Positions 1-64,000 of a DNA stretch of 64,000 bases are shown piece by piece (position 1 is the first letter of the stretch; each line of letters begins with the position of its first letter). Source of the DNA: an uncultured Kordiimonas sp. (GTDB taxonomy: Bacteria; Pseudomonadota; Alphaproteobacteria; Sphingomonadales; Kordiimonadaceae); contig CANMRM010000002.1 in NCBI GenBank assembly GCA_947500295.1, positions 558,001 to 622,000 of the forward strand. Reading direction: 5' to 3'. The notes below the pieces were generated by a model. The model was not told where the DNA came from, did not search any database, and saw only the letters and a program-made list of their open reading frames with translations. The position numbers and the translations under genes were made by a program.

Positions 1-58
1 AGATGTTTTCGCCCATACGGCGGTCGATCTTGTATTTCGCTTGAATACGCTTGGACAT
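1..58 (-). CDS. rpsD: 30S ribosomal protein S4, N-terminal fragment
   Basis: Only the first 19 codons are inside the window; the gene runs off the left edge. The visible start reads MSKRIQAKYKIDRRMGEN, the typical alphaproteobacterial S4 N-terminus. S4 is a primary 16S rRNA-binding protein of the small subunit. A strong Shine-Dalgarno (AAAGGAGCG) lies 5-6 bases before the ATG. The gene is divergent from nothing and follows a roughly 170-base leader on the same strand. Confidence 0.9.
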   Translation of the reverse strand, partial: MSKRIQAKYKIDRRMGENI

Positions 59-176
59 GCGAATCGCTCCTTTTGCTTAAGCGCCACGAGCGTGTGCAGT
101 CCGAAGTTCGATAAGGCACTATGTTGCTCGCGCGGACAGGGTCACTATTGCCCTGACCATTCATTAACGGGCGGGT

Positions 177-203
177 ACTATAGGGGCTCAGCACGAAAGT
201 CAA
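177..203 (-). promoter_or_regulatory. Putative sigma-70-type promoter for rpsD
   Basis: On the minus strand a TTGACT (198-203) is followed after 15 bases by TATAGT (177-182), about 120 bases upstream of the rpsD start. The spacer is shorter than the usual 16-18. The intervening leader contains GGTCA/TGACC and CAGGG/CCCTG arms that could fold, but no known autoregulatory structure was recognised. Confidence 0.35.
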
Positions 204-227
204 CTGAAAAGCGCCAGTTTTGGGCGG

Positions 228-944
228 TTAGATGTGATATTCGCCTGTATATGTATTGCCCGCAGCCAGATTTGCCGGAACAGCCACGTCCATGAACTTG
301 GGGTTCGGCAGATTGAGGCCCGCCATCAGCTCGATATATTCCGCTTTGTTGGCAACCTGCAGGCGCGGGTTAAATCGCCTCTCCTCACCGATCCTGCTTT
401 CGTTCATGCCACGATAATCATGCCCGGGATAAACGATGGTGTCTTCAGGCAGTGTCAGCAGTTTTTCATGGATGCTGTCATATTGCTGGCCGGCATCGCC
501 GTTTTGGAAATCTGTTCGGCCCGTACCGCGGATGAAAAGCGTGTCACCGGTGAAGACCATGCGCTTTCCGCCGGCCACCAACGTGTAGCTGAAGCTGTCG
601 TCCGTATGCCCCGGGGTAGCGAGTGCATTCAGCGCAAGAGTGCCAATTTCAATGTTTTCACCGTCTTTGATAAAGCGGTCAATCCCGGAGGCTTGCGAGC
701 CTTCACCGTGGATAGAGCGCGATCCGAAGGTCTCCCTGAGCGCACCCAGCGCTGTCACATGATCAGCATGCACGTGCGTGTCGATCCCGAACTTGAGCTT
801 GAGGCCAAGCTCCTTCATGAGCTGTTGATAAAGCGGCATCTGCTCCACCACAGGATCAATGATCAGCGCTTCGCGGCTGTCCTCGTCACCCAGCAAATAG
901 GTGAAGGTCCAGGTCTCCCGGTCAAAAAGCTGCCTGAAAATCAT
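228..944 (-). CDS. ETHE1/Blh-type persulfide dioxygenase (MBL fold)
   Basis: A 238-residue metallo-beta-lactamase fold protein. The metal motif HVHADH has H57, H59, D61 and H62; further ligands are H113 (PGHTDD), D134 (FTGDTLF) and H175 (YPGHDY). The TGRTDFQNGD segment after D134 is characteristic of the ETHE1/SdoA/Blh persulfide dioxygenase group, which oxidises glutathione persulfide to sulfite using one non-haem iron (in ETHE1 two His and one Asp, here H57, H113, D134). The ATG overlaps the stop of the upstream rhodanese gene (ATGA), with AGGAGG inside that gene, so translation is coupled. It is the last gene of a three-gene sulfur operon. The family assignment is strong; the exact substrate is inferred. 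Confidence 0.87.
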   Translation of the reverse strand: MIFRQLFDRETWTFTYLLGDEDSREALIIDPVVEQMPLYQQLMKELGLKLKFGIDTHVHADHVTALGALRETFGSRSIHGEGSQASGIDRFIKDGENIEIGTLALNALATPGHTDDSFSYTLVAGGKRMVFTGDTLFIRGTGRTDFQNGDAGQQYDSIHEKLLTLPEDTIVYPGHDYRGMNESRIGEERRFNPRLQVANKAEYIELMAGLNLPNPKFMDVAVPANLAAGNTYTGEYHI

Positions 945-1495
945 GTACTTGCCTCCTGAAGTTCACCGCCCCGGCTTTTGTTCCATGGCATCCGTGCGAG
1001 TATCATGCCCATGGCACAGGTGTCTGTCACGCCCGCAAACACGAGCCCAGCACCGACAAAGGCTGCCACGCCAAAGAATCCCGGATGCAGCATCGCGCCT
1101 GTAACCACGCCCAGCACAACCAGCGTGCCTGCGGCAATCCTTACCTGGCGCTCCAATGACATGCTTGCTTTGCCAACGACATGAGGCACGTCAATATTCA
1201 CGCAAGCATCGGTACCGCCGGACACGACAAAAACACTCTGCCGGGCAACCTTGGCAAGTTTTTCAGCCGCCTGCTTGGCCCGGCCACCCGCCTTGCAAAG
1301 CACGAAAATCTGGTCAGATTCGCCAGCGTCCTCAAGTACGCCCTGGATGTTAAAGTCTTGAAGAGGGTACAGTTTTGCACCTGCGACATGACATTCGGCA
1401 AACTCCGCCTCTGTCCGCACGTCTATGACAAATGGTGCTTCAGCTTGTGCCAGTTTGTCCGCGAAGCCGTCTGCCGAAATAAAATTGATACTCAT
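941..1495 (-). CDS. YgaP-like rhodanese with C-terminal two-TM DUF2892
   Basis: 184 residues. Residues 1-100 form a single rhodanese domain with the active-site loop C67-K-A-G-G-R, the cysteine that carries a persulfide. About residues 115-170 hold two hydrophobic segments resembling DUF2892, as in membrane-bound YgaP. It probably shuttles sulfane sulfur at the inner membrane and feeds the persulfide dioxygenase encoded next, with which it overlaps by four bases. An AAGGAG ribosome site precedes the ATG. It follows the CsoR-like regulator by 11 bases, so co-transcription is likely. Confidence 0.87.
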   Translation of the reverse strand: MSINFISADGFADKLAQAEAPFVIDVRTEAEFAECHVAGAKLYPLQDFNIQGVLEDAGESDQIFVLCKAGGRAKQAAEKLAKVARQSVFVVSGGTDACVNIDVPHVVGKASMSLERQVRIAAGTLVVLGVVTGAMLHPGFFGVAAFVGAGLVFAGVTDTCAMGMILARMPWNKSRGGELQEAST

Positions 1496-1506
1496 TACAC
1501 TACTCC

Positions 1507-1761
1507 TTACGCATATTTGGAAATCAGCTGCCCAAGCTCGGCAACATCGTCGGTACTGCCGGACCGAACGTGCTCTTCTATCATGCAGGCGAGCATGGTG
1601 TGCCCGGCTTTGTCGAGCGCCTTGCGCGCCGCACTCATCTGCTGGGCAACCCGTTCGCAGTCAGGATCAGGCTCGGAAATCATTTTCTGGATTCCCCTCA
1701 ACTGGCCTTCAATTCGGGCAAGCCGGTTAAGCATGGCGTCCTTATCTTTTTCGCCGATCAT
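1507..1761 (-). CDS. CsoR/CstR-family transcriptional repressor
   Basis: 84 residues with the all-helical DUF156 pattern (LNRLARIEGQLRGI near the start). CsoR copper sensors use a Cys, then His 25 residues later and Cys 29 residues later. Here C35 is present, but the +25 position is M60 and the +29 position is H64, while a second cysteine sits at C59. The copper site is therefore not conserved. Two cysteines and linkage to rhodanese and persulfide-dioxygenase genes suggest a persulfide sensor similar in role to CstR. It is the first gene of the operon; AGGAGAAGGGA precedes the ATG, and an operator overlaps the promoter just upstream. Confidence 0.85.
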   Translation of the reverse strand: MIGEKDKDAMLNRLARIEGQLRGIQKMISEPDPDCERVAQQMSAARKALDKAGHTMLACMIEEHVRSGSTDDVAELGQLISKYA

Positions 1762-1771
1762 TCCCTTCTCC

Positions 1772-1794
1772 TATACTATACCCCCTATAGTATA
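1772..1794. promoter_or_regulatory. Operator: perfect 9-5-9 inverted repeat around a C5 tract
   Basis: TATACTATA and TATAGTATA are exact reverse complements separated by CCCCC. An AT-rich dyad around a G/C tract is the usual form of CsoR/CstR-family operators. It overlaps the -10 element of the promoter for the adjacent regulator gene and lies only 11 bases from its start codon, so negative autoregulation of the three-gene operon is likely. Confidence 0.8.
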
Positions 1795-1816
1795 ATAATA
1801 ATTATGAAAACTTCAA
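1789..1816 (-). promoter_or_regulatory. Promoter of the sulfur operon
   Basis: On the minus strand TTGAAG (1811-1816), a 16-base AT-rich spacer, then TATACT (1789-1794). The -10 hexamer is part of one arm of the operator, so a bound repressor would block RNA polymerase. Confidence 0.6.
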
Positions 1817-1932
1817 GGATGCATGCACCGATGCTCTCAGGCAGGAGAGCCCTCGCCAACACGGGGGTTCACTGTCAAAAAAAATGGACAATAGTCGGCC
1901 AAAAAATACGGATTTACTCAGTAATGGAGAAA

Positions 1933-2193
1933 TTACCGAGAGTTTTCAGGGGGGGGTGCCGCCGATGTCGAGGCCGAAAGACTTGCCGCCGTGGAATAGG
2001 ACGAAACGGCATAAGGAACAAAGTAGGTCAAGACAACTTTCAGCCAGTCAACCGGAACAGTGCCGAGCACAATCGCCTGCCATTGATTGATCAGGCACAA
2101 GAGAGTACCAACAACCAGCCCAACGACAACCGCACGTTTGACTGTTGACCGCAGGAACCAGATGCTCACAAAACTTGCCGACCCGTCAGCCAT
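1933..2193 (-). CDS. nrtS: NrtS-like small nitrate/nitrite transporter
   Basis: 86 residues with two hydrophobic segments, about 17-36 and 48-68. The pattern VVGTLLCLINQWQAI, then WLKVVLTYFVPYAVSSYS, matches the small NrtS family reported as nitrate/nitrite transport proteins. The C-terminal tail is Ala/Ser/Pro rich. It starts with ATG 20 bases downstream of the stop of the dehydrogenase gene and may be co-transcribed with it. The family match is from memory of the motif; transport function is inferred. Confidence 0.65.
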   Translation of the reverse strand: MADGSASFVSIWFLRSTVKRAVVVGLVVGTLLCLINQWQAIVLGTVPVDWLKVVLTYFVPYAVSSYSTAASLSASTSAAPPPENSR

Positions 2194-2213
2194 TTTCGAT
2201 GTACCTTGCTCGC

Positions 2214-3098
2214 CTAGCCCCGAAAACGGCGGATGAGACTGGATGTGTCATTCCGATTGCCGCCCATCTTCTGGACATCGGTATAAAACTGGTCAACGAG
2301 AGCGGTGAGAGGCAGGGAGACCTGCATCCGCGATGCTTCGCCGAGCACAATACCCAGGTCCTTCCGCATCCAGTCGACGGCGAAACCAAAATCGAATTCC
2401 CCATCAATCATGGTGCTGGCGCGGTTTTCCATCTGCCAGCTTTGCGCCGCGCCCTTGCTGATCACGTCAACAACAGCTTTCATATCGAGACCCGCTTCCA
2501 TGCCGAAATGCAAGGCTTCCGCCAGTCCCTGTACCACGCCAGCGATACAGACCTGATTGACCATCTTAGCAAGCTGCCCCGACCCTGCCGCACCCAAAAG
2601 CCGGACCGATTTACCATAAGCCTGCATCACAGGCTCCGCTGCATCGAACGCTGTCGTTTCGCCGCCGCACATGATGGTGAGCGCGCCATTTACCGCGCCC
2701 GCCTCGCCGCCAGAAACCGGCGCATCAACAAAGCCTATACCCTGTTCGGCCGCGGCTGCGGCCATTGCTCGGGCACAGTCCGCCGATGCGGTGGTGTGAT
2801 CGACAAACACAGCACCTTCACGCATGGCACCAAAAGCACCTTCTTCACCAACGCAAATCGCCTCGACATCCTTGTCGGCCCCAACGCAGGCAAAAACCAG
2901 GTCGGCGTCCGCCGCAGCACCCGCGGGCGTAGGCGCCGTAAAAAGCTCACCGGACACATCTTCGCCGTAAGCCTCAAGCCATTGTTCCGCCTTGGCTTCG
3001 GTGCGATTATAGACCGTCACGGAATGCCCGGCATTTGCCAGGTGTCCGGCCATTGGATATCCCATCACGCCAAGTCCGATAAAAGCTACATTTGCCAT
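2214..3098 (-). CDS. NAD(P)-dependent beta-hydroxyacid dehydrogenase
   Basis: 294 residues. The Rossmann signature GLGVMGYPMA (8-17) begins an NAD-binding domain to about residue 160. The substrate motif DAPVSGGEAGA (125-135) and catalytic K178 with N181 in GQLAKMVNQ are the hallmarks of the 3-hydroxyisobutyrate dehydrogenase / tartronate semialdehyde reductase / succinic semialdehyde reductase family. Substrate cannot be chosen by eye. GAGGA lies just before the ATG. Likely cytosolic. Confidence 0.85.
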   Translation of the reverse strand: MANVAFIGLGVMGYPMAGHLANAGHSVTVYNRTEAKAEQWLEAYGEDVSGELFTAPTPAGAAADADLVFACVGADKDVEAICVGEEGAFGAMREGAVFVDHTTASADCARAMAAAAAEQGIGFVDAPVSGGEAGAVNGALTIMCGGETTAFDAAEPVMQAYGKSVRLLGAAGSGQLAKMVNQVCIAGVVQGLAEALHFGMEAGLDMKAVVDVISKGAAQSWQMENRASTMIDGEFDFGFAVDWMRKDLGIVLGEASRMQVSLPLTALVDQFYTDVQKMGGNRNDTSSLIRRFRG

Positions 3099-3178
3099 AG
3101 GGTCCTCCTCTGTGCCGGCTACCGACCCTGATTAGGCGAGCAGTCGTCGAAAGTCCAGCATCAGCGCGGATGTAAAAC

Positions 3179-3688
3179 CTAGAATTTTGCCCGATAGCGT
3201 GAAAAATTCTTGGCTTCAAATTCCCACCGCTTGTCTGCGAGAATTCGAAACTTTCGACTGTTGTTTTTCCACATTTCAAGCTTCATCTCGTTTTCAAACA
3301 GAAAAAGCTTGTCGTCCTGAACAGCAAACACGGTGGGGTTTGCCCGCACCGCGCGGTGCTCAGACATGGCAAAGGCGCAGTGCCCTGCATACTGGGGCGC
3401 ATATCTGGTCGGATTATCAATGAAAGTCTGACGGCTCTCGTAACTCGCAAAATAATATACCTGCCCTTCAAACGCATGACGAATGCTGGCGTTTCCGGGT
3501 TTTGGCAGCCCACCGGCAAAATAGAGCGTTGGATCATAGCCACCGATCGCAAGGGGCAGGTCCTGCTGGTCCACGTCTTCCTGAGCGAACAACCGGAACG
3601 CGTTTTCGCGCTCAAAATCGGCCCCTCCGGCACTTGGTGCGGCAATCGCCGCAACTAAGATTACTCCTGGCTTCACTATTCTCTTCAT
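3179..3688 (-). CDS. Exported YHS-domain-like protein
   Basis: 169 residues from the ATG at 3688, chosen because AAAGGATC precedes it and a hydrophobic signal-like segment follows (MKRIVKPGVILVAAIAAPSA). A longer reading frame to 3754 adds 22 unlikely residues. The mature part has the layout of YHS-type proteins found in exported proteins of proteobacteria: GYDPTLYF, then VYYFASYESRQTF, NPTRYAPQYAGHCAFAMS. The single Cys-His pair near residue 100 may bind metal. It is monocistronic, facing away from the penicillin-acylase gene. Function unknown. Confidence 0.7.
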   Translation of the reverse strand: MKRIVKPGVILVAAIAAPSAGGADFERENAFRLFAQEDVDQQDLPLAIGGYDPTLYFAGGLPKPGNASIRHAFEGQVYYFASYESRQTFIDNPTRYAPQYAGHCAFAMSEHRAVRANPTVFAVQDDKLFLFENEMKLEMWKNNSRKFRILADKRWEFEAKNFSRYRAKF

Positions 3689-3895
3689 CTCATGATCCTT
3701 TGTATTGGCCCTGCGTGACAGGCTTAATCTATTCATTGGATGCGAGAACGGCACTTAACGTTACAACACCAACCGGTGAGAGGTGCGTGAACCGTGCTGA
3801 TTGTTGCGGCCAAGCCCATTCGGTAGTTGGCAAATTTCGGAAACACCATATAGTTATCTGTTGATGGGACATATAGAGAGCAGGTTATCAACATC

Positions 3896-6334
3896 ATGAA
3901 ACCATGGAAGTTTTGGCCAATCTTTGTTGGCATTCTGGTCATAACATTTTTCATCATTGGCTTCGGATGGATGCGCAGCAGCCTGCCAATGGTAGATGGT
4001 GCTCTGCAGCTTGATGGCCCGCAGGATCGCATCGTCATCGCTCGCGACAGTCATGGTGTTCCGCATGTTGATGCATCGAACGAACACGATCTGGCTTTCG
4101 GCCTGGGGTACGCACACGCTCAAGACCGGTTGTGGCAAATGGAAATGAACCGGCGCATTGGCTCGGGTCGCGTGTCAGAAGTTTTGGGCACCGCCGGTCT
4201 AGGCTTCGACCGGTACTTCAGGACGCTTGGTTTTACCCATCGGGCAAAAACGGCGCTAGCTGCCCTGCCCGCAGAAGCGATTGCAATTCTCGAAAGCTAC
4301 GCAAACGGTGTGAATTCGTTTGTTGAAAACCACCGGGGAGCGCTACCTCCGGAGTTTTTGCTGACCGGTGTTTCGCCGGAGCCCTGGTCTCCATTGGATT
4401 CTCTGGTGTGGCAGAAGATGATGTGGCTCGATCTGTCCGGCAACGCACGGCATGAAATTGCGCGTGCGCAACTGCTTACAAAGCTGACCCCGGAACAGGT
4501 CGCAACCCTCTACCCTGCTTACCCCGGCGAAGCATCGCGCACCATGCCGTCCCTGGCGGCGCTTTATGACCAGAGCCCGATTGTCGCAGCGGCACAGGCA
4601 ATTGGGCCTGAAAAACCTGCCGGTTACGGGTCCAATAACTGGGTTGTATCCGGCACGCGCACCGCCAGTGGCATGCCGCTTCTTGCCAACGATCCGCACC
4701 TGGGGCTGACGACGCCGTCAATCTGGTATTTGGCCCGTCTATACAACCGTTCAACAGACAGCAATGTAGTAGGCGTTAGCTTTCCCGGCGCGCCCGGTAT
4801 TGTGCTCGGGCGAAACGATCATATCGCCTGGGGCTTCACCAACACGGCCCCTGACATTATGGACCTGTTCGTTGAAAAACTGGTTGGCGAAGACAGCTAC
4901 CTGACACCTGACGGGCCAGCCACCTTTGTAACCCGAAACGAAATAATCAAAGTGCGCGGCAGCGAGGACGTCGTTCTCCCGGTTCGGGAAACACGGCATG
5001 GGCCGGTGGTCTCAGACATTTACGATGGCAGCGAGGCTTTTACAGGCGACGACCATGTTATTGCCCTGCAATGGACAGCTCTCATGCCTGAGGACACGGG
5101 GTTGGTTGCAATGTTGAACCTGGGCGCTGCAAAAAGCTTTGAGGAGTTCAAAGCGGCCGGTGCTTATTATGGCGGTCCGCAGCAGAATATGATCTTCGCG
5201 GACACCGAGGGCAACATTGGCTATTATGCTCCGGCGCGGGTGCCTGTGCGGCGTGCTGACAACGAAATCGGTGGCCTTTTGCCATCGCCCGGATGGGATG
5301 CCAAGTATGATTGGCAGGGGTTTCTTGACTATGAAGAACTGCCGACCCGCTTCAATCCTGAAAGCGGCATCATCGCCACAGCGAACGAGAAAATCGTTGC
5401 CGCAGATTACCCGCATTTCATCACGCACGACTGGTCATTGCCCTATCGGGGCAACCGCATACGAGCGGAACTAGCCAGCGTTGAAGCCCATACTGCAGAT
5501 AGCTTCGGAACCCTGCACGCGGATGTCGTTTCGGACATGGCCCGGGATATTTTGCCTTGGATGCTTGCCAACCTTGAAGACACACCTATCAAAGAAGCTC
5601 TTGCTGCCTGGCCCGGCACCATGGACATGAATGCTGCCGAGCCGCTCATCTTCCAAACATGGCTGCGCCACTATCAGCAACTTTTAATGGCTGACGAGCT
5701 TGGTGACATGTATGCCGGTTTCCGGCGGCAACGCCCAAGACTTTTGAAATCCAGCCTGTTCTGGACTGCGGATGCGGGCCCGGGTGACTGGAATACTGGG
5801 TATTACGCCTTGCCCGTCATAGATCAAACCGCCGCCATGGCCTGGTGTGATGACGTCACCACCAACGACACTGTCGAGACATGCGCTGCCCTTGCCAACC
5901 GGGCAATGGCCCAGACAATTGAAGAACTCACCGAAGCAAACGGCGAAGATAGACAATCATGGCGTTGGGGCGACAGCCACTTCCTCCATCAAAGCCACAG
6001 ACCCATGAGCCAAATCCCTGTATTAAAAGATGTATTTGGACTGACAGCCCCTGTATCCGGCGGACGTTTCACCATCAATGTGGCTGGCGTAAGCACCAAT
6101 CCCCGGACACTCAATCAATCCACCTTCGGACCGAGCTACCGCGGTATTTTCGACCTGTCTGACCTTGAGAAATCGCTCTACATGCAGCCAACTGGCCAAT
6201 CTGGAAATCCATTCTCGCCCCACTATGGTGACTTGTTCAATCGTTGGCGGTCCGTGGACTATTTCACCATCCCGACGGACAAACCGGCGCCAATAGATGC
6301 CGCATCCGTGTTGACACTTGATCCTGCGCGGTAG
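3896..6334 (+). CDS. Penicillin acylase family N-terminal-Ser hydrolase
   Basis: 812 residues. A signal or anchor segment spans residues 7-24. The alpha-chain region includes GYAHAQDRLWQMEMNRR (71-87). A linker ends at PAGYGSNNWVVSG, where S246 is the predicted nucleophile released by autocatalytic cleavage after G245; it is followed by NDPHLGL and later NEKI and HxxQ-type beta-chain motifs. Members cleave amide bonds such as penicillins, acyl-homoserine lactones or cyclic imides in the periplasm. The true substrate is not determinable here; quorum-signal acylase is a reasonable alternative. Single gene with no obvious operon partner. Confidence 0.88.
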   Translation: MKPWKFWPIFVGILVITFFIIGFGWMRSSLPMVDGALQLDGPQDRIVIARDSHGVPHVDASNEHDLAFGLGYAHAQDRLWQMEMNRRIGSGRVSEVLGTAGLGFDRYFRTLGFTHRAKTALAALPAEAIAILESYANGVNSFVENHRGALPPEFLLTGVSPEPWSPLDSLVWQKMMWLDLSGNARHEIARAQLLTKLTPEQVATLYPAYPGEASRTMPSLAALYDQSPIVAAAQAIGPEKPAGYGSNNWVVSGTRTASGMPLLANDPHLGLTTPSIWYLARLYNRSTDSNVVGVSFPGAPGIVLGRNDHIAWGFTNTAPDIMDLFVEKLVGEDSYLTPDGPATFVTRNEIIKVRGSEDVVLPVRETRHGPVVSDIYDGSEAFTGDDHVIALQWTALMPEDTGLVAMLNLGAAKSFEEFKAAGAYYGGPQQNMIFADTEGNIGYYAPARVPVRRADNEIGGLLPSPGWDAKYDWQGFLDYEELPTRFNPESGIIATANEKIVAADYPHFITHDWSLPYRGNRIRAELASVEAHTADSFGTLHADVVSDMARDILPWMLANLEDTPIKEALAAWPGTMDMNAAEPLIFQTWLRHYQQLLMADELGDMYAGFRRQRPRLLKSSLFWTADAGPGDWNTGYYALPVIDQTAAMAWCDDVTTNDTVETCAALANRAMAQTIEELTEANGEDRQSWRWGDSHFLHQSHRPMSQIPVLKDVFGLTAPVSGGRFTINVAGVSTNPRTLNQSTFGPSYRGIFDLSDLEKSLYMQPTGQSGNPFSPHYGDLFNRWRSVDYFTIPTDKPAPIDAASVLTLDPAR

Positions 6335-6375
6335 CGGCTAAATCACACCAAATGCTTGGTGACAGATGAACAATG

Positions 6376-6394
6376 TGAACGAGTTGTTAACCAT
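6376..6394 (+). promoter_or_regulatory. CtrA-like box upstream of motB
   Basis: TGAA-N7-TTAACCAT; one base differs from the CtrA full site TTAA-N7-TTAA, and TTAACCAT is the described half-site. It lies 55-73 bases before the motB start, the same distance as the boxes found before the two chemoreceptor genes at 24 and 26 kb. Confidence 0.6.
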
Positions 6395-6448
6395 CTGCTG
6401 CAATAGTGGGCGCGTAACTGGCGCAGGCTCTAACAATCGGACAAAACA

Positions 6449-7372
6449 TTGGCTGGCGAAGAAGAAACCCCAAGACCAATCATCAAAAAGGTGAAGAAGG
6501 TTGAAGGCGGCGGGCACCATGGCGGTGCGTGGAAAGTGGCCTATGCCGACTTCACCACGGCTATGATGGCATTTTTCATGTTGTTGTGGCTGTTGAACGT
6601 GGCCCCACCAGAGACACTTGCAGGCCTTGCCGACTATTTCTCGCCAACTACAGCTGCGGTATCCGGTCGTTCGGGCGTTGACGCAATCAACCCGCCTTCT
6701 GAGGACTCAATGGGTTCAAATCCATCCCCTGCGGTATTGATCGCACAGCCAGGCCCACCGCAAACCGGCCCAACCAGCGGTGATCAGCAAGGTGCCGACG
6801 GTGAAGGCGGCGGCGACCCCGACATCCGTGACATAATTGAAGCTGCCAATCGAATCCGCGAACAGGAAGACCTGTCGTTCGAACAGATGCAGGAACAGTT
6901 GCGACTTGCAATTCAGCAGTCGCCAACGCTTTCCGACATGTCCGACCAGTTGATCATGGAAATCACCGAAGACGGCATGAAGATTCAGCTAATCGACAAG
7001 GACCGTCGGGCCATGTTCCGGCAAGGAACGGACGAGCTTTACAACTATGCCCGGGACATGCTTGTGGAAATAGGCCAGTCTATACAGGACCTGCCCAACC
7101 GCATTACGCTCCAGGGGCACACGGATGGCGGAAACTTTACCGGCACGCAAGGAGGCAGCAATTGGGAATTGAGCGCTGACCGTGCCAACTCTGCCCGCCG
7201 CGTACTGGACGATTCCGGCGTTACCGGGGACCGTTTCTTTGAGGTAATCGGAAAAGCCGGAACCGACCCGCTATATCCCGATAATCCAACGCGTTCGGAA
7301 AACCGGCGGATCACTGTCCTGATCCTGCGCGAAGCCCCTGTCGTTCCCCCTAACCTGACGGGCGGGAACTAG
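6449..7372 (+). CDS. motB: Flagellar motor stator protein MotB
   Basis: 307 residues from a TTG start; an in-frame stop (TAA at 6431) lies 18 bases upstream and no ATG precedes the transmembrane segment, so TTG is the only good choice. The N-terminus carries HHGGAWKVAYADFTTAMMAFFMLLW, with D34 the proton-conducting aspartate in the single membrane helix (35-51). A Gly/Pro/Gln-rich linker leads to an OmpA-type peptidoglycan-binding domain (about 170-295) with LQGHTDGG. MotB anchors the stator to the cell wall. motA is not adjacent, which is common in Alphaproteobacteria. A CtrA-like box precedes it. Confidence 0.9.
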   Translation: MAGEEETPRPIIKKVKKVEGGGHHGGAWKVAYADFTTAMMAFFMLLWLLNVAPPETLAGLADYFSPTTAAVSGRSGVDAINPPSEDSMGSNPSPAVLIAQPGPPQTGPTSGDQQGADGEGGGDPDIRDIIEAANRIREQEDLSFEQMQEQLRLAIQQSPTLSDMSDQLIMEITEDGMKIQLIDKDRRAMFRQGTDELYNYARDMLVEIGQSIQDLPNRITLQGHTDGGNFTGTQGGSNWELSADRANSARRVLDDSGVTGDRFFEVIGKAGTDPLYPDNPTRSENRRITVLILREAPVVPPNLTGGN

Positions 7373-7472
7373 ACTGCACACTGACCCACCTTTTTGCTTT
7401 CTTCTTGTTCAACGCACATCCGGGCGTTAACAATTATGCTGGACATGCAACGAAGGGCGAGCCGGGGCAACT

Positions 7473-9308
7473 GTGGAAATAATCGAACCAACCCTGCAAA
7501 TGTGGCTAACGTTCGCGATCGTTGTCGGTGCGATCGTTGCATATTCCTATGACCGAATCCCGCTTGAATTATCGTCCATCGCAACAGTGGCCTTGTTGCT
7601 TTTTGTCTTCCATGTGCTGCCAATGCAGGACACCGACGGAAACGCAATTCTGGGGGCAAGAGACATTCTCAAGGGGTTTGCCGATCCGTCCCTGATTACC
7701 ATCATGGCGCTTCTCGTCGTGGGCCAGGGACTCGTGCAAACGGGCGCGCTGAATGGTCCCGCAAGCATGCTGGTGGGCTGGGGCAAAACCCATCCCAATG
7801 TTGTGTTGCTGGCGTGCCTTGCCGTGGTGATGCTGATTTCCGCGATTATGAACAACACGCCGGTGGTAGTGATTTTCATCCCGATCCTGGGGGCTTTGGC
7901 CGAGAAACTCGGCAAGCAGTCCGCGCAGGTGATGATGCCTTTAAGCTTCGCTGCAATCCTGGGCGGCAACATGACCAAGATTGGCTCAAGCACCAACCTC
8001 CTGGCTGCTGGGGCGTACGAGCAGTCACATGGCGGGACAATAGGCTTTTTCGACTTCACGGTGCCGGGCGCGGCAATGGCAGCCGTGGGCTTTGTCTATG
8101 TCATCCTGATTGCGCCCAAGCTTCTGGTCGATCGCAGCGGCATTGCAAAAAGGCTGGCAGGCAGCGGTGGCAAACAATTCCTGTTCCAGATGGAGCTTGG
8201 TCCGGACAATGGTCTCGTTGGCCAAATGGCGGTTGCGGGCATGTTTCCGGGACTGAAAGACGTAACGGTGCGGATGATCGAGCGCGGGCATCACAAGCTG
8301 CTTCCGCCCTATGACGATATCACGCTGAGCGTCGGTGACATCGTCATGGTGGCAGCGACACGCGGCGTGATGACGGAACTCTTGAATGCATCACCTGACC
8401 TTGTCGCCGACGCCGAAGGCGATGAAGGCCCCGACGAGCAGGCAGGCCAGCGCCGGGTAATTGCCGAAGCCGTGATCGCCCCGGCCTCCCGGTTGGATGG
8501 TCGCACGCTCGCGCAGTCCGGTTTTCGTGCAGAAACAGGCTGTTCGGTGCTGGGCGTGCAACGCCGTAGCCGGATGATCAGAGCGGCCTTGTCACAGCTC
8601 AGGCTCGAGGCCGGCGACGTGCTTCTGGTGATGGGGGAGCGCAACAATGTGCTGGACCTCAGAGACAATCAGGACGTGCTCTTGATGGAGTCGTCCGCAT
8701 CCGACGTACCCATGAAAGAATATGCCGTCCGGGCGCTGATGGTGTTTGCCGGTGTCGTGTTCACGGCGGCATTGGAGATCATGCCTATTGTTGTGTCGGC
8801 CCTGTTGGGCGCAACCATGATGATGATTTTAAGGTGCCTTAATGTCCGGCAGGCCAGCCGGGCCATTGACCGAAGGGTTTTCACAATTGTCGGTGCAGCG
8901 TTGGCGCTGGGCGCCGCGATGCAGGGAACCGGAGGTGCCGCGTGGCTCGCACATTCATCGATCGAACTGATGATGGGCGCGCCAGTGTGGGTGATCTTGT
9001 CCGGCTTTTTCATCCTTGTTGCGTTGTTGACCAATGTGCTTTCAAACAATGCCACCGCCGTGCTGTTCACGCCAATTGCGGTTTCGATCGCCATTGAGCT
9101 TCAGGTAGACCCCATGCCCTTCCTGCTCGCAGTGATTTTTGGCGCCAACTGCAGTTTTGCAACCCCGATGAGTTATCAGACCAACCTGCTGGTCATGGCA
9201 CCGGGGCACTATCGTTTTGTTGATTTCGTGAGGGTTGGCACACCCTTGATCCTTATCATGTGGATCACATTCACTTTGTTTGTGCCCTGGTATTATGGTT
9301 TACTTTAA
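7473..9308 (+). CDS. SLC13/DASS-type anion permease with two RCK_C domains
   Basis: 611 residues from a GTG start (GAAGGGCGAG upstream). About 11-13 membrane segments are arranged in two halves, residues 10-205 and 405-610. Between them (about 215-390) are two TrkA_C/RCK_C-like domains, recognised by GDIVMVAATRG and by GDVLLVMGER. Each half holds the repeated motifs of the family: MNNTPVVVIFIP and LGGNMTKIGSSTNLLA in the first, LSNNATAVLFTPIA and FATPMSYQTNLLV in the second. Likely a sodium-coupled uptake system for sulfate, dicarboxylate or a similar anion. Substrate unknown; stands alone. Confidence 0.87.
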   Translation: MEIIEPTLQMWLTFAIVVGAIVAYSYDRIPLELSSIATVALLLFVFHVLPMQDTDGNAILGARDILKGFADPSLITIMALLVVGQGLVQTGALNGPASMLVGWGKTHPNVVLLACLAVVMLISAIMNNTPVVVIFIPILGALAEKLGKQSAQVMMPLSFAAILGGNMTKIGSSTNLLAAGAYEQSHGGTIGFFDFTVPGAAMAAVGFVYVILIAPKLLVDRSGIAKRLAGSGGKQFLFQMELGPDNGLVGQMAVAGMFPGLKDVTVRMIERGHHKLLPPYDDITLSVGDIVMVAATRGVMTELLNASPDLVADAEGDEGPDEQAGQRRVIAEAVIAPASRLDGRTLAQSGFRAETGCSVLGVQRRSRMIRAALSQLRLEAGDVLLVMGERNNVLDLRDNQDVLLMESSASDVPMKEYAVRALMVFAGVVFTAALEIMPIVVSALLGATMMMILRCLNVRQASRAIDRRVFTIVGAALALGAAMQGTGGAAWLAHSSIELMMGAPVWVILSGFFILVALLTNVLSNNATAVLFTPIAVSIAIELQVDPMPFLLAVIFGANCSFATPMSYQTNLLVMAPGHYRFVDFVRVGTPLILIMWITFTLFVPWYYGLL

Positions 9309-9344
9309 CCAATTGTGAATTCTGACCCTCTATGACATGAGTGC

Positions 9345-10064
9345 ATGACCAACCAAGGCATACAGTTTCCGAAGTTTTATGTGACCGCTGCGTCGCCCTG
9401 CCCCTATATCGACGGGCAGGAAGAACGCAAGGTATTCACGGAACTGCAGGGTCCGGAAGCAGAAGCGCTGAATGAAGCGCTTGGCAAGGTTGGTTTTCGG
9501 CGCAGTCAAACGGTTGTGTATCGCCCCGCCTGCGAGAGCTGTGCAGAGTGTGTATCGGTTCGGGTGCTGGCCAAAAGCTACAAGCCGAGCCGTTCGCAGC
9601 GTCGTATCGCCAAACTGAACAGTGACCTGACCGTGGAGGTTCGCCCGCCTGTTACCACAGACGAGCAGTTTGATCTCCTGACCCGGTATCTGGGTGCCCG
9701 CCACGCAGACGGCTCCATGGCTGGAATGACGCGGGAGGAATTTGACGATATGGTCGAATCGAGCCCTGTGCAAACCGTACAATTTGAATACCGCAAAGCG
9801 TTGACCGGCGATCTGGTCGCGGTAGCTCTCACCGACGAACTGTCCGACGGGTTGTCGATGGTTTACAGTTTTTTTGAACCGGAAGCCGAACGGCGGTCAA
9901 TCGGCACCTATTTGATTCATGATCACATCATGCGGGCGGCAAACGCGAATCAGCCACACGTTTATCTGGGCTATTATGTGAAAGACAGCCCGAAGATGAG
10001 CTACAAATCCCGCTTTAAGCCGCTTGAGCGGCTGGGACCCAACGGTTGGTATCCGTTTGATTAG
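9345..10064 (+). CDS. bpt: Aspartate/glutamate leucyltransferase (Bpt)
   Basis: 239 residues. N-terminal Cys motif with YRPACESCAECVSVRV (54-69) and C-terminal GYYVKDSPKMSYKSRFKP match the bacterial arginyl/leucyl-tRNA-protein transferase family. Bpt transfers leucine from Leu-tRNA to N-terminal Asp or Glu and so marks proteins for the ClpS/ClpAP N-degron pathway. Full length. It lies 37 bases after the permease gene on the same strand, but co-function is not implied. Confidence 0.93.
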   Translation: MTNQGIQFPKFYVTAASPCPYIDGQEERKVFTELQGPEAEALNEALGKVGFRRSQTVVYRPACESCAECVSVRVLAKSYKPSRSQRRIAKLNSDLTVEVRPPVTTDEQFDLLTRYLGARHADGSMAGMTREEFDDMVESSPVQTVQFEYRKALTGDLVAVALTDELSDGLSMVYSFFEPEAERRSIGTYLIHDHIMRAANANQPHVYLGYYVKDSPKMSYKSRFKPLERLGPNGWYPFD

Positions 10065-10257
10065 CTGAATCGCACCATTTGACCCATTTTGGCTGCCCCT
10101 TGATCGCTCTGTACTTGCCCCCGACCAAACTGCTTCTATACTGGCCGCACAAATATGCCGACCCGCATGAGCTGGCGGCACACATGAACAAAAACATATA
10201 CGTTGGTCTGTGGGGTATTTCATGGGTCACCAGCGTGCCGGATGTGGGGGCATCGTC

Positions 10258-11445
10258 ATGACGCGTACCGATAAGGTCATGAACAAAACCGCTGAGAAAA
10301 ATCAGTCTGCCAATAAAGAAAGCGGGCTAAGCCGCCGACGCCTGCTCAGGGGCGCAACAGCCGCTGGTGCGGCAGGATTGCTCGCCGCCTGCGACAGCAG
10401 CGACAGCACAGGCCAGCCCGCTGGCGGACCGGCTATTGTCAGCAAGAAGCGCAACCTCAAAATGGTAACGACCTGGCCAAAGAATTTCCCCGGTCTGGGC
10501 ACTGGTGCCGAGCGGCTTGCGCGCCGGATTGAGGCCGTTTCTGACGGCAATATCTCGGTACGGGTTTATGCGGGTGGTGAACTCGTGGGCCCGTTGGAAG
10601 CCTTTGATGCCGTGTCTCAGGGCAAGGCGGACATGTATCACGGTGGTGAATATTATTGGCAGGGCAAGTCTCCTGCCTTCAATTTTTTCTGCGCAGTGCC
10701 CATGGGTATGACGGCCCCCGAGATTACGTCATGGATCCGGTTTGGTGGCGGTCAGGAACTGTGGGACGAACTGTCGGGTCAGTTTAACGTAAAGGCCTTC
10801 CTTGCCGGCAACTCAGGGACCCAGATGGGCGGCTGGTTTGCCAAGGAAATGAATTCGATAGAAGATTTTCAGGGTCTGCGCATTCGCATGCCGGGTCTGG
10901 GTGGTGAGGTGATGCAGCGTATTGGTGCAACGCCTGTCACAAAAGCGGGTGGCGAGATCTTCCAGGCCCTCAGCCAGGGCAACATTGACGCAACCGAATG
11001 GGTTGGCCCCTGGAATGATCTGGCTTTCGGTTTCTACTCCATTGTGAAGAACTATTATTATCCAGGCATCCATGAGCCCGGCACCGCACTGGCGCTCGGC
11101 CTCAACCTCGATATCTGGAACGACATGAGCGCAACAGAGAAAACATGGGTCGAAGCAGCTTCGGCCGCTGAAAATGACATTATGCTGGCGGAGTTCAACG
11201 CCAATAATGCCCGTGCGCTTGAGACGTTGATCAATGAACATGATGTTGTCCTGCGGAAATTTAATGACGACATCCTCGCAGAGCTTGGTCGCGTTTCCGC
11301 AGAAGTGGTGGCAGAAGCCGGCAATCACGACGAACTTGCCAGCCGCATATATCAAAGCTTTAGCGCGGCGCGGGCAGGCAGCATGCGCTGGGGCGACATC
11401 GCGGAAAAAGCGTTCATGGATGCCCGCAACCTCTCTGAAGGCTAG
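10258..11445 (+). CDS. TRAP transporter solute-binding protein, TakP-like
   Basis: 395 residues from the ATG at 10258, which has a G-rich site just upstream; an ATG at 10210 in frame lacks one. The N-terminus has a twin-arginine-type signal (SRRRLLRG), a hydrophobic stretch and a lipobox (LLAACD), so the protein may be a Tat-exported lipoprotein. The body belongs to the DctP family (KMVTTWPKNFPGLGTGAERLA; GGEIFQALSQGNIDATEWVGPW), closest in pattern to TakP, which binds 2-oxo acids with sodium. The first gene of a three-gene TRAP operon; DctQ follows after 8 bases. Ligand is inferred. Confidence 0.9.
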   Translation: MTRTDKVMNKTAEKNQSANKESGLSRRRLLRGATAAGAAGLLAACDSSDSTGQPAGGPAIVSKKRNLKMVTTWPKNFPGLGTGAERLARRIEAVSDGNISVRVYAGGELVGPLEAFDAVSQGKADMYHGGEYYWQGKSPAFNFFCAVPMGMTAPEITSWIRFGGGQELWDELSGQFNVKAFLAGNSGTQMGGWFAKEMNSIEDFQGLRIRMPGLGGEVMQRIGATPVTKAGGEIFQALSQGNIDATEWVGPWNDLAFGFYSIVKNYYYPGIHEPGTALALGLNLDIWNDMSATEKTWVEAASAAENDIMLAEFNANNARALETLINEHDVVLRKFNDDILAELGRVSAEVVAEAGNHDELASRIYQSFSAARAGSMRWGDIAEKAFMDARNLSEG

Positions 11446-11453
11446 ATACCCGT

Positions 11454-11960
11454 ATGATCGATACGACCCTCAGGCGGCTTGACACTTTCGCTGAAAAGTC
11501 GGGGCAGATGCTTGCAGTTCTGCCCCTGCTTCTTGTGCTGGTGCAGTTTGCCGTAGTTCTGATGGTCTATGTTTTTTCCACAGGCAGTATTCAACTGCAG
11601 GAAAGCCTTCAGTATATCAATGCCATGATGTTCCTTGGCGGCGCGGGATACACCGCGCTCCATGACGAGCACGTGCGTGTTGACCTTCTTTACTGCAAGC
11701 TCGGCGAGCGAGGCAAAGCCTGGGTCAACTTTCTCGGCACGCTGTTTTTGCTGGTTCCGTTTCTCATCCTCTTTTGGCATGCCAGCATCCCTTACGTGAC
11801 AGATAGCTGGTCGATCCGGGAATCGAGTGTGGAAGCCAGTGGTCTGCCGTTTGTTTACCTGTTGAAAACCACGCTGTTACTGTTTGCCTTGACGCTATCG
11901 CTGCACGCTGCGGCTGACCTGATCCGGTTTGGCAAAACCCTTTTCGGGGGCAAACGCTAA
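11454..11960 (+). CDS. TRAP transporter small permease (DctQ)
   Basis: 168 residues with four predicted membrane helices and the EHVRVDL motif after helix 2 typical of DctQ. It pairs with the large permease, whose ATG overlaps its stop codon (TAATG). Confidence 0.9.
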   Translation: MIDTTLRRLDTFAEKSGQMLAVLPLLLVLVQFAVVLMVYVFSTGSIQLQESLQYINAMMFLGGAGYTALHDEHVRVDLLYCKLGERGKAWVNFLGTLFLLVPFLILFWHASIPYVTDSWSIRESSVEASGLPFVYLLKTTLLLFALTLSLHAAADLIRFGKTLFGGKR

Positions 11961-13534
11961 TGGATTTGTCTATCGTCTTGACGATTACCATGTTCCTGAC
12001 CCTGGTCGGGTTTTTGATGTCAGGGTTTCCTGTGGCCTTCACCTTGGCGGGTACCGGCCTTCTGTTTGGCGGTATCGGGATCGCGACTGGCCTGATGGAT
12101 CTCGCTTTCCTCGAAATTCTTCCAAACCGGCTGTTTGGCAGCGTCATACGCAACGAGCTCCTGTTCGCTGTGCCTTTGTTTGTCACCATGGGTGTGATGC
12201 TGGAAAAATCCAATGTTGCCGAAGAGCTTTTGGAAAGCATGGGCAAACTTTTTGGGCCGCTGCGAGGTGGGCTGGGCATTTCCGTAACCATTGTCGGTGC
12301 ATTGCTGGCCGCATCCACCGGCATTGTTGGTGCAACCGTTGTGACCATGGGTTTACTCTCCTTGCCCACAATGATGCGGCGGGGCTATGACACATCCCTG
12401 GCAACCGGGTCGATTGCGGCTGCAGGCACGCTTGGCCAGATTATCCCACCGTCCATCGTGCTGATCCTGTTGGCGGATGTCATGTCCAATGCCTGGCAAC
12501 AGGCACAGTTGAATAAAGGCCTGTTCTCCCCGGTGCCCATGAGTGCGGGGGAATTGTTCGCGGGGGCGCTTGTGCCCGGCCTCATTCTCGTTGGCATGTA
12601 TATTCTTTATCAAATTGGCATGGCGATGTTCCGACCGGAGACTTCACCGGCCATTGAGCGCCAGCCGGATACAGAAGGCACATTGTACCGGAAACTCTTC
12701 CTGGCCCTATTGCCACCGCTTTTCCTCATTGTTGCCGTACTGGGCTCAATCCTGACCGGCATTGCAACGCCGACCGAAGCTGCATCGGTAGGGGCTATTG
12801 GTGCAATCCTGCTCGGGGCCTCACGTCTGGGTATGCTGCGCACAGTCCTACTTGCCATCGCAGCCATCGTTGCGCTCCTGCTGGTTTCCACCAACTTCGA
12901 CTTACGCATGCACCGCGACATTGTCCCTACCGCGGACAAGGCGGCTTACTGGGCAGCAGTGCTGTTCACCTGCATCTTTCTTTTCGGTCTGGCACGCGCC
13001 ATCTGGCGCACCCATAAAAGCGGCGTTCTGGGCGAAGTACTGCGATCAACGGTGCGTATCAGCACCATGATTTATGCAATCCTGATCGGTGCTTCGCTTT
13101 TTTCGCTTACATTCCGCGGAATCGGCGGCGACGAAATCATTGAATCCATGCTCCATAACCTGCCGGGCGGGGAGTTCACTGCACTGCTGCTGGTCATGGT
13201 CTTGATGTTTGTACTTGGGTTCTTCCTTGATTTTATCGAAATCACCTTTGTGGTGGTGCCTGTTGTGGCTCCGGCACTGCTCGCGATGGATGGAACTTAC
13301 GGCCCGATCTGGCTTGGTGTTTTGATGGCGATGAATCTTCAGACAAGTTTCCTGACACCGCCGTTTGGCTTCGCCCTTTTTTACCTGCGCGGCGTGGTGC
13401 CGGACGAAGTCCCAACCACAGCGATCTACCGCGGTGTGCTCCCGTTTGTTGTGATCCAAGTGATCGCACTGCTGCTCATAACGCTGGAGCCCGGGCTTGT
13501 AACCTGGCTGCCCGACCTCCTGTTCAAGAACTAG
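11960..13534 (+). CDS. TRAP transporter large permease (DctM)
   Basis: 524 residues, about 12-14 hydrophobic segments, with DctM motifs: FPVAFTLAG, AASTGIVGATVVTMGLLSLPTMMRRGYD, GSIAAAGTLGQIIPPSI and MNLQTSFLTPPFGFALFYLRGV. It is longer than the usual 425-440 residues because of extra hydrophobic segments between the two conserved halves (about residues 285-385), a feature of the TakM-like subgroup. It translocates the ligand delivered by the binding protein in symport with sodium. Overlaps dctQ by one base. Confidence 0.92.
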   Translation: MDLSIVLTITMFLTLVGFLMSGFPVAFTLAGTGLLFGGIGIATGLMDLAFLEILPNRLFGSVIRNELLFAVPLFVTMGVMLEKSNVAEELLESMGKLFGPLRGGLGISVTIVGALLAASTGIVGATVVTMGLLSLPTMMRRGYDTSLATGSIAAAGTLGQIIPPSIVLILLADVMSNAWQQAQLNKGLFSPVPMSAGELFAGALVPGLILVGMYILYQIGMAMFRPETSPAIERQPDTEGTLYRKLFLALLPPLFLIVAVLGSILTGIATPTEAASVGAIGAILLGASRLGMLRTVLLAIAAIVALLLVSTNFDLRMHRDIVPTADKAAYWAAVLFTCIFLFGLARAIWRTHKSGVLGEVLRSTVRISTMIYAILIGASLFSLTFRGIGGDEIIESMLHNLPGGEFTALLLVMVLMFVLGFFLDFIEITFVVVPVVAPALLAMDGTYGPIWLGVLMAMNLQTSFLTPPFGFALFYLRGVVPDEVPTTAIYRGVLPFVVIQVIALLLITLEPGLVTWLPDLLFKN

Positions 13535-13600
13535 TCGAGCTAACGCAAAGTTTATCGGGCTTTTGTTGTCGGTTGGGCTGAGCGCTGTTACCTACCCACC

Positions 13601-14062
13601 ATGAACCAAGTATCAAAAAAATCAGGCTCTTCTCTCTTGAAGAAAATCTGGGCTCAGGTCGGTTTTATCGGCCTGATCGCTATCCTGCTGTGGGGCAATC
13701 TCATTTATATGAATTTGCGCCCTTCCGACCCCATTTTGCCAGGATGGGAAGAGTATTCCACTGCCCGGTTTGAAACACTGATGCAACGCGGCGAGCCGAT
13801 GCTGGTGGAGGTTTATGCCTCCTGGTGCCCGACATGCCTGCTGCAGCACAAGGCGCTGGAGACTTTACATGATCAAGGCAGGGGTCCAAAAGTGCGGGCC
13901 ATACGGGTTGATTTTGATCGCGACGCCGATTTCATTCAGGCGTTTGGTTTTCGCCATACAGGTACCATGGTTCTCTTCAACGATGGCAAAGAGGTGACCC
14001 GCAAGGCTGGTCTGGTCACCCCCGAAAAGATCGAGTTTTTTCTGGCTGAAAACGGATTCTAG
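13601..14062 (+). CDS. Membrane-anchored thioredoxin-like protein
   Basis: 153 residues: one N-terminal membrane helix (19-37) then a periplasmic thioredoxin fold with the active site W75-C-P-T-C79 and EVYASWCPTC context. It ends with a 4-base overlap with the convergent histidine kinase gene. Likely a periplasmic disulfide oxidoreductase or reductant carrier; partner unknown. Confidence 0.85.
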   Translation: MNQVSKKSGSSLLKKIWAQVGFIGLIAILLWGNLIYMNLRPSDPILPGWEEYSTARFETLMQRGEPMLVEVYASWCPTCLLQHKALETLHDQGRGPKVRAIRVDFDRDADFIQAFGFRHTGTMVLFNDGKEVTRKAGLVTPEKIEFFLAENGF

Positions 14063-16239
14063 CCTTCGTCGACAACGCCGTCCATGGGCATAAAATGTGT
14101 ATCCACTGCTTGCAGCAGCGCCTGCAGATTTATTGGCTTACCAACAACTGCGTTCATGCCAACTTGTTGATATAATTCACGATCTGCTTCCATGGTATTG
14201 GCCGTAAGCGCTACAACCGGTACGTTTGCATAGGTGTTTTCAGACTGGCGAATTTGCTCGGTCGCCTGAATGCCATCCAGCACCGGCATACGAATATCCA
14301 TTAAAACACCATCGTAAACTTCGCCATTCTCCAGCCGCTCAACTGCCTCCCTGCCGTTTGACACCATAGTGAGTTGCCAGGGAAAGGGGGCTAAAAGTTT
14401 CTTTACCAGAAGCTGATTGATTGGATTGTCCTCGGCAACAAGAACTTTCAGAGGGTGTTCTGCGGCGCTTGGGCGAGCAAGGGGACGGGACTCGGTATCG
14501 CTTTTTAAAACAGGCGCAACATCAAACTTCGCCTTGAAGCGAAAAACCGCACCGATGCCCTGTTCACCGGTTGCCGCCAGCGTACCACCCATAAGTTCTG
14601 CAAGTTCCCGGGAGATTGCAAGGCCAAGGCCGGTACCACTTTCATTCTTGGTGGCAGACGCATCCACTTGTTCAAATCGTTCAAATATCTGTTCTGCCTG
14701 CTCCGGTGTAAATCCAATGCCGGTGTCTTCGACGCAGACGCACAAAGCGCATGTATCTTTTTGGCGGCACAGGTCAAACGTGACTTCCACGCTGCCCTCG
14801 CTAGTGAACTTGATTGCATTGCCGATGATATTGAACAGGATTTGCTGCACTCTGCTGACGTCACCCAGCAATGCATAATCAACGCTGTCAGGCTCTTTTA
14901 CTTTTATTGCCAGTGATTTCTTGTCTGCCGTTGGTCGCAGAGCCTCAACAACTTCGCGCACCGCGTTCACAATATCGAAAGGCTTTTTAACCAGCTTGAT
15001 CTTGCCCGATTCAATCTTCGCCAGTTCCAGCACATCATCAATGATCCCAAGCAACGACCGCGCACTGGTATCGGCGGCAAAAAGAAGTTGTTGCTGTTCT
15101 TTGTCTATCTGCGTCTGCTTCAGCAGATCGATCATGCCAATCACACCAGTAAGCGGCGTACGCAACTCGTGGCTTGTATTGGCAAGAAACGCATCTTTTG
15201 CTGCATTTGCCTGGCGCGCAACTTCCCTGTCAGCAAGCGCTTTTTCGAGCTCTATCTGTTTCGATTCAAGCGCACGATTCTTGTCTCGAATGGCTTTTTC
15301 AGTTTCCAGTATTCTGCTGATATCGCGCGCGACCGCCGTTGTAGCGACTTGCGCACCCTGGTCATTGAAACTGGGGGTTAGACTGATGTCCATGGTCAGA
15401 ACAGCGCCATCCCCCTTCAGCACGTCGATGTTGCCGCGCCAGGATCCATGTTTCTCGAGGCTTGCTACCTGCTCACACTTCACAGCCTGCCATTGTTCCT
15501 GGCTGGCATAAAAAACACTGACATTCTGTCCTATGAGTTGCTCGCGAGAGTAACCATAAATCTCGGACGCCGCTTCGTTACAATCAATGATGGTTCCATC
15601 TATGTTCGTTATTGTCACGGCTTCCCGCACGCTTTCAATCATTTGGGCCTGATGTTCAATTTTCTCAAGCGCGCGCAGCTCCGCAAGTTTTGAACTTGTG
15701 AGGGCAGCCACAGCCACTAGCGTTTCCAAATGATCCTGCGTGAAAAAATGAGGTCGCGGATCCTCGCTGTCGATCACCCCCAGAAGCTCAGAACCATGGA
15801 GTATGGGAACGCATATTTCGGAACGGGCTGGATTGATGTCTGCAACATAATCCTGATCGGATAACAAATCGGCAACCAACTCCGGCTTCCGGCGCTTGGC
15901 CACACGCCCGGACACACCAACACCGATGGGAATTTCAAGTTGATTGGCAATCGTACGCCCTGAAGGGTTTTTGTCGCCGATTGCCGCTTGCTGGATGAGG
16001 ACCTGCCGGTCTTCATCCACGCTGTATAGGACGCAATCCAAAAAACCCAGGCGACCCACAACTTCCTTCGCCACGTACCAGACCAAATCGTCCGCAGACG
16101 ATATCTGGATCAGCGACACCGCAAATTCATGCAGTATACGAAGTTGTTCTTCTTTCGACTGGATTCCTCGCAACAGCTCGATACGCTCGTCGTCCGAGCA
16201 GCTCAAGAGCTGTCGCGCCAATTGCTCGACATCCTGCAC
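14059..16239 (-). CDS. Soluble hybrid sensor histidine kinase (GAF-PAS-HisKA-HATPase-REC)
   Basis: 726 residues without membrane helices. Domain order: a helical N-terminus, GAF (about 35-190; ICVPILHGSELLGVIDSED), PAS (about 200-315; ITNIDGTIIDCNEAASEIYGY), coiled coil, HisKA with the phospho-acceptor H-box NTSHELRTPLTG (near 355), HATPase_c with N, G1 and G2 boxes (NAIKFTSEG; DTGIGF; GTGLGLAISRELAELMGG) and a C-terminal receiver (LMDIRMPVLDG). It senses an intracellular cue and would hand phosphate from its receiver to an unlinked HPt protein. No cognate regulator is adjacent. The start ATG is the first in frame after a long AT-rich leader. Confidence 0.92.
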   Translation of the reverse strand: MQDVEQLARQLLSCSDDERIELLRGIQSKEEQLRILHEFAVSLIQISSADDLVWYVAKEVVGRLGFLDCVLYSVDEDRQVLIQQAAIGDKNPSGRTIANQLEIPIGVGVSGRVAKRRKPELVADLLSDQDYVADINPARSEICVPILHGSELLGVIDSEDPRPHFFTQDHLETLVAVAALTSSKLAELRALEKIEHQAQMIESVREAVTITNIDGTIIDCNEAASEIYGYSREQLIGQNVSVFYASQEQWQAVKCEQVASLEKHGSWRGNIDVLKGDGAVLTMDISLTPSFNDQGAQVATTAVARDISRILETEKAIRDKNRALESKQIELEKALADREVARQANAAKDAFLANTSHELRTPLTGVIGMIDLLKQTQIDKEQQQLLFAADTSARSLLGIIDDVLELAKIESGKIKLVKKPFDIVNAVREVVEALRPTADKKSLAIKVKEPDSVDYALLGDVSRVQQILFNIIGNAIKFTSEGSVEVTFDLCRQKDTCALCVCVEDTGIGFTPEQAEQIFERFEQVDASATKNESGTGLGLAISRELAELMGGTLAATGEQGIGAVFRFKAKFDVAPVLKSDTESRPLARPSAAEHPLKVLVAEDNPINQLLVKKLLAPFPWQLTMVSNGREAVERLENGEVYDGVLMDIRMPVLDGIQATEQIRQSENTYANVPVVALTANTMEADRELYQQVGMNAVVGKPINLQALLQAVDTHFMPMDGVVDEG

Positions 16240-16276
16240 AACCGCACCCCCAAAATGCTTTGTGTTACAGTTTTAA

Positions 16277-16286
16277 AACAATTGTT
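16277..16286. promoter_or_regulatory. Short palindrome upstream of the hybrid kinase
   Basis: AACAATTGTT, perfectly palindromic and flanked on both sides by TTAA at irregular spacing, 38-47 bases before the kinase start. It may be an operator or simply AT-rich promoter DNA. Confidence 0.25.
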
Positions 16287-16486
16287 CTTAACACCGTCCT
16301 AATTCAATAGCTATCTCACCTTTACAGAAGCCCGCGTCAACGCCACGGCCTGCTTATGTCGCAGTAACCTAGCTACCATTCATTTCTGTTGGGTGGCTAT
16401 ACGTCCCATTACCTTTGAAGTCATTGCACGGGGCACCATATCAATCACTATCAACGAACATGCAGCCAAGCAGCGAGGAGGGACTG

Positions 16487-16867
16487 ATGCTCGGATATGT
16501 ATCACTCGGCACTAACGATTTTGAACGCGCGCGCGATTTCTACGATGACTTACTGGCCGTCGTAGGCGCCAAAAGAGTCTGGGACAGCGATAGTTTCATT
16601 GCCTGGAGCAACGCCGCCGCTGGCGGACTGGCCATTGCCAAACCCTATGATGGTGAACCTGCGACAGTTGGTAACGGTGTGATGGCCGCAATTGCAGCAC
16701 CGGACCGTGCAACCGTTGATAAGATTTACGAGAAAGCAATAGCACTTGGTGCTGCTGACGAAGGTGGTCCTGGCCTGCGTGGCGGCGATGACAGCACTTT
16801 CTACGCTGCCTACTTCCGTGATCCGGATGGCAATAAACTCAACGCTTTTTACATGGGCCCGGCTTAA
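16487..16867 (+). CDS. VOC (glyoxalase-fold) family protein
   Basis: 126 residues from the ATG at 16487, chosen because GAGGAGGG sits 4-8 bases upstream and the conserved start MLGYVSLGTNDFERARDFY follows; an in-frame frame extends to 16415 without a ribosome site. The C-terminal FRDPDGNKLNAF is the usual VOC ending with the metal-binding region. Substrate unknown; monocistronic and closed by a strong terminator. Confidence 0.85.
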   Translation: MLGYVSLGTNDFERARDFYDDLLAVVGAKRVWDSDSFIAWSNAAAGGLAIAKPYDGEPATVGNGVMAAIAAPDRATVDKIYEKAIALGAADEGGPGLRGGDDSTFYAAYFRDPDGNKLNAFYMGPA

Positions 16868-16923
16868 TCAGCCAACTGGCGTAGGCCCCAATAATACGAA
16901 AGCTAAACCTTCCCCAAACACTG

Positions 16924-16953
16924 AAGGCGGCCACTCCTGACCGCCTTTTTTTT
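16924..16953 (+). terminator. Rho-independent terminator after the VOC gene
   Basis: AAGGCGG and CCGCCTT form a perfect 7-bp stem with a 10-base loop followed by a run of T. It may also stop the convergent CBS operon, which ends at 16987, since A residues flank the stem on the other side. Confidence 0.8.
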
Positions 16954-16986
16954 CAAACTGGCTATCAAACCACCCGAAGCAAAAAC

Positions 16987-17388
16987 TCACTGAAAGTCGG
17001 CGCAGCGCAGCACCATATCTCTCAGAGTAACGATGCCTACCGCCTTCCCGGCCTCCAACACCAGTGCTCTGGACACGGAAAACCGCGTCAGAAGTCGGAT
17101 TGCATAGCGAACATTCATCTCTACATCGATCGATAGAACAGGTTTAGTCATGATTTCGTAGGCACTGACGCGATCCGGCGACAGGTCGGGCACCAGCACA
17201 CCTCGTGCAATATCATGCACTGTCAGCAGTCCATATTCGTCCACGTCGTCACGCCGTTCAATGATCAGCGAGCTAATCTGTTTACGCCGCAAACGTTCCA
17301 GGGCATCGGACACTGAAGTCAGGCCGTCAATCATTTCGATGTCTGTTGTCATTACGTTGCGGACAGGCAGGTATTTTACGGGTGTCAT
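16987..17388 (-). CDS. Two-CBS-domain protein
   Basis: 133 residues made of two CBS motifs, about 8-65 (VRNVMTTDIEMIDGLTSV ... GLLTVHDIARGV) and 75-130 (AYEIMTKPVLSI ... VGIVTLRDMV). Such pairs bind adenine nucleotides and regulate a partner. Its ATG overlaps the stop of the PII-like gene by four bases, so the two are translationally coupled. It is the last gene of the DUF1538 operon and is the likely energy or nucleotide sensor of that unit. Confidence 0.88.
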   Translation of the reverse strand: MTPVKYLPVRNVMTTDIEMIDGLTSVSDALERLRRKQISSLIIERRDDVDEYGLLTVHDIARGVLVPDLSPDRVSAYEIMTKPVLSIDVEMNVRYAIRLLTRFSVSRALVLEAGKAVGIVTLRDMVLRCADFQ

Positions 17389-17735
17389 ATCTGTTCCTCA
17401 ATTTCTTCCTTGATGGCATCCAGTTGGGAGCCGAGACCAACCGCGTCTTCAACCGGCACCTGAAATACAACACCGGAGCCCGGTTTTTCCCCGAACCGCC
17501 CTTCTTCGGCAATGCGCTCCAGGATGGTGCGGCTCATATGCTGCTCGACAATGAACAACAACACATCAACCTGCCCCTCGAGCGTGAGGCCGAGAAACGT
17601 CTTGGCTGGCTTGAGCCCTTCACCGCGTGCGCTCTTGATAACAGTGGCACCGGTCGCTCCTTCTTTGCGGGCGACTTCAATCACCTTTTCGGTGTGTTCG
17701 TCGGCAACCAGCGCAATGATCAGCTTGAATTTCAT
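17385..17735 (-). CDS. PII-like signalling protein
   Basis: 116 residues with the ferredoxin-like pattern of the GlnB superfamily: MKFKLIIALVADEHTEKVIEVARKEGATGATVI, then QVDVLLFIVEQ and a C-terminal GSGVVFQVPVEDAVGL. The T-loop is short (SARGEGLKPAKTFLGLT) and lacks the uridylylated Tyr51 motif of GlnB/GlnK, so regulation by GlnD is unlikely. Its position between two DUF1538 membrane genes and a CBS gene suggests it gates the membrane protein, as GlnK does AmtB or SbtB does SbtA. That role is inferred. Confidence 0.85.
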   Translation of the reverse strand: MKFKLIIALVADEHTEKVIEVARKEGATGATVIKSARGEGLKPAKTFLGLTLEGQVDVLLFIVEQHMSRTILERIAEEGRFGEKPGSGVVFQVPVEDAVGLGSQLDAIKEEIEEQI

Positions 17736-17764
17736 ATCCAGTTCCTCATTTTGATAATAGCCTT

Positions 17765-18550
17765 CTAATCAGTCTTGTTTCCACCGCGTTTGCGGGCCAG
17801 AAGTTCTGACAACTGCGCGTAGCCCATCACCGTGACCATGGGAAAGAGGCTGGCAAGCGCTATCAGCCCAAACCCGTCGATCAACACACTGCGCCCCGGC
17901 ACCGTGGACGCCAGCCCCAGCCCGAGCGCCGTTACCAGGGGCACAGTTACAGTTGACGTGGTCACACCGCCGCTGTCATACGCAAGCGGGACGATCATTT
18001 TCGGCGCAAAGACGGTCTGCACCACCACCAGCAGATATCCTACCATCATGTACATCGCGAGCGGCGTTCCGGTCACGATCCTGAAGGCACCAAGTGCAAT
18101 GCTGGCCGCTACGCCGACCGCGACCGCGATCCTGAGCCCCCATGGGCTGATGGCGCCTCCTGATGCTTCGCTTGCTTTCATCGCAACTGCAATCAGCGAC
18201 GGTTCAGCAACGGTTGTCGAAAAACCGATCGCTGCAGCGAAGATAAACACCCAGTAATAGTGCCACCATTCAATCACGGCACCTGGTGCCGCATCTGGTG
18301 CAAGAAACGCCGGATCGGTCAGCTGTTTAGCCATAATATCCCCAAGGGGGAACAAGGCTTCCTGCAGCCCGATCAGAAAAAGTGCAAGCCCGGCAACAAC
18401 ATAGATAAAACCAACGATTGTCCGCTTCAGGTTCGGGATCTTCTCCCGAATGACAACAAGCTGAAAAAAAACGAGCAGCAACCCAATGGGCAACACATCC
18501 CGGATAGTGGCGACAACGGTATAGGCAATGTTGGTGAGAATTCCCTCCAT
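17765..18550 (-). CDS. DUF1538 integral membrane protein, subunit 2
   Basis: 261 residues, mostly hydrophobic, about seven predicted membrane segments. Shared with its upstream neighbour are a re-entrant-like motif TTVAEPSLIAVA near residue 120 and [23 protein letters not shown] near residue 195. These polar-rich repeats in an otherwise hydrophobic protein look like a pore or substrate site. It ends in a basic tail (ARKRGGNKTD). It starts 3 bases after the stop of the first DUF1538 gene. Transported solute unknown. Confidence 0.8.
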   Translation of the reverse strand: MEGILTNIAYTVVATIRDVLPIGLLLVFFQLVVIREKIPNLKRTIVGFIYVVAGLALFLIGLQEALFPLGDIMAKQLTDPAFLAPDAAPGAVIEWWHYYWVFIFAAAIGFSTTVAEPSLIAVAMKASEASGGAISPWGLRIAVAVGVAASIALGAFRIVTGTPLAMYMMVGYLLVVVQTVFAPKMIVPLAYDSGGVTTSTVTVPLVTALGLGLASTVPGRSVLIDGFGLIALASLFPMVTVMGYAQLSELLARKRGGNKTD

Positions 18551-18553
18551 GTT

Positions 18554-19276
18554 CTAGACCACCATGCCGTAAACAAGGACAAAAGCGACCGGAAACAGGC
18601 TTGCAAACGCAATCAGGCCAAAACCATCCACCATCGGATTACGCCCCTTGATTACTGTGGACAGGCCGATTCCAAGCGCCGTAACAAGCGGTACGGTGAT
18701 CGTCGACGTGGTAACACCGCCGCTGTCGTAAGCGACCCCGATGATCTCCTTGGGGGCAAACTGGGTCAAAGAGACGATCACAAGGTAGCCTGCGATGATA
18801 ATATAATGGATCGGCCATCCTTTCAGGATGCGCAGAACACCTACCACCAGCGAAGCCCCCACCGAGACAGCGACTGTGGCACGCAGTCCAAGCGCATAGT
18901 TTTGCTGCGCCACGTCACCCTGCTCGATCATGCCCGCAACCGCACTGATGCGGGCGGCTTCTTGCGAAACAGCTATGAGTGCAGGCTCCGCTACCGTCGT
19001 ACCGAACCCCAGCGCAAACGCAAAAGTCAGAAGCCAGAAAACGCTGCCGCGCCGCACAAAAGCCCCGGCCATATTTTCCCCAAATGGGAAGAGGCTTAAC
19101 TCCAGGCCCTCAATAAAGAGCGCAAGCCCCAGCACAACCGCCACCAGCCCGAGAAGAATGCGTCCGGGCGTCGGAAAAGGTTGCTGCAAAACCACAAGCT
19201 GAAAAAACAGGATAACCAGAATGATCGGCGCCAGATCGCGCAACGCATCCATTACCGTCCGCATAAAATGCTTCAT
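18554..19276 (-). CDS. DUF1538 integral membrane protein, subunit 1
   Basis: 240 residues, about seven hydrophobic segments, clearly paralogous to the next gene: [15 protein letters not shown] near residue 93 and [23 protein letters not shown] near residue 185. In other genomes I recall DUF1538 also as a double-length protein, so the two genes probably encode two halves of one pseudo-symmetric carrier or channel. First gene of a four-gene operon (DUF1538, DUF1538, PII-like, CBS). No function has been recognised for the family. Confidence 0.8.
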
Positions 19277-19444
19277 GGCACCTCACTACAGAAAACCGGG
19301 CCGACAGGGCTCATTCCTGCCAATGCCACCAACTTTGGGGCAAACTGGTTTTATGTGTGTTGACGGATGTCAAAAATGTCAGATGCAGGTACTGATTTTA
19401 CGTGCCACCACGCATGCATAATTATGGGCTCAAAACGGTTCCGG

Positions 19445-19843
19445 TCAGCCCCCGGCTTTCATGCGCTCCAGCATCAGGCCCATCATTTCGTGAACCTTGT
19501 TGACCGCCTTTAACGGGCGCACCATCACCTTGAATTCAATGATTTTGCCGGCGTCATTCCAGGTAATCATGTCTATGCCATCGATTTTGATGCCGTCAAT
19601 TTCAGTAACAAATTCAACAACGGCACCCTGTTGACTTAGAAATTCGTTCACATAGCGGAAGTTGTCACCACCGAGCACGTTGCCGGCAGCTGCAAGATAA
19701 GCAAACGTGATTGCCTTGCCTTCCTGCGGTGTGTGCACGACCGGCGAATGGAAAACAACGTCATCGGCCAGCATGTCGGCTAGAGCCTGCTCATCATGCT
19801 GCTCCATGAAATCATACCAGCGCTGCAGATTTTCTTTGCTCAT
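19445..19843 (-). CDS. SnoaL/NTF2-like family protein
   Basis: 132 residues with the NTF2-fold pattern: RWYDFMEQHDEQALADMLADDVVFHSPV at the start, then FVTEIDGIKIDGIDMITWNDAGKIIEFKVMVRP. Members are small cone-shaped enzymes or ligand binders, often isomerases or steroid-type hydrolases. No catalytic assignment is possible. It lies just downstream of a terminator ending the parC transcript. Confidence 0.78.
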   Translation of the reverse strand: MSKENLQRWYDFMEQHDEQALADMLADDVVFHSPVVHTPQEGKAITFAYLAAAGNVLGGDNFRYVNEFLSQQGAVVEFVTEIDGIKIDGIDMITWNDAGKIIEFKVMVRPLKAVNKVHEMMGLMLERMKAGG

Positions 19844-19858
19844 TTCTGCCTCCCCAAG

Positions 19859-19885
19859 AAAAAAGGCACCCGACCGGGTACCTTT
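19859..19885 (-). terminator. Rho-independent terminator after parC
   Basis: On the minus strand AAAGGTACCCG pairs with CGGGTGCCTTT (one G-U pair) and runs into a T tract. It lies between the parC stop and the downstream NTF2-like gene. Confidence 0.72.
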
Positions 19886-19919
19886 CTGAAACTATGGCGG
19901 TGTTTCCGATGATCAATGG

Positions 19920-22163
19920 TCAACGGAATTTTTTGTTGCGCGGGAAGCCCATCGGCGGCAGCCGCCCGGCATTGCCGCGCTTGCCGGTCCATGGCGCGAG
20001 ATCGGTTTCCGTGCGCCAGCGCTCGGACGCGCCACCCATTGGCCAGGTCAGCCCTTCGTCGCGGTGGAAAGTGATAAGGTCACTCATGCCGCCGTCTTTG
20101 TAACGCTGTAGTGTAACACCCTGCCCGCGGTTCATACTCGGCAGTTCGTCAAGCCCGAAAACCAACAGCTTTCTGTTATCCCCGATGACAGCTACAGTGT
20201 CACCGGCAACAGGAATGCAGTGCGTTGCAACGGCTTCCCCCGGTAGATTGAGGATTTGCTTGCCACCCTTTTTCATCGCTACCGCATTGTCGGCTTCAAC
20301 AACAAACCCTTTGCCGATAGAGCTTGCCACCACGAGTTTGCCGCCCGGCATATGGGGCAACAGCGATATAACCTCGTCGTTGGCATCCATATCCACCATC
20401 AAACGCACAGGCTCGCCGTTGCCGCGCCCTCCCGGCAACTTGTCGCCGCCGAGAGTGTAGATCTTGCCATTTGAGGCAAACAGGAAGATTTTGTCGGTGG
20501 TGTAGGCATGGAAGCGGAACTTTTCCTCATCGCCTTCTTTGTACTTCAGCACTTCTTCAGGCTTCGTGTGACCCTTGAGCGCGCGTATCCAGCCGCGTTT
20601 TGAACAAACCACAGTAATCGGTTCTTTTTCGATCATGGCCTCCAGCGGCATGACTTCCGCAACCGGCGCTTCGCCAAACCTTGTCCGGCGGCGGCCAATG
20701 TCCGTGTCTGGGCCAAAACGCTTTTTGATGTCGGCAAATTTGTCGCCAAGCGCAATCCATTGCAGTCGCTTCGAGCCTATGAGCGCCTTGAGTTTGGACC
20801 GTTCGTCTTCAAGCTTGGTATGCTCGTTACGGATTTCGATCTCTTCGAGTTTCCTGAGAGCCCGCAACCGCATGTTCAGGATCGCCTCAGCCTGCATATC
20901 TGTGAGCTTGAAAGTGCTCATCAGCGATGCCTTGGCGTCATCCTCTTCACGAATAATACGAATAACCTCATCGAGATTGAGGTAGGCAATCAAATATCCC
21001 GACAGTATCTCAAGTCGTCGTTCGATTTTCTCAAGCCGGAACTGGCTGCGCCGTATCAGCACGTCGACCTGATGATCAAGAAACGCATCAAGTGTCTGTT
21101 TAAGCGACAGGACATGCGGCTTGTTTTCCGCAGTAATCACATTGAGGTTGAGTGAAAAGCGGGTTTCCAGGTCGGTGAGCTTGAACAAGCTTTCCATCAG
21201 GATTTTTTCATCAACCGTGCGGTTCTTGGGCTCCAACACAATCCGCATGTCTTCAGCAGACTCGTCGCGTACGTCGGTCAGGATCGGCAGTTTCTTGTCG
21301 GAAATCAGCTCAGCGATCTTTTCGATCAACTTTGATTTCTGCACCTGAAAAGGGATTTCGGTAATGACGATATTATAGAGACCACGCGGCAGTTCTTCTT
21401 TTTCCCACTTCGCGCGCACCCTGAAGCTGCCACGACCGGTGTCATAGGCCTGAACAATGTTTTCGCGCGGCTCCACAATCTGCCCGCCTGTCGGGAAATC
21501 AGGTCCGGGAATATAGTCCATCAACTGCGCTGTACTGACTTCGAGCGACGGGTCACGCCTCGCCTCGATCAAAAGCTGCAAACCATCCATCAACTCGCCG
21601 ACATTATGCGGCGGGATGTTGGTTGCCATCCCGACGGCAATCCCGCTTGACCCGTTGGCGAGCAGGTTTGGAAAGGCACCCGGAAAAACAACGGGCTCTT
21701 CCTCTTCACCGTCATAGGTGGGACGAAAATCAACGGCGTTTTCTTCCAATCCTTCCATAAGGATTGCCGCGACCTCGGTCATGCGCGCTTCTGTGTATCG
21801 CATGGCCGCTGCGTTATCACCGTCAATGTTACCGAAGTTGCCCTGCCCATCCACCAGCGGATACCGCACGGAAAAATCCTGCGCCAGCCGCACCAACGCG
21901 TCGTACACCGACTGGTCGCCATGCGGATGATACTTACCGATAACGTCGCCCACCACGCGCGCACATTTTTTGTAGCCGGTTTTAGGGTCCAGCTTCAGCA
22001 TGCGCATAGCATATAGAAGCCGCCGGTGCACCGGCTTCAAACCGTCACGCACGTCAGGTAGCGAACGGGACATGATGGTAGACAAAGCGTACGCCAGATA
22101 GCGTTCGCTCAATGCTTCCGCAAAGGGAGCCTCGACAATCGATTCAGGTGCTAACTCACTCAT
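19920..22163 (-). CDS. parC: DNA topoisomerase IV subunit A
   Basis: 747 residues. The breakage-reunion domain contains KPVHRRLLYAM, the quinolone-region KYHPHGDQSVYDALVRLAQ (78-96) and catalytic Y123 in AAMRYTEARM. A long coiled-coil arm follows, then degenerate C-terminal beta-pinwheel blades. ParC length, the absence of a GyrA-box (QRRGGKG) and context distinguish it from GyrA. With ParE it decatenates daughter chromosomes. At the E. coli Ser80 position the residue is Gln, followed by Ser. Confidence 0.93.
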   Translation of the reverse strand: MSELAPESIVEAPFAEALSERYLAYALSTIMSRSLPDVRDGLKPVHRRLLYAMRMLKLDPKTGYKKCARVVGDVIGKYHPHGDQSVYDALVRLAQDFSVRYPLVDGQGNFGNIDGDNAAAMRYTEARMTEVAAILMEGLEENAVDFRPTYDGEEEEPVVFPGAFPNLLANGSSGIAVGMATNIPPHNVGELMDGLQLLIEARRDPSLEVSTAQLMDYIPGPDFPTGGQIVEPRENIVQAYDTGRGSFRVRAKWEKEELPRGLYNIVITEIPFQVQKSKLIEKIAELISDKKLPILTDVRDESAEDMRIVLEPKNRTVDEKILMESLFKLTDLETRFSLNLNVITAENKPHVLSLKQTLDAFLDHQVDVLIRRSQFRLEKIERRLEILSGYLIAYLNLDEVIRIIREEDDAKASLMSTFKLTDMQAEAILNMRLRALRKLEEIEIRNEHTKLEDERSKLKALIGSKRLQWIALGDKFADIKKRFGPDTDIGRRRTRFGEAPVAEVMPLEAMIEKEPITVVCSKRGWIRALKGHTKPEEVLKYKEGDEEKFRFHAYTTDKIFLFASNGKIYTLGGDKLPGGRGNGEPVRLMVDMDANDEVISLLPHMPGGKLVVASSIGKGFVVEADNAVAMKKGGKQILNLPGEAVATHCIPVAGDTVAVIGDNRKLLVFGLDELPSMNRGQGVTLQRYKDGGMSDLITFHRDEGLTWPMGGASERWRTETDLAPWTGKRGNAGRLPPMGFPRNKKFR

Positions 22164-22238
22164 GCGCCATTTATAGCACCAGCGACCAGAATGGCTACAA
22201 GATGTTGTGGTTTTCCACAGGTATTTTAAGCGGAATGC

Positions 22239-22258
22239 GGCCCGGGCGAACCCGGGCC
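22239..22258. terminator. GC-rich hairpin between chemoreceptor and parC
   Basis: GGCCCGGG and CCCGGGCC form a perfect 8-bp stem with a CGAA tetraloop, 8 bases after the stop of the chemoreceptor gene. There is no clean T tract on either strand, so it could be a weak terminator or an RNA-stabilising hairpin. Confidence 0.5.
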
Positions 22259-22265
22259 TGGATTC

Positions 22266-24164
22266 TTACTCAGCAGCGATCGACATGCCGATACCAACGG
22301 CTGTGTCATGCTTGAGCTTACGCGATAGCTCCATGCCGTGCTGCGCACAGCCGGTCGTGGTTTGCACCGACGCTGAAATATCCTGCAATGCGACCGAAAT
22401 GCTGGAAACGGCTGTTGCCGCATTCTGCATGTTGCTGGTAATTTCCTGCGATGTAACGCTCTGTTCCTCGACGGCGCTCGCCACGACAACAAAGCTTTGC
22501 TGAACACTTTTCACTTCCTCGCCGATGCGGGTCAGGCTTGAGACGACACGCTCGGATACCTGTTGTACATTGGTGATCTCGCCAGAAATTTGTGATGTAG
22601 CAGAGGCCACCTGATTGGCAAGAGCCTTCACCTCGCTTGCAACAACGGCGAAACCTCTGCCAGCTTCACCGGCGCGCGCCGATTCGATCGTGGCGTTCAG
22701 AGCGAGCAGGTTAATCTGCTCGGCAATTTCCTGAATGATTTCGACAATACCAGTCATCGAATCGGTGGCCTCTGCGAGTTCCTGTGTTGCTTTGTCAGCG
22801 GTGTTTGCCTCGTTGGCGGCGCGCTCGACGGACGAGTTTGTTCCGGTCACGCTCTGGGCGATTTCGTTCGCCGAGGCATTAAACTGCTCCGCAGCTGCGG
22901 CAACAGCCTGAACGGTCGATGACGCCTCTTCAGACGCCCCCGCTGCCGCCGTTGCCTTTTCGTTGGCGGTATGCACCGAATTCACGATTTCATTGAGGCT
23001 GACATCGACGTCACTGCCGATCTGCTCAACTTCGCGGCGCCGGACAACTGCATTAGTGATGTCAGTCGCGAACTTGACCACCTTCATTGGTTTGCCGTCG
23101 AGCCCGAGAATGGGGTTGTAGGTCGCCTGGATCCAAACTTCACTGCCGTCCTTGGTATATCGCTTGAACTCGGCTGATTTGAAGGCACCTTCTGCCAAAG
23201 AGGCCCAAAACTCGCGGTATTCGGAACTGGCAGCGTGTGCCGTATCCACAAATATTTCATGATGTTTGCCTACGATCTCATTCAGCGAATACCCCATCGC
23301 CGACAGGAAATTCGTATTGGCGGTGATGATTGTACCATCAAGGTTAAATTCAATCACAGCCTGCGAACGATGGATCGCATCAAGCTGGCCTTCAAAGTAT
23401 GCGTTCCTGAGTTTTTGCTGCGTGACGTCGGAAGCAAACTTGACCACCTTCACCAGGCGCCCGCTGGCATCAAAAATGGGATTGTAGGACGCCTGGATCC
23501 AGACATCTGTTCTGTCCTTGGCAATCCGCCTGAATTCTCCCGACTTGAACTCGCCTTTTCTCAGGTCTGCCCAGAAACTCTTGTACTCTGCACTCTGCCC
23601 ATAAAGGGGGTCCGCAAACATCCGATGATGCTGGCCGACAATTTCTTCACGTTGGTATCCCATGACATTGAGGAAATTCTGGTTGGCCGTGATGATCGTG
23701 CCATCCAGCTCAAACTCAATCACAGCCTGTGACTTGCTGATCGCTTCCAATTGCCCTTCGAAGTTGGCATTTCTGATTTTTTCGCCTGTGATATCCGTCG
23801 CGAATTTCACGACTTTTACCGGATTGCCCCGGTTGTCAAAAACCGGATTGTAGGACGCCTGAATCCAGATCTCACGGCCACCTTTGGCAAGCCTCCTGAA
23901 TTCGGACGCCTTATAGTCGCCTCGGCGCAAACTGGCCCAAAACTCTTTATATTCTGAACTCTCGGCATAGGAAGGCTCGACGAACATCCGGTGATGCTTG
24001 CCTTTGACTTCCGCCAAATCGTACCCCATCGCGCTTAGAAAATTATCGTTGGCAGTGATGATTGTGCCATCGAGTTCAAATTCGATGACGGCTTGTGACT
24101 TACTGATCGCTTCAACAATCGCTTTATCCGATTGTCCGGCTGGCTTGATAAATTTCTGCAGCAT
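22266..24164 (-). CDS. Soluble methyl-accepting chemotaxis protein with three PAS domains (copy 1)
   Basis: 632 residues, no membrane helix. Three PAS modules of 122 residues each start near residues 19, 141 and 263; each begins with a SQAVIEF-type segment, contains GTIITAN and ends with VVKFATDIT or VVKFASDVT. Residues 390-615 form the MCP signalling hairpin with the tip [40 protein letters not shown]. No C-terminal CheR-tethering pentapeptide. Likely senses an intracellular signal, perhaps redox or a small ligand, and drives CheA. Preceded by a CtrA box. Paralogous along its full length to the next gene upstream. Confidence 0.93.
23013..24110 (-). repeat. Three in-frame PAS modules of about 366 bp (copy 1)
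   Basis: Three tandem PAS-coding repeats with a constant period of 122 codons. Conserved landmarks recur at each period, including codons for GTIITAN, HHRMF-like and WIQASYNP. Boundaries are approximate. Confidence 0.75.
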
Positions 24165-24228
24165 TTTTCTGTTTCCACTTCAGATCAATGCTTCCCTGGC
24201 AGATATCAATTCTTCTAGCGGTCATTCC

Positions 24229-24243
24229 TTAAAATTGGATTAA
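24229..24243. promoter_or_regulatory. CtrA box upstream of chemoreceptor copy 1
   Basis: A full TTAA-N7-TTAA site, read TTAATCCAATTTTAA on the gene strand, 65-79 bases before the ATG. The identical 15-mer precedes the second chemoreceptor gene. Confidence 0.65.
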
Positions 24244-24386
24244 ATATTTATGCGTTTGCACAAGAAAAACATTAATCATCACAACGACTTAATTGCATAA
24301 TTACAATTTATTCGCGCATTTCGGGAAGGCCACCGACGACAAAGCCCAGCCCAACGGACCGCTGATTGAAAACCGTGTGGATGGGT

Positions 24387-24411
24387 GGCTTGGGCCTAGG
24401 GTACCCAAGCC
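24387..24411. terminator. Hairpin downstream of chemoreceptor copy 2
   Basis: GGCTTGGG and CCCAAGCC make a perfect 8-bp stem with a 9-base loop, 6 bases after the stop codon of copy 2. T tract is poor on the gene strand, so a moderate or Rho-assisted terminator is the best reading. Confidence 0.5.
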
Positions 24412-24416
24412 TGCTT

Positions 24417-26294
24417 TTACTCCGCCGCGATGGGCTCGCTCGCCAGCTGACGCGATAATTCCATACCCTGATGTGCACAGTCGGTGCTGGTTTGGACAGA
24501 CTGAGAAATATCCTGCAGAGCGATGGTAATACTTGAAACAGCTGTTGCCGCATTCTGCATGTTGTTGGTGATCTCTTCTGACGTCACGCTCTGTTCTTCT
24601 ACTGCGCTGGCCACAACCACAAAGCTGCCCTGCACACTCTTCACTTCCTCTCCAATCCGGTTAAGGCTGGACACAACCCGATCTGACACGGTTTGCACAT
24701 TGTCAATTTCGCCAGATATCTGAGCTGTTGCGGAAGCCACTTGATTGGCTAGTGCTTTTACTTCGCTGGCAACTACTGCAAATCCTTTACCGGCATCTCC
24801 GGCGCGGGCCGACTCGATCGTCGCGTTGAGTGCAAGTAGATTAATCTGCTCGGCAATTTCCTGAATAAGCTCAACAATACCTGTCATGGCCTTTGTAGCT
24901 TCAGCAAGCTCCAGGGTCGCAGCATCGGCAGTGTTGGCCTCGCTGGCTGCACGATCTACAGAAGAGTTGGTGCTGTTCACACTTTGCGCAATCTCGTTGG
25001 CGGACGCCTTGAATTGCTCTGCGGCCGCAGCGACGGCTTGCACCGTCGAGGACGCCTCTTCCGACGCGCCCGCAGCAGCCGTTGCCTTCTCATTGGCGCT
25101 GGACACTGAACTGACAATTTCTCCCAGGCTGGCGTCGACATCGACACCAATCTGTTCAATTTGGGTCCGGCGTTTCACCTGGTCAGTGACATCAGTCGCA
25201 AACTTTACCACTTTCACCGGATTGCCGTCAGCATCCAAAATCGGATTGTAGATGGCCTGAATCCAGACTTCGCTACCATCTTTAGCAAACCGTTTGAATT
25301 CCGCAGATTTGAACTCACCACGTCCCAGTGAACGCCAAAATTCAGCATACTCCTCGCTGCCTGCATAGGTGGGATCAACAAACATTCGGTGATGCTTGCC
25401 CTCGAGTTCCCCAACTGAATAGCCCATGGCGTTCAGGAAATTTCCGTTGGCTGAAATGATTGTACCGTCAAGTTCAAACTCGATCACTGCCTGCGCGCGA
25501 TGGATTGCCTCGAGTTGTCCTTCAAAATTCGCATTTTTGAGCTTCTGCTCTGTGATGTCTGTTGCAAACTTCACCACTTTAATCGGGCGCCCGCTGGCAT
25601 CCATGATCGGATTATAGGAAGCCTGTATCCAGACGTCGCCGCCATCTTTGCGAATTCTTTTGAACTCGCCTGCCTCATATTCGCCGCCGCCAAGGCGAGC
25701 CCAAAATTCCTGATACTCAGGGCTACTGGCATACGTTGGGTCGACAAACATTTTGTGATGTTTACCAACAATTTCTTCAAGGCTGTATCCCAAGCCATTG
25801 AGGAAGTTATCATTGGCAGTGATGATCGTGCCGTCCAGTTCAAACTCGATCATCGCCTGTGATTTTTCTATCGCGTCAAGCTTGCCTTCAAAGTTTGCCG
25901 TCTTCAGCTTTTCATTTGTTATGTCCGTGGCAAATTTGACTATCTTGAGCACTTTGCCCTGATCATTAAAAACTGGATTGTATGACGCCTGAATCCAGAT
26001 ATCATCTCCGTTTTTGGCAAACCTTTTGAACTCAGCAGCATTGAAGTGACCCTCACGCAGGTTTCTCCAGAACTCTTTGTACTCTTCGCTCTTGGCATAA
26101 GCTGGGCTAACAAAGATGCTATGATGCCTGCCCTGCACATCGGAGAGGCTATACCCCATCGCAGTCAGGAAATTTTCGTTGGCTGTAATGATTGTTCCAT
26201 CAATTTCAAACTCTATCACAGCCTGTGATTTGCTGATGGCGTCAAAAATAGCTTTGTAGGACTGTCCATCCGGCTTGAATAAATTCCGCAGCAT
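24417..26294 (-). CDS. Soluble methyl-accepting chemotaxis protein with three PAS domains (copy 2)
   Basis: 625 residues from the ATG at 26294, chosen because GAGGAG lies 9 bases upstream and the product then begins [12 protein letters not shown], matching copy 1; the frame extends to 26348 without support. Same design as copy 1: PAS modules starting near residues 19, 141 and 263, then an MCP hairpin with [40 protein letters not shown]. The C-terminus is shorter and differs (LASEPIAAE). The pair arose by tandem duplication that included the promoter box. Differences between the copies lie mostly in the PAS modules, suggesting different ligands or sensitivities. Confidence 0.93.
25143..26240 (-). 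repeat. Three in-frame PAS modules of about 366 bp (copy 2)
   Basis: Second set of three PAS repeats with the same 122-codon period as in the neighbouring receptor, giving six related modules in 3.2 kb. Boundaries are approximate. Confidence 0.75.
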
Positions 26295-26352
26295 AAAACT
26301 GCTCTCCTCACAAGAATGCTTCCCTAGCCCGCTGAGGCTTAGGGTCAATTCT

Positions 26353-26367
26353 TTAAAATTGGATTAA
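26353..26367. promoter_or_regulatory. CtrA box upstream of chemoreceptor copy 2
   Basis: TTAA-N7-TTAA with the same seven-base spacer as the box at 24229-24243, 59-73 bases before the ATG. Confidence 0.65.
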
Positions 26368-26433
26368 ATCAAGATGCTTGGGAGTATAAAAAGTGCAAAT
26401 AAAACAATGAACTGATTGTATTTTACAACTTTT

Positions 26434-27174
26434 TCACCTTTGGCGCTTGAGATACTGGCAAAACCGCTCGCGCGCATCCGGCTGTCCTTTGCCCGCGACC
26501 ACCCAAACTGTGCGCTCCAGGAAAAAACAGGTGAGTTGCAAACCGGCCATCGCGCCTTCTACATCTGCATCCGTGATTTCGCCGGTCTGCATGAATATCG
26601 GTAACGTCAGGAGCTGGTCTTTGTAGGGTTCTCCCGCGGCTGCGGAAACAGCCCTGCCTGATTTTGGCGACACGTAAACAAGATTGTCCGTGGACCCAGT
26701 AGCGGCACAAGCCGACAGGTCCAGGCTGTAGCCAAGGTCGCGCAATATCCCCTGTTCGATTCTGGCGAGCGCCGCGCCCCACAATCCAACATTGCCTCCC
26801 TCGGCCTCCAGCAAGGCAACAAACCCGGACAGTGCTTCATAAACCGGAAGATGGCATTCTCTCTCTGGCATGGTGGACGCAACATCAGCGCATACGGCCG
26901 ACAATGCCGCCATGCGGACACCGTCAGAAATGAGAGAGCCAAGCGGGCTATGCATGAGCTCGATCTGGAAACGGCCCAGGTTGTTTTCCAAACGGGAGCG
27001 CCAAGTCAGTCGAAGGGTATTTCCGGGTTGAAGCAGGGCTTTATTGCGCCTGCTCATACCGGCTTTCACAAAACCACGGGCGCGGCCATGTCCGGACGTC
27101 ATCACTTCCAGAATCGCATCATGCTCACCAAAGCGGTTGGCGGAGAGAACTATGCCATCGTCCTGCCATTCCAT
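26434..27174 (-). CDS. recO: DNA repair protein RecO
   Basis: 246 residues. The OB-fold N-terminus reads MEWQDDGIVLSANRFGEHDAILEVMT, followed by GHGRARGFVKAG, the usual RecO start. The middle and C-terminal helical parts fit RecO_C, without a clear four-cysteine zinc site. RecO loads RecA on SSB-coated gaps with RecR. It is the last gene of the rsh-to-recO block, 28 bases after era. Confidence 0.92.
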   Translation of the reverse strand: MEWQDDGIVLSANRFGEHDAILEVMTSGHGRARGFVKAGMSRRNKALLQPGNTLRLTWRSRLENNLGRFQIELMHSPLGSLISDGVRMAALSAVCADVASTMPERECHLPVYEALSGFVALLEAEGGNVGLWGAALARIEQGILRDLGYSLDLSACAATGSTDNLVYVSPKSGRAVSAAAGEPYKDQLLTLPIFMQTGEITDADVEGAMAGLQLTCFFLERTVWVVAGKGQPDARERFCQYLKRQR

Positions 27175-27202
27175 GGTTCAACCCTTGAATGCCCCGGATA
27201 CA

Positions 27203-28108
27203 TCAGTCGACAAAGTCGAGCCCCATGTCCTCGTAAACGGATTTGTCGTCAGCCCATTTTTCGGTAACACGCACATGCAGGAACAAATGCACTTTGCGAT
27301 CGAAGCTCTCCTGCATTTCCTCTCGCGCCATCTGGCCAAGGAGCTTGAGCATTTGCCCACCCTTGCCGATAACAATGCCCTTTTGGCTTTCGCGCTCCAC
27401 ATGAATAACCTGCTCAATACGAACTGAGCCGTCCGGCCGCTCGTCCCATGCCTCGGTTTCCACCGTAATCGCATAGGGCAATTCCTCATGCAGGCGCAGA
27501 TAGACTTTCTCACGAGTGATTTCAGCCGCCAGCAACCGGAGCGTAATGTCGGAAATCTGGTCCTCCGGGTACATCCAGGGTCCTTCGGGCGCCAGGTCAG
27601 AAAGATAGGCTTTGAGGTCTGCTACCCCGTCCCCATTCAACGCGGAAATCATGAAGGTCTCGGTAAAAATCCCGGTCTCGTTAAGCTTGTGTACGAGAGC
27701 GAGCAGTTTTTCCCGTTTTATGGTGTCGATTTTGTTGATGACCAGTATGGCCTTCCGGCCTGCATCTGCCAGCCCTTTCAGGATGCGGCTAACATCGTCA
27801 TCAACTCCCTTTTTGGCGTCCACCATCAACGCGGTCTTTTCGGCGTCTTCAGCCCCTTTCCACGCGGCACTCACCATCGCCCGGTCCAGACGGCGTTTGG
27901 GCGCAAAAATCCCCGGCGTATCAATGAAAACAAGCTGGGTGTTTTCATGCATCCCTATCCCGGTTACCCGGGTGCGCGTGGTTTGAACCTTGTGCGTGAC
28001 GATGGCAACTTTTGCGCCAACCAGTTGGTTCAAAAGTGTTGACTTCCCGGCGTTAGGAGCACCGATTATTGCGAAAAACCCGCATTTTTGAGGGTTGTTA
28101 TTAGTCAT
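27203..28108 (-). CDS. era: GTPase Era
   Basis: 301 residues. G1 GAPNAGKSTLL (17-27), G3 DTPGIF, G4 NKID, and a C-terminal KH domain with the VIGKGG-type GXXG loop (GIVIGKGGQML). Era binds the 3' end of 16S rRNA during 30S maturation. The start lies 1 base after the rnc stop with the Shine-Dalgarno inside rnc, the classic coupled rnc-era arrangement. Confidence 0.96.
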   Translation of the reverse strand: MTNNNPQKCGFFAIIGAPNAGKSTLLNQLVGAKVAIVTHKVQTTRTRVTGIGMHENTQLVFIDTPGIFAPKRRLDRAMVSAAWKGAEDAEKTALMVDAKKGVDDDVSRILKGLADAGRKAILVINKIDTIKREKLLALVHKLNETGIFTETFMISALNGDGVADLKAYLSDLAPEGPWMYPEDQISDITLRLLAAEITREKVYLRLHEELPYAITVETEAWDERPDGSVRIEQVIHVERESQKGIVIGKGGQMLKLLGQMAREEMQESFDRKVHLFLHVRVTEKWADDKSVYEDMGLDFVD

Positions 28109-28109
28109 T

Positions 28110-28790
28110 TCAGTCTCCTGACAGCTGCTTCAGCAACTGCTCCGCAGCCGCCTGTTCAGCCAGCCGTTTTGCTGCGCCCGTTGCTGCCGCGCTGCCGTGG
28201 CCATCCACAGCAACTTCTATCGTGAATACCGGGTCATGATCCGGCCCATGTCGATCCGTCACCCGATATTCGGGCAGAGGCAGCGCGCGCGCCTGACACC
28301 ATTCCTGCAGCAGTGTTTTGTTGTCTTTGTGAGCTTGAACACCCGTATTCAACAACGGTTCCCAATGTTTGCGAATGAAATCGTTAGCTGCCGAAAACCC
28401 TCCATCCAGATAGATGGCACCGATAACGGACTCGCACACATCAGCCTGAATAGCTTCTTTGTCCCTTGTGCCCTCTGCTTCTGCCCCGGCCGTCAGCTTC
28501 AGGTGTTTCACGAGTCCCAGCTTGACAGCCAGTTCTGCCAATGTTTCCCGGCGGACTAGCGCCGTGAAGCGGCGGTTGAGGCTGCCTTCGGCATCCCTTG
28601 GGTAAATTTCCAGAAGCCATGTCGAAATCACCAGACCAAGGACCCGGTCACCCAGAAATTCCAGTCTTTGATAATTGTACCCCCCCGAAAGAGACGGGTG
28701 CGTTAAAGCTTCATCCAGATGGCTTAACGCTTTGAAGTGATAACCGGCAAGTTCGCTCGGCACACTGGATTTCGATGTCTTTTTCTTCAC
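28110..28790 (-). CDS. rnc: Ribonuclease III
   Basis: 226 residues. Signature RLEFLGDRVLGLVIS near residue 43 and the second metal site CESVIGAIYLDGG near residue 112; a double-stranded RNA-binding domain covers about 152-224. Processes rRNA precursors and structured RNAs. The ATG overlaps the pdxJ stop (ATGA), so pdxJ and rnc are directly coupled here. Confidence 0.95.
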   Translation of the reverse strand: MKKKTSKSSVPSELAGYHFKALSHLDEALTHPSLSGGYNYQRLEFLGDRVLGLVISTWLLEIYPRDAEGSLNRRFTALVRRETLAELAVKLGLVKHLKLTAGAEAEGTRDKEAIQADVCESVIGAIYLDGGFSAANDFIRKHWEPLLNTGVQAHKDNKTLLQEWCQARALPLPEYRVTDRHGPDHDPVFTIEVAVDGHGSAAATGAAKRLAEQAAAEQLLKQLSGD

Positions 28791-29533
28791 GCTCTGGCCT
28801 CATCCATCAGACGACGCATCTCGCCGATGGAAACTTCGAGCCCGTGAAAGATCGCTTCCCCTATCAGGAAATGACCGATGTTCAACTCCTTGAGCTCGGG
28901 AATGGCGGCCACAGGCGCCACCGTGTCATATGACAGACCATGACCCGCATGCATTTCCAGCCCAAGCGACGCACCATAACGCGAGGCTTCGCGGATACGC
29001 TCCAGCTCGTCTTCCTGTGGCTGGCCGGATAGCTCGCAATAGAGCCCGGTATGCAGTTCGGTTACCGGCGCGCCAAGCGAAACAGCCGCCTCCAGCTGTT
29101 CTTTGTCCGGATCAATAAACAGGCTGACCCGGATACCGGCACGCCCCAGCTCGTCAACATAATGCCTGAGGCGATTGTGCTGTCCTGCGGCATCCAGGCC
29201 GCCCTCCGTCGTCAGTTCCTGGCGTTTTTCCGGGACAATGCAACAGGCATGCGGCTTGTGGCGGAGCGCGATTTCAAGCATTTCGTCCGTCGCCGCCATT
29301 TCGAGGTTGAGTGGTACCGAAAGCACGTCGGAAAGCGAGGCGATATCTTCATCCGAGATATGGCGGCGATCTTCCCGCAGATGCGCTGTTATGCCGTCAG
29401 CGCCGGCGCGCACCGCCAGCCCTGCCGCGCGCACGGGGTCAGGGTGTCGGATACCTCTCGCATTTCTGATGGTAGCAACATGATCAATGTTTACACCAAG
29501 GCGAAGCTTATCCAAGACGCTTGCTCTGCTCAT
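28787..29533 (-). CDS. pdxJ: Pyridoxine 5'-phosphate synthase
   Basis: 248 residues with the PdxJ start LGVNIDHVATIRNARG, AGADGITAHLREDRRHI, and GHGLSYDTV followed by ELNIGHFLIGEAIFHGL. It condenses 1-deoxyxylulose 5-phosphate with 3-amino-2-oxopropyl phosphate. Start ATG at 29533 lies within the 3' end of the DUF2062 gene (26-base overlap). Confidence 0.96.
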   Translation of the reverse strand: MSRASVLDKLRLGVNIDHVATIRNARGIRHPDPVRAAGLAVRAGADGITAHLREDRRHISDEDIASLSDVLSVPLNLEMAATDEMLEIALRHKPHACCIVPEKRQELTTEGGLDAAGQHNRLRHYVDELGRAGIRVSLFIDPDKEQLEAAVSLGAPVTELHTGLYCELSGQPQEDELERIREASRYGASLGLEMHAGHGLSYDTVAPVAAIPELKELNIGHFLIGEAIFHGLEVSIGEMRRLMDEARA

Positions 29534-30098
29534 TTGGGTCCTCTCCAGTCACGGCACCATCGGCGCCGCTCGGTTTGCGCCGTGCACGATACCGGGTAAC
29601 CAGTTCCTTGAAAACCAAATAAACCAAAAACCAGACGGCTGTAGCGACAGGAACCCCCCCGACAATAAGCGGGAAAACAACAGGCAAAAATTTGGAAAAA
29701 TAATCAACGGGCGACATGAATATGGCATCCCAGTCCCAGACCGGGATCTCGGCAACCGCATCACCGCCGATTATGGCAGTGCCAATAGTACCGGTAAGAG
29801 CAAAAAACAGCGGAAATGTCCAGGGATTGCCAACAACCGTTCCAATAACTGCGGCCAGATAGTTGCCACGCACAAGGTAAACGATCGCGCATGCCATAAG
29901 AATGTGCAGGCCCAGGAAAGGTGTGAAGGAAATAGCCACCCCGGACGCGAATCCAGCTGCAATGCTGTGCGGTGTGCCAGGCAGGCGAGCCAAACGATGC
30001 CAGACATAAAGGCCCGCCCGACGCCAACCGGACCGGGGCCAGACCCAGCTTCTCAGGTTGGCCAAAAGGGTTGGTTTATGTCGCGGACGAAAAAGCAT
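29508..30098 (-). CDS. DUF2062 membrane protein
   Basis: 196 residues, three or four hydrophobic segments between about residues 40 and 165, with the DUF2062 pattern TPHSIAAGFASGVAISFTPFLGLH and NPWTFPLFFAL. The family is conserved between pyrE and pdxJ in Alphaproteobacteria, but its function is unknown. The C-terminal tail is basic and overlaps pdxJ. Confidence 0.85.
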   Translation of the reverse strand: MLFRPRHKPTLLANLRSWVWPRSGWRRAGLYVWHRLARLPGTPHSIAAGFASGVAISFTPFLGLHILMACAIVYLVRGNYLAAVIGTVVGNPWTFPLFFALTGTIGTAIIGGDAVAEIPVWDWDAIFMSPVDYFSKFLPVVFPLIVGGVPVATAVWFLVYLVFKELVTRYRARRKPSGADGAVTGEDPNEQSKRLG

Positions 30099-30124
30099 TG
30101 ATCTGTTTCAGGTCTTCTCGTTGA

Positions 30125-30709
30125 TCAGGATTTCAGGCCCCGGCTGCCTGGCTTGATGGCGGGAATAGCCTTCAGGCTGTCCGGCAGTTCTTCAGGCTTG
30201 TAGGTTGGCGCATCAATCGTTGCCAGCGCTGTAACAGGTGCGCCAACTTCTGCCCGCCCACCGGAGCGGTTTATCAGACAACCTGCTGCCACAACATCAC
30301 CGCCCCACTCAATGATTGTCTTGATACATTCGCGTGATGACAATCCGGTTGTGATGATATCTTCCATCATCAGAATGCGAGCGCCCGACGGGATCTCGAA
30401 ACCCCGACGCAAGGCAAACTCCCCTTCGACCCGTTCCGTGAAGATGCCGGGAACACCAAGTTGGCGCGCAACTTCATAGCCGACCACCACGCCGCCCATT
30501 GCCGGGCTGACAACAAGGTCCACTTCCACACCTGTGGCCCGCAGTTTATCCGCAAAAGCTGCACACAGGCGCTCCGCGCGTTTGGGGTCCATCAATACCC
30601 GCGCACACTGCAAATAAACCGGGCTGCGCAGCCCTGACGAAAGCTTGAAGTGTCCCTCAAGCAGAGCGCCGGCAGCGCGAAATTCGTCCAACACTTTTTC
30701 CTGATCCAC
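30125..30709 (-). CDS. pyrE: Orotate phosphoribosyltransferase
   Basis: 194 residues from a GTG at 30709, chosen because AGGAGG lies exactly 5 bases upstream; the frame extends to 30811 with no ribosome site. The PRPP-binding motif ILMMEDIITTGLSS (about 110-123) and FKLSSGLRSPVYLQC at the N-terminus identify PyrE. It converts orotate and PRPP to orotidine 5'-phosphate in UMP synthesis. Located after rsh as in many Alphaproteobacteria. Confidence 0.93.
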   Translation of the reverse strand: MDQEKVLDEFRAAGALLEGHFKLSSGLRSPVYLQCARVLMDPKRAERLCAAFADKLRATGVEVDLVVSPAMGGVVVGYEVARQLGVPGIFTERVEGEFALRRGFEIPSGARILMMEDIITTGLSSRECIKTIIEWGGDVVAAGCLINRSGGRAEVGAPVTALATIDAPTYKPEELPDSLKAIPAIKPGSRGLKS

Positions 30710-30839
30710 AGTTGCCTCCTGACAATGAAGATGAATGCTTTGTGGCGGAGTGGGATATTGCCGCGCCGCCGTCAAGCGGAAATCGCTCAATTCACCATTT
30801 TTATCGTCCAACCGCTTGCACAGGGTCTGCCGCCGCGCG

Positions 30840-32978
30840 CTACCCTGCCTGCCTATCGACCCGGCTGATGACCCTGCTGACCCTCAATGCCCGACACACA
30901 TCATTCAAATGCTTCGCGTCGCGCACATCCACGTCGATCACCATGACGACAAACTCAGGGTCACGGTCGAGAATGAACAGGTTGGAGATGTTACCCCCGC
31001 TTTTTGACACGACGGAGGCAATAGACGCCAAGGCACCGCGTTCATTGGTCACTTCAAGTTGCAGGCGACCAACATAGTAGCTGTCCTCTGTCGCATCCGG
31101 GCGCCAGCCAAGATCAAGCCACAAATCAGGCCTGTCGTCGAATTCAGCAAGCGTCGGACAATCGATAGTGTGAATATCAATTCCCTTACCGACCACTTTT
31201 ATGCCAACGATCCGGTCACCACGTACAGGGTGGCAGCAATCAGCCATATGAATGATAGCCGCATCATCAATGCCCGAAATAGGCCCGCTGCCATCAGCGA
31301 CCTGTTCCCAGTCATCATGAACGGTTGGCAGCTTCTCACTGCGCACATCCCCTTCAAAACCGGGAAACCCAGCCCCCAGAACAGCGTCTTCCGTTACCGA
31401 GCCTTCCCCAACCGCAACAAAAAGGTTCTCCTCGTCCTCAAGGTTGAGAATTTTGGCCGCCTCTGTGAGCACTGCCGGTGTCAGGTCAAGCCCGCTGCGC
31501 TGCGCTGCCTTTTCAAGCAACGTTTTGCCCAGGCTCAGAAATTCCGTATAGCGTGCCTGTCGGATATGACGCTTGATGGCCGAACGTGCTTTGCCGGTAA
31601 CGACAAACGATTCCCAGCGCTGCGACGGTTCCTGCGCTTTTGAGGTCAGAATCTGAACCTGATCTCCGTTCTGTAACCGGTGCCTCAGCGGCACCATGCG
31701 CCCGTTCACCTTGGCACCAACGCAGTGGTCCCCTACTTCCGTGTGCACAGCATAGGCAAAGTCAACGGTTGAAGATCCGCGAGGCAGGGAAATCAGTTCA
31801 CCCTTCGGTGTAAAGCAAAACACCTTGTCCTGGAACATGGCAAGCTTGGTATTTTCCAGAAACTCCTCGGGATCATGCTCATGTTCAAGGATTTCCAGCA
31901 ACTCCCGCACCCAGACATACTGAGACCCTTCAACTTTGTCCGCTCCCTGCTTGTATTGCCAGTGGGCTGCGACACCGAGCTCGGCTTCAGCATGCATTTC
32001 ACTTGTACGTATCTGTATTTCAAGGCGCCGGTTTTTGGGGCCAATAACGGCCGTGTGCAGTGACCGGTAATAGTTGCGCTTCGGTGTCGAGATATAGTCC
32101 TTGAAACGACCTGGAATGGTTGAATACCGGCCATGAATAATGCCCAGGACCTGATAGCATGCCTCAACATCGTCGACGATCACGCGAAACGCCATCACAT
32201 CGCTCAGCTGCTCGAAGCTGATGTTTTGCCGCTCCATCTTCCGCCAAATCGAATAGGGCCGCTTGATACGGCCGCTTACCGTCGCTTTGATGTCGGAAAG
32301 GTCCATCAACTCCTGGAGGGCCGCAACCATTTCCCTCTCAAGGTCCGGGCTTTCTTCAATCAGAAAGTTCAGGCGCGCGGTTATCGACTCCATGGCCTCA
32401 GCATCGAGATTGCCAAATGCAAGGTGCTCCAGCTCATCCTTCAACTCGTTCATACCGAGCCGTTCGGCAAGCGGTGCATATATCTCCAGCGTTTCAAGAG
32501 ACTTCTGTTTGCGCTTCTCCGGTTTCTTGATGAAATGGAGCGTGCGCATGTTGTGCAGCCGATCAGCCAGCTTGACGAGCAGCACCCGGATGTCATTCGA
32601 CATGGCGAGCAGAAACTTGCGGAAGTTTTCAGCCTGGCGAACGCTCTCTGCCTGCAGCTCAATCTTGGACAGCTTGGTAACCCCGTCTACCAGCTCGGCA
32701 ATCTTGGTCCCAAACAAGTCTTCAAGCTGTTCATGGGTGGCGACAGTATCTTCAACAACATCATGCAACAGCGCTGTTGCAATGGTGTCGCTGTCGAGTT
32801 TCATGTCCGTCAGGATGCCCGCCACCTCAAGCGGGTGAGAGAAATAAGGGTCGCCAGACGCACGTGTCTGCGTGCCATGTGCCTGCATCGCAAAAACATA
32901 GGCGCGATTGAGAAGCGCCTCATCGACATTTTTGTCATAGGCACGAACACGATCAACAAGTTCAAACTGGCGGATCAA
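30840..32978 (-). CDS. rsh: Bifunctional (p)ppGpp synthetase/hydrolase Rsh
   Basis: 712 residues from a TTG at 32978, chosen because the product then begins MIRQFELVDRVRAYD, the usual alphaproteobacterial Rsh start, with AGAAAGAG upstream; the frame can extend to a GTG at 33044 without a ribosome site. Domains: HD hydrolase (about 25-180; TALLHDVVEDT), synthetase (about 230-350; RVIVDDVEACYQVLGIIH and RNYYRSLHT), TGS (about 385-445) and C-terminal ACT (about 635-712). A single enzyme of this type controls the stringent response in most Alphaproteobacteria. Confidence 0.93.
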   Translation of the reverse strand: MIRQFELVDRVRAYDKNVDEALLNRAYVFAMQAHGTQTRASGDPYFSHPLEVAGILTDMKLDSDTIATALLHDVVEDTVATHEQLEDLFGTKIAELVDGVTKLSKIELQAESVRQAENFRKFLLAMSNDIRVLLVKLADRLHNMRTLHFIKKPEKRKQKSLETLEIYAPLAERLGMNELKDELEHLAFGNLDAEAMESITARLNFLIEESPDLEREMVAALQELMDLSDIKATVSGRIKRPYSIWRKMERQNISFEQLSDVMAFRVIVDDVEACYQVLGIIHGRYSTIPGRFKDYISTPKRNYYRSLHTAVIGPKNRRLEIQIRTSEMHAEAELGVAAHWQYKQGADKVEGSQYVWVRELLEILEHEHDPEEFLENTKLAMFQDKVFCFTPKGELISLPRGSSTVDFAYAVHTEVGDHCVGAKVNGRMVPLRHRLQNGDQVQILTSKAQEPSQRWESFVVTGKARSAIKRHIRQARYTEFLSLGKTLLEKAAQRSGLDLTPAVLTEAAKILNLEDEENLFVAVGEGSVTEDAVLGAGFPGFEGDVRSEKLPTVHDDWEQVADGSGPISGIDDAAIIHMADCCHPVRGDRIVGIKVVGKGIDIHTIDCPTLAEFDDRPDLWLDLGWRPDATEDSYYVGRLQLEVTNERGALASIASVVSKSGGNISNLFILDRDPEFVVMVIDVDVRDAKHLNDVCRALRVSRVISRVDRQAG

Positions 32979-33102
32979 TAGTATCTCTTTCTTATTTGCG
33001 TGGGACCTATGTCCTCTTGTCCCAAGAGATACCCTTTCCCTCACGGAATTTCAGCCCATTTATTTGACATAACAGCATTTTTTGTTCGTTAGGAAAGATC
33101 AG

Positions 33103-34083
33103 ATGCCACTGAGCATGAAAGCTGCCCGCATTCACGAGTATGGAAGATCAGGTGTCTTGCGGGTTGACGAAACCGCCCGACCTGTGCCGGGCCCGGACGA
33201 GGTCCTGGTCAAAGTCGCAAAAGCCTCCCTAAATCCCAGGGATTGGCTGACAATGCGGGGCATTTATCAGGCGAAGCGCACCATTGAACCGCTTCCGGTT
33301 ACACTGGGCAGTGATTTTTCAGGAACGATTGTCGAGGTTGGCGCCAATGTGGACACTCTTTCCGTCGGCGACCACGTTTTTGCCATGCAGCCGCTCAAGG
33401 GCAAGTTTGGTGCATTTGCCGAATATGTCAGAATAGGTACGAAATTTATCGCGAAAAAGCCTGTCGGCATCAGCCACACGGACGCCGCAGCCATGCCCTG
33501 TGCCGGCATGACCAGCTACCAGACCCTTCATGACATCGCAAAGGTTCAGGTCGGCGAGACTGTGCTGGTCAATGGTGCTTCAGGCGGCGTTGGCGTGTAT
33601 GCGGTGCAGATAGCCAAAGAGATGGGCGCCAGAGTTGTCGCCGTGTGCGGCCCCGACAATATCGAGTTTTGCAACAAGCTTGGGGCTGACGAGGTAATTA
33701 ACTACCGCGAAGAAGACTTTTCGAAGCGGCAAGCTGCCTTTGACGTTGTTTACGATGTGATCGGTCGGTCCAGCCCTGATCGCGTGGCAGCAGCCTTGAA
33801 GCCGGGCGGTCGCTATATCACAACGATCCCCGGCCTCGGCACGGCATTTGCCGCACTAAAGAGCTGGCTCGCCAGCAAGCTGCTGCCGGGCAAGCGCAAA
33901 ACTACACACTTAATCCTGGTAAAGCCGCACCCGAGCGACCTGCTCGCGATGGCTTCCATGATCGAATGTGGCAAGATGCAGACGGTTGTAGACGGTCACT
34001 ACGCGCTCGATGATGTTGAGCTTGCCTTCGAGCGCAGCCAAACCTGGCGTGCCCGCGGCAAGATCATCATCGACATAGACTGA
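33103..34083 (+). CDS. MDR-family NAD(P)-dependent oxidoreductase
   Basis: 326 residues from the ATG at 33103, preceded by AGGAAAG; the frame begins at 33082 without support. Features: GroES-like N-terminus with SLNPRDW and GSDFSGTIVEVG, and Rossmann motif NGASGGVGVYAVQIAKEMGARVVAV near residues 150-172. Structural-zinc cysteines are absent, so it belongs to the zinc-free quinone oxidoreductase/enoyl reductase branch. It lies in opposite orientation inside the conserved rpoZ-rsh block, suggesting a later insertion. Substrate unknown. Confidence 0.87.
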   Translation: MPLSMKAARIHEYGRSGVLRVDETARPVPGPDEVLVKVAKASLNPRDWLTMRGIYQAKRTIEPLPVTLGSDFSGTIVEVGANVDTLSVGDHVFAMQPLKGKFGAFAEYVRIGTKFIAKKPVGISHTDAAAMPCAGMTSYQTLHDIAKVQVGETVLVNGASGGVGVYAVQIAKEMGARVVAVCGPDNIEFCNKLGADEVINYREEDFSKRQAAFDVVYDVIGRSSPDRVAAALKPGGRYITTIPGLGTAFAALKSWLASKLLPGKRKTTHLILVKPHPSDLLAMASMIECGKMQTVVDGHYALDDVELAFERSQTWRARGKIIIDID

Positions 34084-34102
34084 GCGCCCTTGCCTAAAAC
34101 AA

Positions 34103-34128
34103 AAAACCCGGCCAACCAGCCGGGTTTT
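34103..34128. terminator. Bidirectional terminator between the MDR gene and rpoZ
   Basis: AAAACCCGGC and GCCGGGTTTT form a perfect 10-bp stem with a six-base loop, with A and T tracts on both sides. It separates the convergent MDR oxidoreductase and rpoZ transcripts. Confidence 0.88.
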
Positions 34129-34152
34129 CATAGAGCTACCGGTGTGCAGCCT

Positions 34153-34494
34153 TTATTCAGAAGCTTCCTCAGCTGGTGCTTCAACGGCAGGCGCTTCAGC
34201 CGGTTTTTCGGCGTTTTCCATACCGGCCATCAGAATGGACATATCCACTTCTTCCGGCTCGTCAGACTCAACAACCTTACGCATGGTGTGGATGACAGCT
34301 TCCTTGAGGTCATCTTCAAAGATCTTTTCATCCGCAATTTCGCGCAATGCAACAACAGCGTTTTTATCGTTGTCACGGTCCACTTCCAGTGGGGCACCGG
34401 CTGAAATCTGACGGGCGCGCTGCGCAGCCACAAGAACAAGATCAAACCGGTTGGTTACTTTATCAACGCAATCCTCAACGGTAACGCGAGCCAT
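34153..34494 (-). CDS. rpoZ: RNA polymerase omega subunit
   Basis: 113 residues. The N-terminal [29 protein letters not shown] is diagnostic of omega. It then carries an alphaproteobacterial acidic C-terminal extension rich in Ala, Glu and Pro. Omega helps beta' folding and, in some bacteria, ppGpp binding. Confidence 0.95.
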
Positions 34495-34591
34495 GCATGG
34501 TCTCCATAAACTGAACTATTTTGGGGGCAAAGGCCCTCTCTGGTCTAGCGGACGCTTATAATCAGCGCGCCTTGCCGTGTAAAGAAGAGAA

Positions 34592-35149
34592 TCACGCTGG
34601 ATTTGCGGAAAATGGCCGTACAGATCCGCGATCAGACACGGATAAAGCCTGCAACAGCTCTTTCGACGTTTGCCCAAGCTGCGGATGCAGCCATTCCGGT
34701 GCAATTTCCGCAAGAGGCTCCAGAACGAATGCACGTTCGTGCAGGCGTGGATGCGGAAGTGTAAGCGGCGGTATGCTACCGTCAGCGGAGGATGACACGA
34801 TATCCTGCCACTCACCTGGAGATGGCAGCACGGTGTCGGCCACTGCGAGAATGTCTATATCGAGCGTGCGCGCACTCCAGCGGTCATGGCGCTCGCGGCC
34901 AAACCGGGCTTCCACTTCGTGACAGATGTCCAGCAAGTCCTGTGGCAGCACATCAGTTTCAACAGCGACTACACAGTTGATGAAGTCGGGCTGGTCCGTC
35001 AAAGGAACGGGTTTCGTGACATAAAAACCGGAACATGAGGTAACCTTGAACAACATGCGGTCCAATTGTTCAATCGCTGCTTTGATTGTCATTTCAGGCG
35101 TCTGCTCGCCGTAAGGCAGGTTCGCGCCCAGCCCCAAATAACACGTCAT
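34592..35149 (-). CDS. folK: 2-amino-4-hydroxy-6-hydroxymethyldihydropteridine pyrophosphokinase
   Basis: 185 residues from the ATG at 35149 (MTCYLGLGANLPYG), the first in-frame ATG at the family's usual position. HPPK motifs: YLGLGANL, then QPDFINCVVAVET, RHDRWSARTLDIDIL and LPHPRLHERAFVLEPLAEIAP. It transfers pyrophosphate from ATP to the pterin precursor of folate. Confidence 0.92.
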   Translation of the reverse strand: MTCYLGLGANLPYGEQTPEMTIKAAIEQLDRMLFKVTSCSGFYVTKPVPLTDQPDFINCVVAVETDVLPQDLLDICHEVEARFGRERHDRWSARTLDIDILAVADTVLPSPGEWQDIVSSSADGSIPPLTLPHPRLHERAFVLEPLAEIAPEWLHPQLGQTSKELLQALSVSDRGSVRPFSANPA

Positions 35150-35298
35150 CGAAAGAGACAAACGCTTCACCTCACAATTGCTTGAGCCGATAGACAATCA
35201 CGATCATCCGGCGCATGATTACGCCATTGAAGGGATAATTTCGATCCCCATGTCCATAGTTAAAGCTATTTTTTATTCTTATTACATTGGAATTATTT

Positions 35299-35898
35299 AT
35301 GCTTTTTTATCCGGAAGAAAGACTTGCCCTCTTCATTGACGGTGCCAACCTTTATGCCACGGCCCGTGCCCTTGACATGGAAATCGACTATAAAAGCCTG
35401 CGCTCCCATTTTGCGAAAAAAGGCAGATTGTTGCGCGCTTTTTACTATACAGCAATCCTTGAAGATCAGGAATACAGCCCTCTGCGACCGCTGATTGACT
35501 GGCTGGATTATAATGGTTTCACGCTGGTTACTAAGCCTGTGAAGGAGTTCACCGATGATCAGGGTCGACGCAAAATAAAAGGCAACATGGATATCGAGAT
35601 CGCAGTTGATATGTTGAACATCTCCGACCAGCTTGATCACGTTGTGCTTTTTTCAGGGGATGGAGATTTCCGGCGGCTTCTCGAAGCAGTGCAGCGACGT
35701 GGTGTCAGAGCCACCGTCGTGAGCTCCAATCGCACACAACCCTCGATGATTGCAGATGAATTGCGCCGCCAGGCAGATCAGTTCCTGGATATTGAAACCA
35801 TGCGCGATGTGTTTGGCCGACCAACCTCAAGGGGCGCGGATGCGGAAGAACCCATCGATGCGGCATTTGAAGACCACCTGGAAACACAAATCCTCTGA
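35299..35898 (+). CDS. NYN-domain (LabA/DUF88-like) putative nuclease
   Basis: 199 residues from the ATG at 35299. PIN-like NYN fold: FIDGANLYATAR near residue 15, KGNMDIEIAVDML (about 95-107) and LFSGDGDFRRLLEAVQRRG near residue 115, which together give the acidic metal-binding residues. It is a conserved neighbour of folK, smpB and rpoZ in Alphaproteobacteria. Likely a small RNA endonuclease; the substrate is unknown. Confidence 0.87.
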   Translation: MLFYPEERLALFIDGANLYATARALDMEIDYKSLRSHFAKKGRLLRAFYYTAILEDQEYSPLRPLIDWLDYNGFTLVTKPVKEFTDDQGRRKIKGNMDIEIAVDMLNISDQLDHVVLFSGDGDFRRLLEAVQRRGVRATVVSSNRTQPSMIADELRRQADQFLDIETMRDVFGRPTSRGADAEEPIDAAFEDHLETQIL

Positions 35899-35989
35899 CG
35901 ATGGAACCTCACCCTACCCTATGGGGCTTGACGTTTTGAAGGTGCCATGATTTGGTCCGGCATCCTTGGCAACTCTGGACCTGATCTCT

Positions 35990-36649
35990 ATGCCCTTATT
36001 CGATACTGTGCCCGATGTACCGCCGGAACCAGCCGCCGACTGTACCCTGTGTCCGCGTCTTGTGGAATTCAGGCGAGACAACGAAGCCGCTTATCCCAGC
36101 TTTTTCAATGGTGCGGTCCCGAGTTTTGGCGATGAAAATGCCCGGATTCTGGTTATTGGCCTTGCACCGGGGCTGAAAGGTGCCAACCAGACGGGCCGCC
36201 CCTTCACAGGTGATTATGCGGGCGACCTTTTATACAAATGCCTGAAAACCATGGGCTGGGCACACGGTACCTACGACAAGCGGCCGGACGACGGTTTTGA
36301 ACTCACCAATGTGATGATCACCAATGCTGTTCGCTGCGTGCCCCCGCAAAACAAACCTATCGGGTCTGAGGTCAACAATTGCCGCCCGTTCCTGATCTCC
36401 CGAATGGCGGCAATGCCCAATCTTAAGGTCTTGTTTGCACTTGGGAAAATCGCGCATGACACCACCATCCGCACCTTTGGATACCGGCTCGCGGACTATA
36501 AGTTTGCCCATGAAGCGGTGCACCAATTGCCCAACGGGCTTGTGCTGATCGACAGCTATCATTGCTCCCGGTACAATGTGAACACCAACCGCCTTACCGA
36601 AGACATGTTCCTGAGCGCGCTTGAATTGGTCCGAAGGGAAATTGGATAG
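35990..36649 (+). CDS. Family 5 (UdgB-type) uracil-DNA glycosylase
   Basis: 219 residues from the ATG at 35990; a TTG at 35966 is in frame and possible. Motif GLAPGLKGANQTGRPFTGDYAG near residues 60-80 is typical of UdgB, with cysteines at the N-terminus (CTLCPRL) fitting an iron-sulfur cluster together with AVRCVPP and NNCRPFL. The second motif SYHCSRYNVNT is the family-5 form of the HPS loop. Removes uracil and other deaminated bases. Confidence 0.87.
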   Translation: MPLFDTVPDVPPEPAADCTLCPRLVEFRRDNEAAYPSFFNGAVPSFGDENARILVIGLAPGLKGANQTGRPFTGDYAGDLLYKCLKTMGWAHGTYDKRPDDGFELTNVMITNAVRCVPPQNKPIGSEVNNCRPFLISRMAAMPNLKVLFALGKIAHDTTIRTFGYRLADYKFAHEAVHQLPNGLVLIDSYHCSRYNVNTNRLTEDMFLSALELVRREIG

Positions 36650-36708
36650 ATATTGAAGGTTATACCTGCAGGCTTTGAGGGGTTCCGGCCAGTTTTTTAC
36701 CAGCCCTC

Positions 36709-37176
36709 TCAATACTGGCCTTGTTGAAATACTTCAGTTTCCTGTTCGTTCATAAAGAAACAGATTTGGCGAAAGTATCCTGGCATCAGGTCACTGAGCT
36801 TTTGTTTGCCTGAACCAGTCAGGGAAACCTGTTTAGCTCTACCATCCCTGTCATCTGCCTTTGCGGAAATCAAACCATCTGCAATCAGGCCTTTAAGGGT
36901 TCTGCTCAGCACCGGCCTGGAGACGTCGAGGCGTTCAGCCAGCTCAGAGGCCAGGAGACTGTTTCTCTCAGGCTCCCGGTCAATGACCACGAGAACAAGA
37001 AAACGCAGCTGCGAAAAATCGTTGTTTCTGAAATATGTGTTGAGTTGCCGAATCAATAGGCTCGCATTTCTCAACAGGGACAAGGCCTGCTCAATGGTGT
37101 CAGAGTCGCCCTCCCGGGTCTTGGCCACATAGCCTTCAATCATCTGGCGGCTGGGCAGGGTTTTCAGGAAAAACAT
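36709..37176 (-). CDS. MarR-family transcriptional regulator
   Basis: 155 residues. Winged helix in the middle: LASELAERLDVSRPVLSRTLKGLIADGLISAKADDRDGRAKQVSLTGSGKQKL. Helices at both ends form the dimer interface. The start follows the ABM gene stop by three bases, so the two are probably one transcript. A 46-bp near-palindrome upstream of that transcript is the expected operator. Confidence 0.88.
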   Translation of the reverse strand: MFFLKTLPSRQMIEGYVAKTREGDSDTIEQALSLLRNASLLIRQLNTYFRNNDFSQLRFLVLVVIDREPERNSLLASELAERLDVSRPVLSRTLKGLIADGLISAKADDRDGRAKQVSLTGSGKQKLSDLMPGYFRQICFFMNEQETEVFQQGQY

Positions 37177-37179
37177 CGG

Positions 37180-37461
37180 TTAGCTCAGTCTGCTGAGCTT
37201 GGTAATTTCGACAGGTTCGGAAAGCCATTCCTTATAGGCCTCAAAGACTGCTGCGATATAGGGCTGGAGATAGTGCCTTTCGAGCGCCGCTTCATCCACC
37301 CATTCCTCATAGAGATACAAACACCCATCACCCACACCCTCATGGAGCACAAACTTGCGACAACCAGGCTCTTGCAAGGTAAGAGACACGATATCCTCTA
37401 TAGCTCGCCTCGCGGCGGCCATAAATTCCGGTTTCGGTGAAATTTTTGCAAACAAATACAA
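37180..37461 (-). CDS. ABM-fold putative monooxygenase
   Basis: 93 residues from a TTG at 37461, favoured because GAGGAA lies 6 bases upstream and the product then begins MYLFAKISPKPEF, the usual family start. An ATG at 37500 would add 13 residues but lies inside a palindrome and has no ribosome site. The pattern EPGCRKFVLHEGVGDGCLYLYEEWVDEAALERHYLQPYIAA is typical of the antibiotic biosynthesis monooxygenase superfamily, which includes quinol oxygenases. Cofactor-free oxidation of a quinone-like or phenolic compound is likely; substrate unknown. Confidence 0.85.
   Translation of the reverse strand: MYLFAKISPKPEFMAAARRAIEDIVSLTLQEPGCRKFVLHEGVGDGCLYLYEEWVDEAALERHYLQPYIAAVFEAYKEWLSEPVEITKLSRLS
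37182..37199. other. Hairpin at the ABM/MarR gene junction
   Basis: AGCTCAG and CTGAGCT pair perfectly around a TCTG loop. It spans the ABM stop codon region and ends 6 bases before the MarR ATG, where the ribosome site should be; it could damp MarR translation. Confidence 0.4.
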
Positions 37462-37476
37462 AATGTGTTCCTCGCT

Positions 37477-37522
37477 TTTTAGTATCGATTTAATTATCAT
37501 GATAACTAAATCGATACTAAAA
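37477..37522. promoter_or_regulatory. 46-bp near-perfect palindrome, probable MarR operator
   Basis: Arms of 16 bp (37477-37492 and 37507-37522) are exact reverse complements; the centre 37494-37505 (TTATCATGATAA) is itself a perfect palindrome, leaving one mismatched pair. It lies 16-61 bases upstream of the proposed ABM start, where a promoter should be. Confidence 0.75.
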
Positions 37523-37567
37523 TCAACAATGACAGGCCGCAGCTGATGAATACTGGTGTGTATGCAT

Positions 37568-37591
37568 CAAAAAAAGGGAGCCGAAGCTCCC
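37568..37591 (-). terminator. Rho-independent terminator after the TonB receptor gene
   Basis: On the minus strand GGGAGC and GCTCCC pair around TTCG, followed by seven T residues, 24 bases beyond the stop codon of the TonB-dependent receptor. Confidence 0.88.
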
Positions 37592-37614
37592 TCTCAAATT
37601 CATTGCAAGTCCGA

Positions 37615-39741
37615 CTAGAACCGTGCGTTTACCGCAAACCGCGCATTCAGCGGTGGTGCAACAGTTGCCTGATGCGTTGAATGCGAATTCGGGAAGTATA
37701 GTTTGTCTGTTAGGTTTTCGATATTGACCTGCAGACGAATGTCGTCAGAAACGTCATAGAATGCCGCTGCGTCAAACCGAGTGTAGCTCGGCAAAACAGC
37801 CGTGTTACCATTGTTTATGAAGCTCTTGTCCTGATACGTCATGCCGACGCCAACACCAAACTTATCGGTTACCTGGAAGTTGTTCCAGATTGACAGCATG
37901 TTTTCAGGAAGCTCGCGCGGACGCAGGCTTGTTGGTCCCGAGCGGTTGACCTGCTCACCGTCCAGATAGCTGTAGCCCGCAGAAATAAACCAGCGGTCTG
38001 TAAGCTGACCTGTTATCTGGATTTCAAAACCCTTAATGGTGCTATCGATGACATCCAGAGTTTCTGGGTCATTATCTGCAACTTGAGGCGAACTTTGTTC
38101 AATCTCGAAGACGGCAGCCGTTACGCTCAGCCGGTCCTCGATATCCCACTTGATACCGGCTTCCAGGTTCGCAAACGTGTTTGGGTCCAACTGATTGTTA
38201 CTGCCGTTAATATTCGCAAACTGCTCGCCACTACGCGGCAGAAACGATTCACTGTAGCTCGCGTAGACCGAGATGTTTTCCTGCGGCTTCAGGATGAGAC
38301 CAAAGCGAGGTGACACACGGTCATCGGTGCGCGTGCGTGTTTCGTTCGCTGGCACATTAAACACTTCGATATCAAAGCGATCGTAGCGGGCACCAACTAC
38401 CAAATCTACCCAGTCCGCCAATTCGATCTGGTCCTGGATGTAAGCGGAAAACACATCGATATCAACACGCGTGTCATCGTTCAGATCAACGGTGAAGTTA
38501 TTTGTGGTGGCAACTCCATCCGCATTCACACCAATACTTCCACGCAAGTTAAGCGGCCGGTTGATGAGAAAGACTTCATTGTCGTCAGACGTAGTGTCCC
38601 AGAAGGAATTGAAACGGAACTGGTCAGACGAAGTATTGATGTACTCAACGCCCGCGATAATTGTGTGACCAATTGCGCCAGTTGCACCTTCACCCACCAA
38701 GTTACCGGACAGAATAAGGTTTTTGCGCTCGGTCTCATCTTCATAACCGTCAAGCGTTACACGATCAGGTGTGTTAACTTGATCGTAACCTGACGCATAA
38801 AAGTTGCCATAAAACTTGTCGTAGTCACCATAAAAGGCGCTGAAGTTGCCTTTCAGACTGTCAGAGAATTCATGCTGAACGGCTGCACGGAACAAATGTG
38901 CCTGCAGTGTTGTTGTGTTCACTTCAGGGTCACCAAACACGATGTCTTCGAAGGCCTCCACAGGCCGGCCATCAGCGCCAGTAGGGATACCACGGTCAAT
39001 GAAGCGCTCGTGGTCGATATATTCGTAAGAAACATCGACGGTCGTATTTTCGCCCAGCAGGAATTTGGCGGTTGGGTTGATACCAATCCGTTCACCATCA
39101 TAAAAATCACGATGATTATTGAGGTTCTCATACATTGCATTGATACGAAAGGCAGCTGTATCGCTTGCATCAAAGTTGCTGTCGATTTGGAAACCAAAGG
39201 CGCCAAAAGTGTCTAAAGAGGCCTGTGCCGTGTTGAAGCTCTCACCGATAACTCCCTTTTTGGTCACACGGTTGAGAACCCCACCGGTGCCGCCACGACC
39301 AAACAGCAGCGCATTAGGTCCACGCAAAATTTCAACCTGCTCCAGATTGTATAAGGGGCGGTAATATTGAACGTCGTCGCGTACGCCGTCGATGAAAAAG
39401 TCAGCTGTGGATCGTACACCACGAAACACAACTGAATCGCGGTGGCCTTCACCTTGTGAGTTGTTCACACCCGGCGTGTAGTTGATGATTTGCGCTATAT
39501 TCGTAAACCCGCGCTGAATAATTTCCTGAGCGGAAATGAGCGAAAGGCTTTGTGGCACGTCAATAACCGGCGTTGGCGCCTTCAGGGAGTTTACCTGATC
39601 GGAGTAAAGAACACGCCCGGTTACGATGATTTCTTCCAGGTCCGCGTCCGCTGCTGCTTCTGCCGCTGAAACAGCGCCACCGGCCGCACCAACCATCAGC
39701 GCTGAAAATGCGGCGCCATTGAATGCTGAAAACTTTTTCAT
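37615..39741 (-). CDS. TonB-dependent siderophore receptor
   Basis: 708 residues. Signal peptide 1-28, short TonB-box region, plug domain (about 40-160) with PQSLSLISAQEIIQRG, FIDGVRD and RGPNALLFGRGGTGGVLN, then a beta-barrel of alternating residues ending in the C-terminal aromatic signature (FAVNARF). The plug pattern is of the FhuE/Fiu-like siderophore group. Imports a ferric siderophore, probably a xenosiderophore as no biosynthesis genes are nearby. An AATAATTATT palindrome at 39758-39767 lies 17-26 bases upstream and might be part of an iron-responsive site, but this is weak. Confidence 0.92.
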   Translation of the reverse strand: MKKFSAFNGAAFSALMVGAAGGAVSAAEAAADADLEEIIVTGRVLYSDQVNSLKAPTPVIDVPQSLSLISAQEIIQRGFTNIAQIINYTPGVNNSQGEGHRDSVVFRGVRSTADFFIDGVRDDVQYYRPLYNLEQVEILRGPNALLFGRGGTGGVLNRVTKKGVIGESFNTAQASLDTFGAFGFQIDSNFDASDTAAFRINAMYENLNNHRDFYDGERIGINPTAKFLLGENTTVDVSYEYIDHERFIDRGIPTGADGRPVEAFEDIVFGDPEVNTTTLQAHLFRAAVQHEFSDSLKGNFSAFYGDYDKFYGNFYASGYDQVNTPDRVTLDGYEDETERKNLILSGNLVGEGATGAIGHTIIAGVEYINTSSDQFRFNSFWDTTSDDNEVFLINRPLNLRGSIGVNADGVATTNNFTVDLNDDTRVDIDVFSAYIQDQIELADWVDLVVGARYDRFDIEVFNVPANETRTRTDDRVSPRFGLILKPQENISVYASYSESFLPRSGEQFANINGSNNQLDPNTFANLEAGIKWDIEDRLSVTAAVFEIEQSSPQVADNDPETLDVIDSTIKGFEIQITGQLTDRWFISAGYSYLDGEQVNRSGPTSLRPRELPENMLSIWNNFQVTDKFGVGVGMTYQDKSFINNGNTAVLPSYTRFDAAAFYDVSDDIRLQVNIENLTDKLYFPNSHSTHQATVAPPLNARFAVNARF

Positions 39742-39906
39742 AAGTCCTGCTTTTAAGAATAATTATTAGAAACAACGCGGGTGTAACACCGGCAATTTGC
39801 TTTTGCAAGTCATTCTTAAAAACAGGTAGGCCACATTTTGTCTCAGGGATAATTGAGCCTGAATGAGGGCGAAACCCATAGAGATTGGCACCAAAATGCG
39901 GGACTT

Positions 39907-40392
39907 CTAACCCAGGTCTTTTATCAGGCGAGCTTTTTGACGGTCCCAGTCGCGCTGTTTGGCAGTTTCCCGCTTGTCATGCAGCTTTTTGCCCTTGCCC
40001 AGGCCAAGCGCAACTTTCGCCCTGCCCTGGTCATTGAAATAGACCTTAAGCGGCACGAGCGTCATACCGCCGCGTTGAACGGCGCCGCCCAGCCGGGCAA
40101 TTTCCCGCTTATGCATCAAAAGCTTTCGCGGTCGCCGCGGCTGATGATTGAAACGGTTGCCGTGAGAAAATTCAGGAATGTAGGCGTTGACCAACCACAG
40201 CTCACCGTCTTTTTCCTCGGCGTAACTTTCCTTGATGTTGGCCTGCCCGCCACGCAGGGACTTCACTTCCGTGCCAGTCAGCACCAGTCCCGCTTCGAAT
40301 TCGTCTTCAATGAAAAACTCGTGTCGTGCTTTGCGGTTATCTGCCGCCACACGGCTGGGCGCACCCTTGTCTTTTTTGTTTTTAGACGCCAT
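39907..40392 (-). CDS. smpB: SsrA-binding protein SmpB
   Basis: 161 residues. [43 protein letters not shown] and the C-terminal [24 protein letters not shown] tail that enters the ribosomal mRNA channel. It works with tmRNA in ribosome rescue. It lies 8 bases after dapA, an arrangement common in Alphaproteobacteria. The tmRNA gene is not in this window. Confidence 0.96.
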
Positions 40393-40400
40393 GTCCGCAC

Positions 40401-41288
40401 TCAGAGACCACTTGGGCCCAGCCCCGCATGATAAATGGCCGATGCAATGATTGATCGCGCGCTTTCGCTTGCAGGCAATATCGGCAGGCGAACCGCTTCG
40501 CTGCAGATGCCGAGCAAGCTAGCTGCATATTTTGCCGGGGCCGGACTTGGCTCCAGGAACATGGCCCGGTGCAGAGCCAACAGCTTGTCATGAATGGCCA
40601 GTGCAGCTTTGAAGTCACCTTCTGCACACGCAGCCTGCAACTGAGCACAAAGTTTCGGCGCGACATTCGCAGATACGGATATACAGCCGACACCGCCCAT
40701 CGCGTTAAAGCCGACAGCGGTCGCATCTTCGCCGGAAAGCTGGACAAAATCCGGTCCAAGCACTGCTCGCTGACTGGCACAGCGGTCAAGGTCTCCAGTC
40801 GCGTCCTTCACACCGACAATGCGCGGCAACTCATAAAGCCGGGCCATTGTCTCAACGGACATGTCGACCACCGAGCGGCCCGGAATATTATAGATGACAA
40901 TGGGCAGGTCCGCAGCGTCATGCACCGCCCTGAAATGCTGATACAAACCCTCCTGGCTGGGTTTGTTGTAATAGGGTGTCACCACAAGCGCTGCATCTGC
41001 CCCGACCGCCTGCGCATGCTGGATTAGGGTGACAGCTTCCGCCGTGTTGTTTGAGCCCGCACCAGCAATCACTGGAACACGGCCATCCGCGGCTTCCACG
41101 CACAGTTCCACTACACGCCCATGCTCTTCATGGCTCAAGGTAGGAGACTCGCCAGTGGTACCCACCGGTACAAGACCGCTCGACCCTTCGTTAATCTGCC
41201 AGTCGACAAATTTCTGGAACCGATCCGCATCAACTTCAAAGCTGTCGGTAAATGGCGTTATCAGCGCCGGAATAGAGCCCTTGAACAT
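40401..41288 (-). CDS. dapA: 4-hydroxy-tetrahydrodipicolinate synthase
   Basis: 295 residues of the aldolase class I family. Y133 in VIYNIPGR and Schiff-base K161 in VGVKDATGD fall at the same numbers as in E. coli DapA, and [11 protein letters not shown] gives the pyruvate carboxyl-binding Thr44-Thr45. It condenses pyruvate with aspartate semialdehyde in lysine and peptidoglycan precursor synthesis. Confidence 0.95.
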
Positions 41289-41370
41289 GGCCTTCGCCTC
41301 GTAAGAAACAGAAAAATCTGGCGCACCCTAACGCCGCCCCGGGAAAAGGGCAAGCGCAGGATGGCCAGGA

Positions 41371-41387
41371 GGGAGGGTCAGGGAGGG
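41371..41387 (+). other. Potential G-quadruplex motif upstream of dapA
   Basis: GGGAGGGTCAGGGAGGG: four G3 runs with loops of 1, 3 and 1 bases, in the gap between the EF-hand gene stop and the dapA start. It is on the plus strand, the template strand for dapA. Confidence 0.6.
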
Positions 41388-41402
41388 TTAGTCTTGCAAT
41401 TG

Positions 41403-41987
41403 TTACTGACCGCGAGCCTGCCGCTTACCGCGATGACGCATGCGGTGCTTTCCGCGCTCAAGGGTTTCGTCAAGCTCCGCTTCACTAACCGCGCCATCAC
41501 CATTAATGTCGGCACGCTTGTATCTTTTGATCATCGGCGCGGCAAATTCGTCAATATCGAGCTGTTCGTTTTCATCCCGGTCCAGCTTCGCCATAAATTT
41601 CATGCGAGAGGGCCTGCGTTTCTCTGCCATCTCCTCTGAGGATAGCCTCGGCTGCGCACCCTCCGGATTTTCCGAAGCACGACTGCGGTGACGTTGCATT
41701 CGTTCCTGCTTTCTAGCCATACGTTCTGCCGCATGAGCGGGCAGCGGCATCTTCAAAGGCAGCTCCTCTAACAGTAAAATGCCGTTTCCGTCCTGGTCAA
41801 ATTCGGCAAATTTCCTGCTAACGTCCTCCATCAATTCGTCATGGCTGACGACACCGTCACCATTGACATCAAAAGTCTGAAAACGCTCTTTTGCAGCAGC
41901 GCGAAAATTTGCGTTATTCCCAGGCTGGGCGCTGGCAGATGCCGCCAGCAAAGAGATCATTGAAACCGCTATCGTTACTTTCTTCAT
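41403..41987 (-). CDS. Exported four-EF-hand protein
   Basis: 194 residues with a signal peptide (about 1-20, ending AASASAQP). Four EF-hand calcium loops are visible: DVNGDGVVSHDE, DQDGNGILLLEE, DRDENEQLDIDE and DINGDGAVSEAE; the second and third deviate at some ligands. They are separated by a basic Met/Arg-rich linker, and the tail is Arg/His rich. A periplasmic or secreted calcium-binding protein of unknown role. Single gene. Confidence 0.85.
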   Translation of the reverse strand: MKKVTIAVSMISLLAASASAQPGNNANFRAAAKERFQTFDVNGDGVVSHDELMEDVSRKFAEFDQDGNGILLLEELPLKMPLPAHAAERMARKQERMQRHRSRASENPEGAQPRLSSEEMAEKRRPSRMKFMAKLDRDENEQLDIDEFAAPMIKRYKRADINGDGAVSEAELDETLERGKHRMRHRGKRQARGQ

Positions 41988-42205
41988 TTGTTGGTCCTGT
42001 CTTCGTTATTCTCATTTGAAAACCAGCAGAACTGGCGTGCCTGATTTTCAGTTCTGTTACGCAACACCAACAAAAACCCTTCGCTCCGTCTCACGTTTTG
42101 TCGCTATTTTCTTGTCGCTGGCCCGGGTTTGCCATAGCTTCCAGCACAATACGCACAAATAGCGCGGCTTCTGGGCTAATTCGGCCGCGTGAGGGAGGGT
42201 CCAAC

Positions 42206-44584
42206 ATGCGATTATTTGCTTTGATTGCCGTTCTCGGCATTTCTTTTTCTGTGTCCGCCGATCCGGTTCAACAAACCAAGGGATCGTTTGAAGACAAATT
42301 CCGGCAACTCGAGGAGCAATTGCCCACACCCAACGTTTATCGTACGGGCTCTGGCGCACCGGGCCACGAATACTGGCAGCAAAAAGTCGACTATTCGATC
42401 AAAGTCAGCTTGAACGAAGCAGACCGGATCATCACGGGAACACAGCGGGTACGCTATCAGAATAACTCGCCTGATACGCTGACGTACCTCTGGCTGCAAA
42501 TGGACCAAAACCGCTTCTCCAAGCATTCGGATGCTGTTGCAGGCATGCGCATGAGCACTGGTGCTCGCGATCGCATGGCATATTCCACGCTGGAGTATCT
42601 TGCACGCACCGAATTCAAGGAATGGGGCTTCAATGTCACGCGGGTGCAGTCTGATGGAACGGACTTGCGCTTTAGCATGAGCGACACAATGATGCGGCTG
42701 GACCTACCAGAACCCCTCGCGTCCGGCGATAGCATCAATTTCGAAATCGACTGGTGGTACAATATTGTAGAGGCCAAAATTATGGGCGCTCGCGGCGGTT
42801 ATGAGCCCTATGAGCGCGACGGCAATGATGTCTACTTTATTTCGCAGTGGTTTCCCAGATTGGCTGCCTACACAGACCTCAAAGGCTGGGAGCACAAACA
42901 ATTCATCGGAACCGGCGAATTCACCCTTGAATTCGGCGATTATGACGTGGAAATCACGGTACCGGCCGACCATATCGTTGGCTCTACAGGTGAATTGCAA
43001 AACCCGCGAGAAGTCCTCACGCGAGAGCAGCGCAACCGCCTGGAGCAGGCTCGCACCTCCGACACACCGGTTTTCATCGTGAACCAGGAAGAAGCGCTCG
43101 AAAATGAAAAAGAACGCTCAACAGACACCAAAACCTGGAAATTTTCCGCTGAAAATGTTCGCGACTTCGCATTTGGTTCCTCGCGCAAATTTGTTTGGGA
43201 CGCGATGGGCGTCACCATGCCCGATAGCGGCCGCACAGTTATGGCAATGTCGCTTTATCCCGATGAGGCAATGCCCTTGTGGGATAAATACTCGACGCAT
43301 TCAATCGCACACACGCTCGAAACCTACAGCCGCTATTCATTTGAATACCCATACCCTGTCGCATGGTCGGTAAATGGACCAATTGGCGGTGGCATGGAGT
43401 ATCCGATGATCACCTCAAACGGTCCGAGACCTGTCATTGAAACCAAGGACGGTGAAGAAATCCGCACCTATACCAAGCGGGCAAAATATGGCCTGATCTC
43501 TGTTGTTATCCATGAGATCGGTCACATCTATTTCCCGATGATCGTGAACTCGGACGAACGTAACTGGGCCTGGATGGACGAAGGCCTGAACAGCTTTTTG
43601 CAAAGCCTTTCCGAACGCGAATGGGAAGCCTATTACCCTAGTCGGTACGGCCACCCAAACCGCGCCATTCCGTATATGACAAGCCCAAACCAGACTCCAA
43701 TCATGACACAGTCGGACAGTATCCTCGGATATTTCCCTAACGCTTATATCAAGCCAGCGGTCGCATTGAACATTCTACGCGAAACCGTTATGGGCAGGGA
43801 GTTGTTCGATTTTGCTTTCAAGGAGTTTTCCCGTCGCTGGAAATTCAAACGGCCCTATCCGGCTGACTTTTTCCGCACGATGGAAGATGCCTCTGCAAAA
43901 GATCTGGATTGGTTCTGGCGTGGTTGGTTCTACACCACCGACCATGTGGATATTGCGATCAAGGGCGTGACACATGCCCGGATCAACACTGGCGACCCGG
44001 AAATCGAAAACCAGTTCGACCGCACGGAATCTGAAAAAGAAAAAGTCTATGTCGCGGAAACGAAGAACAAGCGCGACGGCATGCTTCGCCGCATAGACCG
44101 CTTCCCAGAACTTGTTGATTTCTATAATGAAAACGATGATCACATTGTTACGCAGAAACAAAAGAAAGCCTATGAAGGCAAACTGAAAGGCCTGAAAGGC
44201 TGGGAAAAGGAACTGCTCAAGTTCGGCCACGAACTCTATTTCATCGACTTTGAAAACAAAGGCGGGTTGGTGATGCCTTTGGTGCTGAAAGTGGAGTACG
44301 CTGATGGCACCAGCGAAGATGTCCGTATACCGGCTGAAATTTGGCGTTCCAATGCCAAGGAAGTCACGAAGCTCCTGGTACGCAACAAAAAGATCACGTC
44401 CGTAACGCTCGATCCATATATGGAAATCGCTGACGCAGACACCTCCAACAACAGCTGGCCCGCCAAGGCCGCTGTCAGCCGCGTTGAGCTGTTCAAGAGC
44501 CGGCCTTCTCGCAACCTGATGCGTGAGGCGATGGAAGGCCAGTCAAAGGATGAAACTTCGGACGGTGGAGCAGAAAGCAACTAA
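42206..44584 (+). CDS. Exported M1-family metallopeptidase
   Basis: 792 residues from the ATG at 42206, preceded by GAGGGAGGG; the frame extends to 42098 with no site. Signal peptide to about residue 19. GGGMEYPM is the exopeptidase substrate motif (GAMEN variant), and the zinc site is HEIGH at about 436-440 with the third ligand Glu in WMDEGLNSFLQ, 18 residues on. An aminopeptidase-type zinc protease acting outside the cytoplasm. The Glu- and Lys-rich C-terminal part may be a helical cap. Its DUF6702-like neighbour (45907) is often found near M1 peptidases. Confidence 0.9.
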   Translation: MRLFALIAVLGISFSVSADPVQQTKGSFEDKFRQLEEQLPTPNVYRTGSGAPGHEYWQQKVDYSIKVSLNEADRIITGTQRVRYQNNSPDTLTYLWLQMDQNRFSKHSDAVAGMRMSTGARDRMAYSTLEYLARTEFKEWGFNVTRVQSDGTDLRFSMSDTMMRLDLPEPLASGDSINFEIDWWYNIVEAKIMGARGGYEPYERDGNDVYFISQWFPRLAAYTDLKGWEHKQFIGTGEFTLEFGDYDVEITVPADHIVGSTGELQNPREVLTREQRNRLEQARTSDTPVFIVNQEEALENEKERSTDTKTWKFSAENVRDFAFGSSRKFVWDAMGVTMPDSGRTVMAMSLYPDEAMPLWDKYSTHSIAHTLETYSRYSFEYPYPVAWSVNGPIGGGMEYPMITSNGPRPVIETKDGEEIRTYTKRAKYGLISVVIHEIGHIYFPMIVNSDERNWAWMDEGLNSFLQSLSEREWEAYYPSRYGHPNRAIPYMTSPNQTPIMTQSDSILGYFPNAYIKPAVALNILRETVMGRELFDFAFKEFSRRWKFKRPYPADFFRTMEDASAKDLDWFWRGWFYTTDHVDIAIKGVTHARINTGDPEIENQFDRTESEKEKVYVAETKNKRDGMLRRIDRFPELVDFYNENDDHIVTQKQKKAYEGKLKGLKGWEKELLKFGHELYFIDFENKGGLVMPLVLKVEYADGTSEDVRIPAEIWRSNAKEVTKLLVRNKKITSVTLDPYMEIADADTSNNSWPAKAAVSRVELFKSRPSRNLMREAMEGQSKDETSDGGAESN

Positions 44585-44602
44585 TCGCAAAACAACATAT
44601 CG

Positions 44603-44635
44603 CAGAGGCGGCCGTCCTGCCGCCTCTGTATTTAT
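44603..44635 (+). terminator. Rho-independent terminator after the M1 peptidase gene
   Basis: CAGAGGCGGC and GCCGCCTCTG form a 10-bp stem with a six-base loop, followed by TATTTAT, 19 bases after the stop. Confidence 0.8.
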
Positions 44636-44764
44636 CAAGACTGCGTGTTGTTAACCTTGCCGTATCATTTTGCGGTTATTGTTGCTCAGGAATGCGGACA
44701 GGAATGTCAGGGAATTCGGGATAGGTTTGCTAAATAACGGCAACGCCTGATCCTGCTCAGGAAT

Positions 44765-45907
44765 ATGAATTCAACCAAGCAAATAATCGCATGGCTTTTG
44801 GTCGTAGCCACTGTAATCATGCTGTCGTTCTACAGCGACCTGCCATCGGCAATACCGGGAGGGGCGACAATTCTGCCTGCTGTAGCAGCTCTCGCAATCA
44901 CTATTTCGGGCGCTCTTTTAATTAAAGATTTCAGTGCCTCCAAACGCGCAGGGAAAGGCTGGTTCATAGATGCCAATTCACTTCAGGACGCTATTTTCAT
45001 ATCAGACCTAAGCGGCGGCATTTTGGGTATCAACAAGGCCTGCAGGGACCTGTTGCACGACGCAGGCAACGCTACGTCAGCCTCTTCACTTCTTGAACCG
45101 CTGCACGCTCTTCTCATCGACAGGCAAGCGGCTGATGACGTACTGAGCGCTGTATTGTCTGCACCGGAAATCAAGTTTTCTGATCGGCTTAATCTCGAAG
45201 ATGGGCGCATTATCGAGCGCACTACACGTCCAATCGAAAAGTCGAACAACCGCATCTGGATCCTGTGCGATGTGACACAGGTTATTGCTGCAGGCAACGA
45301 CAGCGCAATGCACCAGTCTATGGTGGAAGAAGACGCCGCTCGAACCGCAGAGCTGGCTGAGCAGTTATTTCATGCAAAAGCCGAACTGGAAGCAAAACAG
45401 ACCGAGCTCACTCGCCTCGCCAATACAGACCCGATGACGGGCCTTTGGAACCGCCGGCGGTTCCTGTCGCTGGCAGAGGAAGCAATTGACGGTGCAAAGG
45501 ACAAGGACACCCTTTGGGTTCTGATGATGGATATTGACCACTTCAAGCGGATCAATGACACATATGGGCACGCTGCGGGAGACGTGGCCATTCGGGATTT
45601 TGCCCAGCTCATCCAGAAAACGATTGATGGCAAAGGCTTTGTTGGCCGACTGGGGGGCGAGGAATTTGGCGCCATTCTCAGCAAATGCGCCGTTGATGAA
45701 GCATACCGGATCGCCGAGCGCATCCGCAAAGACACGACCCAAATTCAGACCGAATGCGGTGCCGAAGTCTTCCGCTTCACAACGAGCATGGGAGTCGCGT
45801 CCTGGATACCGGGAGAACTCAGTATTGAACCAGCCCTCGACCGGGCGGACAAAGCTTTGTACAGTGCGAAAAATTATGGACGCAACCGGGTTGTAGGGTA
45901 CGAGTAA
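44765..45907 (+). CDS. Membrane diguanylate cyclase (PAS-GGDEF)
   Basis: 380 residues. Two hydrophobic helices at 7-24 and 36-53, a PAS-like region (about 68-175), a coiled coil (190-225) and a GGDEF domain (225-380) with DPMTGLWNRRRF, DIDHFKRINDTYGH and the active GGEEF near residue 297. The residues before it (DGKGFVGR) do not form an RxxD inhibitory site, so product inhibition is unlikely. The stop overlaps the next gene's ATG by one base. A TTAACC half-box lies about 110 bases upstream. Confidence 0.9.
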   Translation: MNSTKQIIAWLLVVATVIMLSFYSDLPSAIPGGATILPAVAALAITISGALLIKDFSASKRAGKGWFIDANSLQDAIFISDLSGGILGINKACRDLLHDAGNATSASSLLEPLHALLIDRQAADDVLSAVLSAPEIKFSDRLNLEDGRIIERTTRPIEKSNNRIWILCDVTQVIAAGNDSAMHQSMVEEDAARTAELAEQLFHAKAELEAKQTELTRLANTDPMTGLWNRRRFLSLAEEAIDGAKDKDTLWVLMMDIDHFKRINDTYGHAAGDVAIRDFAQLIQKTIDGKGFVGRLGGEEFGAILSKCAVDEAYRIAERIRKDTTQIQTECGAEVFRFTTSMGVASWIPGELSIEPALDRADKALYSAKNYGRNRVVGYE

Positions 45908-46428
45908 TGCGGTCAAAAAAACTCACATTCTCTGCATTTTTTGTGATGCTGGGCGTGATGGCTTTGGACACCTCCACGTCGCTCAACGCGCATAATGTTT
46001 ACAGCAGCATCAGCCAGGTGGAATGGAACTCCAGTGACAATTCGATTGAGTTGGTTGTCCAGATTCACGGTCATGAATTGGAGACCAAGCTGTCCATTAT
46101 GAATGACCGCCGAATGAGCTTTCTCGAAGACGCCGATTTCGGCGATCTCGAAAAAGCAACGGGGGACTATCTGGCATCCCATATCAATTTAGCTCTTGAC
46201 GAAACACCGGTTGACCTCATTTTCCTTGGCATCGAAACGGATGGTCAAACCGTTATCGCTTATCTGGAACAAGACTGGCCAAACGCCCCGAGCTCGATTG
46301 ATTATATGAACAGTATTTTTCTGGAGGACTTGGCCGGACAAGTGAATTCGGTTTTGGTGACAGTTGGAGAGAACCGTCAGGGTGGTGATATTGGCCTCAA
46401 CACCGGCCCGTTACGGTTCATTTTTTGA
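45907..46428 (+). CDS. Exported DUF6702-like protein
   Basis: 173 residues with a signal peptide (about 1-28). The mature start AHNVYSSISQVEWNSSDNSIELVVQIHGHELE is like the DUF6702 family, beta-rich exported proteins seen beside M1 peptidases. ATG overlaps the diguanylate cyclase stop by one base, so it is co-translated with it. Function unknown; the family call is by pattern only. Confidence 0.62.
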   Translation: MRSKKLTFSAFFVMLGVMALDTSTSLNAHNVYSSISQVEWNSSDNSIELVVQIHGHELETKLSIMNDRRMSFLEDADFGDLEKATGDYLASHINLALDETPVDLIFLGIETDGQTVIAYLEQDWPNAPSSIDYMNSIFLEDLAGQVNSVLVTVGENRQGGDIGLNTGPLRFIF

Positions 46429-46489
46429 CATACTCGTGACTTGTTTCAGCCATTGACCGACGCTACCTTCAGGCAAACGGATAGAAGAT

Positions 46490-46837
46490 ATGCATCAAAA
46501 ATCTAGACAATTTGTTACTGCACTGATGGTAGCCCTGAGCGTGCCTACTTTTGGTGCATTGGCCCAATCTGGGGAAACGCAACTCCTGCAGCTGGCCCGC
46601 GACAGTGCGGTGATGGCTGGTGGCGCGAAATACTGCAAATTCGACCCCGACGAGATTGAGGAGTTTGTCGCACGAGCAGAAGCGCGTTTGTCCGTTTTAG
46701 CTCGTGACGACTACGAAAAAGTTCTGGCGCGTCTGGAATTCAAGAACATTCTTGACGCCTACTCTGTGCGGGAACCGGCCAGTGGCTGTGATGATTTCAA
46801 ACCTCTTTTTGACCAGACACGCAGAAGCCTGCGTTAA
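46490..46837 (+). CDS. Small exported protein of unknown function
   Basis: 115 residues: a signal peptide cleaved near ALAQS (about residue 25), then a helical mature domain with two cysteines (about 48 and 104) that could form a disulfide. GATAGAAGAT precedes the ATG. No family was recognised. Confidence 0.65.
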   Translation: MHQKSRQFVTALMVALSVPTFGALAQSGETQLLQLARDSAVMAGGAKYCKFDPDEIEEFVARAEARLSVLARDDYEKVLARLEFKNILDAYSVREPASGCDDFKPLFDQTRRSLR

Positions 46838-47016
46838 AAAACCGCCGATAAATGAGATAAGTTGAGGCGCGCAGGGGATCAATGGAAGCCCCCGGGGATT
46901 GACGCCCCCGCTCAGTTTATCAGAATAGAAATTTGGGGCCGTCCGTAAGGGCGAGCAGAGTAAAAAGATCAGTCGGCCGTCGTCATTGGTCAGCACTGGC
47001 AAGGAGTATGTGGACA

Positions 47017-49734
47017 ATGAAACTGGAAGATGCATTGAAGCAATTGCTGGCGGCCACCCTATTGAGCTTGTTTGCCTTTACCACAGCCATCGCCCAGGAC
47101 AAAAAGCCTGACGAACAGCCAAAAAAACCGGAGACAGCCAAAAAACAGGACGAACCGGAGGAAAAGGACAAGGAAGAATCCAAGGATAACGATGAAGAAT
47201 CCGACGAGGAAGACGAAAAAAAAGACAAAAAGAAGAATAAGAAACTGATTGAGACCATCGTCGAAGATCACGATTATCTGGACGGTCTGTTCAAGCTTTA
47301 CCGTGACCCCGAGTCTGGCACTATTCACATGGAAGTCCGCGAGGACCAGCTTGGGCAGGAGTTTATCTATTACTCCCATGTTGCAGACGGCGTCGTGGAG
47401 GGCGGGCATTTCCGCGGCCAGTTCAGAAGCCAAAAAATATTCACCCTTGAAAAACGTTTTAACAAAATCGCCTTTATTGAAAAAAACCCGTTTTTCTACT
47501 TTGACCCTGAAAATAATCTCTCAAAAGCGCAGCAAGCCAACATTTCGGATGCCGTCATTTCCGTGAACCGCATCCGGGCCACTAATGAAGACGATACCGT
47601 GTTTCTGATCAACGCCAGTGGCTTGTTCAAGAACGAAAGCTTTGAGCAGATCAGACCAAGCAACCGCCCCGGGGTGCCGCCAGGGCAGCTGTTCAGTCTC
47701 GGCAAGCTCAATGGTGGCAAAACCCGAATTGCAGATGTGCGAAACTATCCGCAAAATACCGCCGTTACGGTCGAGTATGTCTATTCCAATCCAGCCCCTG
47801 TTAACCGGGGCAACTGGTTCGATATAACGGACGCACGCAATGTGACGGTCGCCGTTCAACACACCTTTCTCGCCATGCCTGAGAACGATTATATACCGCG
47901 GCGGGACGACAGCCGTATCGGCTATTTCCTCGACTATGTGAATGATCAGACCAGCCAGTCTGCAACCCCATGGCGGGACCTGATCAACCGTTGGCACCTG
48001 GTAAAACAGGACCCATCAGCAGAGATTTCCGAGCCGGTTGAGCCCATCGTTTGGTGGATAGAAAACACCACGCCTGAAGAATTGCGGCCCATAATCAAAG
48101 CTGCCGCCGAGGCCTGGAACCCGGCTTTTGAAGCCGCCGGTTTCAGAAATGCTGTTGTCGTAAAAACGCAGCCGGATGACGCCACATGGGACGCTGGTGA
48201 TGTCCGCTATAATGTGCTGCGTTGGACATCAAGTCCACAACCGCCGTTTGGCGGGTATGGCCCAAGTTTCTCGAACCCCCGCACCGGCCAGATCCTGGCG
48301 GCGGATATCATGCTCGAGTATTCATTTCTGACCAACAGATTGAATCAGAACAGTATCTTTGAAACGGCCGCCCTGCCCGCGATCAACACACCCGGCGAGA
48401 TTGTTTCACTCGGGCAGACCGAGCAGTTGGCAACCGAGAGCTTTATGGAACGCCTTGCACGGCACAACCATGAATGTAACCTTGGCGCACACCTGCAGCT
48501 GAATACAATGCTCGGCAAAACTCTGGCGGCTGTCGGCAATGCAAGTGCCGACATCACAGACCAGATGGTTGAGCAATCCCTGTATTATTTGATCCTGCAT
48601 GAAGTTGGGCACACGCTCGGCCTTAATCACAATATGAAAGGCACGCATGCACGTGACTATGACACAACCTATGACATTGATGCGCAGGAAGACGGCCTGT
48701 CCGGGTCGGTCATGGATTATCCATCGATCAATTTTGCTCCTCCCGGCGAAGACCAGGCCTATTTCTATCCGGTAAAGCCGGGACCCTATGACGTGTGGGC
48801 TATCCAGTTTGGATATGACCCCAGGATGGAAGAACCGGCTGTCCGGGAAGCTCACCTGGCGCGCTCTACAGAAAAAGGGCTGGGTTTCGCTAACGACGCA
48901 GACGATATGCGCGCACCCGGACGCGGAATTGATCCGCGCGTCAACGTGTTTGACATGACAGACGACGCTGTTCAGTTCGCTGAAGACCGCCTGAAACTGT
49001 CGCGTGTCGCAATGGGTAAATTGCGCGACAAATTCACCAAGGAAGGGCAAAGCTATCAGGAACTCAGGAACGCATACCTCATCCTGACCGCTGACATGCT
49101 GTGGCAAGGCCGCGTGGCTTCCCGTTACATTGGCGGCGTTTATGTTGACACGGCCCGCGCTGGCCAAGACGGTGCCACCGCACCCTACCGCGCTGTTGAG
49201 GAAGCAAAGCAAAAGCAGGCTATGAAACTGCTTCGCGATTACATCCTCGGCCCGGACGCCTTCCAGTCGGATCCGCAACTGCTGCAACATATCGCTATAC
49301 AGCATCGTGGCTTTTTGCATGGCGGGCGAACGGAGGACCCCAAGCTTCATGGTCGGGTCGCTGCAATTCAGGCTGACATCCTGAACCACATATTGCACGC
49401 GACAACCATGCAGCGCATCACGGACAGCAGCCTGTATGGCAACAATTACAGTGTAACAGAAATGCTATCGGACCTGACGGCGGCGATCTTTGAAGATGAC
49501 AGCCGCAGCGTGGTCAACAGCCACCGCCAGATGCTGCAGATCATGTATGTAAAGGGCCTGATAAACATCATGAACATGGCTCACTATGATTACGTGGCCC
49601 GGTCCAACGCCTTCTCCAACCTCAGGCAAATCCGCAATAGCATGGCTCGCTGGCGTGGCAACGCCTCAACACGTGCCCATCGGGATCATGTCGCCTTTCT
49701 TATCGACAAAGCGTTGGAAGTTCATACCGGGTAG
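47017..49734 (+). CDS. Exported zinc-dependent metalloprotease (DUF5117-type)
   Basis: 905 residues from the ATG at 47017, which has AAGGAG 10 bases upstream; an ATG at 47008 is too close to that site and earlier starts lack one. After the signal peptide (to about residue 27) comes a Lys/Glu/Asp low-complexity linker (28-75), then the family core and the zinc site HEVGHTLGLNHN near residue 528, followed by the MDYPSINFAPPG Met-turn-like segment. This matches the large DUF5117/DUF4953 metalloprotease family of Bacteroidota and Proteobacteria. Acts outside the cytoplasm; substrate unknown. Confidence 0.88.
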   Translation: MKLEDALKQLLAATLLSLFAFTTAIAQDKKPDEQPKKPETAKKQDEPEEKDKEESKDNDEESDEEDEKKDKKKNKKLIETIVEDHDYLDGLFKLYRDPESGTIHMEVREDQLGQEFIYYSHVADGVVEGGHFRGQFRSQKIFTLEKRFNKIAFIEKNPFFYFDPENNLSKAQQANISDAVISVNRIRATNEDDTVFLINASGLFKNESFEQIRPSNRPGVPPGQLFSLGKLNGGKTRIADVRNYPQNTAVTVEYVYSNPAPVNRGNWFDITDARNVTVAVQHTFLAMPENDYIPRRDDSRIGYFLDYVNDQTSQSATPWRDLINRWHLVKQDPSAEISEPVEPIVWWIENTTPEELRPIIKAAAEAWNPAFEAAGFRNAVVVKTQPDDATWDAGDVRYNVLRWTSSPQPPFGGYGPSFSNPRTGQILAADIMLEYSFLTNRLNQNSIFETAALPAINTPGEIVSLGQTEQLATESFMERLARHNHECNLGAHLQLNTMLGKTLAAVGNASADITDQMVEQSLYYLILHEVGHTLGLNHNMKGTHARDYDTTYDIDAQEDGLSGSVMDYPSINFAPPGEDQAYFYPVKPGPYDVWAIQFGYDPRMEEPAVREAHLARSTEKGLGFANDADDMRAPGRGIDPRVNVFDMTDDAVQFAEDRLKLSRVAMGKLRDKFTKEGQSYQELRNAYLILTADMLWQGRVASRYIGGVYVDTARAGQDGATAPYRAVEEAKQKQAMKLLRDYILGPDAFQSDPQLLQHIAIQHRGFLHGGRTEDPKLHGRVAAIQADILNHILHATTMQRITDSSLYGNNYSVTEMLSDLTAAIFEDDSRSVVNSHRQMLQIMYVKGLINIMNMAHYDYVARSNAFSNLRQIRNSMARWRGNASTRAHRDHVAFLIDKALEVHTG

Positions 49735-49819
49735 GTTAATCAGATTTTGGGGCGGCTGCAAAAAGGTCGCCCCTAACCAACGCACACAAACGCGGGAGGG
49801 GGGAGGCTACTGGAGCCTG

Positions 49820-50101
49820 TCAGTGAGTTGCGTTCCATTCTCTCGCCATCTTTAGCGCGCGCCTGATATCCCGCCTGCTCAACTCCTGTGCGACGTCATC
49901 CCGGTCAACAGCGGCAGCTTCGCTACCATGAACAGATGCCAGATTCAGCCATTTGTGCGCTTCTACAAGGTTGCGCTCAACACCGTGTCCGGTGGCGTAA
50001 TCTAGACCTAATTCATAGAGCTTTTTGGCCAGCACCGATTCTGAAACGCCGGCAACCATTAGTTTTTCAACTTCTGGCAATTGGTTGGATGACACAGTCA
50101 T
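49820..50101 (-). CDS. Short Sel1-repeat protein
   Basis: 93 residues with one clear Sel1/TPR-like repeat: YELGLDYATGHGVERNLVEAHKWLNLASVHGSEAA, flanked by helices. No signal peptide. Sel1 proteins are protein-interaction adaptors. AAGGAAGGGG precedes the ATG. The role is unknown. Confidence 0.75.
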   Translation of the reverse strand: MTVSSNQLPEVEKLMVAGVSESVLAKKLYELGLDYATGHGVERNLVEAHKWLNLASVHGSEAAAVDRDDVAQELSRRDIRRALKMAREWNATH

Positions 50102-50431
50102 GGAGCCCCTTCCTTACCCTTCAAGCGTGCACTAGGCACCACACTGTTCAGCGTTGCTGAACCCTGAGCAAGACTGGCTGTCGCCAGCACAAACGGAAGC
50201 GGACAATTGTTGATACACCGTTTCAATACCAACGGAGTAAGCTTACCAGACTTGTGGCTGAATTCCGAGCCTCTAATCAATCGATTTTACCTATTAAAAC
50301 CTGCTTCATTCATGCTTCATTCAGGCGCTACGATGCATGATTGCCTGCACAAAATCAGATTGTGGCCACGATGCTGCCTCTTTTGGCAACAAAGCTGATA
50401 CTAGGAACGCTAGGTATAACAGGAGCTCGAG
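50102..50431. other. 330-base intergenic region with no gene
   Basis: Holds the divergent upstream regions of the Sel1-repeat gene and the glycine-zipper lipoprotein gene. Frames here are short and lack ribosome sites. The only structure seen is a tandem 11-bp repeat at 50302-50323. Confidence 0.6.
50302..50323 (+). repeat. Tandem 11-bp direct repeat, possible activator site
   Basis: TGCTTCATTCA occurs twice without a gap, one helical turn apart, about 109-130 bases before the glycine-zipper lipoprotein gene. Direct repeats at 11-bp spacing are the usual binding form of OmpR/PhoB-type regulators; the regulator here is unknown. Confidence 0.5.
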
Positions 50432-50998
50432 ATGATGTTGAAAAAGACCGGATTATTGCTCGCGGTGCCCGCTGCGCTTTTGCTCGGCGCCTGCACAACC
50501 AATCAATCCCCAAATTCCTACGACCAGAGAGCGGTCGGTCAGGTCAACCGTGTGGAACGCGGCACCATCGAAAGCTATCGCTGGGTCCAGATCGAACGAC
50601 GCAACTCAGGTGTTGGCACAGTTGCAGGCGCTGGCATCGGCGCAGCAGCGGGTTCAACAATCGGAAGTGGACGTGGCCGGGGAGCCGAAAATGTCATCGG
50701 CGCAATTGGTGGCGCTCTTCTTGGTGGTCTTATTGGCAACAGCATCGAAAAGTCCGGCAGTAAAAAAGGCGGATTTGAGTATCTCATCCGCACTGAAAGC
50801 GGTGCACTGGTAAGCATTGTGCAGCAAGACAACAGCCCTCTGCCTGAAGGTGCGCCTGTCGTGATCATGTTCAGTGGCAGCCAGAGCCGCGTTGTTTTTG
50901 ATCATAATGCCCCTCGCTATGATGAACGGCCTTATCAGGAACCAGCTCCCGAACAGCCAGAGACAGAGGAAGATACTCCATCCGGGCATCAGAACTAG
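50432..50998 (+). CDS. Glycine-zipper outer-membrane lipoprotein (SlyB-like)
   Basis: 188 residues. Lipoprotein signal with lipobox LLGAC (C21). A glycine zipper follows (about 67-113: GTVAGAGIGAAAGSTIG ... IGAIGGALLGGLIG), then a beta-rich domain and an acidic Pro/Glu tail. SlyB/PcP-type proteins of this plan are envelope-stress lipoproteins. AGGAG precedes the ATG and an immediately following ATG is also usable. A strong terminator follows. Confidence 0.85.
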   Translation: MMLKKTGLLLAVPAALLLGACTTNQSPNSYDQRAVGQVNRVERGTIESYRWVQIERRNSGVGTVAGAGIGAAAGSTIGSGRGRGAENVIGAIGGALLGGLIGNSIEKSGSKKGGFEYLIRTESGALVSIVQQDNSPLPEGAPVVIMFSGSQSRVVFDHNAPRYDERPYQEPAPEQPETEEDTPSGHQN

Positions 50999-51026
50999 AA
51001 TACGAATAAGTTGCAGACGTAACCAG

Positions 51027-51061
51027 AAAGGCCCCGCATGATGCGGGGCCTTTCTGTTTTT
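51027..51061 (+). terminator. Rho-independent terminator after the glycine-zipper lipoprotein gene
   Basis: AAAGGCCCCGCAT and ATGCGGGGCCTTT are perfect 13-bp complements around a single G, followed by CTGTTTTT. Confidence 0.88.
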
Positions 51062-51183
51062 CTTATTTTCCCAAAAAATACAGCAGCTCTGAGCAGGCAG
51101 CCTTGCGACAGGTCATGGCCAGCAACCTTCTGACAAATTAAAGACCGTAAACTAGAATCCAGATAGAAGGACATGCCGCAGCC

Positions 51184-51849
51184 ATGGTTTACGAAAATAT
51201 CGTCTTCATTCATGTTCTTTTGTTTGTTTTTTGGCTGGGTGGGGATGTCGGGGTTTTCATTCTCGGGCAGCAGTCCCGTCGTTCAGATGTCTATTCCCTG
51301 AAAGAACGACTGAATCTGCTCAAAATTTTGACCATGGTGGACATGGCGCCGCGCACCTGCATAGCCCTCATGGTGCCTGTGTCACTGACACTCGCGAACG
51401 CCGGTGGCTGGTGGCAGGTACCATTCTGGCTTCTTGCGGGCGGTTGGCTGGTCGGAGCGATGCTCCTCTCAGCTTCGTGGACCGCTTTTCTCAGGCAGGG
51501 TACCACTGAAGCAGCCATTGCGAAAAAAGTCGATTTCTGGTTGCAGGTCACCATGGCGCTTTTTTACGGCACTATTGCAATCAGTTCTCTGACGGGCGCG
51601 GGGCCTATCGCCGACACATGGCTTGCTGCAAAGACCTTGCTGTATGCGCTGATTTTCTCGACTGCCATCATGATAGATGTGTCATACCGCCCACTGGGGG
51701 CTGCCTTGCAGGCGCTGATCGCTGATGAAAACAACATCGAAGCAGAAGCCGCAGTACTTGCAATCCAGAACAAGACCCGAAAATGGGTTCTGACCATATA
51801 CGGCCTTCTGTTCGCAATTGGTTATATCGGTGCGGTGAAACCGTTCTAG
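51184..51849 (+). CDS. Polytopic membrane protein of unknown function
   Basis: 221 residues with about six hydrophobic segments. The first helix carries IHVLLFVFWLGGDVGVF, a His plus WLGG arrangement reminiscent of CopD-type membrane proteins, but no metal motif is confirmed. Monocistronic, after a terminator. I could not place it in a family. Confidence 0.75.
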   Translation: MVYENIVFIHVLLFVFWLGGDVGVFILGQQSRRSDVYSLKERLNLLKILTMVDMAPRTCIALMVPVSLTLANAGGWWQVPFWLLAGGWLVGAMLLSASWTAFLRQGTTEAAIAKKVDFWLQVTMALFYGTIAISSLTGAGPIADTWLAAKTLLYALIFSTAIMIDVSYRPLGAALQALIADENNIEAEAAVLAIQNKTRKWVLTIYGLLFAIGYIGAVKPF

Positions 51850-51912
51850 CCAACGCCTCATAAAGCCAGAGTTAGCCAGAACGGGATAAACGGGAGCATT
51901 TGCCGCGGTGCC

Positions 51913-53448
51913 CTACTCCTGATCGTAGATATACTCCACCGACCATTTTGTGCACCTGTACGTATCTCCCACATACTCATACCGCATGCAGGTCCGAATT
52001 TCCTCAGGCGGCTCATACGGGCGGGTTTCGTAGACGTGACGGCCATTTTCATCAAACCTGGCACCCGCCGAATACGGCTGATAAGTGCCAGCAGACTGGG
52101 CATAATTGCCTGAATAATCACCTGAGTAGCTGCCAGAGTCGTTACGTGTCGCTGCGTTGCCAACGGTGGCACCAATAACTGCACCCGCAACGGCACCGGC
52201 GGTTCTGTTGCGGCCGCCATCAATTTCTGCACCGATAATACCGCCGACAACCGCGCCTAGTAGCGTTCCTGCAACGTTGCCACCATCTGTGTAGCGATAG
52301 TCGGCGTGACCAAAGTGGTGTCCGTCGTTATGCTGGAAGCCCGGGCAGTAAGCGCCATAATGATAGTGATTGTGGCTGTGTGCCCAGGCCCAGTGCGCGC
52401 GTCTGTTGTAGAATCCGCGGCTATAGGGCCAGTGACCAAAATAGTCGTGGTAATCATAGGCTCCATAGAAGCCGCCATAGTATGGCCACCAGATCGGATC
52501 ATAGAAACCGAAGCCCAGGCGTGGACCGGCGTAATATCCGCCAAACCCGAAGAAGATATTGGTGCCATAGCGTGGATAGAAATAGTTGTTGCGCCAGTAG
52601 TTGCGCCAGGACCGGCGCTGCACATGGGGCTGATACGGATCAGCACGGCGATGGGTGTCACGGTACCGGTCGCGACCACGATCACGGTAGCGGTCTACTC
52701 TGGCGTTCCTGGCGTCACGGCGAGCGCTGTAGGCGTTAAACCGGGATGCGTCGTCATAATCATAGCGAGTTGCACCTCGGCGAGCGCCGCGACGAGAACT
52801 GTCCCGCGACTGTATCTGCTGCCGACGCGTATAGTCGCTGGCCTGTTGGCGATTGGTCTGCCGGACAACACGGGTGTTTTGTCGGCTTTGCTGCCGGGAT
52901 TGCAGCCTCGCGTCTTGCCTCGATTGGGCACGCGAACTCTGTTGAACGCGCCGACTGTCACGAGCGGCCTGCTGTTGGGAAATTTGGCGGGTTCGGTTGC
53001 GGTCTGCCTGCTGTTCTCTCGAACGCGACGGTGGCGTTACGCGTCTTGGACGGTCTTCAACACGCACGCGCTGGGGCGTCCGCTGCCGGGCCTGCTGGGG
53101 CGCCTGCTGACGAACCGACTGACGTGACTGTGCACGTGGCTGGGCACGAGACTGTTGTCTTGGTTGTCCGGCTTGAGCGCGGGTTTGCTGCCTTGCGCTG
53201 CTTCGGCTTGCCCTACTCTGGCGGGGTTGTGCCTGGCGGGATTGTGCCTGGCGAGATTGTGCCTGGCGGGATTGTGCCTGAGATCTTTGGCGAGCCTTAG
53301 GCCTGTCTGCGCGCTGCCGGGAAGACCGTTTTTCAACCCGTTCAGACTTGACCCGGGCTTTGCGATCATCTGCATAGACCGTGGGTGCCGCCTGCGCGGG
53401 GAGTAAAATGGCGGTCGCGGTAGCAATAAGCAGAGACTTTTTCAGCAT
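51913..53448 (-). CDS. Exported Arg/Gln-rich protein with glycine zipper
   Basis: 511 residues from the ATG at 53448, with GGAG 8 bases upstream and a signal peptide (about 1-21) following; the frame extends to 53517 without support. Layout: a long disordered Arg/Gln/Ser region (about 30-270) with QSRQA-type repeats; a Tyr/Trp/Gly/His-rich segment (about 285-400); a glycine zipper (about 405-450: GTLLGAVVGGIIGAEI and AGAVAGAVIGATVG); and a C-terminal domain with two cysteines (CMRYEYVGDTYRC). Glycine-zipper 2TM proteins insert in membranes. Function unknown; the basic N-terminus could bind nucleic acid or anionic polymers. Confidence 0.8.
   Translation of the reverse strand: MLKKSLLIATATAILLPAQAAPTVYADDRKARVKSERVEKRSSRQRADRPKARQRSQAQSRQAQSRQAQSRQAQPRQSRASRSSARQQTRAQAGQPRQQSRAQPRAQSRQSVRQQAPQQARQRTPQRVRVEDRPRRVTPPSRSREQQADRNRTRQISQQQAARDSRRVQQSSRAQSRQDARLQSRQQSRQNTRVVRQTNRQQASDYTRRQQIQSRDSSRRGARRGATRYDYDDASRFNAYSARRDARNARVDRYRDRGRDRYRDTHRRADPYQPHVQRRSWRNYWRNNYFYPRYGTNIFFGFGGYYAGPRLGFGFYDPIWWPYYGGFYGAYDYHDYFGHWPYSRGFYNRRAHWAWAHSHNHYHYGAYCPGFQHNDGHHFGHADYRYTDGGNVAGTLLGAVVGGIIGAEIDGGRNRTAGAVAGAVIGATVGNAATRNDSGSYSGDYSGNYAQSAGTYQPYSAGARFDENGRHVYETRPYEPPEEIRTCMRYEYVGDTYRCTKWSVEYIYDQE
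53227..53280 (-). repeat. 15-bp tandem repeat inside the Arg/Gln-rich gene
   Basis: About 3.6 copies of a 15-base unit with one or two base differences, encoding RQAQS five-residue repeats. In-frame slippage would change the length of the disordered region. Confidence 0.85.
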
Positions 53449-53570
53449 GACGTTCTCCAACCAATGTTGCCCCAGCATACAGCGGTCAACTGAACGCAAC
53501 ATGAACCCCTTCGTCAATTAAAAATGGTCATGTCTCCTTGCCCAGACAATGGCCATTCACGACAGAGTGA

Positions 53571-53587
53571 TATGCCAGCGTGGCATA
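53571..53587. promoter_or_regulatory. Inverted repeat upstream of the Arg/Gln-rich gene
   Basis: TATGCCA and TGGCATA separated by GCG, in the gap between the molybdenum hydroxylase gene and the Arg/Gln-rich gene, 123 bases before the latter's ATG. No T tract, so an operator is a little more likely than a terminator. Confidence 0.35.
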
Positions 53588-53618
53588 AATAGGGCGCTCA
53601 GATGAACGAAACGGGAAT

Positions 53619-55868
53619 TTAGATGTCCAGCTGATCAGCGATGGGTAAACGACGAACGCGTTTTCCGGTTGCCTTGAATATGGCGTTGGCAAGTGCGGGG
53701 GCAAACGGCGGAATAGCGGGTTCGCCCATGCCAGTGGAATCTTTCGACCCTTCTATCAAATGAATATCGATCTGCTTGGGAGCACGATCGATGCGAGACA
53801 TTTTATAGCTATCGAAGTTGGTTTCAACGACTGCGCCACGCTCAACCGTGATCTCCTGGCCCAGAGCGACTGAAAGGCCGTCATGGATGGCGCCTTCAAT
53901 CTGCGCCTTGACGCTCAGCGGATTTATGACAAACCCGCAGTCCGCTGCAGTGGTCACTTTTTCCACCGTCAGAAATCCGTCCACCACCGACACTTCCACA
54001 ACATGTGCCACATAGGACAGGTGAGAAAAATAGCCGGCAATTCCGCGGCCGCGGCCTTCAGCCAAAGGAGTTGCCCAATCAGCTTCCGCTGCCGCCCGCT
54101 CAAAACAGGCCGCCATACGAGCGGTGTCAAACGGATACCGTCCATCTCCCAGTTTTCTGTAGGGTGCAAGCACCGACAACTGAAACTCGAGCGGATCTTT
54201 CCCAGATTTGTGCGCCAATTCATCCAGAAAGCTCATTTGCGCAAATGCACTGTTAACGCTGCCGGGCGCACGCCAGGGCCCGCGCGGTACCGGACTTGGT
54301 CGGAACTGATGCTCCATGCGATGGTTCTCTATGAGGCCCACCGTAAAATGCCACCCCATCAAATCTTCATACGCCCACTCAACCGGTGGCAACTTGTCTG
54401 CGTGTCGGCTCGGATAGCCCGAGACCACCCGCTGGCGAAGAGCAAGGAGCTTGCCACTGTCGTCTACGCCGCCGGTCATCCGGTAGTTGTTGGCATTTCG
54501 GAAACGGTCCTGGGTGAGTTCGTCTTCCCGCGTCCATGTGACTTTGACTGGTTTTTTGATTTTTTGGGATAACCAAACGGCTTCCGCAGGATAGTCTTTT
54601 TCCCAGCGACGACCAAATGCACCGCCCGAACGGGACACATCGACCTTGATGTTCTCGTGCGCGATTCCAGTAATGTCGTGTGCAATATCCTGAACCCTAT
54701 AGGGATGCTGACATGGCACATTTATGTAAATGCTGTCAGCTTGCACATCAGCTATTGCAGAATGGGGTTCCATTAGTGCGTGAGCAATATGGGCCACACA
54801 GTAGAGCGCATCATGTGTTTCAGCGGATGCGGTCAGAGCCGCATCAAAATTACCTTCGTCGCGAAGCCCGTCACCGTCAAAATCGATGATTTCAAAACCG
54901 GTATCGGTATTCAAAATATCAAGGCTCAACTTCTCCATATCAGCTGAGCTATAGTTCGAAAATCCGCCTGCATGCCACTCGATTTCCAACAGGTCACGGG
55001 CCTTCTTTGCCGCCCAAAGGCTATCTGCCACCACAGCAACTCCGGCCACCAGCGTCCAGGCCAGCGGGCCGTCCCGGTCAGCCTGCTCCATTGTAATGAC
55101 GTCGCGGACACCTGCCACTTTGCGGGCTTCCCCATCATCCACTGACTTTACCGAGCCCGAAAAATGAGGGCAGCGGGAAATAACGGCATGCAACATGCCG
55201 GGAATTTCCTGGTCCAGGCCAAAAACGGGCGCACCGGTCACAATGTCATGACTGGCATTGAGGACACGCGGCGTTCCGACGATCCGGTAGTCTTTGCGGT
55301 CTTTGGGCTGCACCCCCTCGTCGGGAACCAACTCAGCCACTTCCTCTGTCAAATCTGCATACCGGACAGACCGCCCCGATGCTCTATGGATTACCTTGGT
55401 ATCTTCAGTTGTCAGACTGTCGGCGGGCACACCCCAGGCCTTCGCCGCTGCGCGGACAAACATATCACGCCCCTGAGCGGCCAGATTTGGTATTAGGTCC
55501 GCGTTTCGCCGAATACTGCCGCTGCCACCAGCGGTTTGCGGCACATAGGTGTGGCGCATCCGTCCGTTTGCACCTCTGTGACGTTTAAGCGGAAGAATTT
55601 CAACCGACACATTGTCCCAGTCGAGATCAAGTTCCTCGGCGATCATCATGGCAAGGCCTGTAGAAGTTCCCTGCCCCATATCCGGGCTCGTACTGTAGAT
55701 GACGGCGCTATTGTCAGGGTTAATTTTGACGAGAGGAACAGTCATGTTGTCAGCTGACAAAGTGCTGCGGCCTGCCGCAAAAGCGGTGGTTGGCGCCATC
55801 AGTGTAACAGCACCTGCTGCTGAAATGAGTTGGACTACACTACGCCTGTTCAGTTCCATGACAGCCAT
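53619..55868 (-). CDS. Molybdopterin-binding subunit of a xanthine dehydrogenase-family enzyme (IorB-like)
   Basis: 749 residues from the ATG at 55868, with GGAGG 5 bases upstream. A Tat-type signal is seen (LNRRSVVQLISAAGAVTLMA). Motifs include DMGQGTSTGLAMMIAEELDLD, GAFGRRWEKDY, RAPGSVNSAF and the catalytic-Glu segment GMGEPAIPPFAPALANAI near the end. Such proteins hydroxylate aromatic aldehydes or N-heterocycles in the periplasm, normally with a small [2Fe-2S] partner (IorA). No such gene is adjacent here. Substrate unknown. Confidence 0.88.
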   Translation of the reverse strand: MAVMELNRRSVVQLISAAGAVTLMAPTTAFAAGRSTLSADNMTVPLVKINPDNSAVIYSTSPDMGQGTSTGLAMMIAEELDLDWDNVSVEILPLKRHRGANGRMRHTYVPQTAGGSGSIRRNADLIPNLAAQGRDMFVRAAAKAWGVPADSLTTEDTKVIHRASGRSVRYADLTEEVAELVPDEGVQPKDRKDYRIVGTPRVLNASHDIVTGAPVFGLDQEIPGMLHAVISRCPHFSGSVKSVDDGEARKVAGVRDVITMEQADRDGPLAWTLVAGVAVVADSLWAAKKARDLLEIEWHAGGFSNYSSADMEKLSLDILNTDTGFEIIDFDGDGLRDEGNFDAALTASAETHDALYCVAHIAHALMEPHSAIADVQADSIYINVPCQHPYRVQDIAHDITGIAHENIKVDVSRSGGAFGRRWEKDYPAEAVWLSQKIKKPVKVTWTREDELTQDRFRNANNYRMTGGVDDSGKLLALRQRVVSGYPSRHADKLPPVEWAYEDLMGWHFTVGLIENHRMEHQFRPSPVPRGPWRAPGSVNSAFAQMSFLDELAHKSGKDPLEFQLSVLAPYRKLGDGRYPFDTARMAACFERAAAEADWATPLAEGRGRGIAGYFSHLSYVAHVVEVSVVDGFLTVEKVTTAADCGFVINPLSVKAQIEGAIHDGLSVALGQEITVERGAVVETNFDSYKMSRIDRAPKQIDIHLIEGSKDSTGMGEPAIPPFAPALANAIFKATGKRVRRLPIADQLDI

Positions 55869-55951
55869 CTTCACCTCCCATTCTTGAAAGGCAATTCTAG
55901 CCGAGCAACGCTATCTAGGCATCACCACTTGTCGCAACAACATAACACCTA

Positions 55952-55984
55952 GTCCCAAATAGAAAGCCCGCTCGGGAGCGGGCT
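55952..55984 (-). terminator. Rho-independent terminator after gatB
   Basis: On the minus strand AGCCCGCT and AGCGGGCT pair around CCCG and run into TTTCTATTT, 28 bases beyond the gatB stop. Confidence 0.82.
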
Positions 55985-56011
55985 CTATAAATTCTTCGCT
56001 GAATTAGCTGG

Positions 56012-57499
56012 CTAGCCGTCGAGTTTCGGCTTGAGCAATTTGTTCACCACACCCGGGTTTGCCTTGCCCTGTGTCGCCTTCATCACCTGCCCGACAAAGA
56101 AGCCCAGCAGTTTGTCTTTGCCAGCACGGTACTGCTCCAGCTGGCCGGGGTTGGCCGCAATAATCTCGTCGATAATCTTCTCGATCTCACCGGTATCCGA
56201 AACCTGCTTGAGGCCTTTTTCCTCAACGATCGTGCCTGCATCTTTGCCCGTTTCGAACATGATCTCGAAAACATCCTTGGCGATGCGTCCTGAGATCGTG
56301 CCGTCTTCAACGAGCGCCAACAGATCGGCACCCTGTTCCGCTGACACGGGGCTCTCGGTAATTGGCTTACTGGCTTTATTGAGCGCCCCGAACAGGTCGC
56401 CTGTAAGCCAGTTTGACGCCTTCACCGCAATATCGGTTGGGCTTTTACCGGTAGCTTTTGCAAGGGCCGCAACGAGTGTTTCGAAATAGTCAGACGACTC
56501 GTTCTCGGCAACCAGAACACTGGCGTTATAGTCATTCAGGCCAAGCGCCTCCATGAAGCGCGCCTTTTTATCGTCCGGCAGTTCGGGCAAACTCTCGCGC
56601 GCCGCTTCAATAAAGGCGTCGTCAAATTCCAGCGGCAGCAGGTCGGGGTCCGGGAAGTAACGATAATCATGCGCTTCTTCCTTTGACCTCATCGAACGCG
56701 TCTCAGCCTTCACCGGGTCAAACAGACGGGTTTCCTGATCGATGGTACCACCTGCTTCAATGATGTCGACTTGACGACGGGCTTCGACCTCAATGGCTTG
56801 CCGGACAAAACGGATGGAATTCACGTTTTTGATCTCGCAGCGTGTACCGAGCGCATCACCGGGTTTGCGCACTGACACGTTCACGTCCGCCCGCATGCTG
56901 CCCTGCTCCATGTTGCCGTCGCAGGAGCCGATATAGCGAAGAATCGTACGCAGTTTTGTCAAGTAAGCGCCTGCCTCATCCGGACTACGCATATCCGGCA
57001 TTGAAACGATTTCCATCAAGGCAACGCCAGACCGGTTCAGGTCCACATAAGTGAACTGCGGATGCTGATCGTGCATCGATTTACCTGCGTCCTGCTCAAG
57101 GTGAATACGCTCAACGCCAACTTCCTTGGTGGTTCCGCTTTCAAGATCAAGGGTTACAGTCCCCTCGCCCACTACAGGGTGCTTGAACTGGCTGATCTGG
57201 TATCCTTGCGGCAGGTCGGCGTAAAAATAATTTTTTCGGTCAAATACCGAAAACTTGTTGATCTGGGCCCCGAGAGCAAGCCCCGTGCGAACCGCCTGAC
57301 GCACACACTCACCGTTTATGGTTGGCAGCATACCCGGCATGGCGGCGTCAACGAGCGACACCTGCGCATTTGGCTCAGCACCAAATTCCGTAGAGGCCCC
57401 GGAAAACAATTTGGCGTTGGAAATAACCTGTGCATGGACCTCAAGCCCGATCACAACTTCCCAGTCGGCGGTTGCGCCTTGAATACGATAGCTACTCAT
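56012..57499 (-). CDS. gatB: Asp/Glu-tRNA amidotransferase subunit B
   Basis: 495 residues from the ATG at 57499, preceded by GGAGGTAAGG, and beginning [24 protein letters not shown], the usual GatB start. [14 protein letters not shown] (kinase part) and the C-terminal YqeY-like helical domain ([18 protein letters not shown]) are present. It phosphorylates and transfers the gamma-carboxyl of misacylated Glu-tRNA(Gln) or Asp-tRNA(Asn). Last gene of gatCAB. Confidence 0.95.
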
Positions 57500-57503
57500 G
57501 GCC

Positions 57504-58985
57504 TTACCTCCACCACAGATCTGGCTGGCTCGTGAAAGCCGCCGCTTCTTCAATCACACCCGAAACCTTTAGAACGGTTTCCTCGTCCCACGCCTTGCCA
57601 AGCACTTGAAGTCCAAGCGGCAGCCCGTCTGCGCTAAGGCCCGCAGGGACACTCGATCCCGGCAGGCCGGCCAGTGAGGCAGGCACCGTGAAGACATCGT
57701 TCAAGTACATCGCCAGCGGGTCGTCGGATTTTTCACCAAAAGCAAAGGCCGCACTTGGTGCCGTTGGCGTCAGGATCGCATCAACTTTCTCAAACGCGCG
57801 CTTGAAATCATCGTATATCAGTTGGCGAACTTTCTGTGCTTTCAGGTAATAGGCGTCGTAGTAGCCTGCTGACAGGACGTAGGTGCCGATCATAATCCGG
57901 CGCTTCACCTCTTCGCCAAAACCCGCTGCACGGGTCGCTTCATACATGTCCGTCAGGCCGCCGTTTTCCGGCACATTGCGCAGGCCATACCGTACGCCAT
58001 CATACCGCGCCAGGTTTGAAGACGCTTCTGCAGGCGCAACAATATAGTATGTTGGGAGAGCATATTTTGTGTGCGGCAGATTGATGTCCACCACTTCAGC
58101 ACCAGCCGCCTTCATCCACTCAATACCCTGATGCCACAGCGCTTCAATTTCACCCGGCATGCCTGCAAGATGATACTCTTGGGGAATACCTATTTTCATG
58201 CCGCGGATATCGCCGGTCAGCGCTGCTTCAAAGTTTGGCACCGGCACATCCACCGACGTGCTGTCCTTGGGGTCAAACCCAGACATGCTTTCAAGCATAA
58301 TAGCACCGTCCCGTACATCTCGGGTGATAGGCCCGGCCTGATCCAGTGAGCTGGCAAATGCCACCATACCAAACCGGCTGCAACGACCGTATGTTGGTTT
58401 CATGCCAAACGTACCGGTAAATGCGGCAGGCTGACGGATCGAGCCGCCTGTATCCGATGCTGTCGCCCCCATCGCCGCATAACCCGCAACAGACGTCACC
58501 GAACCGCCCGACGAACCGCCCGGTACAAAATCACTGTTGCTACCCTTGGCGCGCCAGGGGTTCTTCACCGGACCGTAGTAGCTCGTTTCATTCGAGGACC
58601 CCATCGCAAACTCATCCATGTTGAGCTTGCCCAGCATCACTGCACCGTCGTCCCACAGGTTTTGGGTCACTGTGCTTTCGTATTCGGGCTTGAAGCCATC
58701 AAGAATATGGGAACAGGCCTGCGTATGCACACCCTTTGTCGCAAACAGGTCTTTAATTCCTATAGGGATACCCGTCATACCTTTTGCATTGCCAACCTTT
58801 ATGCGCGCATCAGCGGCATCGGCCTGCCCAAGGGCAATCTCGGGTGTCTTTTCAATGTAGGCATTCAGGGAATCAGCGGCGTCAACGGCCGCGATGTGTG
58901 CCTCGGTAAGCTCACGCGCTGTCAGGTCGCCCTTCCTGAGAAGATCACGTGCCTCAGCAATTTTCAATGTGGTCAGGTCACTCAT
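57504..58985 (-). CDS. gatA: Asp/Glu-tRNA amidotransferase subunit A
   Basis: 493 residues, amidase-signature family. Catalytic triad K78 (GIPIGIKDL), S158 ([10 protein letters not shown]) and S182 ([12 protein letters not shown]). It releases ammonia from glutamine for GatB. It starts 9 bases after gatC stops and ends 4 bases before gatB begins. Confidence 0.96.
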
Positions 58986-58994
58986 AACAGGCCC

Positions 58995-59285
58995 CTACTC
59001 AATTACTTTAGGCACAGCGTAAAAGCCGAACTCTGCATTGGGTGCATTTTTCAACACGCTATCTGCCTTGTCGCCGTCGTTCACCGTGTCCTCGCGCCAG
59101 CGAAGCTTGGCATCCACTACACTCGACATGGGTTCGATGTTGTCAGTGTTGACCTCTGCAAGCTGTTCAACCCATCCGAGGATGTTATTAAGCTCGCCCG
59201 CCATAGGCTCGAGCTTTTCTTCATCAATCTTTATCCGCGCAAGCCGCGCAATCTTGGCAACGGTTGCCTTGTCGATATTGGACAT
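58995..59285 (-). CDS. gatC: Asp/Glu-tRNA amidotransferase subunit C
   Basis: 96 residues. VAKIARLARIKIDEEKLEPMAGELNNILGWVEQL and the LREDTV-like RWREDTV are the GatC signatures. It stabilises GatA folding and binding to GatB. First gene of the operon. Confidence 0.94.
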   Translation of the reverse strand: MSNIDKATVAKIARLARIKIDEEKLEPMAGELNNILGWVEQLAEVNTDNIEPMSSVVDAKLRWREDTVNDGDKADSVLKNAPNAEFGFYAVPKVIE

Positions 59286-59392
59286 GAAAAATTCCTGTTA
59301 GGCATGATTAGTGTTGGGCAATGCCCAAAAATCTGCTGAAATCAGCGCGGAACTTAGCGCCAGTGACGCGTTGCCGCAAGCAGGGAATCAGT

Positions 59393-59932
59393 ATGACAGC
59401 CGCAAAATTTGACATCCGACCGGCAAAAGTTGGTGATGCAGGCAAACTGAATCGCTACATGCGGCTGATTTACCAGACCAGCGACCACCTGATCACACTG
59501 CCCGCCGAATTTGGGGTCAGTGTCCTGAAGCAGCGTTTCTGGTTAGCTGGCAAGGCAGTCAACCCATACGAAACTTGCCTGATTGCAACGTCTGAAGGCA
59601 AGATTACAGGTGTGCTCGAAAGCTGGACCGACCGACGGGCACGGGTTTGCCACATCACAACCTTTGCAATGTCCGTTCACCCTGACTGGCGAAGCCATGG
59701 TATAGGCACGGCTCTGCTAAACAATTTTGTCAAATGGGTTGCCGAAAATCCGCGACTGGACAAAATTGAGCTACATGTACATGAAGACAACTCACCAGCT
59801 CTAGCTTTGTACGAGAAATTCGGTTTCACCATAGAAGGCCGCCGGGTTGGCGCAGTGCAATATGACAATAACCGTTTGATTGATGATATTTTGATGGCAT
59901 ATTGGCCCAATTCATCAAACGTTGAAAAATAG
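59393..59932 (+). CDS. GNAT-family N-acetyltransferase
   Basis: 179 residues from the ATG at 59393, with AGGGA 6 bases upstream; the frame begins at 59321 without a site. The acetyl-CoA motif A is HPDWRSHGIGTALLNNFVKW, followed by ELHVHEDNSPALALYEKFGFTIEGRR. Likely acetylates a small amine or protein N-terminus; substrate unknown. Divergent from gatC. Confidence 0.88.
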   Translation: MTAAKFDIRPAKVGDAGKLNRYMRLIYQTSDHLITLPAEFGVSVLKQRFWLAGKAVNPYETCLIATSEGKITGVLESWTDRRARVCHITTFAMSVHPDWRSHGIGTALLNNFVKWVAENPRLDKIELHVHEDNSPALALYEKFGFTIEGRRVGAVQYDNNRLIDDILMAYWPNSSNVEK

Positions 59933-59946
59933 CCGGAGAAACAGAC

Positions 59947-61089
59947 ATGGCCAGCAAAGCAAAACCAGCAGCAATCTTCCTGTGGATTGTTGCAGCGGCA
60001 ATAGTTCTGGTACTTGCCTTTTTCCTGTGGATACAGTCTGACCCCGTTCGGGCGCTAAGGATTGCCTTCACTCCCTCCGAGCCATTTAGCGCAATCAGCG
60101 ATCAGCCACTGGACTATTCAGACGACTCGAACTGGGTGGCCCTGCCCGGCCTCAATACATTTGCGAATGCTCGCCCCGAAGGCGAGGTCAGTATCGCGGT
60201 AGTGCCGGATGTTGATGTCTTTTTTGTGCACCCAACAACCTACTTGAGCAGCGACACCTGGAACGCGCCGCTGGAAGCGGCAGACGCCAACTTACGCCTC
60301 GAAAAACGCGTACTCAAGATGCAGGCCAGTGCTTACAACCTTGCAGGAAGGATTTTTGCACCTCGCTATCGACAGGCAACCTTTGGCGCCTTTTTTGACG
60401 AAGAAGGAGACGGGCTGCAAGCGCTTGTTTATGCCTACACCGACGTCCTGAACGCTTTTGATCAATTTGTTGCTGAGCGCAGCGAAGGGCGGCCTTTCAT
60501 TCTGGCAGGTCACAGTCAGGGGTCATTGCATCTTCTTGCATTACTGCAGCAGAAAGTGGCTGGCACACCGCTCGCTGACCGTATGGTCGCCACCTACATC
60601 ATTGGGTGGCCCGTCAGTCTTGAAGCGGATCTCGGTCCTATGGCGGGTATCAGGGCTTGTGCTGACGCAACAGACACGCAGTGTGTCGTGTCTTATCAAA
60701 CGTTTGGCAGAGGTGGCGATACCGCGGGTATCCAGGACTATTTTCAATCAACCACCAGCTTGGCAGGCGTACCGCGAGCCGGCACGAAGATGTTATGCAC
60801 CAACCCCCTTACATGGACCATTGATGGCACAGCAGCCGCGGCAGCCAACGAAGGCGCTCAGACTCGCGTGCCTGACGACCAAGCCTTGACAGAACCTGTC
60901 AAAGGCTTCAGCGGCGCGACGTGCGACGCCAACGGCTTTCTTGTTCTGGACACCGAACCCGGCGAGGCCTGGCAAGAATTCAAGATGAGCGGTGAAAACT
61001 ATCATGTGTATGACTATCACATGTTTTACGGCAACATCCGTCGGAACGCTGCATCACGTGTCGCCGCATGGAAAGCTGCTCATCCATGA
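59947..61089 (+). CDS. DUF3089 alpha/beta-hydrolase-like protein
   Basis: 380 residues with an N-terminal signal anchor (about 9-30). [17 protein letters not shown] and the nucleophile elbow [15 protein letters not shown] (about 180-194, Ser in GHSQG) match DUF3089. C-terminal Asp/His candidates include [11 protein letters not shown]. Probably an exported lipase/esterase-like hydrolase. The stop overlaps the ruvX start (ATGA). Confidence 0.85.
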
Positions 61090-61547
61090 CCAATACTGTC
61101 TTACCGATTCAAGAACTGAAAGTTCGATTAAGCCCGGGCTATCGTCTGCTTGGACTAGATATCGGTAGTAAAACGATTGGTCTGGCCTTGTCCGACACAA
61201 CGCTGACAATTGCGACACCAATGGAAACCATCAAGCGCACAAAATTCAAGAACGACGTGGCGCGCCTGCGGGAGATCGTCGAGGGTCAGAAAGTTGGTGG
61301 TTTTGTGCTTGGGTGGCCGGTCAATATGGACGGGTCAGAAGGACCACGCTGCCAATCAACAATGGCCTTTTCAAGAAACCTAGCGGAGAAGATCGACCTG
61401 CCGCAGGCCTTATGGGATGAAAGGCTTTCCACATCCGCTGTGGAACGCACATTGATCGAAGCTGATCGAAGCCGCGACCGTCGCAAGCAGCTCGTCGATA
61501 AAATGGCCGCTGCCTATATTTTGCAGGGCGCGCTGCACGCGATGTAG
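61086..61547 (+). CDS. ruvX: Putative pre-16S rRNA nuclease / Holliday junction resolvase RuvX
   Basis: 153 residues from the ATG at 61086, which overlaps the upstream stop by four bases; the frame extends to 61068 without reason to use it. RNase H-like fold: [46 protein letters not shown] and [13 protein letters not shown], with D at the RNase H positions. YqgF/RuvX processes the 5' end of 16S rRNA. Confidence 0.92.
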
Positions 61548-61628
61548 ATCACCTCAGGTCTGCAGATTGAGCCCTGTTGCCAGAAGCAACTTGCGGGGGG
61601 GTCAATTTGTCCCTATAAGGCCACTTTA

Positions 61629-62633
61629 ATGAGCACGCATTCGACCGATCAGTCATCCTACCCGCGCGCGGACGTTGCTCCGCCTTCGGGCACACTTTTT
61701 CCGCACAAACACCTGTTGGGCATATGGGGCCTGGACCCGACTGCCATCAAACATCTGCTGGATGTGGCCGATGGCTATGTTGACCTGAACCGTCAGGCAA
61801 TCAAGTCAACAGAAACCTGCCGCGGGCTAACGCAGATTAATCTTTTCTTCGAGAATTCAACGCGCACATTGATGAGTTTCGAAATCGCCGGTAAGCGTCT
61901 GGGGATGGACACGATTTCCATGTCCACCGGTACATCGTCTATCAAAAAAGGCGAGACAATGCTCGACACGGCGGCAACGCTCAATGCAATGCACCCTGAT
62001 GTGCTTGTGATGCGCCACGGCGACAGCGGAGCCGTCAAGCTCCTGTCAGAAAAAATGGACTGTGCAGTTATCAACGCCGGCGATGGCCGGTCGGAACATC
62101 CAACACAGGCTCTGCTGGACGCACTCACCATTCGGCGCCGCAAAGGCAGCATTCATGGCCAGACAATTGTCATTTCAGGCGACGTCGCCCACAGCCGGGT
62201 TGCAAGGTCCAACATTTATTTACTGAATGCCATGGGAGCCCGCGTGCGGGTTGTCGCGCCCCCAACACTTTTGCCTGCAGACGTCGACAGACTGGGTGTG
62301 GAAGTTTTTCATCATATGGAAAAAGGCCTTGAAGGGGCGGATGTTGTGATGATGTTGCGCCTGCAAAGCGAGCGCATGCAAGGAGCATTTCTGCCTTCCC
62401 TGCGGGAATACTTCCATTTCTGGGGCCTGACCCGGGAAAAACTGCGTGCAGCTAAAGAAGACGTTCTGGTTATGCATCCTGGCCCCATGAACCGGGGTGT
62501 CGAGATCGCATCAGATGTTGCTGACGACCTGGATCGGTCGGCGATTGAGGAGCAGGTGGAAATGGGGGTAGCGGTGCGCATGGCCTGTATTGATGTGCTG
62601 ACCCGCAACTTGCGAAAGGAAGCAGCATCATGA
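61629..62633 (+). CDS. pyrB: Aspartate carbamoyltransferase catalytic subunit
   Basis: 334 residues. The carbamoyl phosphate loop [20 protein letters not shown] (about 78-97) and [11 protein letters not shown] (about 157-167) identify PyrB. It makes N-carbamoylaspartate in pyrimidine synthesis. It overlaps pyrC' by four bases, and its N-terminal 20-residue extension resembles the class that forms a dodecamer with an inactive dihydroorotase. Confidence 0.95.
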
Positions 62634-63871
62634 AAACTGCTTTCACCAATGCCCGGCTCATCGACCCCGCAACCGACTATGACGGACCTGGCACCATCAT
62701 CGTTGATGGCAACATCATTGAAGCCAGCGGCCCTGATGTAGCGACAGATCAAGCAAAGACCGTCGTTGACTGCGGAGGACGCGTTCTTTGTCCCGGCTTT
62801 ATAGACATGCGAGCGCATGCGGTTGACCCACAATCGGCGCTGGCGGGCGGGATAACGACAATCATCCTGCAGCCTGACCAGACTTCCATCATTGATACCG
62901 ACGCCGTCGTCGAACGTATTCGTCACCGCTCGGTAGACAGTCAGGTTGTCAGTGTATACCCCATGGGAGCTGCAACGCAGGGCATGCGGGGAGAGCAAAT
63001 CGCGGAAATCGGCCAGATGCAACAATCAGGCGCAGTGGCATTCACTGATTGCAACAGGGCTGTTGCCAATGCACAGGTTATGCGACGCCTGCTTGAATAC
63101 GCCAATCATTTTGATGCCCTTGTTGTCCAATTTGCTGAAAACCCCGAACTTGCTGCAGGCGGCGTAGCCCATGAAGGAGAAACCGCGACGCGTCTTGGAC
63201 TTTCAGGCATTCCTGTGGCCGCAGAAGTTATCCAGATCGAACAGGATATTCGGCTTGCCGAGTTAACAGGCGCACGATTGCACTTTGCACTGATTTCCTC
63301 GCGCGAGGGTGTAGATGTCATTCGGCGGGCCAAGGCAAAAGGCATCAAGGTTTCCTGCTCAACCGCACCACATTACCTGCACCTGAACGATAATGCGCTT
63401 GAAGGATATCGCACGTTTGCGAAAGTGCGTCCGCCCTTTCGCTCGGACGATGATCGCGTTGCCCTGATTGAAGGCCTGGCAGACGGCACAATTGATACAT
63501 TGGTCAGCGATCACTCGCCCAAAAGCCAGGACGTCAAACGACTACCGTTTGCCCAGGCGGCAGACGGTATTGTCGGATTTGAAACCCTGCTTGCTCTCTC
63601 CTTGGCGCCCGTCCACAGTGGCAAGCTGAGCTTGATGACACTTCTGAAGACCCTGACCAGTAACCCGGCAACCCTGCTTGGGTTGCCTACTGGAAATCTG
63701 GCGCCAGGGTCTTTTGCTGACTTTGTGGTTTTCGATCCGAACAAACCGTCACGGATTTCTGAGAAAAACATGATTTCTGCGGCAAAAAACACACCTTTTG
63801 ACACCTTGCCGGTTCAGGGTGAAGTCTGGAAAACCATCGCTGACGGCGTCACAGTGTTTGAACGGGATTGA
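62630..63871 (+). CDS. pyrC: Dihydroorotase-like PyrC', probably inactive
   Basis: 413 residues of the amidohydrolase fold. The metal motif DxHxH is DMRAH here (D59-M60-R61-A62-H63), and the expected EPG..H region after it is shortened. The second-sheet histidine (usually in a HLSTA-type segment) is replaced in [16 protein letters not shown] replaces TDHAPH. This pattern fits the noncatalytic PyrC' that pairs with PyrB in Pseudomonas and many Alphaproteobacteria and is needed for a stable aspartate carbamoyltransferase complex. An active dihydroorotase should be elsewhere. Confidence 0.9.
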
Positions 63872-63875
63872 ACAA

Positions 63876-64000
63876 ATGGATGAGGCCATTCTGGCAGGAA
63901 CGGTTTTTTTTCTGAGTTATATGCTCGGCGCGGTACCGTTTGGCCTTGTGATCACCCGGCTTGCCGGCCTTGGCGACATCCGGGACATAGGGTCCGGCAA
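63876..64000 (+). CDS. plsY: Glycerol-3-phosphate acyltransferase PlsY, 5' fragment
   Basis: Runs off the right edge after 41 codons, starting 4 bases after pyrC'. The visible product reads [20 protein letters not shown] then [21 protein letters not shown], the first helix and the GSGN motif of PlsY. It transfers acyl from acyl-phosphate to glycerol 3-phosphate in the inner membrane. Confidence 0.85.

Follow-up and report, generated by a model that had tools for sequence, protein, structure and literature searches.

In the AmtB-GlnK system a PII-type protein is encoded beside the transporter that it gates, and in canonical PII proteins (GlnB and GlnK) the T-loop Tyr51 and the phosphate-binding segments have recognized roles. 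SbtA-SbtB pairs a bicarbonate transporter with its PII-like regulator, and we know of no CBS partner for it. SbtB is described as an adenyl-nucleotide-binding regulator of SbtA that binds the transporter strongly with AMP or ADP; ATP, cAMP and c-di-AMP hinder or prevent binding. The PII-NG gene beside CzcABC provides a precedent for a PII-type gene next to a proton/cation antiporter (PMC7726332). Among CBS proteins, CBS-CP12 is reported in a review to be a hexamer whose AMP-bound form inhibits phosphoribulokinase activation.

The transporter most relevant here is UmpAB of Halomonas zhaodongensis, a paired DUF1538 locus reported to encode a heterodimeric, pH-dependent Na+(Li+,K+)/H+ antiporter (PMC5484666). 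The locus conferred tolerance of Na+, Li+ and alkaline pH on an E. coli mutant lacking three antiporters, and both UmpA and UmpB were needed for full function. Since Halomonas umpAB worked by itself in E. coli, regulators are evidently not required for transport. The terms P-II and CBS do not occur in the main text of that paper, and two further papers list UmpAB among other antiporters.

The DNA analyzed here (the window) is a stretch of 64,000 nucleotides from an uncultured Kordiimonas sp., in which four open reading frames on the minus strand span positions 16987 to 19276 in the order umpA-like, umpB-like, PII-like and two-CBS. The two DUF1538 genes are separated by 3 bases, the second of them and the PII-like gene by 29 bases, and the PII-like and CBS genes overlap by four. 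The features of the locus are as follows.

18554..19276, minus strand: umpA-like gene, DUF1538 subunit A, first of the operon; 240 aa, PF07556 at 6.3e-66
17765..18550, minus strand: umpB-like gene, DUF1538 subunit B; 261 aa, PF07556 at 3.1e-64
17385..17735, minus strand: PII-like gene with a short T-loop bearing KTFLGL (family consensus KTFFGL); 116 aa, PF00543 at 3.9e-10
16987..17388, minus strand: two-CBS gene, a CBS-CP12-like Bateman module; 133 aa, PF00571 at 2.5e-18 in two stretches
19277..19444, minus strand: upstream spacer that travels with the block, with a weak sigma-70-like match (19448-19421) at its far end
16953..19456, minus strand: approximate extent of the block missing at the same site in genus mates, from blastn breakpoints in L256, L257 and L260
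16926..16945, plus strand: terminator-like hairpin and T-run, read by eye on the plus strand, between the snoaL-like and glyoxalase genes

Both membrane proteins (222.1 and 216.6 bits) exceed the DUF1538 gathering score of PF07556 (22.6 bits), and the PII-like protein (40.4 bits) exceeds that of the PII superfamily, PF00543 (25 bits). Open reading frame positions, spacing and Pfam matches thus bear out the four-gene DUF1538-DUF1538-PII-like-CBS run of the original prediction. Six promoter-like sites occur in 16800-19900, compared with a mean of 2.1 in shuffled sequence; the scan that found them did not report the hairpin at 16926..16945, which was seen by eye only. An Rfam scan of the window at 16800-20000 gave no match up to E 1, and a cation riboswitch or other known RNA upstream of the operon was accordingly dropped as a candidate.

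Upstream of the operon lie snoaL-like and topoisomerase IV/gyrase A genes, and downstream, on the opposite strand, a glyoxalase-family gene. Nearby, at 14059-16239 on the minus strand, is a gene for a hybrid histidine kinase in which GAF and PAS domains accompany the kinase and receiver domains; a homologue of this protein adjoins the glyoxalase match in genomes G419 and G407. On the plus strand, 11960-14062 holds a large permease subunit of the TRAP type (DctM) and, after it, a thioredoxin-like protein whose N-terminus looks hydrophobic by eye. A chemotaxis-type receptor at 22266-24164 (minus strand) has three similar PAS repeats and no membrane segment that could be seen by eye.

Each member of the DUF1538 pair scores best to the NCBIfam model of its own subunit type. 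The protein of 18554-19276 gave 362.5 bits to the UmpA model NF041627 and 176.7 to the UmpB model NF041628, and that of 17765-18550 gave 315.1 bits to UmpB and 197.7 to UmpA. Like the Halomonas locus, the window therefore has adjoining genes for two paired DUF1538 proteins, one A-type and one B-type, but the scores fall under the equivalog cut-offs (490 for NF041627, 500 for NF041628). The UmpB cut-off is reached in none of the 398 genomes surveyed from the window's phylum, so that the NF041628 model seems confined to proteins very near Halomonas UmpB; the top UmpB score among these genomes is 397.8 bits (G138), where a PII-like gene lies 21 bases upstream of the pair. The window proteins are UmpA- and UmpB-type homologues, and a transport role for them rests on the published homologues. 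That DUF1538 had no characterized function, as the original prediction held, is wrong in view of the published UmpAB antiport (PMC5484666), and the notion of a family of unknown function was rejected. A further difference from Halomonas is that the window operon adds PII-like and CBS genes, neither of which is among the four open reading frames of the Halomonas fragment as described. The motifs TTVAEP(A/S)LIAV and a longer one that ends, after ten residues not shown here, in (I/V)TVPLVTALG are present in both membrane proteins, as had been noted from the sequence. An internal DUF1538 repeat in the style of inverted-repeat transporters was considered and rejected (hhalign of the two halves, probability 1%), and a sequence search up to E 10 matched no solved structure to the UmpA family. 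Natural UmpA-UmpB fusions were considered as a way to model the dimer, but in the alignment consensus the single-domain rows collected on the first half.

The antiport activity of UmpAB comes from a complementation screen, and the same group has reported Na+/H+ antiport for several unrelated families by similar screens; in nature the substrate could therefore be a different ion. The DUF1538 pair might then carry, for example, a nitrogen- or carbon-related ion, with Na+/H+ antiport a side activity in the E. coli screen, and the PII-like and CBS proteins would tune its uptake or export to the nitrogen, carbon or energy state of the cell; the known PII-gated transporters do move ammonium or bicarbonate. 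We regard this as rather unlikely. UmpAB conferred tolerance of Na+, Li+ and alkaline pH and carried out Na+(Li+,K+)/H+ exchange that depends on pH (PMC5484666); in a later paper, where it served as positive control, it helped growth at 0.9 M KCl; its homologues in cable bacteria are mentioned as a potential adaptation to salt; and DUF1538 is listed in a table of pH-adaptation features in a machine-learning study. Flank genes are indecisive on the substrate, as only two of the 14 largest clusters listed are annotated (short-chain dehydrogenase and epimerase).

The third gene of the operon encodes a PII-like protein whose family profile finds canonical PII/GlnB as the best solved chains (3o8w at 2.5e-5 with the close set, 9p1x at 3.3e-7 with the wide set). 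A comparison with SbtB gave an alignment limited to profile positions 6-42, at E 0.0022, and canonical PII scores higher. The window protein lacks both the Tyr51 T-loop and the phosphate-binding segments of GlnB and GlnK: the loop reads GEGLKPAKTFLGLTLEGQVD and is free of Tyr, which agrees with the original prediction. Compared with solved PII proteins (2gw8, 3o8w), the T-loop has about five residues fewer, and the canonical IGDGKIF and AIRIR are replaced by PGTGIAF and AVGLE. We take the two canonical stretches to be nucleotide contacts of canonical PII, and as the family has no counterparts of IGDGKIF and IRIR, nucleotide binding may differ or be absent. Across 54 near-set sequences linked to the operon, G26, T28, G29, G38, G40, F47, G49, D57, G88, G100 and Q104 are invariant, and within the loop K45 is found in 48, T46 in 51, F47 in 54, F or L at position 48 in 37 and 16, G49 in 54 and L50 in 53. 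The loop of the wide set (50 sequences) is looser, with K45 in 35, T46 in 44, F47 in 47, F or L at 48 in 42 and 7, G49 in 50 and L50 in 46. The protein is thus a member of the PII family that has a hydrophobic and strongly conserved loop of its own and, probably, an altered ligand site.

The CBS protein has as its best solved match, by far, the cyanobacterial CBS-CP12 (PDB 5nmu, 6.6e-36; next best 1.3e-18 in the profile search), and two segments shared with it, R-x-x-x-D-x-YG and YEIM-x-KP, are strongly conserved, which together mark it as a CBS-CP12-like Bateman module. R46, D50, G53, K82 and P83 are present in 39 of 39 family members, Asp59 in 36 and Asp124 in 25. AMP, which CBS-CP12 is reported to bind, is the first ligand candidate for the operon protein because CBS-CP12 is its nearest relative and the shared segments are conserved. 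Unlike CBS-CP12, the 133-aa protein has no CP12 domain; it stops after the second CBS, with no other Pfam family over the cut-off, and its neighbors form a transporter operon. Thr56 of the first CBS belongs to the nucleotide motif and is retained by just 8 of the 39 sequences, which counts against reading the protein as an AMP sensor.

For one or both sensors the ligand might instead be c-di-AMP, as in the control of cation transport in Gram-positive bacteria. The PII-like protein PstA/DarA is a described c-di-AMP receptor, and weak matches were obtained for the window's PII-like protein to the DarA model (E 0.077; 13.4 bits, where the cut-off is 140) and for its CBS protein to CbpB (E 0.11). 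The window's genome, however, carries no diadenylate cyclase domain (0/1; 11 of 14 control genomes were positive), which makes the nucleotide unlikely as a signal in this host. It was disfavored on that ground, and we consider a c-di-AMP-sensing operon highly improbable.

The original prediction was to fall if the four genes were rarely adjacent in other genomes. They are adjacent in many, as seen in three sets of loci that share two members (L034 = L103 and L108 = L247). DUF1538 was found in 126 of the 398 Pseudomonadota genomes of the phylum survey, and from 58 of these 126 a sample of 60 loci was picked to spread over families; it holds 12 loci from one over-represented family, most of whose genomes were omitted, and it omits genomes whose coordinates were absent from the DUF1538 match listing. 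Profile searches of this sample identified 63 DUF1538 clusters, with a PII-like gene next in 58 and both PII-like and CBS genes in 36, the CBS gene thus being absent from 27. The five clusters without a downstream PII-like gene are L050, L052, L059, L060 and the second pair of L063, where it lies upstream; for one of the five (genome G084) a PII-CBS pair is found on another contig. At L063 a single strand carries a fused DUF1538 pair, PII-like and CBS genes, a second PII-like gene and a second, Halomonas-like UmpA-UmpB pair.

Among the named loci, kept as the best 80 of 590 relatives and hence weighted toward close kin, a PII-like gene follows in 78 (all but L120 and L160) and both genes follow in 74. 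Many of these loci come from metagenome-assembled genomes, and those with Bacteroidota titles (L155, L168, L172) may be misbinned. The class and genus set drew on 18 of 34 matching genomes, mostly top scorers, together with two genus mates, and leaves out most of the divergent fused DUF1538 kind; here a PII-like gene is downstream in 19 of 20 loci and a CBS gene in 17. One of the 19 is an UmpB-PII run-on, and L244, which lacks PII, runs to the end of its contig. Extra loci chosen from PII matches, ten of them because they were apparently unlinked, are excluded from these frequencies. In loci L191-L199 a script counted the PII-like gene downstream of DUF1538 in eight of nine, and in the ninth (L191) a PII-matching frame overlaps the end of the DUF1538 frame. 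Loci L193-L196 belong to a divergent group of fused DUF1538 proteins of about 590 aa, followed by two consecutive PII-like genes, the second a weak match.

Distant DUF1538 proteins show the same association with PII. Eight records of a plasmid collection contain them; five records were examined (H2, H4 and H7 being left out), and PII directly follows DUF1538 in all five, by annotation in four and by profile in the fifth. Four of the five (L275-L278) are from Clostridia and have a fused DUF1538 pair, no CBS gene and a double-domain PII gene whose first PII domain scores lower than the second; one of these four records, 2.6 Mb long, is labelled a plasmid. The surroundings vary, with no flank cluster in more than 24 of the 160 loci given, of which 159 were used. 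Over 119 loci the four proteins have correlated pairwise distances, with r of 0.59-0.80 against a maximum of at most 0.23 in 200 permutations. The comparison covered only these four proteins, and shared ancestry alone would also give such correlations. Because the gene order is kept across the phylum and, minus CBS, in the four clostridial records, the association is not due to chance, and the operon idea is strongly upheld.

The PII-like and CBS proteins might be made with the antiporter yet act elsewhere, on transcription or on enzymes, so that the operon would be a mere regulon. Ten fetched PII-like copies have flanks without DUF1538, which suggests that the family acts, or once acted, away from the DUF1538 pair as well. 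Some of these stand-alone genes (L181, L182, L184 and L185) have a similar loop motif and lie near glutamate-cysteine ligase-like genes, and near three of them (L182, L184 and L185) are ETF-ubiquinone oxidoreductase-like genes; the flank pair of L184 was identified by Pfam, and those of L181, L182 and L185 by eye from N-terminal similarity. The target of CBS-CP12, too, is an enzyme, PRK. Against a mere regulon stand the four-base PII-CBS overlap, seen in most CBS-bearing loci, the retention of PII beside distant DUF1538 proteins, the four clostridial ones included, and the single in-frame run-on, and we judge action elsewhere to be unlikely. In the run-on (L246, 6708-7862; L217 is the same gene) a single reading frame of 384 aa encodes both UmpB and the PII-like protein. 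Ahead of the PII part come an AAGGAGG, which resembles a ribosome-binding site, and an ATG, so that the fusion may represent a lost stop codon; it was set aside as proof of contact, for which it is weak evidence.

Within the window's genus the operon behaves as a single unit. DUF1538 is present in three of the 19 genomes of the genus, the window's own counted, and absent from the family's 10 other genomes. The snoaL-like and glyoxalase genes are 76 to 144 bases apart in five genus mates (L256, L257, L260, L265 and L266), their matches are 683 bases apart in a sixth (L270), and for the remaining operon-free genus loci the fetched stretch did not hold both flank genes. Homology to the window by blastn ends at 16951-16952 in L256, L257 and L260 and restarts at 19457-19469, and a similar terminator-like hairpin, by eye, is retained at these three empty sites. 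Genome G421 has the operon at the same site as the window, whereas G419 has it on another contig, its own snoaL-glyoxalase site being empty. The empty and filled sites, together with the copy on another contig in G419, indicate that a block of about 2.5 kb, containing exactly these genes, was acquired or lost as a unit.

With somewhat better than even confidence, we read the four genes as an UmpAB-type monovalent cation/proton antiporter set by the adenylate state through the PII-like protein and an AMP-type CBS protein. The sensing and gating that we infer, including the ligands, the docking and the sign of regulation, would operate as follows. The umpA-like and umpB-like products would form a heterodimer that exchanges monovalent cations for protons. 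The PII-like protein, a trimer if it resembles its family, would be a dedicated cytoplasmic regulator that docks on UmpAB through its shortened, KTFFGL-type T-loop, and the CBS protein, of the CBS-CP12 type, would sense AMP or the AMP/ATP ratio. Antiport spends proton-motive force, and it would be throttled at low adenylate energy charge and released at high; the low-energy throttling is modelled on SbtB acting on SbtA. A more detailed version, possible but doubtful in our estimate, has the KTFFGL loop plug UmpAB, with AMP-loaded CBS deciding whether the plug engages, and makes the operon a widespread, horizontally moved, energy-charge-gated antiporter in which the DUF1538-PII pairing, being common to Pseudomonadota and Clostridia, is very old or widely transferred.

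The genomic data agree with the original prediction that a DUF1538 pair makes up one transport system set by two small-molecule sensors, but its transporter is not of an unknown kind. We know of no antiporter with a two-sensor gate of PII-like and CBS proteins. SbtA-SbtB also joins a membrane transporter to a non-canonical PII-like regulator, and its adenine-nucleotide control is taken as the model here, but the transporter and the T-loop motif differ. AmtB-GlnK likewise has the PII-type gene beside the transporter; the window's PII-like protein is without the Tyr51-type T-loop, and DUF1538 is not of the Amt family by Pfam. CzcABC is a metal efflux system and not DUF1538, and the part of that report consulted does not mention a CBS protein (PMC7726332). 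No link of DUF1538 or UmpAB to PII or CBS was found in the open-access literature, a search that took in few subscription journals or preprints. The control arrangement, an antiporter with two predicted sensors, was not found described; the antiporter type itself, UmpAB, is already known.

In the four annotated records examined, this PII-like type is annotated as "P-II family nitrogen regulator", a label that may mislead. If the PII-like proteins do gate the antiporter, PII signalling would in many bacteria extend to the homeostasis of sodium, potassium and pH, and UmpAB would gain a layer of control that was not looked at in the 2017 work. The four-gene operon offers a compact test case for how bacteria short of energy may prevent cation/proton antiport from dissipating their proton-motive force.
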